A stretch of 36,672 bases of DNA, taken from a virus. Shown piece after piece: positions 1 through 36,672 of this stretch (position 1 is the stretch's first letter; each line of letters opens with the position of its first letter). The notes beneath the pieces are model-generated. The model saw nothing but the letters and a program-made list of their open reading frames with translations, had not been told where the DNA came from and ran no database searches. Both the position numbers and the translations under genes were made by a program. Where the stretch lies: positions 1 to 36,672 of the IMG/VR virus record IMGVR_UViG_3300036799_000281. One strand, 5' to 3'.

Positions 1-150
1 AGCGGCAGCGGCAGCGGCAACGGCAACGGCAGCGGCAGCGGCAACGGCAGCGGCAACGGCATCGGCAGCGGCATCGGCATCGGCAACGGCAGCGGCAGCG
101 GCAACGGCAGCGGCAACGGCATCGGCAGCGGCAGCGGCATCGGCAACGGG
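1..150. repeat. GGCNNC hexanucleotide array with 60-bp higher-order period
   Basis: Twenty-five consecutive hexamers of the form A(G/A/T)CGGC cover 1-150 and continue to the window edge. Only the second base of each hexamer varies. Positions 31-90 and 91-150 are near-identical 60-bp units, differing at two bases by eye. On the minus strand the array is in frame with the gene at 1-678 and codes alternating Ala and Ala/Val/Asp. The 60-bp period points to unequal exchange or slippage on top of the 6-bp unit. Confidence 0.9.
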
Positions 151-678
151 CTTCTCGCTCAGCCGTTTCCGCACCTCGGCTTCGACACGCTCACGCAAGC
201 GACCACGTGCCCCCGGGACCTTCGCGCAGATCTCGTTCCTGACGGTCCAGAGGAGATCGCCCAGCGCCGGGGTCCAGTCGGTGACGGGCATCACGCGAAG
301 CTCGGCGGCGCGATCGGTCAGCCCGACGAGCTCCAGCCAGTCCGGCAGCCCGGTGTTGACCACGTACTGCGCGGCGAGGGCGCGGCGGGCAGGATCCTGG
401 CCATCGTCGGCGGTCCCGCCGAGGCGCCCCTGGAACCGCTTCAGCTTCTGGCGCTCCTTGTCAGGGAGGCGATCGTTGAGACGGATCCCGAACTGCCTCA
501 GCACCGGGCTGACGCACTCTGGTCCGTCGCTCCAGCTTTCGCCGTGGATCCAGGCCTCCATCTCGAGGAGGCAGGCTTTCGGCTCGTCCGAGTCCCCGGG
601 CGGCCGATGGCTGCCGTGGAGAAGCGGGAGTGATCGAGCTCGCTCGAGGCGGTCGGGCAGCGGCGTGGACGGGGTCAT
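1..678 (-). CDS. Conserved actinophage-type protein with Ala/Val/Asp repeat C-terminus (partial)
   Basis: An open frame of 226 codons starts at an ATG that overlaps the stop of the upstream gene (ATGA) and runs off the left edge with no stop. The N-terminal ~170 residues form a globular-looking protein with the motif CLLEMEAWIHGESWSDGPEC and a following CVSPVLRQFGIRLND segment. This resembles a family of unknown function common in actinobacterial phages and plasmids (E-A...GE-WSD-P-C-SPV). From about residue 177 the protein becomes an alternating Ala-x sequence (x = Ala, Val or Asp), coded by a hexanucleotide repeat. It lies in the leftward early operon. No catalytic motif is visible and the function is unknown. 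The true C-terminus is outside the window. Confidence 0.75.
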   Translation of the reverse strand, partial: MTPSTPLPDRLERARSLPLLHGSHRPPGDSDEPKACLLEMEAWIHGESWSDGPECVSPVLRQFGIRLNDRLPDKERQKLKRFQGRLGGTADDGQDPARRALAAQYVVNTGLPDWLELVGLTDRAAELRVMPVTDWTPALGDLLWTVRNEICAKVPGARGRLRERVEAEVRKRLSEKPVADAAAAADAVAAAVAAAAAVADADAAADAVAAAVAAAAAVAVAAAAAA

Positions 679-1232
679 GGATGGGACTCCTCTCGGATGG
701 TTTTCTGTGCTCTAGAAGTCCCTTTGGTCCGCTTCGGCGACTCGATCTTCAGCCGCGAGAGCAGCTTGTGCTTCCGACAGAAGGCGATGCACTCCGGGTC
801 GAGCTCGTGCCAGTAGACGAAGTCGGAGCGGATCTCGACAGCGTCGTGTGCGCGACGGCAGAGCGGCACACCGATGATCGGGTCGAAGACGATCTCTGGA
901 CCCAGGCCCAGCTGCTTGACCATGTGGTCGACCGGGACCAGGTGGTGGGGGTCGAGCCGTCCCCAGCACTCGTGACCGGGACGTCGAGGCTGCCCGTCGA
1001 CCTTGTCGGAGAAGAAGCAGGGCCACTCGGTGACGAGCTCGGTGAAGCGCTTGTGGAGATCGCGCTCGAGGGGCGACGTCGAGGTGCCGGCAGATCTGCC
1101 GCTCTTGCGGTTGGCGAAGGTCTCGGCTCGGGCAGGGCACTCCGGGCACTGGAGGACGGCGGGGTCGAATCTCGGGCTGAGGAGTCCCGGGGCCTTCCAC
1201 TCGTGGCCGTTGGGGCAGCGGTAGTTGGCCAT
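675..1232 (-). CDS. Zinc-ribbon/HNH-like nuclease domain protein
   Basis: A 185-residue protein. The N-terminus has a zinc-ribbon pattern (CPNGHEW, then CPECPAR about 25 residues later). The C-terminal half has an HNH-like arrangement: DPHHLVPVDH, a spacer, then PLCRRAHDAVE and a further Cys-containing segment near CIAFCRKHK. The paired histidines followed by C-x3-H resemble the beta-beta-alpha metal fold of HNH enzymes. It starts at an ATG overlapping the previous stop by one base and ends in an ATGA overlap with the next gene, so it is part of the coupled leftward operon. A role in phage DNA recombination or cutting is likely, but the nuclease call is by motif only. The perfect palindrome at 1088-1101 falls inside it, coding SGRSAG. 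Confidence 0.7.
   Translation of the reverse strand: MANYRCPNGHEWKAPGLLSPRFDPAVLQCPECPARAETFANRKSGRSAGTSTSPLERDLHKRFTELVTEWPCFFSDKVDGQPRRPGHECWGRLDPHHLVPVDHMVKQLGLGPEIVFDPIIGVPLCRRAHDAVEIRSDFVYWHELDPECIAFCRKHKLLSRLKIESPKRTKGTSRAQKTIREESHP
1088..1101. repeat. Dispersed palindrome CGGCAGATCTGCCG, copy 1
   Basis: Perfect 14-bp palindrome inside the zinc-ribbon/HNH-like gene, read there as SGRSAG. It is the same word as at 3127, 5885 and 16107. Confidence 0.85.
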
Positions 1233-1426
1233 CAGGACCCGTCGCCCCTCTGGCGGCAGTTCGCCTCGTGGTCGAAGCGACGGGCGAGTTCGACCATCCG
1301 ATCGCGTTTCCCGTAGAGCGGCGCATCCTTCGGCACGCCGCTTTCAGCCTCGACGGCGTCGTAGATCGTGACCGCCATCCCTACGGCGTCATGGGCAAGC
1401 TGGGCGTCCTCTCGGCTCAGCTTCAC
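1232..1426 (-). CDS. Small hypothetical protein (64 aa)
   Basis: Starts at a GTG overlapping the stop of the upstream gene (GTGA) and overlaps the next start by one base (TGATG), so both ends are tightly coupled. The protein is helical and charged, with a central segment LYGKRDRMVELARRFDHEANC. No domain was recognised. The gene is credible because of the coupling, but its function is unknown. Confidence 0.65.
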   Translation of the reverse strand: MKLSREDAQLAHDAVGMAVTIYDAVEAESGVPKDAPLYGKRDRMVELARRFDHEANCRQRGDGS

Positions 1427-2409
1427 TGCGTCCCCCCTTCACCCTGGTTGGCCTGGGTCTCGGTTCGCTGTTTGCCGTCAAGGCGTTCGAGGGCGCCCGT
1501 CAGGCGATTGGCGGCCGCATTCTGCGAGTGGGCTGCCGAGGCGCCGGCGATTTCTTCGTCGCTCGAGGCCCACTCGGCACCCTCGGCACGTCCCGCACCC
1601 GCAGCTTGGTCACGGAGCGTCGCAACCTCTCCTCGCACCTCCTCGACGAAGCGCTCAGCTCGATCGCCCTCCGGCAGTGAGGACTGGTCGGTGACTGCGT
1701 CCCAGGCGGCGGCGAGGGCGGCGAGAACTTCGCGGATCTGCGCTTCCTCCTCGTCGTTCGGCCCGGCGTCGTTGTCGGTCGTGATCCACGCCGCTGGCGC
1801 CTGCTCGTAGACAGTCAGGATCGCCTCTTCGCTCCGCAGCCACTCCTCCAGTCCCCCATCGGGTGGGGTGGTGGCCGCTAACTCGTAACCCTCTTGACGA
1901 AGGGCGAGGAGGAATTCGGACCACGCGACGACCCCGGCGTTCTCCAGCCACTTGTTGCCTTCGGCGGCGCGGACCATCGCGTCCTGCTCGCTAAAGTCGT
2001 AGAACGGGCAGCCGGGAAGGTGCTGGTCAGGAGCAACGAGGCGGCCGCACTCGCTGCAAGTGCCGTTCCGAAGCTCCGCAGGGGATGGGGACTCGGGCTG
2101 GGCGGTCGGGGTGAGCGCCTCCAAGAGCTGGCCGGCGATCTGCGCGGAGTTCAGTTCCTCGGTGAGCCAGAAGCGCTGGCCGGTCCCGTCGGTCTCGACA
2201 ACGCTGGTGATCGCGTCTATCAGCCGTTGGTTGCGATCGAGGGCAGCCGAAAGCGCCGCAGCTGCGCCGCCATCGTCGACCCGGCACCTCTTCACCTCGA
2301 AGTGCGGGCTGTCCTGCAGGGCGTCGACCTGCTCCTGGTCGGCGACCTCCCAACCGTCGTCATCGGCGCCCTTGCGTCGGATCAGGAAGAAGACGTCGAG
2401 GTCAGGCAT
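1423..2409 (-). CDS. Hypothetical phage protein with a Cys4-like zinc motif
   Basis: A 328-residue acidic protein starting at ATG with an 8-bp overlap with the upstream gene. A likely zinc-binding knuckle, CSECGRLVAPDQHLPGCPF, lies around residues 117-135. The C-terminal half is rich in Glu/Ala and predicted helical or coiled (IREVLAALAAAWDAV...). The N-terminus (MPDLDVFFLIRRKG) looks like a compact beta-alpha fold. I do not recognise the family. Position in the coupled early operon suggests a phage-specific accessory role. Confidence 0.65.
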   Translation of the reverse strand: MPDLDVFFLIRRKGADDDGWEVADQEQVDALQDSPHFEVKRCRVDDGGAAAALSAALDRNQRLIDAITSVVETDGTGQRFWLTEELNSAQIAGQLLEALTPTAQPESPSPAELRNGTCSECGRLVAPDQHLPGCPFYDFSEQDAMVRAAEGNKWLENAGVVAWSEFLLALRQEGYELAATTPPDGGLEEWLRSEEAILTVYEQAPAAWITTDNDAGPNDEEEAQIREVLAALAAAWDAVTDQSSLPEGDRAERFVEEVRGEVATLRDQAAGAGRAEGAEWASSDEEIAGASAAHSQNAAANRLTGALERLDGKQRTETQANQGEGGTQ

Positions 2410-2803
2410 CGAAACGCTCCAACGCGATGCCGAGGCGAGGCTGAAGATCCACGGCGAGCTCGCTCAGGTTGTGAAGCGGGCCCGGGTCGAATCGATTGAG
2501 TTGCCCGACGGCGACGTTGGCGGTGAGCACGACCGATGCCCAGAGCATCCCGAGCGTCTCCTTGTCGGCGGCAGCTCCGACCACATCGCCGAGCTCGAGT
2601 AGGACGGCGTCCTCGGAGATCCCCGTCGGCGCCGACACCATCATGGTCCCGCTCGGCAACCCTTCCGGGGCCTTGACCGAAGGACTGATCGCGAAGCACG
2701 CTGGGGTCCGTATGTGGAAGAGACAGAGGATCCCATTGGGCTGCTCGCCGATCGAGCGGATGAGGCCCGACTCCGGGAAGTACTTGAGCTTGAGTCCGTC
2801 CAC
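2402..2803 (-). CDS. Hypothetical protein (133 aa)
   Basis: Starts at a GTG immediately after the upstream stop (TAG-GTG, no gap) and overlaps the next gene by 8 bp. The sequence is mixed alpha/beta, with PNGILCLFHIRTPACFAI and a hydrophobic C-terminal half, but has no clear membrane segment or catalytic motif. The middle (FAISPSVKAPEGLPSGTMMVSAP) looks like a beta-rich fold. Function is unknown; the operon context supports it as a real gene. Confidence 0.6.
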   Translation of the reverse strand: MDGLKLKYFPESGLIRSIGEQPNGILCLFHIRTPACFAISPSVKAPEGLPSGTMMVSAPTGISEDAVLLELGDVVGAAADKETLGMLWASVVLTANVAVGQLNRFDPGPLHNLSELAVDLQPRLGIALERFDA

Positions 2804-3058
2804 CTAGACCACCCCCCACTCCTGCCCGATCGCGATCCTGCGCTCGAGCAACTTGAACTCCTCCAGGTACTGCTGCTTGAAGATCTCCAGCACCGCGGGG
2901 GCGGCTCCGGCGTGGGCGACGGCCCGGCGTTTCATGTGGCCGACCCGGGCCTGCTGGCGCATCAGCTCGATTGCGGCGCCGGCCCTGTGCTGGGCGACGA
3001 TCTGCGTCTGGGCGCGCCGACGGTGCTTCTCGGCGATCGCGAGCTGCAGCGGCGTCAT
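2804..3058 (-). CDS. Small basic helical protein (84 aa)
   Basis: ATG start in an ATGA overlap with the upstream gene; the stop abuts the next start. It is predicted almost entirely helical, with many Arg/Gln/Ala residues (EKHRRRAQTQIVAQHRAGAA) and an acidic-aromatic C-terminal helix. Nucleic-acid binding is possible from the charge pattern, but nothing more specific can be said. Confidence 0.6.
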   Translation of the reverse strand: MTPLQLAIAEKHRRRAQTQIVAQHRAGAAIELMRQQARVGHMKRRAVAHAGAAPAVLEIFKQQYLEEFKLLERRIAIGQEWGVV

Positions 3059-3327
3059 CGGTCCTCACCTCGAGGGACACGGCCGATCGCGGCGAGCGGA
3101 TGATCGGGGCCGGTGATGGTGAAGGCCGGCAGATCTGCCGATGGTGCCTCGAGCTCGGCGAGGAGGGTCGCCACCGGGTCCGGGTCTTCCAGGAAGCGAT
3201 GCCGGACCCGGCGCTCGGCGATGGTGACCAGGATCGCGAAGACGAGGAGGACGAGGGCGAAGACGATCCCGGCGGTCGGGCTGATCAGGAGGAGGCAGAA
3301 GAAGATGGCGGCGAAGGTGAAGGTCAT
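3055..3327 (-). CDS. Small membrane protein (90 aa)
   Basis: The start is the ATG at 3327 in an ATGA overlap with the upstream stop; a longer reading of this frame was rejected because it would cover the upstream gene. Residues 3-35 are strongly hydrophobic (FTFAAIFFCLLLISPTAGIV...LVLLVFAILVTI) and form one or two membrane segments. They are followed by a basic stretch (ERRVRHRF) and a ~50-residue soluble tail, so the tail is probably cytoplasmic. The palindrome at 3127-3140 lies in the tail, coding SADLPA. The function could be membrane-linked exclusion or regulation, but no family was recognised. Confidence 0.65.
   Translation of the reverse strand: MTFTFAAIFFCLLLISPTAGIVFALVLLVFAILVTIAERRVRHRFLEDPDPVATLLAELEAPSADLPAFTITGPDHPLAAIGRVPRGEDR
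3127..3140. repeat. Dispersed palindrome CGGCAGATCTGCCG, copy 2
   Basis: Perfect 14-bp palindrome inside the small membrane protein gene, read as SADLP. This is a different frame from copy 1. Confidence 0.85.
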
Positions 3328-3554
3328 GCTGCGGCCTCGAGGTTGAGGACGAAGAGCCCGGGCACGCAGTTGGAGATCTCGCCGACCAGGTAAGGGGTGG
3401 GATCGGGGTCGCCGTCGTGGAGGACGAGGACCTTGTCGCCGTCGCGCTGGTCGACGGTGCCGGGGACCTCTCGGTGAAAGGAGCCGACCCGGTCGCCCTT
3501 GTAGATCTCGTAGCCGGTCGCGTCTCGGGCGAGGGGTGAGGAGGTGGTGGTCAT
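3324..3554 (-). CDS. Small hypothetical protein, SH3-like (76 aa)
   Basis: ATG start and ATGA overlaps on both sides. The sequence after residue 10 (GYEIYKGDRVGSFHREVPGTV...KVLVLHDGDPDPTPYLVGEI) alternates short beta strands and turns, as in SH3-like or KOW-like folds. The family is not recognised. It is likely a small phage accessory protein. Confidence 0.6.
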   Translation of the reverse strand: MTTTSSPLARDATGYEIYKGDRVGSFHREVPGTVDQRDGDKVLVLHDGDPDPTPYLVGEISNCVPGLFVLNLEAAA

Positions 3555-3748
3555 GCTGCGGCCTCGCTCTCGAGGGGCCAGAGATCCGTCGGCTCGAGGA
3601 GGAAGTGATCTGCGAGCTTCTTCGCGGTTGAAGCGTTCGGGCGAGCACCGTCTTCAAGGCGCCGGATCGTGCGGCCCGAGACCTCGCAGAGATCCCCGAG
3701 CTGCTCGGGGGTGAGGCCCTCGTTGAACCGAAGCTTGGCCAGGCTCAC
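3551..3748 (-). CDS. XRE-type helix-turn-helix regulator, second of a tandem pair
   Basis: A 65-residue protein starting at a GTG that overlaps the upstream stop (GTGA). A single Cro/XRE-type helix-turn-helix fills it: LTPEQLGDLCEVSGRTIRRL, then EDGARPNASTAKKLADHFLL and the closing DLWPL. It is closely similar to the protein coded just upstream, with which it shares EQLG, VSGRT, RR-EDGARP and DLWPL at the same spacing, so the two arose by tandem duplication. At this length it is a bare DNA-binding domain, probably acting as a dimer or as a partner of its neighbour. A Cro-like role in the early operon is likely. Confidence 0.75.
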   Translation of the reverse strand: MSLAKLRFNEGLTPEQLGDLCEVSGRTIRRLEDGARPNASTAKKLADHFLLEPTDLWPLESEAAA

Positions 3749-3969
3749 AGCGGCCACAGGTCGACCACCTTGCAGTCGAGGACCTTGGCGAGCTGGAACA
3801 TCACCCGAACGGTCGGGCGAGCACCGTCCTCGATGCGGCGCACGGTGCGCCCGGAAACCTTGGCCTCGTAGCCGAGCTGCTCGGGGCTCAGGCCTCGATT
3901 CATCCGCTCCCGGCGTATCGCCTCCCCTGCTTCCCGAAGCGTACGCGCCGTCATCTGGGTTGATGCCAT
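3745..3969 (-). CDS. XRE-type helix-turn-helix regulator, first gene of leftward operon
   Basis: A 74-residue protein from the ATG at 3969; a TTG two codons upstream is possible but less likely. The XRE fold is clear: REAGEAIRRERMNRGLSPEQ, LGYEAKVSGRTVRRIEDGAR, then LAKVLDCKVVDLWPL. It is the first gene after the leftward promoter. The predicted transcription start falls at or next to the ATG, so the message is probably leaderless; no Shine-Dalgarno sequence is seen upstream. It faces the plus-strand repressor-like gene at 4054, as cro faces cI in lambdoid phages. The exact role (Cro-like versus activator) is inferred. Confidence 0.75.
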   Translation of the reverse strand: MASTQMTARTLREAGEAIRRERMNRGLSPEQLGYEAKVSGRTVRRIEDGARPTVRVMFQLAKVLDCKVVDLWPL

Positions 3970-3975
3970 GTCCAA

Positions 3976-4014
3976 AAATTACACGGCCTGTCAACTCATG
4001 TCAAGGCCCGTCAA
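3976..4014 (-). promoter_or_regulatory. Leftward early promoter with 10-bp phased TGTCAA repeats
   Basis: On the minus strand a -35 TTGACA (3999-4004) is separated by 17 bp from a -10-like TAATTT (3976-3981). The start point would lie about 7 bp further on, at the ATG of the first HTH gene. The -35 is the middle one of three repeats: TGTCAA at 3989 and 3999, and CGTCAA at 4009 (plus-strand coordinates). They are spaced exactly 10 bp apart, one helical turn, as expected for side-by-side regulator binding. Spacing and words are seen directly; promoter and operator function is inferred. Confidence 0.6.
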
Positions 4015-4053
4015 GGGGCGCCTAGCCGTGGCCAGGATTTCGCTGGTACACCA

Positions 4054-4407
4054 ATGTCCGTGGCCCTCTCGAAGACCGAGTACAAGCGCCGACTGGACGC
4101 CGCCCTTGCGCTGCGGGGGATGAAGCGCGCCCAGCTTCCCGATCTACTCGTCGAGCGTGGCCTCAAGAGGAACGCAGCAAGCCGAGCTGGTCATGCGTCC
4201 GACGACTACGCGCCAAACGAAGCGTTGGCCATCGCCCTCGGGAAGATCCTGGGCGTGGGTCAGGACTGGTTCGAAGAGCCCGACCTGGGACGGCTTGTCG
4301 CCGGCGCCGAGTCGGGAGCAGTGAATGTCGACGAGCTCGGGCGGAGGGCGAAAGCAGATATCGAGACGCCCGGCAGCGACCGGGCGAGTGAAGGGGGAAG
4401 CAGATGA
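4054..4407 (+). CDS. Putative immunity repressor (HTH, plus strand)
   Basis: A 117-residue protein divergent from the leftward early operon. The N-terminal ~75 residues look like a helix-turn-helix fold (KTEYKRRLDAALALRGMKRA, DDYAPNEALAIALGKILGVG, QDWFEEPDLG). The 'LGV--DWFEEPDL' end is typical of small actinophage XRE repressors. A short acidic tail follows. It shares the 85-bp intergenic region that carries the TGTCAA repeats, so it is the natural candidate for binding them. No good -10/-35 pair was found for its own promoter, and there is no Shine-Dalgarno before the ATG, so it may also be leaderless. Confidence 0.6.
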   Translation: MSVALSKTEYKRRLDAALALRGMKRAQLPDLLVERGLKRNAASRAGHASDDYAPNEALAIALGKILGVGQDWFEEPDLGRLVAGAESGAVNVDELGRRAKADIETPGSDRASEGGSR

Positions 4408-4697
4408 AGGGAGTCGTTGTAGTGATCGCGGTGATCGCCGCGGTGGTGGGAGGCTTGGCTCTCCTCGGGAATCGGGACAAGTCAGCGTCGGAAAAGTGCA
4501 ACGAAAAGCACGGCTACACCCAACGCTGCCTTGACATTGCCGAAGGCGAACTTAAGGCGGCCGAATACGGGAGTGTCAAGGCGGCGCACGAAGCCGAACA
4601 CGATGAACAGATCGAAGAAGAAGTCGGCGAAGTCGAAGAAATCATCAAGCAGCGTCAGGCCGAAAAGACCGCCGGCGAACTCGAAGGGCTCCGCTAG
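4404..4697 (+). CDS. Membrane-anchored small protein, immunity region (97 aa)
   Basis: ATG overlaps the stop of the repressor-like gene (ATGA) and is preceded by a GA-rich Shine-Dalgarno (GAAGGGGGAAG), so the two are co-expressed. Residues 3-21 form a single hydrophobic helix (GVVVVIAVIAAVVGGLALL), followed by a two-Cys segment (KCNEKHGYTQRC). The rest is a long, highly charged helical stretch rich in Glu/Lys. This is a signal-anchor topology with the charged part outside. Co-expression with a repressor-like gene suggests a lysogen-expressed surface function such as superinfection exclusion; this is inference. Confidence 0.6.
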   Translation: MKGVVVVIAVIAAVVGGLALLGNRDKSASEKCNEKHGYTQRCLDIAEGELKAAEYGSVKAAHEAEHDEQIEEEVGEVEEIIKQRQAEKTAGELEGLR

Positions 4698-4701
4698 TCG
4701 G

Positions 4702-4893
4702 CTACTCAACGACGCGTAGATGTCGGTGCCCCTCGTCGGCCACCCTCTCCAAGCCGGGCTCGGCATCCAGGTGGTCGCCGAGCTCGGCCTGCCAGTCCAA
4801 CATGAATGCCGGTGCGTCGACCAGCGCCAGCAGTAAGAAATAGAGCGCCCATAGCTGTGCGCGCCGTCGGCGCCGCTCCTGATCCCCTGACAC
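4702..4893 (-). CDS. Small membrane protein (63 aa)
   Basis: Starts at GTG (4893) behind a purine-rich stretch AAAAAGGGGGGG that can serve as a Shine-Dalgarno. A basic N-terminus (DQERRRRRAQ) precedes one hydrophobic helix (LWALYFLLLALVDAPAFML); the C-terminal half is soluble and charged. It converges on the gene at 4404-4697 with only four bases between. No family was recognised. It could be an exclusion or accessory membrane protein. The call rests on one membrane helix and the start context, so it is moderate. Confidence 0.45.
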   Translation of the reverse strand: MSGDQERRRRRAQLWALYFLLLALVDAPAFMLDWQAELGDHLDAEPGLERVADEGHRHLRVVE

Positions 4894-5004
4894 GTCCCCC
4901 CCTTTTTACCGCGGCCCGTTTTGGGCCAATCTCCTCAACCGTGCCGAGGGAAACCTAGGCAAAGACGTTTGGATCGGGGGATAAATCTGCACCGACCGTT
5001 TGGT

Positions 5005-5589
5005 CTATTCGTTCAGATGCGCGCGCTCGAAGAAGAGGACGAGGCTCTCCCCGTGGATACCGGGCTCTTCGGACTCGGCTCTACGCCCGTTGCTCCGAGC
5101 CTCGATCGCCATGGTCTTGAGGACGGTTTCCTTGTGGAGCTCGGCGAGCTCGCGCCAGCCCTCCTCGTCGACGAGCACCGGCGTCCGCGCGACGCAGTTG
5201 TCCGACCGGGAAGAGAAGTCCTGGGTCGCCAGCGCCGAGGCGGCGTCGGCGAAACCAAGCTGGCATATCTCCCGCGCGAATCCGTTGCGCTCTTCCTGAC
5301 TGAGGAGGGCGTATTGATCCTCGGTCACGAGCGGCCTCACGATCGCCCGATAGAAGTGCTCGAGCGCGCCGCGTGCAGGCCGGGTGCCGACCAACTCGAT
5401 CAGCTTCATCTCCTCGAGCTTTTTGACGTGGTAGTTGGCCTTGTTCACTTCCACCCCGAGCGCGATGGCGAGTTCGGCCGGGCTCGCCGTCCGTTCAGCC
5501 AACACCCCTAGGGCCCGGGCTCTCACGGGGTGGGCGACGACGGCGGCCAAGGTCTGGTCGATCGTCTCCGTGGGTTTAAGCGCTGGCAT
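5005..5589 (-). CDS. ArsR-like winged-helix transcriptional regulator
   Basis: A 194-residue protein with a perfect Shine-Dalgarno (AGGAGGGAGCA) before the ATG. The N-terminal ~85 residues are a winged helix: HPVRARALGVLAERTASPAE, LAIALGVEVNKANYHVKKLE, then the wing RPARGALEHFYRAI. The remainder is helical and may form a dimer or sensor domain. This architecture is frequent in Thermoleophilia chromosomes, so it may be a host-derived regulator. It sits in the immunity block behind a 7-7-7 inverted repeat (5606-5626) that lies between any promoter and the ribosome site, which fits autoregulation. A second, shorter relative is coded at 36002-36307. Confidence 0.8.
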   Translation of the reverse strand: MPALKPTETIDQTLAAVVAHPVRARALGVLAERTASPAELAIALGVEVNKANYHVKKLEEMKLIELVGTRPARGALEHFYRAIVRPLVTEDQYALLSQEERNGFAREICQLGFADAASALATQDFSSRSDNCVARTPVLVDEEGWRELAELHKETVLKTMAIEARSNGRRAESEEPGIHGESLVLFFERAHLNE

Positions 5590-5605
5590 TGCTCCCTCCT
5601 CTCTC

Positions 5606-5626
5606 GATCAATAGAAGCGATTGATC
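5606..5626. promoter_or_regulatory. Inverted repeat GATCAAT-N7-ATTGATC upstream of ArsR-like gene
   Basis: Perfect 7-bp arms with a 7-bp spacer, 16 bp upstream of the ATG of the ArsR-like regulator and directly before its Shine-Dalgarno. Symmetric dyads of this size are typical targets of winged-helix dimers. Use as the regulator's own operator is inferred from position. Confidence 0.5.
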
Positions 5627-5884
5627 CTATCCGTCTTTTCTGCCCGTTAAGCGGAAAGATGGCGTGGCGGATTCGACCGGTCGCGGCGATTCACTCACCC
5701 ACCACGGTCATCTCGACTGGCCGTCCCATGTGCGAGTGAATTAGAAAGGGAGGGGGTGGGCAGGGTGAAGATCACCATTTCCGAGCAGATCGTTCCGTCG
5801 ACGCAGATCGCGAAGTCCGTCTGAGGTTTCCAGGGAGCTCCGGGGTGCGGGCGTGCGGCCCGGGGTTCCCTGCCCTCTTCCGAG

Positions 5885-5898
5885 CGGCAGATCTGCCG
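5885..5898. repeat. Dispersed palindrome CGGCAGATCTGCCG, copy 3
   Basis: Perfect 14-bp copy. It is the only perfect copy in a region without a convincing gene, 16 bp from the terminator hairpin at 5914. Confidence 0.85.
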
Positions 5899-5913
5899 GA
5901 TCTGAACGAGAAA

Positions 5914-5949
5914 TAGCCCCGCCGCCGGGAGCACTCGGCGACGGGGCTA
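5914..5949 (-). terminator. Rho-independent terminator, minus strand
   Basis: Arms at 5914-5927 and 5936-5949 give a 14-bp stem with an 8-nt loop. In the minus-strand RNA the single non-Watson-Crick position is a G-U pair, whereas in plus-strand RNA it would be an A-C mismatch. The stem is followed on the minus strand by UUUCUCGUU. This assigns it to leftward transcription, either as a second stop behind the late operon or as a block on antisense reading into the ArsR-like gene. Confidence 0.65.
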
Positions 5950-5999
5950 TCGGGGTGGCGCGCGGCCGGCCAGGCGAACGGCCACGAGGGGACCAAGTC

Positions 6000-6041
6000 G
6001 AGTGGTCGAGCCACTCAACGCGTTTCAACATATTGGTGTTG
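6000..6041 (+). promoter_or_regulatory. Dyads and possible promoter before the plus-strand XRE gene
   Basis: Two inverted repeats precede the gene: GAGTGG-TCGAG-CCACTC (6000-6016) and CAACA-TATTGG-TGTTG (6026-6041). The second contains CATATT, a plausible -10, about 15 bp before the GTG start. Operator use is inferred from symmetry and position. Confidence 0.4.
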
Positions 6042-6048
6042 GCCGTTC

Positions 6049-6285
6049 GTGTCCAGTTCGGGCAGCGTCTCGGCCGTGGAACCCAAGGAGGTAGTCGGCC
6101 GCAACATTCGCGAGGCGCGGGAGCGCTCAGGACTGACGCAGGAAGCCCTCGCCGACCTCTGCGGGACCAGTGTGCAGCAGGTGAGCCGGGCCGAGCGCGG
6201 GATCCGCGATCTCCGCGTGTCGACGGTGGCGATGCTCGCGGCCGGGCTCGAAGTGACAGCGGCCGATCTGCTGCGCGGGGTCTAG
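6049..6285 (+). CDS. XRE-family transcriptional regulator
   Basis: A 78-residue protein from GTG at 6049; a GTG at 6076 is an alternative, and no strong Shine-Dalgarno is seen at either. The textbook XRE fold spans residues 14-78: VGRNIREARERSGLTQEALA, DLCGTSVQQVSRAERGIRDL, then VAMLAAGLEVTAADLLRGV. It is transcribed against the surrounding genes and is boxed in by two minus-strand terminators (5914-5949 and 6298-6332). Dyads directly upstream suggest autoregulation. It is a candidate lysogeny or late regulator, distinct from the repressor-like gene at 4054. Confidence 0.8.
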   Translation: MSSSGSVSAVEPKEVVGRNIREARERSGLTQEALADLCGTSVQQVSRAERGIRDLRVSTVAMLAAGLEVTAADLLRGV

Positions 6286-6297
6286 GCCCAGAACGAC

Positions 6298-6332
6298 GAA
6301 AGGCCGCCGCCCCGATGAAGGGACGACGGCCT
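6298..6332 (-). terminator. Rho-independent terminator of the leftward late operon
   Basis: Arms 6301-6313 and 6320-6332 form a 13-bp stem with a 6-nt loop. In minus-strand RNA two positions are G-U pairs, so the stem is continuous, and UUUCGUCGUU follows. It lies 32 bp past the stop of the last lysis-cassette gene (6364). In plus-strand RNA the same positions are A-C mismatches, so it is weaker for the convergent XRE gene. Confidence 0.7.
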
Positions 6333-6363
6333 CGGGCTCGGCGATGTAGGTACGGCGGGTGCT

Positions 6364-6687
6364 CTACGTCCTGCGCTTCAGGGCCAGCTGCTCGCGGAGC
6401 GCTCCGATCTCACGATGCGCCGCGGCGCCCAGGGCCATCGCGACCACCAGGCGGTGTAGCTCCGCGCCCTCGAGCTGCAGGGCGGCGCCGAGGCCCCACC
6501 CCGAGATGTCGGCGCACTCCTCCTGGATCTCCTGCAGGAGGACGTCGACCGGTCTGTCCCAGCCGCTGTTGCCGTGGAGGGATTCATAGTGCTCGAGGCG
6601 ACGCAGGACCTCGTCGGCGAACTCGGCGGTCCCGCCGGCGCGCCCGAGCAGCTCGACCTCGAGCTCTCGGTCCCTGACGACCATCAC
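6364..6687 (-). CDS. Hypothetical phage protein (107 aa), last gene of late operon
   Basis: ATG start in an ATGA overlap with the upstream gene; the terminator follows 32 bp after its stop. It is an all-helical acidic protein with RPVDVLLQEIQEECADISGW and a hydrophobic C-terminal helix (LHRLVVAMALGAAAHREI). The E-x-x-DI-GW segment resembles small actinophage proteins of unknown function. Several gene boundaries in this stretch are coupled, so it is probably co-translated with its neighbours. Confidence 0.65.
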   Translation of the reverse strand: MMVVRDRELEVELLGRAGGTAEFADEVLRRLEHYESLHGNSGWDRPVDVLLQEIQEECADISGWGLGAALQLEGAELHRLVVAMALGAAAHREIGALREQLALKRRT

Positions 6688-7019
6688 GCGACCGCTGGGA
6701 GGTGGCTGGCCGCGATCGCGAAGAGGTCCTGGCGATCGCGGATCCCGAACGCGCCTTCGACCGCCCGCTTGCTCGGGGCGGTGTCGAGGGCGAGGACGTC
6801 GAGGCGTGATCCCTCGGATTGGACGATCGCGTAGCGCGTCTCACGTCGCCGCTGCGGGCGATGCGAGACGTTCCGAACGCTTCGCTTGTCCCGATAGCCG
6901 TGCTCTGCCTTCCACACCTTCGCGCGGCAGGAATTGCCGCAGGTGCGGGCGGTCGGCGAGAGGGCGCTGCAGCCCGGCCGCTCGCAGATGTGGTCGAGCA
7001 GGTAGGTGCCTCCCTTCAC
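6684..7019 (-). CDS. Small zinc-finger protein (111 aa)
   Basis: The start is the GTG at 7019 overlapping the upstream stop (GTGA); a longer frame was rejected as it would cover the neighbour. The N-terminus has a treble-clef-like cysteine pattern, CERPGCSALSPTARTCGNSC, followed by a basic helix (RAKVWKAEHGYRDKRSVRNV). This is the common small zinc finger of phage accessory proteins, probably nucleic-acid binding. The C-terminal part (YAIVQSEGSRLDVLALDTAP) is mixed alpha/beta. The precise role is unknown. Confidence 0.6.
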   Translation of the reverse strand: MKGGTYLLDHICERPGCSALSPTARTCGNSCRAKVWKAEHGYRDKRSVRNVSHRPQRRRETRYAIVQSEGSRLDVLALDTAPSKRAVEGAFGIRDRQDLFAIAASHLPAVA

Positions 7020-7276
7020 GACGTTCGTTCGTCCCGGAGGTCCAGGTCGATGATCGGCGGATGCGGCACCGAGGGCCATCCCGCGTAGACGGCGTCGAGG
7101 AACTCGTGGATCGCCCGGCTCGCGTCCTCGCGGCGGGTGTAGGCCTCGGCACCAGTGGCGACGATCTCACCATTCGCTGCCCGGAAGTGCCAGGCGAACT
7201 GGCCGGTCAGCGGACCCGGCGCGTCGCCGGATCCGGGATGCCGCTCGGGGAAGATCTCGAAGCGGGGATCGTTCAC
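7016..7276 (-). CDS. DUF1508/YegP-like protein
   Basis: An 86-residue protein starting at GTG (7276) overlapping the upstream stop (GTGA). It contains the YegP/DUF1508 core: RFEIFPE, a short loop, FAWHFRAANGEIVATGAEAY and a helix (REDASRAIHEFLDAV). This small beta-beta-beta-alpha domain recurs in phage accessory genes and bacterial chromosomes, and its biochemical role is not established. Its place directly after the endolysin and candidate holin is a common location for such genes. Confidence 0.7.
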   Translation of the reverse strand: MNDPRFEIFPERHPGSGDAPGPLTGQFAWHFRAANGEIVATGAEAYTRREDASRAIHEFLDAVYAGWPSVPHPPIIDLDLRDERTS

Positions 7277-7467
7277 TTCGCCCCCTTGATCTCGTCGACC
7301 ACCGTGGACACCCCGGCCGGGCCGAAGGCGATGACGATCCCGACCGCCGCGGCGATCGGCTCGGGCACCCCGGCCTGGGTCAGGAACCCGTACACGGCGG
7401 TCGCCAGGGCGATGCCGGTCAGGGTCTCGGTCGGACGTTCTGCGATTGCTTCCTTGGCCTTGCTCAT
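7273..7467 (-). CDS. Candidate holin (64 aa, two hydrophobic segments)
   Basis: ATG start with AAGGA-like purines upstream (GAGGACTGATCC). Two hydrophobic stretches, TLTGIALATAVYGFLTQAG (about residues 15-33) and PIAAAVGIVIAFGPAGVSTV, are separated by a short acidic turn. The N-terminus is charged and the C-terminus ends in basic residues (DEIKGAK). Size, topology and location directly downstream of the endolysin are those of small phage holins. No sequence family was recognised, so the assignment is by context. Confidence 0.55.
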   Translation of the reverse strand: MSKAKEAIAERPTETLTGIALATAVYGFLTQAGVPEPIAAAVGIVIAFGPAGVSTVVDEIKGAK

Positions 7468-7470
7468 GGA

Positions 7471-8394
7471 TCAGTCCTCCAGGATCAGACAGGCGTAGAG
7501 CCCGTTGCCGAACAGGTCGATGACGCCGGGGTCGACGGGCGCCGAGCCGTGACCGATGGTTTCGGTCCCGCCTTCGCCGATGTAGTTCTCCCAGTGGTGG
7601 CCTTCGGTGTCGCCCTCCCACCGGAGGTAGATGACGATGCCCCAGCCCTTCTTGCGCATCGCCTCTTCGGAGACGATCTTCCAGCCGTTGTGCTGGCCGA
7701 GACCGGTGCCGGTGAATCCACCCGTGAAGTCGGTCCCGTTCGGGTCGGGCAGCTTCGAGGCCCAACACGCTTCGGTCCCGTAGAGGGAGCAGTCGGAGCG
7801 TTCGCCGGACAGCTGGCCGATGTGTTCCTGGCCGCCCTTCAGCAACGCGTGCTTGACGTTGAAGCCGGGCCCTTCCATCGAGTAGAAGTTCGGCCGGTCA
7901 CCGGAGGCGCATTTCGAGGCGATGTAGCGGTTGGCGAAGATGAACGCTTCGCCGTCGTTCTTGGCGCCGGCGACTCGCCCGTCTTTGCCGACATGGGGCG
8001 TCATTGCTTCGAGCTTCTTATGCAGCTGGTCAGAGCGGACTTCCAGCTTTTCGATCTGCTGCGTCTTCCGCTTCGCCCGCTGCTTGAAGACGATCGCCTT
8101 CGACTTCGCCTTGGCCGCTTTCGCGTCGAGGGTCAGCGCCTTCTCGTCCTTCCGCTTGGCCTTGGCGGTGAGGCTCTGCGCCTTCGCCTGATTCTCGTCG
8201 GGGCCGAAGGTGTTCAGGTGGTGAGCTTCCTTGCGGAGCCTGTCGGCCTCGGCGCGCGCTGCGGCCGCCTGACGTTCGGCCTTCTCCTGTTCTTTATGGC
8301 GCGCGGTCATCCGCCGCACCGCTTTGGCTCGTAGGGCGTGCTGGAGCTTCAGCGCGCGCGCCACCCCTTCAAGGGCAGCCTTGATCGTCGCCAT
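7471..8394 (-). CDS. Putative endolysin (Cys/His peptidase-like) with coiled-coil N-terminus
   Basis: A 307-residue protein; ATG at 8394 with AAAGGA 9 bp upstream. Residues ~1-150 are a highly charged Ala/Lys/Arg/Glu coiled coil. The C-terminal ~120 residues contain RSDCSLYGTEACWASKLPDP (Cys at residue 202), NGTDFTGGFTGTGLG and GHHWENYIG (His 266-267). The DCS...PDPNG...GGxTGT pattern followed by a downstream His resembles actinophage NlpC/P60- or amidase-type lysins that cut peptidoglycan stem or cross-link bonds. No secretion signal is visible, consistent with holin-dependent export. The long basic coiled coil is unusual and could be a cell-wall- or self-association region. Confidence 0.65.
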   Translation of the reverse strand: MATIKAALEGVARALKLQHALRAKAVRRMTARHKEQEKAERQAAAARAEADRLRKEAHHLNTFGPDENQAKAQSLTAKAKRKDEKALTLDAKAAKAKSKAIVFKQRAKRKTQQIEKLEVRSDQLHKKLEAMTPHVGKDGRVAGAKNDGEAFIFANRYIASKCASGDRPNFYSMEGPGFNVKHALLKGGQEHIGQLSGERSDCSLYGTEACWASKLPDPNGTDFTGGFTGTGLGQHNGWKIVSEEAMRKKGWGIVIYLRWEGDTEGHHWENYIGEGGTETIGHGSAPVDPGVIDLFGNGLYACLILED

Positions 8395-8438
8395 GTGGCG
8401 AGTCCTTTCTTTCGGGCCGCTCGAGCGCGGCGAGGGAT

Positions 8439-9122
8439 CTAGAACGTGCAGGTGCCGGTGAACGTCACGGGTTCGCCCGCTTCGTTCGTGCCGGTGAAGG
8501 TGCATTCGTAGGTGCCGCTGGGCGCCGGGCCCGGCTCACCCTGGGGACCGGGAGGGCCCGGGGCGCCTTCGGCCCCGGCAGCGCCGGTCGTGCCGGGAGA
8601 TCCTTCGGCGCCCTGGGCACCGGCGGCGCCTGCTTCTCCCGCGTCCCCGGTCGCGCCCTGTTCGCCCTTGTCGCCCTTCGGACCCTGGGCTCCGGATTCT
8701 CCGGTCGCGCCGATCGCCCCCGGTTCGCCGTCGGCCCCGGCCGGACCGGCGGCGCCTTCCTGGCCGGGAGGTCCACGTGGGCCGACCTTGCCGATCGCCC
8801 CGTTGGAGCCGGGCGCACCCGGTTCCCCGATGTGGCCTTCGGCGCCGGGGACGCCGGGCAGCCCCCGTTCGCCGCGCAGGTACCGGTTGACCCGTTCGAC
8901 CTGGCGCTTGGCGGCGCCGCCGGTGTGCTGGGCCTTGGCGGCGTGCGCGGTCGCCTTCGTCGCCTGCGCACCGGCGTGGTGCGCGGCTTCCTTGGCTTCA
9001 TCGACCTTGGTTTCGCGCTGATCGGTGTGGTTGCTGATCGCGATCCCGACCGCGGCCACCGCGGTGAGCCCGACGATGGCGATGATCGCGGCGATGATCG
9101 CGTAGCGCCTGGAGACCTTCAC
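8439..9122 (-). CDS. Membrane-anchored collagen-like protein
   Basis: A 227-residue protein from GTG at 9122, overlapping the upstream stop (GTGA). A basic N-terminus (KVSRR) precedes a membrane helix (residues ~8-30) and a helical charged stalk (31-83). Then come 39 uninterrupted Gly-X-Y triplets (residues 84-200, from GERGLPG to GPA) and a 27-residue C-terminal cap with two Cys (TYECTFTG...TFTGTCTF). Gly-X-Y repeats of this length form collagen triple helices. Phage collagens are usually in tail fibres; here the membrane anchor and the lysis-side location are unusual. The cap cysteines may lock a trimer. Confidence 0.75.
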   Translation of the reverse strand: MKVSRRYAIIAAIIAIVGLTAVAAVGIAISNHTDQRETKVDEAKEAAHHAGAQATKATAHAAKAQHTGGAAKRQVERVNRYLRGERGLPGVPGAEGHIGEPGAPGSNGAIGKVGPRGPPGQEGAAGPAGADGEPGAIGATGESGAQGPKGDKGEQGATGDAGEAGAAGAQGAEGSPGTTGAAGAEGAPGPPGPQGEPGPAPSGTYECTFTGTNEAGEPVTFTGTCTF

Positions 9123-9442
9123 GAGATCGCCCCCGTCGCCAGAAGGATGAACACGCCGACCATGAGGGGCGCGACGACCGCGGAGAAGATCACGGCGACG
9201 ACGAGGCGTTTGCCTTTGCCTTCGTCGCGATCGCGCTCGAGGTCGGCGACTCGGCCGTAGAGGCCCTGCACCCACTCCGCCGGCGCCTTGGCCGCGATCG
9301 CGTCGCCCAGCTTGTCGAGACGGGAGATCACCGCGGCGTGGTCGTCGGAGTTCTCCTTCTGCATCTCCGCCATCCGGCGGTCGAGGCCCTCCTGCCCCGC
9401 CTCGAGGCGGCCGAGGCGTTCGCCCAGCTCCTGTTGGTCCAA
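9119..9442 (-). CDS. Coiled-coil protein with C-terminal membrane segment (holin-like)
   Basis: A 107-residue protein from TTG at 9442, supported by a strong AGGAGG eight bases upstream. Residues 1-40 form a heptad-like coiled coil (LGERLGRLEAGQEGLDRRMA), followed by a linker and a basic patch (RDRDEGKGKR). A single hydrophobic helix (LVVAVIFSAVVAPLMVGVFI) ends the protein. Similar one-TM proteins with an N-terminal coil lie in lysis or tail-end positions of actinophages and are sometimes called holin-like. It overlaps and is coupled to the collagen-like gene. Confidence 0.6.
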   Translation of the reverse strand: MDQQELGERLGRLEAGQEGLDRRMAEMQKENSDDHAAVISRLDKLGDAIAAKAPAEWVQGLYGRVADLERDRDEGKGKRLVVAVIFSAVVAPLMVGVFILLATGAIS

Positions 9443-9458
9443 CCGAGGGCCCTCCTCT

Positions 9459-11978
9459 CTAGCTCTGGTTACGCGCTTCGCGGGCGAGCGCCTGGCGGGC
9501 GACGATCGCTTCCAACGTCTTCGGCGGCGCGTCGACCGTGATCGTCAGGGTCGACGTCGGCGGGTCCCAACTCGGCTTGGTGATAAGCCGCGGCGCGGCT
9601 TCGTCGGGGTGGTTCTTGATCCCGAGCGTCTGGGAGTTCCGCATCTTGTAGCCCTGCTGCAGATGGCCGGCGGCGTCGCGGATGTAGCCGCCGGCGACGG
9701 TGAAGGAACCCGGTCGCTTGGGGCGGTTGTATTCGCCGAGCTGGGCCGCTCCGAACTGCAGCGCTTCCTGTTCGGTGCAGGGCCACGGCACCGTCTTCGA
9801 GGTCCAGAGGTCCTCGCCATGACGGTTGGCCGGGTTATTTTCGTTCAGGTCGCGGAGCTCGACGTGTTCGCTCGGCCAGAGCGTCCAGCTGCGCCCGAAG
9901 AAGTCGGTGTAGTGGACGGTGATCCCGTTGGCGAAGTCTTCGGTGGTCTCACCCTGGAAGTTGACCGAGGTGCCGGGGTCCGTGGTGTCGATCCACCAGT
10001 CGAACTTGGTCAGGTCGGCCGGTTCCATGTGGAGCTTGCGGTCCTCGAAGACGTTGGTCTCCCAGAGGATCAGGTTGTTGAAGGTCTGCAGCGATTCGTA
10101 GCCGTCGCGTTCGACGTCGTGGCCGGTGAACTGCTGGATCGGGAAGGAGCTCCGCGGCGAGCCCGGCGCGAGCGAGATCTTCGGGAAGTAGGTCGCCAGC
10201 ATGTACTCGACGCAGTCGGTGAGCGGGTAGCCCTCTTCAGGCCATTCCCCGATCGGTTCGATGCCATGGGAGCCGACCACCCGGGGCGTCCGGTAGGAGT
10301 GGGCGTTGGTCAGGGTGCCGACGAAGGTGCCCGTGTAGAAGGACTGGGTCATCGCGAACTTGCGGCCCGAAGCCGACGCCTGGACCACTTGGTGGGCGGC
10401 GCTGGCGCCGTTGTAGTTGACCGGGAGGTCGACGGAGCTACCGATGTCGTCGCTGCAGAGGCCCGGCGACTCCGCCCAGGTCGTCGTGCCGTCGCCGACG
10501 AAGTCGAAGCGCAGTTGGCCGATGTCCTCGCCACCCGCGTAGAACCAGAGCTCAGTTCCGATCGGGAAGGCGGCAGGTTTGCCGACGCCGGCGAGGTTGA
10601 AGTAGAGGCCGGGCGCGACGGCACCCGCGAAGTAGGAGGCGCCAGAGGCCGAGCCGGCGACCATGTAGCCGGCTTCGAGCAGCTGGCCCAGTCGGCGCAT
10701 CGTCGGTTCTTCCCAGCCCGAGAAGCGGCGGTCGATGATCAGCATCGGCACCGCCCGACTCTTCAGGTAGCTCATCCAGCCGACCAGGTTCAGGGTGATC
10801 GACTGGCCGCCCGAGTTCTGCCGCGGCAGCCCGGCCACCCGCCCCTCATAGGCGACGAAGCCTTCCCGGCCGACCATCCTCCAGGTGTCCAGCAGGTTCA
10901 GGTCGGGCCACGCCCGGAAGATGTCCCGGAAGAGGGTGACGTTGCCGGTGGAGAAGCCTTCCCCCCGTTCGCTCGAGCAGCTGAGCCCGGTCGGTCGGTT
11001 GCGGGCGAGGCGCGCGTCGGCGGCGAGCCTGAAGACGTCGCCCTCGGCGGTTTCCGCCTCGACGTCGAGCTCGAGCGGCGGCTTGCGCTCGATGCGCCGT
11101 ACCGACGGCGGGGCCGGGGTCGAGAGCACCATTTCGGTCTGGGCGGAACCGGCCGCGGCGAGCGAGAGCTGTGGTTTCGTGGCCAGCACCAAACCGGTCG
11201 CCGCGGATCCGGCCGCCGGCGAGAGCGGGAGCGTCGCTTTGGTCACCGCGGTGAGCCCGAGGCTCGTCGCCGCGGATCCGGCCGCCGGGGAGAGCGGGAG
11301 GCGGGTCGGAGCGTGGAGGGCGAGCGACGTCGCGGCACCGCCTTTGGCCGCGGCGAGGGGGAGCGGTGGTCCTCCTACGGGAGGAACCGCGATCAGGATC
11401 GCCGCCCACGAGGTCGACGGCGTCCAGGTGAACGCCTTCGTCCCGGTCGATCCCGATGCCACGTTGTCGAGGGTCGCGGCGTGCTGGGCCAGGACTTCGC
11501 CTTCCCCGCTGTCGAGCCGCTCGGTCATCCCTTCCGGCGGGGTGGCCGCCGTCGCCGTCGTCTCGGCGGCGAGACAGATCAGGTCATAGCCCGCTTTCGC
11601 CAGTTCCAACGCTTTGGCCGTGGCCGTTTTGCCGGTCCCCGTTTCGGGCGCGGAGGCGAGGATCTGGGCGAGGGTCGAGGTGCGACCCGTGAAGCCGAAT
11701 GAGACGCCTGAGATTTCTTTCGTCCCGGCAAAGGTGAAGTCATAGACCGATGCCCCGGTATGGAGGACCGCGAACTGCTTGATCCGGTTTTCCCCCGCAA
11801 CCACGGTCGGACCTTTGATCACCACCGAGTTTTCAAAAGCCGCGGTGACATCCGCCACTTCCCAGAAGTTGAGATGGAAGATGATCGGGTCACCGATCGC
11901 CACGCCGGTCGGGGCCGGGACTTCTGCCACTTCTTTTCGAACAGCTTCTTTGAGAAGCCCGCGACCGGCGTAGGCCAT
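9459..11978 (-). CDS. Minor tail protein (839 aa) with internal AAGSAATS repeats
   Basis: A large protein following another minor tail gene. Residues 1-200 form a beta-rich collar-like region with TKAFTWTPSTSWAAILIAVP. Residues ~206-287 hold four imperfect ~21-residue repeats (LPLSPAAGSAATSLGL type). Residues ~290-839 are a beta-rich baseplate-like part with many Trp/Tyr motifs (FRAWPDLNLLDTWRMVGREG, SWTLWPSEHVEL). Size, position after the tape measure and composition suggest a distal tail or baseplate component that contacts the host. The repeats may be a flexible linker. No enzymatic motif was accepted; a GTGKT string is not in a P-loop context. Confidence 0.7.
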   Translation of the reverse strand: MAYAGRGLLKEAVRKEVAEVPAPTGVAIGDPIIFHLNFWEVADVTAAFENSVVIKGPTVVAGENRIKQFAVLHTGASVYDFTFAGTKEISGVSFGFTGRTSTLAQILASAPETGTGKTATAKALELAKAGYDLICLAAETTATAATPPEGMTERLDSGEGEVLAQHAATLDNVASGSTGTKAFTWTPSTSWAAILIAVPPVGGPPLPLAAAKGGAATSLALHAPTRLPLSPAAGSAATSLGLTAVTKATLPLSPAAGSAATGLVLATKPQLSLAAAGSAQTEMVLSTPAPPSVRRIERKPPLELDVEAETAEGDVFRLAADARLARNRPTGLSCSSERGEGFSTGNVTLFRDIFRAWPDLNLLDTWRMVGREGFVAYEGRVAGLPRQNSGGQSITLNLVGWMSYLKSRAVPMLIIDRRFSGWEEPTMRRLGQLLEAGYMVAGSASGASYFAGAVAPGLYFNLAGVGKPAAFPIGTELWFYAGGEDIGQLRFDFVGDGTTTWAESPGLCSDDIGSSVDLPVNYNGASAAHQVVQASASGRKFAMTQSFYTGTFVGTLTNAHSYRTPRVVGSHGIEPIGEWPEEGYPLTDCVEYMLATYFPKISLAPGSPRSSFPIQQFTGHDVERDGYESLQTFNNLILWETNVFEDRKLHMEPADLTKFDWWIDTTDPGTSVNFQGETTEDFANGITVHYTDFFGRSWTLWPSEHVELRDLNENNPANRHGEDLWTSKTVPWPCTEQEALQFGAAQLGEYNRPKRPGSFTVAGGYIRDAAGHLQQGYKMRNSQTLGIKNHPDEAAPRLITKPSWDPPTSTLTITVDAPPKTLEAIVARQALAREARNQS

Positions 11979-12011
11979 CCGACTACCCCGAGACGGAGAG
12001 GCTCGGCATGG

Positions 12012-12575
12012 TCAGCTCGTCTCTTCCAGGGTCAGCTGACCGGCGTTCACCGTGGGAGGCGTCGCCGTCGTCGAGATCACCGTCGAGGTGCAGCTGCCCC
12101 AGTAGAAGGCATTCCCGGCGCCGGTGGTCGACGAGTCGAGGAGAGCCCAGCCGACGGTCGTCGAGCTGCCCGCCGTGCAGGCGGCGAATTCGAGGACCGC
12201 GGCTGAGGTCATCTTGCCTTCGGCTTCGACAGCCGCGTTCAGGGCGGCGGCTTCCACTTTCTTGCGGGCATAGCCGGTGTAGGAGGCCTCGGTGATCGTC
12301 GCCCCCGTGGAGCTCGAGGTCGGCACCACCGTGCAGAGCGCGAGCGCCACCGTCGTGGGCATCGTCAGCGACGACTTGCCCGAGCCGTGTTCGAGAGCGT
12401 GCTTGCGCCAGTAGTTCGACTTGCCGCCGGCGACCAGCGACGAGTAGAGCCAGCCCAGAGGCGATTCGTCCTCGGGCATCCCGAGGCGTCGCGCCTGCAG
12501 GTAATCGCTCGGCCGCGCCTCCGAGAGGTCGATCCGCACCACCTGGAGCGCCTCCTTGGGTTCGATCAGGCCCAT
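12012..12575 (-). CDS. Phage tail fibre/tip-type protein (187 aa)
   Basis: ATG start directly at the end of the upstream gene (one-base overlap). The middle and C-terminus match the pattern of a small phage structural family: PTTVALALCTVVPTSSSTGA, SYTGYARKKVE, VGWALLDSSTTGAGNAFYWG, ending with TVNAGQLTLEE. Related proteins carry 'VALxTxxPT...E(V/A)...YAR...F...G' and are annotated as tail fibre or virion-associated proteins. An N-terminal extension (~65 residues) is specific to this protein. The function is structural by context. Confidence 0.65.
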   Translation of the reverse strand: MGLIEPKEALQVVRIDLSEARPSDYLQARRLGMPEDESPLGWLYSSLVAGGKSNYWRKHALEHGSGKSSLTMPTTVALALCTVVPTSSSTGATITEASYTGYARKKVEAAALNAAVEAEGKMTSAAVLEFAACTAGSSTTVGWALLDSSTTGAGNAFYWGSCTSTVISTTATPPTVNAGQLTLEETS

Positions 12576-13066
12576 CAGGACACCCCCGCTTTCGAGGCGG
12601 CGTCTTCTGCGGCCGCCAGCTGTTCTTTCGCCCTCTCGACCGCCGCGGTGAGCGCGGCTTTTTCGGTCGCGTCGCCTTCATCTGCGATCCGCTGCTGCTG
12701 GGCTTCGGCTTCTTCGAGTTTCGGTCCGTCGAGCGGAGGCGGCTCGACCATGGTCGGTTCACCGTCGATGACTTCGATGGTGGTGAGCGCGGGGCCGGTG
12801 AGTTTTTCGAGGCCCGCTTTGAGGAGGCGCCAGCCTTCCGCGCCGGTGAGGAATTTGACGTCCCCGGTTTCGGAGAGATCGTCGAGGATCGAGGTGACCA
12901 TGAGACGGCTGGGCGAGCCCAGCCCGGTGAAGACGTCTCCGTCGAGGCGCGCCACCAGGTCGTCGACCGAGACGGGGTCTTCGGCCGGGACCGGCAGATG
13001 TGCCGCCACGCGGCGGTGATAGTCGGACGCGAAGACGCCTCCGGGATCCGGTGGGTAATCGGACAC
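12575..13066 (-). CDS. Hypothetical tail-module protein (163 aa)
   Basis: ATG start with GGAG in the upstream gap. The N-terminal ~90 residues could form a winged-helix-like fold (VDDLVARLDGDVFTGLGSPS, RLMVTSILDDLSETGDVKFL). The C-terminal part is an Ala/Glu coiled coil (EKAALTAAVERAKEQLAAAE). It lies between two tail genes, so a virion role is likely. A one-mismatch copy of the dispersed palindrome (12992-13005) sits in its N-terminal region, coding AAHLP. Confidence 0.55.
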   Translation of the reverse strand: MSDYPPDPGGVFASDYHRRVAAHLPVPAEDPVSVDDLVARLDGDVFTGLGSPSRLMVTSILDDLSETGDVKFLTGAEGWRLLKAGLEKLTGPALTTIEVIDGEPTMVEPPPLDGPKLEEAEAQQQRIADEGDATEKAALTAAVERAKEQLAAAEDAASKAGVS

Positions 13067-13098
13067 TTAGAGCTCCTTTCGAGGAGGTGGGAGTTGCT

Positions 13099-15195
13099 TC
13101 AGCGCGGGAGGAGGAAGCGCTCGGTGACGAGCATTTCGGCGGCGTGTTTGTCGGTGACGACGGTGTCTTCCTCGACGTCGTTGTCGTTGCGGCGCAGACG
13201 GACCGCCAACCGGTTGATCAGGCCCAGTTCGCCTTCGGGCTCGAGGTAGAGGCCACCGCCGCGGTACATCGACGGAGGCCCGTCGTAGGTGCCGGTCGAG
13301 TCCTGCCGCTCACAGCCGCGCTGATCGAACTGGGCCTTGCGGCCCGAGAAGCAGACGCGACCAGGCTCGTCGGCGCCCAGAAGTTCGAAGGGAGCGAGGA
13401 GGCGTCTACCGGCGGTCGCGGAGGTATAGACGTCGTATAGGCCCGCCCTGCCTGAGGCGAGGGCGCCGCCCGAGGCCAGATCCGCGGACTGGCCTCTGAT
13501 CTCCTTGACGTCGCTGGGCGCCGCCGCCCGCCAATTCCCATTGGCGGCGACCGAGAGTTCGAGCGAGTGGTCCTGGGGAAGGGTGTACCCCGTCGGTTCT
13601 TCCCCGACGGCGCGGAACGTGACGATAGGAACGGAGTCGAGCGGCGTGGCGACGCCGGCGACGACCTTGACCACTTCGAGAAGGACGGAGGCTTCCCAGA
13701 ATTTGGATTCGAACAATTCGCCTACCAGGCTGGCCTGCAGGGAGAGGACGCCGACGAGGTAGTTGGTCGTGCCGACGTAGCGCCCGAGCAGGCCGATCCG
13801 GGAAGCTCCCTTTCGGAGTGCGGTCCCGGCCTTCACGATCGTGGAGCTCTGGAAGGTCGCGTAGGAGGTCGCGCCTAGAAGGGCGAAGCAGCCGGCGGTG
13901 AGGCTCACATCGGAGACGGCGGTCCGTTCGAGGTAATGCCCGGCGTTCACCTTGAAACCGTTGGCTCCCGTTTTCCCGGCCTCCGCCCAGGTGATCGCGG
14001 TCGGATATTTCGGTTCCTTGCCTTCGAGGTTGCCTTCCGCCTGTTCGAAGGGGTCGAGGCAAAGGAGGCTCGTCGGGGTGTTTTCGGCGATCCCCCGTGC
14101 TCGCGCGGCTCCCTTGGTGGTCGGCTGGAAGATCAGGTAGTTCCCGGCGTTGGCCGGGTTGCCTTCCGTCGAGCGCTGTTCGAAACGGATCTCCGAGGTC
14201 TGTGCGCCCAGCTCGACCTGGTCGAGGAAGACTTCGCCCATGTAGAGCTCCGACCAGCCGCCCACGACGACCGGCTGCTTCCATTCGAGCGTCTGCAGCG
14301 GGCCGTCGCCGTTGCGATAGGAGATCCGGAAGAGCGCAGCTTCGGAGACCGCCTTCACCCGGGCATAGATCGCGAAGGAACCGACGTGGGAGATGCGCCC
14401 CGTCCCGAACATCGCCGTCGGCTGGGACACCGCGATCGCGACGATCGCTTTTTCGGAGCCGAAGGCGCCGGCGACGGTTTCGAGTTTGCCCCCGAAGCCG
14501 GTGGTGACCAGGTCGGTCGAGGCCTTGAGGAGGAGGGCCGGATTGGCTTCGCTGGTGACGACGTCACGGCCCCACGCCGCGAAGCGGCGGTCCTGGGTGG
14601 CTTTGTCGGTGACGATCAGCTCCGCTTCGGCGGGGACGTCGCCGAGCACGCCCGGGATGTAGAGGACCTGCAGCGGTTCGGCGGCCGATTCGGTCAAGGC
14701 CTTGATCACCCGTCGCGGCCGCGTCCAGAACGAGGCACAGGTCAGTTTGATCTTGAAGACGGGCGCGTCGATCAGCCAGCCCGCCGTGTCGCCGGTCGCG
14801 GTGACCGGCACTTCGGTGATATCGCCGGTCTTCACGTAGCCCGTGTAGGGCCTTTCGGTGTTGTGGACGGTCCAGATGATCGGCTGGCCGCCGAAGACCT
14901 TCTCGCAGGCCTGGACGGCGTCGTTGAGCTCGCCCGCTTTTGCCAGGGTGGCTTCGGTGACCGCCTGCTTCGTCGCCCCCGCCTGCGGCGTCACCCTGAT
15001 CATCCATTCGAGGTAGGCCGGGGTGTAATGACTTTCGCCCGCCAGCTCTTCGCCGTCGGCGTCGGGGTTGGAGACCAGCACCGGCTTCTTCTGGGCGGGC
15101 GTGAAGTTGAAGTTTTCGACGAAGAAGTCCGTGTCGGGCCCGTCGTTGACCAGGAGGCCGCCCAACTGCCAGAGCTCGGACGTCGAGACCGTCAT
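13099..15195 (-). CDS. Minor tail protein, distal-tail-like (698 aa)
   Basis: ATG start; its stop is followed by a 32-bp gap, and its start overlaps the tape measure stop (ATGA). The N-terminal ~200 residues (WLIDAPVFKIKLTCASFWTR, EWMIRVTPQ, TGYVKTGDI) fit a distal-tail (Dit)-like fold that joins the tail tube to the tip. The middle and C-terminal parts are beta-rich with repeated FRISY/IYARV-type strands, possibly carbohydrate-binding modules. Being the first gene after the tape measure is the standard Dit position in siphoviruses. There is no sequence-level proof of the subfamily. Confidence 0.7.
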   Translation of the reverse strand: MTVSTSELWQLGGLLVNDGPDTDFFVENFNFTPAQKKPVLVSNPDADGEELAGESHYTPAYLEWMIRVTPQAGATKQAVTEATLAKAGELNDAVQACEKVFGGQPIIWTVHNTERPYTGYVKTGDITEVPVTATGDTAGWLIDAPVFKIKLTCASFWTRPRRVIKALTESAAEPLQVLYIPGVLGDVPAEAELIVTDKATQDRRFAAWGRDVVTSEANPALLLKASTDLVTTGFGGKLETVAGAFGSEKAIVAIAVSQPTAMFGTGRISHVGSFAIYARVKAVSEAALFRISYRNGDGPLQTLEWKQPVVVGGWSELYMGEVFLDQVELGAQTSEIRFEQRSTEGNPANAGNYLIFQPTTKGAARARGIAENTPTSLLCLDPFEQAEGNLEGKEPKYPTAITWAEAGKTGANGFKVNAGHYLERTAVSDVSLTAGCFALLGATSYATFQSSTIVKAGTALRKGASRIGLLGRYVGTTNYLVGVLSLQASLVGELFESKFWEASVLLEVVKVVAGVATPLDSVPIVTFRAVGEEPTGYTLPQDHSLELSVAANGNWRAAAPSDVKEIRGQSADLASGGALASGRAGLYDVYTSATAGRRLLAPFELLGADEPGRVCFSGRKAQFDQRGCERQDSTGTYDGPPSMYRGGGLYLEPEGELGLINRLAVRLRRNDNDVEEDTVVTDKHAAEMLVTERFLLPR

Positions 15196-18100
15196 ACCGT
15201 TCCCAACTGGCCATCGCCAGGCGTCAGTTCCTGGTGCGCGATCTTCGGGCCGAGGGTGCCACCGAGGATTTCGGCGAGAGCCTGCCAGGCCACCGCGCTG
15301 TTGGTGCCGATCGCCGAGGTGGCGAGTGCAGTCTGTTCGCCCATCTTCTGGGTGAGTTCCTTGATCGCTTCGGTGTGGGCTTCCATCGCCGCCTTCTCTT
15401 CTTCTTCGCGGGTCGCCTGTTCTTCGGCCGCCTTTTCGATCGCTTCGGTCTGCGCTTCGATCGCTTCCTGCTCGGGGCTCGGGCCTTCTTCCCCTGACCC
15501 CGCTTCGCGGAAGGAGCTCAGCTCTTCGTTGGCGCCGTGGAGGCCTTCGAGGAGGTGTTCACGCTGGGCGAGCAGCTTCTTGCGCTGGCCCGGGCTGTTT
15601 TCGTGTTGCAGTTCCCGGTTGACCTTGGCGAGCTGCTTCTGGATCCTCGTCTTGTTGGCCTTCTCGAGTTCCATCCCGTAGGCGCTCGCGCCGACCGGGT
15701 TCTCACCGTGTTCTTCGCCATAGGTGACGGCTTCTTCGGCGATCTCCACTTTCTGGGCGAAGCTGAGGCCGGGCTGCTGGAGCGCCTTCTTGAACTTCGG
15801 CGGCATCCAGGAGGCGGAGGCGGTGACCTTGCCCGGCTTGAGCGCGCCGACGCCGACTGGGGTGCCGTGAGGGGAGATCCGGGTGGTTGCGCCGGTGCTT
15901 TCGGATTCTCCGATCGCCGGTTTCACCGTGCTGGTGTGGCCCTTGGATCCCGCGCCGGTCGCGACCGCCCCGGCAGAGCCCCTGATCACCGCGGTGCCGG
16001 TCGCGTCGGTGGGGAAGTCGGAGGTCGAGAAGCCAAGCTTCTTCACCCCGCCTTCGGTGACGTCGATCGCCCGCTGGGTGAACCCGGCGGGCCCGAGGTC
16101 GATGATCGGCAGATCTGCCGAATGTCCGTCGATCGAGACGTCGGCGTAAACCGGGTGGCCCGCACGGGACTCTTCCATCCACTTCTGGGTGGTGGGGTTG
16201 TCCCAACCCGATTCGGTGCCGGGGTTCAGGTTCATGGCGATGCCGGGTTGAGAAGTGTTGCCGCCGCCGGCCGTGGCGCCACCGTTGAACCAGCTGACCT
16301 TCCCCGAGACATTGCCGCCGCCGGCAAAGCGAGGGAGTCGGCCCCCGCGGGCCCGGAACTGCCCATGCTCGATCCAAGGCCAGCCCTTTTCGGCCTTCAC
16401 CCGCTGGACCCAGGGGTAATACGTCGCGGATTTCGGCAGGGGCGGGTTCTGGTACTTGATCCCAGCCCTCGAGTAGATCTGCGGTGCCGCCCAAAGGGCG
16501 AACGCTTCGGCGCCACCCTCCCGGAGCGGAGGGTTGCCGGCGAGGTTGTTGCGCTGGAAGTAGTGGGCCCACTCGTGGATCAGGGTCTCCTTCACCACAT
16601 TCGGTTTCTTGCCGATCCAGCCCTCGAACCACTTCGGATAGCCGAGGTAGTTTTTGGCCAGCTTCCCGTTCTTGCCGAAGACCTTGTTGTCGCCGACGAA
16701 CGCCCCTCCCCACGCCGTCGTGTCGAAGTTGGCCGGCGGCATCGATGAGGGTGAGCCGCCGTAGAAGGGAGCAGCGGACGGCCAGACCGATTGCATGAGG
16801 TCCTGGACGGCCTGACCCTGCTTCGAGAGGTGGAGGGCCTTACCGGTGCCGATGCGGCCGCCTCGAGCCTTGAACTGACCGTGCTCTATCCAGTTCTGGC
16901 CCAGCTGGTCGGCCACCCGTTCCCCGAAGCCCTTGTAGCCGCCGCCCGGCCAGGGCATCCCGGCCGGGTCGATCCCGAAGACACCTGGGCCGGCCCAGCG
17001 AGCGAAGTCCGTGGCGCCGCCCTCCCGTTGCCAGTGGGATAGGCCGGGCTTCTGAAAGACGTGGGCCCACTCGTGGAGAAGCGACTCCTCGCCGTAGCGA
17101 TTGCCGGCCATCGCCCGCCCCATCCAGCCCTTGTCGAAGAAGACCGCCTTGTGGCCGGGCGCGCCTTCCACCTTCCCGACGTCGCCTTCAGTGCCGGTGA
17201 GGCCGCGGGCAAGGTAGTCGCCGGCCGGGTAGGCACTCCTCGGCGACTGCCCATAGAGGCCTGCAGCGTGGCCCCAGGCCCTCGCCAGGAACTTGTCGAC
17301 CGCGGGCGTCGAGCCTTCGATGACCGCGCCGCCTCGAGCGTGCCCCGTCCCCGACATGTGGCCGTCGTCGACAAAGCCGATCGGCAGCAGAAGCTTGGGG
17401 CCCTTGTAGCCGACGGTCGCGGCCATGAAGGCGGCTCGGTTGGCGAGCGCGGCCGCTTCGTGCATCCCCCCGAAGTCGACTGCACCACCGGGGTAGGAGG
17501 TCTTCGTGTGTTCGTCATCCGGGAAGCCGAGTTCAGCCGAGTGCTGGGGCGTGCGGTAACCCGAGGTAATTCGACCGTCCCAGCCATGGGCGACCGCGTA
17601 TTCGAGCTCGGGGATGATCCACTTGTCCACCGGGTAGCCGTCGAAGGAGCCGACCCCCGACGGGACCTTGCCGCTGTAGGTTGCCGCGGTGCCGGTCGAG
17701 GGTTTCGGTTCGTGCGCTTCGAAGTACCTGTTCACCGCGGCCGCGGCGTGCGAAAGAGCGCCGTGGCCGACAGCGCCGACGAGGCCCGGGCCCGCGACCT
17801 TGACCTCGCCTCCCTTCGCGGCGTAGTGGGGGCGGTCGAAGGCCCCGAAGAAGCCGTCCATGCCGGCGACGCCGAAGGTGTTGGCGACGGCGTAGTCGAG
17901 GGGACCGCGCTGGTGGCGGTTCACCACCATCAGGTCCTCGCCCGGAGCGACCATCGCCGACATCACACCGTTCACCTGGAGGCCGACCGTGTCGTTGAGG
18001 CCCTGTCCGCCGACCCGGGCGAGACCGCCGCCGGCGTAGTTGTGGTGTTTGGCATCCCCGGCGACGCGCGAGCCGCCGCCTTCGCTGTTGAGCTGGGTCC

Positions 18101-20987
18101 CGCCCATCCTCGAGGGGCCGAAGACGATCGCCTCGAATTCGACCATGTCGTGCAGGCCGAGCGCTTTCAACATCGCGTTGGTGTTGGTGCCGATGTTGTC
18201 GAGCGCGCCGCCGACGCCGGTCGCAGCTTCGTAGAAGGCTTCGGCGACCGGACCCGTCGCGCCCTTTTTCACCCCTTCGCGCAGCTGCTTGTTGGTGGCG
18301 CCGAAGTGGCTGATCTCGAACTTGGTGAGGGATTCGATCTGCCGTTCGATCTTCGGGTGGCCGTCGGCCCAGGCCTGGAGCATCTTGTTGGTCGAGTCGA
18401 TCGAGGAGGTGCGCGCCGCCTTCGGCATCTGTTCGAGCTCGGCTTCCCACTTCTTGACTCCGCTCGAGGTGATGCCTCCGGCCTTCTTGAAGGAGTCGGA
18501 GGTGGCCTTGGCGAGCCCGAACGGGTCATCGCCCTTGATTAGGTGGATTTCGCCTAGGAGCTTGTCGATCTGCTTCTGCCCGGTCTTCGCCTTGATAGTG
18601 CCGTCATCCATGCCTTCTTCGATCGAGGCGACTGCGCCTTCCATGGCCTCGGCGGTGTGCGTGCGCCAGCCGGAAGTGCCCTGTCCCCACGCCGTGTCGG
18701 CCTCGGAGAGACCCGCCACCAGGTCCCTGTCGATCGCGCCCATCCCGAGGGCGACGTCGCCTTTCATCTGGCCCAGCACCTGACTGAAGTTGGCGCGAGC
18801 GTTCTTGATCGCCGCGATCTGCCGATTGACGGCCGCCAGTTCGTCGGAGTAAGCCTTTATGACCGCTTTCGGCTGTTCCGAGTATTCGGCCGACTGGCGC
18901 TTATCGCGCAGTTCCGCCCTGACGCCCCGAAGGCCGGTAGCGCCTTCCCGGTAGGTCGTCCCGTATTCGGTCCCGGGAACGTCGCCGGCGCCCTGGCGCT
19001 GCCCTTCGCGGCCGAGGGCGCCGTGGTCGACCAGCTTCTGCAGGCGCCCGCTTTCGCGCTCCTTCCTGAAGCCGTTGAGGAAACTACGGGCCTCCTTGGC
19101 GCCCGCCTGTTCGAGCTCCGCGCCTTCGTCCCCGACCGAGTCGAGCATGATGCCTGCAATCCCGCCGACAGCCGCCCCGATGCCGGTTCCGATGCCGGGC
19201 GCGATCGCGCTGCCGATCGCCGCGCCGACGCCGGCACCCTGGATAGCGTCACCGACCTTGGTGGCCAGGTCACTGTCGCCGACTTCCTTGACCACCTGGC
19301 CGACGACCAGGCCACCGACCCCGTAGGTCAGGAGGCCCTTGCCGAGGCTGCCGGCGATCGAACGGGCCGAGGAGAGCGTCGCGGAACGGGCCGCGGAGGA
19401 CGACGAGCCGAGGCCGAGGCTGAGGGCGTCTCGCGTAGCGTCGCCCTCCGAGATCCCGGCGCTGGCGACGCCGATGTCCCTCGAGCTCAACTCTCCGGCA
19501 CGCTGGAGCGACGCCTGCTCCGCTCGCCTCTCGGTACCCAGCCATCCAACCGGTAGAGCCGCCGACTCCGCCGAGGCGGCCGCCGTCGTCGCGGTGCGGC
19601 CCGCAGGAATCACGCCGCCCATCGCCAGGTTCGAGGCCTCCTCCGCGCCCGTCATCCCCTCGAAGGCCTTGGTCGCCCTGCCGACGAGCGTGATGATGCC
19701 GCCGACCCCCTTCGTGACCGGGCCCAACGCCGCGGCGGCGAGGCCGAGGACGACGATCCAGTGCTTCGCGCCGGCCGGCAGCTGGTCGAACTCGTGGGCG
19801 ATGTCACCTACGTCGTGTGAGACTTCCTTCAGGATCGGCAGCAGCACCGGGGTCAGTTCATTGCCGAGTTCGACCAGGTCGGCCTGCAGCTGCGCCCACT
19901 CCTCCTGCCACTGATTGGCTTCGCTTTCGCGGGCCGTCTTCAGGTTCTTGTCGGTGCGCCCCTCGATCGTTTCCAACCGTTCATAGGTGGCTTCGAGGTC
20001 CTTGAGGTTCTGCAGCTGGGCGAGGATCCCGCGGGAGGTGCGGCCGCCGCCGAAGAGTTCCTCGATGGCCTGCGTCTGGGCGAATTTCGGCAGCCCTTCC
20101 AGGTGTTCTTTGAGGTCCTGGAGCGCGTGCAGCCAGCCCCGTGGGCCTTCCTCGGCTTTTTCGCCGAGCTCGTCGAGGCCCAGGCCGAGTCGCTTGGTCG
20201 CGTCTTTCGCCTTTTCGGTGTAGGGGACGAGCTGCTGGAAGTTCATGGCCAGCCCGTAGGCGGCTTTCTGGGCCGGCACACCGCGGGCCGTCATGAAGGC
20301 GATCGCCGCGCCGACGTCGGTCAGTTCGAGGCCTGCCGCTTTCGCCGCCGGGACCACCCCGGTCGAGAGGGACGCGGTGAGTTCCCCCATCTGCGTGTCC
20401 CCGGCACCCATGGTGCCGTTGAGGATCCCGATCGTTTCGTGCAGGTCTTCGGTGCCCTTGATCCCGGTCTTCATCGCCGAGACGACGGCGTAGGTCGTTT
20501 CGGCGAGACCCGACTGCCCCAGCATCGCCAGGTCGGCGGACTGCTTGAGGGCGTCGATCGCCTTTTTCCCGTGGTAGCCGTCGGAGGCGATGTGGTACAT
20601 CGCTTCGCCCAGTTCGTTTGGGCCCTGGGTGTATTTCCCCGACTGCGACATCTCGAGGATCGCCTTCTTGTACTCGTCGACCTGGGCTTTGGTGCTCTCG
20701 GTGTGGGTTTCCACCAACAGCATCGTTTTGTCGAAGTCGAGGCCCATCTTCACCGCGGCCGCACCGACGCCGACCAGTGGCAGCGAGACGTACTTGCTGA
20801 GGCTGCCCCCGACCGTCGACATCCCCTTGCCGAACTTCTCGATCTTGGTGCCCGTCGACTCGACTGATCGACCGGCGGCATCAACCTGACGAGAGGCGGC
20901 CGCGGCCGCGGTGCCGGTTCCGGCGAAGGCTTTCCGCGCCGAGGCGTTGTCGCCGATGATCGAGATGACCAGCGTGCGCTCTGGCAT
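15192..20987 (-). CDS. Tape measure protein with M15-like and two HEXXH metallopeptidase-like domains
   Basis: A 1931-residue protein, the longest in the window. Residues ~60-400 are the TP901-type tape measure core (MGLDFDKTMLLVETHTESTK, IASDGYHGKKAIDALKQSAD). Hydrophobic stretches follow near 405-430 and 575-620 (IGSAIAPGIGTGIGAAVGGI). Residues ~1112-1222 are M15 peptidase-like: SGYRT (1142-1146), DDEHTKT, GGAVDFGG and DDGHMSGTGH. Two tandem repeats then each carry HEWAH-x-FQ (H1305 and H1471), a downstream REGGA with a possible Glu ligand (E1322, E1490), and a closing WIEHGQF-ARGGR. The C-terminus is coiled coil. It sets tail length and probably opens peptidoglycan during entry. The start has an upstream GGAGGGG; the stop overlaps the Dit-like gene. 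Confidence 0.85.
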   Translation of the reverse strand: MPERTLVISIIGDNASARKAFAGTGTAAAAASRQVDAAGRSVESTGTKIEKFGKGMSTVGGSLSKYVSLPLVGVGAAAVKMGLDFDKTMLLVETHTESTKAQVDEYKKAILEMSQSGKYTQGPNELGEAMYHIASDGYHGKKAIDALKQSADLAMLGQSGLAETTYAVVSAMKTGIKGTEDLHETIGILNGTMGAGDTQMGELTASLSTGVVPAAKAAGLELTDVGAAIAFMTARGVPAQKAAYGLAMNFQQLVPYTEKAKDATKRLGLGLDELGEKAEEGPRGWLHALQDLKEHLEGLPKFAQTQAIEELFGGGRTSRGILAQLQNLKDLEATYERLETIEGRTDKNLKTARESEANQWQEEWAQLQADLVELGNELTPVLLPILKEVSHDVGDIAHEFDQLPAGAKHWIVVLGLAAAALGPVTKGVGGIITLVGRATKAFEGMTGAEEASNLAMGGVIPAGRTATTAAASAESAALPVGWLGTERRAEQASLQRAGELSSRDIGVASAGISEGDATRDALSLGLGSSSSAARSATLSSARSIAGSLGKGLLTYGVGGLVVGQVVKEVGDSDLATKVGDAIQGAGVGAAIGSAIAPGIGTGIGAAVGGIAGIMLDSVGDEGAELEQAGAKEARSFLNGFRKERESGRLQKLVDHGALGREGQRQGAGDVPGTEYGTTYREGATGLRGVRAELRDKRQSAEYSEQPKAVIKAYSDELAAVNRQIAAIKNARANFSQVLGQMKGDVALGMGAIDRDLVAGLSEADTAWGQGTSGWRTHTAEAMEGAVASIEEGMDDGTIKAKTGQKQIDKLLGEIHLIKGDDPFGLAKATSDSFKKAGGITSSGVKKWEAELEQMPKAARTSSIDSTNKMLQAWADGHPKIERQIESLTKFEISHFGATNKQLREGVKKGATGPVAEAFYEAATGVGGALDNIGTNTNAMLKALGLHDMVEFEAIVFGPSRMGGTQLNSEGGGSRVAGDAKHHNYAGGGLARVGGQGLNDTVGLQVNGVMSAMVAPGEDLMVVNRHQRGPLDYAVANTFGVAGMDGFFGAFDRPHYAAKGGEVKVAGPGLVGAVGHGALSHAAAAVNRYFEAHEPKPSTGTAATYSGKVPSGVGSFDGYPVDKWIIPELEYAVAHGWDGRITSGYRTPQHSAELGFPDDEHTKTSYPGGAVDFGGMHEAAALANRAAFMAATVGYKGPKLLLPIGFVDDGHMSGTGHARGGAVIEGSTPAVDKFLARAWGHAAGLYGQSPRSAYPAGDYLARGLTGTEGDVGKVEGAPGHKAVFFDKGWMGRAMAGNRYGEESLLHEWAHVFQKPGLSHWQREGGATDFARWAGPGVFGIDPAGMPWPGGGYKGFGERVADQLGQNWIEHGQFKARGGRIGTGKALHLSKQGQAVQDLMQSVWPSAAPFYGGSPSSMPPANFDTTAWGGAFVGDNKVFGKNGKLAKNYLGYPKWFEGWIGKKPNVVKETLIHEWAHYFQRNNLAGNPPLREGGAEAFALWAAPQIYSRAGIKYQNPPLPKSATYYPWVQRVKAEKGWPWIEHGQFRARGGRLPRFAGGGNVSGKVSWFNGGATAGGGNTSQPGIAMNLNPGTESGWDNPTTQKWMEESRAGHPVYADVSIDGHSADLPIIDLGPAGFTQRAIDVTEGGVKKLGFSTSDFPTDATGTAVIRGSAGAVATGAGSKGHTSTVKPAIGESESTGATTRISPHGTPVGVGALKPGKVTASASWMPPKFKKALQQPGLSFAQKVEIAEEAVTYGEEHGENPVGASAYGMELEKANKTRIQKQLAKVNRELQHENSPGQRKKLLAQREHLLEGLHGANEELSSFREAGSGEEGPSPEQEAIEAQTEAIEKAAEEQATREEEEKAAMEAHTEAIKELTQKMGEQTALATSAIGTNSAVAWQALAEILGGTLGPKIAHQELTPGDGQLGTV
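16107..16120. repeat. Dispersed palindrome CGGCAGATCTGCCG, copy 4
   Basis: Perfect 14-bp copy inside the tape measure gene, read as SADLP in the stretch DGHSADLPIIDL. Confidence 0.85.
16326..17310 (-). repeat. Tandem duplication of HEWAH metallopeptidase-like domain within tape measure gene
   Basis: Two protein-level copies of ~150-165 residues (about 1226-1380 and 1390-1555). They share A-x-x-YG-SP-S, HEWAH-x-FQ, REGGA-x-x-FA-WA-P, and WIEHGQF-ARGGR in the same order. HEWAH starts are 166 codons apart (17075 and 16577). The copies have diverged in sequence, so the duplication is not recent. Confidence 0.8.
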
Positions 20988-21013
20988 CAGGCGATCGCCC
21001 CTCCACGCACGAA

Positions 21014-21044
21014 GGGCCCAGCCGTGGCGATCACGACTGGGCCC
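21014..21044 (-). other. Hairpin around the frameshift-product stop codon
   Basis: Perfect 8-bp arms (GGGCCCAG and CTGGGCCC) with a 15-nt loop that contains the TGA ending the -1 frame of the tail chaperone. It sits just before the tape measure Shine-Dalgarno and may influence its translation. There is no U-run, so it is not a terminator. Confidence 0.5.
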
Positions 21045-21195
21045 TCAGCTTTTCCGCGGCACGCCTCTGCATCTGCGCGATCTGCGCAGGCGAGAAACGG
21101 TGCATGTCGTCGGGCATCACGCGGAAGACCTCTAGGAGGCTTTCGTCCCAGAGCTCGCGGGGGTCCGTTTGCCACGCCCCGCTTTCGTAGGAGGG
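21031..21195 (-). CDS. Tail assembly chaperone, -1 frameshift extension
   Basis: This -1 reading frame has no good start of its own and joins the upstream chaperone by frameshift. It reads ELWDESLLEVFRVMPDDMHR, FSPAQIAQMQRRAAEKLRAQ and a final Ser, a typical gpT-like tail end, and stops at TGA 21031-21033. A TGA in this frame at 21196-21198 means the shift must occur between 21195 and 21132. No canonical X-XXY-YYZ heptamer is in that window; an ACCCCC run at 21159-21164 is one candidate. The hairpin at 21014-21044 surrounds its stop. Confidence 0.75.
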   Translation of the reverse strand, partial: PSYESGAWQTDPRELWDESLLEVFRVMPDDMHRFSPAQIAQMQRRAAEKLRAQS

Positions 21196-21503
21196 TCAGA
21201 TGCCTCCTCGGCCGGGTCGTAGACGATGTCCAGTTTTTTGCTGGCCATGACGTCGTCGAGCGCGGCGGCCTTTTTGCGGCGCCGGAGCGCGACGAAGGCG
21301 AGGAAGGCCTGCAGCTTTTCCGACAGGAAGAAGCGCCCGCCCATCGCGAGTGGGTAGGGCACGCCCATGTGGTCCTCGATCTCGATCCGCTCACCCGTCG
21401 TCAGATCGGTGAGGTCGAGGTCGAGCGGTTTCCCGTCGTCGAGGGTGAAGCGGATCTTCTTGACGCCCTCCTGGGCATCGGCGTCGCCTTTGGCTTTCGG
21501 CAT
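21132..21503 (-). CDS. Tail assembly chaperone, short form
   Basis: A 123-residue protein from ATG at 21503, chosen because AGGAGG lies eight bases upstream; an upstream ATG at 21563 has no ribosome site. The sequence is typical of the first chaperone ORF between tail tube and tape measure (VKKIRFTLDDGKPLDLDLTD, RFFLSEKLQAFLAFVALRRR, then KKAAALDDVMASKKLDIVYD). Near its end a -1 shift gives a longer product ending at 21031. In siphoviruses such pairs coat the tape measure protein and recruit tail tube subunits. The ratio of the two forms is normally set by the shift efficiency. Confidence 0.8.
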   Translation of the reverse strand: MPKAKGDADAQEGVKKIRFTLDDGKPLDLDLTDLTTGERIEIEDHMGVPYPLAMGGRFFLSEKLQAFLAFVALRRRKKAAALDDVMASKKLDIVYDPAEEASDPPTKAGRGKRTPASSGTKAS

Positions 21504-21615
21504 CGCGGGGTCCTCCTGTTCCGTGGATGGTTCGGATGGCTCGTGCGGCGCCGCGGCCGCCATCCTCGGCCGGGCGCCGCACGTGTGACCGGCAGGACTG
21601 CCGGTGGAAGCTGGG

Positions 21616-22053
21616 TCAGCCTTTGAAGCCGGCGTAACGCCGGGCGAGCTCGACGGGGAGCTCGCCGAGCGCGGCCGCGATCTCGTTCGCGTCCTCCATC
21701 ACCTGGCCGCTGATGAATTCGGAGCGCGGGATCTTGATCGGCACGCCTCGAGGCCTGATCGTGCCGCCCCAGTTGGAGACGGCGGCGTCAGGTTGCAGCG
21801 AGTAGAGCGAGACGCCGCCGACGCGGACGCTGGTCTTCACCGTTTTCCGCTTGCGCCCCGGCTGACCCTGGGAGTCTTCAGCCGGACTCTGCGCAAACGG
21901 CGGCGCGGTCGACGAGCGGATCTTGTCCCGCTCCACATTGCCGATCGCGCGGAGGGCCGCCGACGTCGCTTTGCCCAGCAACGGGCTCAGGGCGCGCATC
22001 TCCTTGGCGAAGACGCGCATCCCGTCGGTGCCGACGACCCCTCGACTCGGCAT
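21616..22053 (-). CDS. HK97 gp10-like/tail completion protein
   Basis: A 145-residue protein. An N-terminal helix pair (VFAKEMRALSPLLGKATSAA, LRAIGNVERDKIRSSTAPPF) is followed by a beta segment and loop (SLYSLQPDAAVSNWGGTIRP, RGVPIKIPRSEFISGQV) and a C-terminal helix. The 'W-GGTIRPRG' motif with flanking helices matches HK97 gp10-like neck/tail completion proteins. It normally lies among head-tail joining genes; here it is after the tail tube gene, which is a variation in order. The structural role is by family resemblance. Confidence 0.6.
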   Translation of the reverse strand: MPSRGVVGTDGMRVFAKEMRALSPLLGKATSAALRAIGNVERDKIRSSTAPPFAQSPAEDSQGQPGRKRKTVKTSVRVGGVSLYSLQPDAAVSNWGGTIRPRGVPIKIPRSEFISGQVMEDANEIAAALGELPVELARRYAGFKG

Positions 22054-22097
22054 TACCTACCTCCCAGACGCTCTGTCAGACGTTCCGAACGCCTGAG

Positions 22098-30474: not shown

Positions 30475-30958
30475 GGTCGCCCTCCTCTTCCGGCGGGGCC
30501 GGCGACTGCTCGAGGAGCGATTCGAAGGCCTGGCGCAGCTCTTTCGCGCACTGCGCCTTGGAGGTGGCGGAATTGAAGGGGTTGTCCACTTCGTAGGCCA
30601 TCCGCACCACGGTCGCGGCGATCACCGACTCGCCGATCGCCGGGTCGCGCTCCCGGATCTTGTCGACGTCGCGCTCGGCCGCCTCGATCGAGCTCGACGA
30701 GGCGCTCAGGCTCAGTGGCGCCTGAAAGAGGTACTCGGCGAGATCGCGCGGGGCCGAGATCACGACCCTCTCGCCGTGCACGCGCAGCACCCGGGCGCCG
30801 TAGCGGAAGAGGTCCGGCGAGAGGGCGCCGAATCGCTTCTGCCGCGCCTCGATCGCCTCGATCACCTCGCGCCGCGTCGCCATCGGCACCGCGTCGATGC
30901 CGAGCGCTGCAGCGCGATCGTTCAGCTTGTCGCGCGTGAGCTTCTTGAGCGACGGCAA
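30428..30958 (-). CDS. Terminase small subunit
   Basis: A 176-residue protein from TTG at 30958. The N-terminal helices (LTRDKLNDRAAALGIDAVPM, ATRREVIEAIEARQ) form a SAP/HTH-like DNA-binding element. The rest is helical (YLFQAPLSLSASSSSIEAAE, VRMAYEVDNPFNSATSKAQC). It lies directly 5' of the large subunit and overlaps it by 47 bp. It probably recognises the packaging site and stimulates the large subunit. No family was recognised strongly; the assignment is by position, size and fold. Confidence 0.65.
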   Translation of the reverse strand: MPSLKKLTRDKLNDRAAALGIDAVPMATRREVIEAIEARQKRFGALSPDLFRYGARVLRVHGERVVISAPRDLAEYLFQAPLSLSASSSSIEAAERDVDKIRERDPAIGESVIAATVVRMAYEVDNPFNSATSKAQCAKELRQAFESLLEQSPAPPEEEGDLERIRRARSARREAA

Positions 30959-30961
30959 TGG

Positions 30962-31324
30962 CTACCACACCCTCGATCGCCAGCTGCGTCGAGACGACGT
31001 CGCCCGATTGCAGAGGAGGTGCTCGGGCCCGCGGTACACACGGCGATCGTCGTCGTCATGACCGAGGTCCCACTTTTCGCCGGCCAGGATCAGCTCGCCG
31101 CACCGCCAGCACTTCATCCGGCCGGTGGCGACCTTCGGCGCAAGGGCCCTTCGCAGCTTCTGGTGGGTGCTGCCATACCCCCGTTTGGTGGTGTTGAGCC
31201 GGCCCCCACCACCCCTGGAAGTGGCCTCGAGGTGGGTCTGACCACCCCTTGATCTCAGACCCCCCTCCCCCGGCAATCGAATTATTCGCGTCGGGGGGAG
31301 AAACGTTGACGGCGGGCGGGTCAA
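30962..31324 (-). CDS. HNH endonuclease (terminase-associated)
   Basis: A 120-residue protein. TTG at 31324 is preceded by AGGAGG eight bases upstream and overlaps the upstream stop (TTGA). The C-terminal 75 residues are a typical packaging-type HNH: KRGYGSTHQKLRRALAPKVA, CWRCGELILAGEKWDLGHDD, then RVYRGPEHLLCNRATS. C-x2-C, the GH-D motif and EH-x2-CN complete the beta-beta-alpha metal site. Such enzymes cooperate with terminase in cos cutting. The N-terminal ~45 residues are Gly/Arg-rich and look unstructured. Its ribosome site lies in a perfect hairpin (31328-31359). Confidence 0.85.
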   Translation of the reverse strand: MTRPPSTFLPPTRIIRLPGEGGLRSRGGQTHLEATSRGGGGRLNTTKRGYGSTHQKLRRALAPKVATGRMKCWRCGELILAGEKWDLGHDDDDRRVYRGPEHLLCNRATSSRRSWRSRVW

Positions 31325-31557
31325 AGCGACCGCCCTCCTAAAAAAGCCGGAGGGCGGTCGCGGTGCTCAGGTTGCGGCTGGGGGGGTACAGCAGCGGGCT
31401 GAGCGACGACGGCAAGTCTTTTCACGGTGGGGGTCACGCCCGAAATGGTGGCCGTCAGATCGGCGCATACAACGCCTGAGGCGCTGATGCGCGCTGGCAA
31501 ATCCCGGTGAAGCCGGGTGACCGGTTGGAGGGCCGATCGGATGATCTGGGTGGTCAC
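31321..31557 (-). CDS. Small coupled hypothetical protein (78 aa)
   Basis: Starts at a GTG overlapping the upstream HNH stop (GTGA) and ends in a TTGA overlap with the next HNH gene, so it completes the gene chain. The sequence is neutral with many Val/Thr/Pro (SGVVCADLTATISGVTPTVK) and ends PPAFLGGRSL, coded across the hairpin. No family was recognised. Translation through the hairpin could open it and couple the downstream HNH gene. Confidence 0.5.
   Translation of the reverse strand: MTTQIIRSALQPVTRLHRDLPARISASGVVCADLTATISGVTPTVKRLAVVAQPAAVPPQPQPEHRDRPPAFLGGRSL
31328..31359 (-). promoter_or_regulatory. Perfect 11-bp hairpin covering the HNH ribosome-binding site
   Basis: GACCGCCCTCC (31328-31338) and GGAGGGCGGTC (31349-31359) flank a 10-nt loop with six U's in the minus-strand RNA. 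The AGGAGG of the HNH gene lies at the loop-stem junction and in one arm, so folding would hide it. The U-run is in the loop, so it is not a terminator. An alternative role as part of a packaging site is possible given the neighbours. Confidence 0.55.
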
Positions 31558-32054
31558 GCTGCAGCCGCCAGTCGGACCTTGCGCTCGCCCTTGGCGATCC
31601 GCTGTTCGATGACGCGGAGCTCCGACGAGATGTCGATGTGGCGATCACGTGCTTCGAGACGGATGAGCCGCAGGCGATCGGACAGCGATCGGTGCGGCTC
31701 GGGGTCAGCAGCTTCAATCGGACGGCGAGCGGCTCGGTAGTCGGCGGCGCGCTTGCGATTGACAAGGCCGTCCAGGTCGAGCGTCAGCCAACCGCGGCGC
31801 ATGAAGTAGTGGACATCCTGGTGACATCCGCGGCACAACAGGATCAGATCCTCAAGGTGCTCGGTGCCCAGCCTCTCGTAGGTCTTGTGATGTAGCTGCA
31901 GCGAGCGAGCGGCGCCGCAGATGCACGATTGCAGCAGATCGGATTCGCGGTAGCGCTTCGAGACCGACTGCCAGTGCGGCGACTGAAGGTAGGACCAATA
32001 CGAATCGAAGCCCAGAGCGCGAAGTTGACGGGCGAGTAGATCGTCTATTCGCAT
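31554..32054 (-). CDS. HNH endonuclease
   Basis: A 166-residue protein with GGAGG before the ATG. HNH motifs lie at residues ~43-85: CICGAARSLQLHHKTYERLG, then LEDLILLCRGCHQDVHYF. The N-terminal helix with YWSYLQSPHWQSVSKRYRES is typical of the family that has an 'S-x-W' entry segment. The C-terminal ~75 residues form a charged coiled coil. It is a free-standing phage HNH, distinct from the terminase-linked one; possible roles are homing, DNA processing or host DNA cutting. Confidence 0.85.
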   Translation of the reverse strand: MRIDDLLARQLRALGFDSYWSYLQSPHWQSVSKRYRESDLLQSCICGAARSLQLHHKTYERLGTEHLEDLILLCRGCHQDVHYFMRRGWLTLDLDGLVNRKRAADYRAARRPIEAADPEPHRSLSDRLRLIRLEARDRHIDISSELRVIEQRIAKGERKVRLAAAA

Positions 32055-32132
32055 AGTCCGACCTCCGGCTTAAGGCGTGCGGCTCGCAAGTGACTATTGG
32101 GCAAACCGAAGGCCCGGGGCTCGATCGGGCAG

Positions 32133-32789
32133 TTAAGCCGCATGCTCGGACGGAACCTTCTCGCCGAGGCGTTTGGCCTTTGCTTCCGCCGCCTCGACGC
32201 CTTGGCGGATGCGGGCGAACTGACGGCTGAGATCGGCGCGTGGATCGTCTTCGAGGCGACGCAGCCGCTCTGACAAGGGCAACTCCTCGATCGCCAGACG
32301 CTGTGCGCCCATCTCGAGCAGGTGACGCTGATGAGCATCGCGGCTGCCGCGGTAGTGCTTGATCTCGTGCGGCGGCACGGCCTCGGGCTCGAGCGGCTCG
32401 CCGGCGTTCTTGTGGGCGGCGCTGCGTTCGTCCTCTTCGATCGCGTCAATCGTCAACGCCGAGCCGTGGAAGACGTCTTCACTCAGACCGAGCGCCTGAC
32501 TCGGGTCATCGGTGTAGCTGGCGCCGGTGCCGCGGCTGAGCAACGTCGGGCGGTCGACCCGCTTCTCGGTGCGGCTGAACAGCGCCAACCACACTCGCGT
32601 GCCGCTGACACGGGATCGCTCGGTGCGGGTGATCTCGATCGAGCAGGTGCGCATGTCGAAGACGTCGCCGCGGTTGACGGGGCAACGCTGCTCGCGACCG
32701 TCGACCATCAACGGCCAGATGAGCGTCATCAGCTCGCGGTCGTTGATGGCCTGCCGTTTACCGGCCAGTGGGTCGCGCAACGGGTTCAA
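32133..32789 (-). CDS. Conserved phage protein of unknown function (218 aa)
   Basis: The start is TTG at 32789 in a TTGA overlap with the ParB-like gene; upstream in-frame codons belong to that gene's other frame. The core PVNRGDVFDMRTCSIEITRT, VWLALFSRTEKRVDRPTLLS, ASYTDDPSQALGLSEDVFHG resembles proteins of unknown function that recur in phages of several groups. A charged helical C-terminus (SRQFARIRQGVEAAEAKAKR) follows. Coupling to ParB suggests a shared role. No catalytic motif was identified. Confidence 0.6.
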   Translation of the reverse strand: MNPLRDPLAGKRQAINDRELMTLIWPLMVDGREQRCPVNRGDVFDMRTCSIEITRTERSRVSGTRVWLALFSRTEKRVDRPTLLSRGTGASYTDDPSQALGLSEDVFHGSALTIDAIEEDERSAAHKNAGEPLEPEAVPPHEIKHYRGSRDAHQRHLLEMGAQRLAIEELPLSERLRRLEDDPRADLSRQFARIRQGVEAAEAKAKRLGEKVPSEHAA

Positions 32790-34651
32790 GCGGCGGCTGG
32801 CTCCGCGACGGCGGTGTAGGCGTGGCCGTTCTTCGAGACCTTGCCTTCCTTCTCGAGGTCGCCGAGGATCCGGTACAGCCGATTGGGCCTGACGCCGAGA
32901 GCCTTGGCGAGTTTGTGGGCCTCGGTTCCGGCGTTGGCGAGCACCACGGCAAGCACCTTCTCGGCGTCGGTTTCCGCGGCGCCGGCGGCGTCGATCAGTC
33001 GCGCATGCTCGGCCGCTTGCTCCCCGAGTTCGGCCGCCTGTTTCTCTCGCTCCCTTCGGCGCTCGACGGTCGCCTTCGCCATCGCATCGGGAAGGATCCC
33101 GAAACGGTCGGCGATGTCGTCGAGCATGTCGAGCACGTTGAGGTCTGGCCGCACCTCCGGCCCGATGACCTGGGGGCCGAGCTGTGGCCCAGGGATCGCC
33201 ATCCACCGCTGACCGCCAGCGGTTTCCAAGGCATGGCGGCGCGCGATGGCCGCGCGCAGGACGACCCGAAGGCATTCAGGCGCGTTCTTTGCTTCCCGCA
33301 GCTCCTGCCGAAGGGCATCGTCCGCCCATCGTTCCTCGGGTGCGTCGAGCGGCGCGTCCTCCTCGGCTTCTTCGACATCGCCATAGCGCTTTGGGTCAAG
33401 CGCTCCCAGGCCGCCCTTCACGAACTCGATCGCCAGGTCCTCGTCGCCCAAGGCCATCGCACAGACAAGCCGGACAACATCGACATCGGTCGCCTTCGGG
33501 TTTGGCATCGCGTCGAGGGCCTGCAGCAGGTCGCCGTTGGCCTTGGCCGCCATCTCCTGCTCCCGTTTGCGCTTGCGCTCTTCTTTTTCGACCTGCTTCT
33601 GGCGATCGGCGTCGGGCTGACCGACCACCTCGGTCGCGACGCCGCGGCGCTCGGCGTACTTCGCTCGTTCCTGCTCGATCGCCTTCTGCATCGCCGGCAC
33701 CTTCGCCTTGGCGAGCTCGAACACGAGATCACCGTCAGTGATGTAGGCATCCTTCGTCTTCGCACCCCATGACGTCGTGTAGGAGAGCTCCAGCAGCGCG
33801 CCACCTGCCTTTGCGGCCTTCCCGTCAGCCGTCGTGAACCGAAAGCCGGGCTTCTGCATGTGGGGCGGCGACGGAAGGTCGCGATGCAGCTGCTTGATCT
33901 CCTTGAGCTGCTCGGCGGTCGCCACCGGAAGCGATCCCGCGGCCGACGAGCCGTAGTGGTTGTCGACGATCTGAAGACCGTGTTTGGCTGCGACCTGGCC
34001 GAGCGCGTCGGCCACGGAAGCCATGTCGCCGAACATGTCGAGCCGAATCCCGTGAAGCGCCTTCCCGTCCCTAACGAGTCCGACGAGCGCCACGACCGCC
34101 TCCGGGCGCACCGTGGCGATCGCGGCGAGGTGGGGGATCGCCTCGAGCGGGATCTCGCCCGACTCGATCATCGGCACGATGGGATCGGGGACGTCGAGGA
34201 GTTTCTGCCGATTGCGCGCCGACCGCTCCGACATCGACATCGCCTCGGCGGCCTCGGCCTGTTTCATGCCGAAGTCCTCCCGGAGCGTCTGCAGCGCCCG
34301 GGCCTCGGCCATCGGCGTCATGTCGGCGCGAGCGCGATTCTCGGTGATGGCCGCCAGGAAGCGCCCCTTCTCGTCGAGGTCCTCGTCGACCAACGCAGGG
34401 ACGGCCTCGAGTCCGATCGCCTCTGCCGCGGCGAAGCGGGTGAAGCCGAAGATCACGGGGTGGATCCCGGTCGCATCGGCCGCGGCGACCTTGATCGGCG
34501 TTTCGATCCCACGCGCCTCGATCGAAGCCTTCAACTTGGCGAAATCGTCGCTCCCAAGGTCGATCTCCCCACGCGGATTGGTGCCCGGGATCGCCACGAT
34601 GTCCTTCGTGGGGATCATCCGGAAGGTCTTCTCTGCGACTGCAGTGCTCAT
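32786..34651 (-). CDS. ParB-like protein (ParB/Srx domain plus HTH, 621 aa)
   Basis: The start chosen is ATG at 34651, with AGGAGG upstream; the frame is open further to 34819. The ParB N-terminal domain is at residues ~10-105 (RMIPTKDIVAIPGTNPRG, KLKASIEARGIETPIKVA, HPVIFGFTRFAAAEAIGL) and a KorB/ParB helix-turn-helix at ~125-155 (DFGMKQAEAAEAMSMSERSA, RNRQKLLDVPDP). The GERR CTP-binding box is degenerate (GFTRF). A long C-terminal half contains a helical lysine/glutamate stretch and a winged-helix-like end (AHKLAKALGVRPNRLYRILG). No ParA is nearby, so it may act as regulator or DNA organiser instead of partitioning. Confidence 0.8.
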   Translation of the reverse strand: MSTAVAEKTFRMIPTKDIVAIPGTNPRGEIDLGSDDFAKLKASIEARGIETPIKVAAADATGIHPVIFGFTRFAAAEAIGLEAVPALVDEDLDEKGRFLAAITENRARADMTPMAEARALQTLREDFGMKQAEAAEAMSMSERSARNRQKLLDVPDPIVPMIESGEIPLEAIPHLAAIATVRPEAVVALVGLVRDGKALHGIRLDMFGDMASVADALGQVAAKHGLQIVDNHYGSSAAGSLPVATAEQLKEIKQLHRDLPSPPHMQKPGFRFTTADGKAAKAGGALLELSYTTSWGAKTKDAYITDGDLVFELAKAKVPAMQKAIEQERAKYAERRGVATEVVGQPDADRQKQVEKEERKRKREQEMAAKANGDLLQALDAMPNPKATDVDVVRLVCAMALGDEDLAIEFVKGGLGALDPKRYGDVEEAEEDAPLDAPEERWADDALRQELREAKNAPECLRVVLRAAIARRHALETAGGQRWMAIPGPQLGPQVIGPEVRPDLNVLDMLDDIADRFGILPDAMAKATVERRREREKQAAELGEQAAEHARLIDAAGAAETDAEKVLAVVLANAGTEAHKLAKALGVRPNRLYRILGDLEKEGKVSKNGHAYTAVAEPAAA

Positions 34652-34819
34652 CACTACCTCCTGCTCACCGGAAGGACTGCCGGTTTTGGTCGTTTGCGAA
34701 ACAGGGAGCCGTAAAGCCCCCCCCCAGAGGATTTGGGTGCTGCCGCAATCCGGGCAGACGTCGATCTCCTCGGCCCTCCAGGAAGCCGGGCAGACCTGAC
34801 ACGAGGCGAGCCGTGGCAC
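34652..34819 (-). CDS. Zinc-ribbon N-terminal extension or separate small ORF upstream of ParB
   Basis: GTG at 34819 overlaps the upstream stop (TAGTG), as expected for a real start in this operon. Residues 5-30 hold a zinc ribbon (SCQVCPASWRAEEIDVCPDC). The frame continues without a stop into the ParB-like gene through a run of nine G (34717-34725). One base more or less in that run would end the small protein before the ParB start. So this is either an alternative long ParB form or a separate gene with a length error in the tract. Confidence 0.5.
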
Positions 34820-35763
34820 TACGCCGCGGCCTCCTCGGGCAGTTCGTAGATCGCCTGCTCGCCGGTCATCTGACCCGAGCGACGTCGGACGATCCCTCGG
34901 TGTGAGAGTGCGGCGAGGACCTGCGACGCGGTGAAGGCGTTGCCGTGGAGCAAGGGGCAGTTGGTCGCCGTCTCCCTGGCGGTGCGGCCGCTACCGACGA
35001 AGTCGACGACTTCCTTCTCGAGGTTGGTGAGCGGTTTCGAGTTGTCCTGGATGCCGGTCAGTTGCAGCTTGTTGGCGCGGACCTCGATCCGGCGCTCGGA
35101 CGCGAGCCGCCTACGCGCGGCCGAGAAGTCACCGTCGTCGGCCCCGTCGATCCCCTCGAGCACGATCTCCTTGAGGCGCTCCGCGCCGACCGGCCCGTCC
35201 TTCAGTCCCTCGAGGATCGCGTCCTTGACGAGCTTGCGGCGATCGCCGTGCTCGGCGGCGGCGTCGGCCGGAGAGGGCGTCGAAGGTTGCGGGCGGGCGG
35301 GGGCGGAATCGTCCTCCGCAAGTTTCAGATAGCGCTGCGGCCCTTCATAGAAGGCGATGATCTTGCCCTGATCGGCCAGCCGTTTGAGGATGCGGGCACG
35401 GGTCGAGGTCGAGAAGCCGATCGCGGTGTCCAGCTCGCCCGGTTTGGTCCTCTCGCGAGCAGCGATGTAGTCCAGCGTCTCTTTGACCGTCGCATCGCTG
35501 ACGCGGCTCCGGTGCGCCGTTCGGCGCGGAGGCGTCTTCGGGATGCTGGCCCGTCGCCGCTCGCGCCGAGCCTGCACAGGATCGGGGGACGCGGCGCTAG
35601 CCACGCCCCCCCCGTCATCGGATCCGTCGAACTCTTGCGCCTGGTCGCGGAAGTCGCTCAGCTTGGTCCGCTCGGTCTTCTTGCCGTCGAGCTGTTCTTC
35701 GAGCTCCTTGATTTCCTCGTCGACCGAGCCGAGCCGCTCGTCTATGGCGGCGACGATGCTCAC
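34819..35763 (-). CDS. Protein with coiled coil and three predicted winged helices (314 aa)
   Basis: Start GTG at 35763 overlapping the upstream stop (GTGA). Residues ~5-45 are a coiled coil (IDERLGSVDEEIKELEEQLD). Three consecutive winged-helix-like units follow. The first is ATVKETLDYIAARERTKPGE with ARILKRLADQGKIIAFYEG. The second is LVKDAILEGLKDGPVGAERL with AARRRLASERRIEVRAN. The third is LTNLEKEVVDFVGSG with ASQVLAALSHRGIVRRRSG. Each unit has a helix-turn-helix and a short basic wing. It is likely a DNA-binding or bridging protein of the phage, related in arrangement to multi-wing regulators. The family is not recognised. Confidence 0.6.
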   Translation of the reverse strand: MSIVAAIDERLGSVDEEIKELEEQLDGKKTERTKLSDFRDQAQEFDGSDDGGGVASAASPDPVQARRERRRASIPKTPPRRTAHRSRVSDATVKETLDYIAARERTKPGELDTAIGFSTSTRARILKRLADQGKIIAFYEGPQRYLKLAEDDSAPARPQPSTPSPADAAAEHGDRRKLVKDAILEGLKDGPVGAERLKEIVLEGIDGADDGDFSAARRRLASERRIEVRANKLQLTGIQDNSKPLTNLEKEVVDFVGSGRTARETATNCPLLHGNAFTASQVLAALSHRGIVRRRSGQMTGEQAIYELPEEAAA

Positions 35764-36002
35764 GACACACGCTCCGGCCAGCGCCAGGAGTTCTTGAGGC
35801 AGGCGTGCGAGGGGTCCTGCTGGACCCGCAGTTGCACCTTCGTCCCGCCCGATTCCCGGATGTCGAAGACGACCAGATCGACCAGCTGCTTCTCGTCGTC
35901 GCCTTCGGCCATCTTCGGCGCGACCCGCGAGACGACGGCCGGGAACTCCCGACCGTCCTCGCCGCGGTAGGTGACGATGCGCCCGGGCGTAATAGGCGCC
36001 AT
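35760..36002 (-). CDS. Small SH3-like phage protein (80 aa)
   Basis: ATG at 36002 shares one base with the upstream stop (TGATG), and the stop overlaps the next GTG. The beta-rich sequence ITPGRIVTYRGEDGREFPAV, VDLVVFDIRESGGTKVQLRV and a final NSWRWPE fit an SH3-like fold found in small phage proteins annotated only as hypothetical. The start inside a longer open frame was fixed by the overlaps. Confidence 0.65.
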   Translation of the reverse strand: MAPITPGRIVTYRGEDGREFPAVVSRVAPKMAEGDDEKQLVDLVVFDIRESGGTKVQLRVQQDPSHACLKNSWRWPERVS

Positions 36003-36307
36003 CAGGCAGCGACCGCCTCTTCGGCAGGGACAAGGTCGCTCGGGATGTCGAGGGTGCTCTCGTAGTAGTGCTGCACGGCGCCGCGGCGCGGGACGGTGTG
36101 GTGTTCGGTGAGCAGGCCGTCCTTCGCCAGGACCTTGACGTGGTAGGCGACGTTGCCGAGCGGCTCTCCCAACGCGGTCGCCAACTCCGTCGGCGACACG
36201 AGGCCTTTCCTCGCCTCGTTGAGGATCCGCAGCTGCAGACCGTGGGTCCTCGCCCTGCCCAGCTGCTCCCAGAACTGCATGTGATCGACCTCCGTGGTGG
36301 TGCTCAT
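36002..36307 (-). CDS. ArsR-like winged-helix regulator (101 aa)
   Basis: ATG at 36307 with AAAGGAG six bases upstream; a longer frame upstream was rejected. The winged helix is clear: GLQLRILNEARKGLVSPTEL, ATALGEPLGNVAYHVKVLAK, wing RRGAVQHYYEST. The helix-wing sequence is close to that of many Thermoleophilia chromosomal regulators and to the protein at 5005-5589. It precedes the ParB/terminase genes and follows a structured leader (36335-36426), so it may control the early part of this operon. Confidence 0.75.
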   Translation of the reverse strand: MSTTTEVDHMQFWEQLGRARTHGLQLRILNEARKGLVSPTELATALGEPLGNVAYHVKVLAKDGLLTEHHTVPRRGAVQHYYESTLDIPSDLVPAEEAVAA

Positions 36308-36334
36308 GTGCTGCTCCTTTCGTGTCTTTGCTCC

Positions 36335-36426
36335 GGGCGATCGCCCGAGACGGCGCTGGCGCGACTCGGGGCCGAGCAGCGGGCCCGACCGGGCGTTGCC
36401 GCAATCACGGACACCAGCGCCGTCTC
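36335..36426 (-). promoter_or_regulatory. Structured leader with 13-bp inverted repeat
   Basis: A perfect 12-bp palindrome GGGCGATCGCCC (36335-36346) adjoins a perfect 13-bp arm GAGACGGCGCTGG (36347-36359) whose complement CCAGCGCCGTCTC lies at 36414-36426. The 54-nt loop holds a further small dyad (CTCGG-GG-CCGAG). It lies between two genes, upstream of the ArsR-like gene. A regulatory leader, operator cluster or small RNA is possible. Confidence 0.5.
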
Positions 36427-36462
36427 CGACGATCGAGGGGTTGGTGAGGAAGCGGCCGGGGC

Positions 36463-36672
36463 TCATCCGAGCGTCCCGTCGACGATCTCTTCGAGGGAGG
36501 TGCGTTGGACCTCGACCCCGTTGGCTTTCAGCTTCAGCCTGCGTCCGACGTCGACCGGCAGCTGTTCATAGCCGGCGAGGTGGTGCAGCCTGCGGAGGCT
36601 CCCCTCGGCGGCGTCGAGAAGCTCGACCACCCAGGCCAGCTCGTCGGTGAAGGTGGCGGAGGGCTGCGCCAT
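36463..36672 (-). CDS. Small hypothetical protein at right edge (69 aa)
   Basis: Open from an ATG at the very last base of the window; the true start may lie further right. Predicted mainly helical: ELAWVVELLDAAEGSLRRLH, HLAGYEQLPVDVGRRLKLKA, then QRTSLEEIVDGTLG. It looks like a small phage accessory protein. No domain was recognised. It is separated from the next gene by the ~155-bp structured leader. Confidence 0.5.
   Translation of the reverse strand: MAQPSATFTDELAWVVELLDAAEGSLRRLHHLAGYEQLPVDVGRRLKLKANGVEVQRTSLEEIVDGTLG

Follow-up and report, generated by a model that had tools for sequence, protein, structure and literature searches.

In the phage tape measure protein (TMP) analysed here, the C-terminal half carries four modules, in the order M15-like, HEXXH unit 1, HEXXH unit 2 and RlpA/DPBB-like. 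We consider it probable (roughly 0.6) that this protein is a virion-borne multi-cutter for crossing the cell wall at DNA entry, equipped with a predicted, new gluzincin-like peptidase domain. The TMP is encoded in an IMG/VR virus record of 36,672 bases (the window), which also encodes terminase, portal, head protease, capsid and minor tail genes and therefore belongs to a long-tailed phage. The phage is uncultivated, and its relatives point to an actinobacterial host. Our verdict is that the protein is an unusual member of a known protein kind, and that its HEXXH units belong to a family without a model in any library searched.

A tape measure protein with four C-terminal modules

The identity of the TMP was given by Pfam, where PhageMin_Tail matched above the cut-off (E 6e-24), and by PHROGs, where many tape-measure families matched (best E 7e-56). 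Within the TMPs compared, module borders often close with a short glycine-rich linker (RGGR, KGGL, RRGG), and in the window ARGG occurs at residues 1217, 1374 and 1546; such linkers may be exchange points. The features and their coordinates are listed in Table 1. Downstream of the TMP gene, two long ORFs on the same strand, 9459-11978 without a Pfam match and 13099-15195 without a PHROG match, possibly encode tail-tip proteins. The window also contains an ORF with collagen-like repeats (8439-9275, minus; Pfam Collagen E 3e-18), possibly part of a tail fibre, and an ORF of 677 aa (32786-34819, minus) whose N-terminal part is ParB-like and whose C-terminus has a weak WhiB-like match.

Table 1. 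Features of the tape measure protein and their positions in the window
Feature	TMP residues	Position	Strand	Basis or remark
Tape measure protein, 1931 aa	1-1931	15192..20987	minus	Uninterrupted ORF, Pfam and PHROG; bears all modules
PhageMin_Tail domain, TMP backbone	108-313	20049..20666	minus	Pfam
M15-like module	about 1112-1218	17334..17654	minus	Motifs, relatives, model
Candidate active-site residues of M15-like module	R1145, H1160, D1171, D1207, H1210			Invariance
HEXXH unit 1, L001-like type	about 1226-1378	16854..17312	minus	Motifs, alignment, tree
HEWAH of unit 1	1305-1309	17061..17075	minus	Motif
EGGA of unit 1	1322-1325	17013..17024	minus	E1322 is the candidate third zinc ligand
HEXXH unit 2, L005-like type	about 1385-1550	16338..16835	minus	Alignment, identity, AlphaFold2 model
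HEWAH of unit 2	1471-1475	16563..16577	minus	On predicted helix 82-97 of the unit
EGGA of unit 2	1490-1493	16509..16520	minus	On predicted helix 106-127 of the unit
RlpA/DPBB-like module	about 1557-1678	15954..16319	minus	Identity to L001 and L017 modules; overlooked by the initial annotation, beyond its left edge at 16326

The TMPs of T5 and TM4 are known to carry peptidoglycan-cleaving domains, and some siphophages eject the TMP into the envelope (PMC6116005). As here, the lytic domain of the T5, TM4 and phiIPLA35 proteins lies inside the TMP (PMC6116005); however, each of them has one such domain, whereas the window TMP has four modules, two of which belong to a family without a model. In enterococcal TMPs, a transglycosylase was the only such domain observed (PMC10194240). 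Virion proteins with two lytic domains have been described; they were termed rare in 2017, with five cases (PMC5380687). Multi-domain likeness is greatest to CwlP (YomI) of prophage SP-beta, a very large tail protein with lysozyme-type and endopeptidase domains (PMC5380687), but CwlP combines an SLT-type with an M23 domain (PMC10653849), in contrast to the M15-like, paired HEXXH and DPBB-like modules found here, whose order is shuffled in relatives. The initial annotation had called an M15-like module next to paired HEXXH units an unfamiliar layout. This layout was indeed not found described, and an HEXXH unit in a TMP was not found in the open-access literature, in which joint mentions of 'tape measure' and HEXXH concern injection systems; the coexistence of two different lytic domains in one virion-associated lysin, in contrast, is known, for example from CwlP.

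The M15-like module

The proposed M15-like signature was borne out by its motifs, SGYRT at residue 1142, GAVDF at 1168 and DDGHMSG at 1207, and by its relatives. A pattern scan recovered six relatives in long phage ORFs, two further ones came from bacterial chromosomes, and in all nine sequences the residues R, H, D, D and H were invariant, with the acid placed three residues before the last His. The H/D/H ligand pattern, this acid and the Arg within SGYR are those of peptidase M15 (VanY, Peptidase_M15_3, T5 endolysin), which shares the SGYR and H...D...(D)xxH pattern, although the module places 10 residues, four more than the usual 6, between its first His and Asp, and falls below all curated cut-offs. 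The window copy had no Pfam match and did not reach the M15 cut-off; its relatives matched M15_3 (E 0.07-0.14) and VanY (E 0.0065), and the counterpart in the TMP of contig L004 matched the Hedgehog profile HH_signal (E 0.002), all below cut-off. A weak structural model (pLDDT 65) had as its sole Foldseek match in the PDB the M15 endolysin of phage T5 (E 1.9), with a VIA Z of 2.4. Taken together, the weak M15_3, VanY and Hedgehog matches and the lone endolysin match point to M15. One of the chromosomal relatives is a short protein, secreted by appearance, and the other lies behind PG_binding_1 (E 3.7e-9) in a lysin-like frame. The chromosomal frame at L056 1504-3354 (minus), with PG_binding_1 and the M15-like module, has one in-frame TGA according to the search and looks like a lysin or a prophage remnant.

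Two diverged, homologous HEXXH units

All motifs previously ascribed to the two HEWAH units, namely EGGA, WIEHGQF (residues 1366 in unit 1 and 1538 in unit 2) and ARGG, were located. The TMP contains two HExxH motifs, compared to 0.078 per copy after shuffling of the protein. Over 163 aligned columns the two units are 37% identical (E 5e-23), and 39% in the comparison of all copies, so that the homology implied by the earlier term 'duplicated' stood. A recent duplication in place did not. A tree built from seven copies joined unit 1 in one clade with the copy of L001, an IMG/VR contig (support 100/99), and put unit 2 closest by distance to that of L005, an Actinomycetota MAG (JAFDWB010000094.1), in a part of the tree where the branching had no firm support. 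Identities agreed, with 60% between unit 1 and L001 and about 73-74% between unit 2 and L005. Because each unit resembles its counterpart, in L001 for unit 1 and in L005 for unit 2, more than it resembles the other unit, the tandem is not the product of a recent in-place duplication, and these comparisons therefore suggest that either two diverged cassettes were joined or an old duplication took place. Substitution rates were dN 0.20 and dS 0.88 for unit 2 versus L005, and dN 0.37 and dS 1.25 for unit 1 versus L001, with dN/dS of about 0.2-0.4 in close cassette pairs. Since dN is well below dS in these pairs, the modules are maintained.

The family was searched for in viral contigs, 84,980 species genomes and phage records. 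An HEXXH unit was found in four TMPs, those of the window, of the IMG/VR contigs L001 and L004, and of L005. Further copies were an incomplete frame (L012) and a free ORF of 190 aa on two near-identical phage contigs (L013, L014). A true copy was present only in the L005 genome among 399 genomes of its class and 396 of its phylum; therefore the family is rare and, on present observation, carried by phages. Bacterial HEXXH proteins from the class search (L008-L011) were rejected as relatives, their similarity being confined to 37 residues around HEXXH...EG. A tblastn search of 50,697 phage records recovered nothing related to the module region of the window, and its relatives gave chance matches only; a match to the BirdsNest TMP lay on the opposite strand of that gene and was thus discarded. 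The free protein is encoded at 7668-8240 (plus) of L014 and at 562-981 of L013, where the contigs are nearly identical. On L014 its gene lies 0.8 kb from an SLT/transglycosylase-like ORF, which immediately precedes the large terminase, and the portal of the phage contig with the free protein is of a different type. On L012, the incomplete frame (2-703, with HEWEH) is followed by a gene (703-2433) with a weak NlpC/P60 match.

Alignment of seven sequences, one of them a fragment, revealed 16 invariant positions, including HExxH, the next Q and EGGAxxFA, and the combination of HExxHxxQ with EGGAxxFA was constant across all copies found. The copies share the invariant, predicted catalytic Glu and three candidate zinc ligands down to about 30% identity. 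Binding modules need not keep such residues, which argues against the idea that the HEXXH units bind zinc without being catalytic and serve as wall-binding or spacer modules, for avidity or tail length. That idea has in its favour the tandem pair, which is typical of binding repeats, and the general rule that tail length, which the TMP sets, scales with TMP length; even so, we regard it as quite improbable.

Predicted fold and candidate zinc site of the HEXXH unit

Searched separately, the HEXXH units gave no above-cut-off match in Pfam, PHROGs or NCBIfam, and no known peptidase family among these sequence models matched them; a sequence search of the PDB likewise gave no match. The AlphaFold2 model of unit 2, computed from the seven-row family alignment, reached a pLDDT of 77.8 and a pTM of 0.76. 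In this model, the HEWAH helix adjoins the EGGA helix. Thus, of the structure prediction and peptidase family search that the initial annotation had proposed, the first placed both motifs on adjacent helices and the second returned no family. A conserved HEXXH helix with a downstream Glu on the next helix is the layout of gluzincins (clan MA), as in Peptidase_MA_2, DPP III, M2 and M3, and we infer the zinc site of the unit from its invariant residues and this arrangement of helices. The unit differs from gluzincins in having no detectable sequence relation to them and a length of only about 160 aa; hhalign against Peptidase_MA_2 (PF13485), with a small, rough alignment of 10 members, gave about 0% and left the motif unaligned.

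VIA structural comparison of the unit 2 model returned gluzincins in 24 of 26 rows, from three families, although the rows were redundant and mostly ACE/ACE2. Z scores were 4.9 for DPP III, 3.1 for neurolysin and 2.2-3.4 for ACE/ACE2. Because all Z scores were below 5, which is middling by the tool's own scale, the model fits a gluzincin core and falls short of proving it. Foldseek found no PDB match to the model below E 1, which does not establish a new fold, and a search of a viral structure library gave no useful match. We regard the HEXXH unit as a probable new gluzincin-like peptidase domain.

A link to DUF4157 (eCIS_core) had also been suggested, on the strength of the HExxHxxQ motif common to both, and would make the HEXXH units diverged members of that family, tying phage TMPs to the cargo of contractile injection systems. 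The Pfam eCIS_core match extended over 24 residues (E 0.23) and, with 12.1 bits versus a cut-off of 22 (PF13699), was not significant. Profile-profile comparison with hhalign gave a probability of 8%, and the compared eCIS_core copies had no EGGA box at the same distance. With the short motif alone being shared, we dismiss this link as highly improbable.

The RlpA/DPBB-like module

We read residues 1557-1678 as an RlpA/DPBB-like module; when the window copy itself is tested, this assignment is less certain than those of the other three. The module is 67% identical to that of the L001 TMP and 68% to that of the L017 TMP, whereas the backbones of these TMPs are only 33% (L001) and 26% (L017) identical to that of the window. 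Invariant residues were found among the aligned modules. Against DPBB_1, which Pfam describes as lytic transglycolase, the L004 counterpart gave E 2.9e-4 (21.5 bits versus a cut-off of 28.8) and the L001 copy E 0.13, also below the cut-off. In other phage contigs (L019, L020, L021), a DPBB-like module stands at the C-terminus of small ORFs, after a shared W/R-rich stretch.

Evidence for exchange of modules among tape measure proteins

The HEXXH unit adjoins wall-hydrolase-type modules in all four TMPs that contain it, and their order changes. It lies between DPBB and CHAP/NlpC in L001, between M15/Hedgehog-like and DPBB_1 modules in L004, and before NLPC_P60 (E 2.5e-7, above cut-off) in L005, where a possible lysozyme-like stretch, without a profile match, comes first. 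Related modules occur in TMPs that have no HEXXH unit: DPBB after an NlpC-like stretch, recognised by eye, in L017; DPBB and M15-like in L022 and L026; M15-like and Phage_lysozyme2 in L024 and L025 (E 7e-19 and 4e-18); and Phage_lysozyme2 followed by M15-like in L023. Between L004 and L024, a backbone stretch is 60% identical and the cassettes differ. The recurrence of the same modules in other orders, together with the different cassettes on the L004 and L024 backbone, is therefore strong evidence that modules have been swapped among TMPs. Mosaic TMPs are known in general (PMC10684548).

This company also bears on what the HEXXH units may cut. Most gluzincins cleave proteins or oligopeptides, and the enzymes that the model weakly resembles in structure (DPP III, neurolysin, ACE) are peptidases as well, as would be expected if the units were zinc proteases acting on protein, either clipping the TMP itself for maturation or tube release, or attacking a host surface protein such as an S-layer or wall protein. 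The wall-hydrolase-type surroundings in every TMP concerned, the free copy near a transglycosylase-like gene and the absence of the unit from similar-backbone TMPs (L024, L017) speak against a protein substrate, which we consider unlikely. To our knowledge, the established peptidoglycan peptidases are M15, M23, NlpC/P60 and CHAP enzymes and not HEXXH gluzincins; for this reason peptidoglycan as the HEXXH substrate is a guess drawn from the company of the modules, to which protein cleavage is the main rival. A tentative proposal, to which we give slightly less than even odds, is that the unit is the founding member of a new peptidoglycan endopeptidase family of the gluzincin class, carried by phages, swapped as a cassette among TMPs and also used as a free lysin.

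Proposed role at DNA entry

In the preferred reading, that of a virion-borne multi-cutter, the C-terminal half of the TMP would be a string of wall-degrading modules on short glycine-rich linkers. The M15-like module would act as a zinc L,D/D,D-peptidase and both HEXXH units as short gluzincin-like zinc peptidases, in which H91, H95 and E110 (unit 2 numbering) may hold the zinc and E92 may serve as general base; their target would most likely be the peptide part of peptidoglycan. The RlpA/DPBB-like module may act on glycan or bind it. After adsorption, the TMP would exit the tail tube into the envelope, where its modules would open the peptidoglycan locally and let the DNA pass; having a series of cutters may be of help where walls are thick or vary. 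The data show the ORF, the homologies, the invariant residues, the steady association with modules of wall-hydrolase type and their shuffled order, and from these we infer that the units bind zinc and are catalytic, what they act on and that the TMP is released as the DNA enters.

In the reviews consulted, TMPs with lytic domains mostly bear a single one and never more than two (PMC5380687), and here there are four modules. A TMP with four modules, and relatives in which they are shuffled, indicates that the C-terminal half of TMPs is a platform for the exchange of wall-cutting cassettes, like endolysins. Should peptidoglycan prove to be the substrate of the HEXXH unit, environmental Actinomycetota phages, of which there are few isolates, would contribute a metallopeptidase class beyond those of the usual phage lysins.
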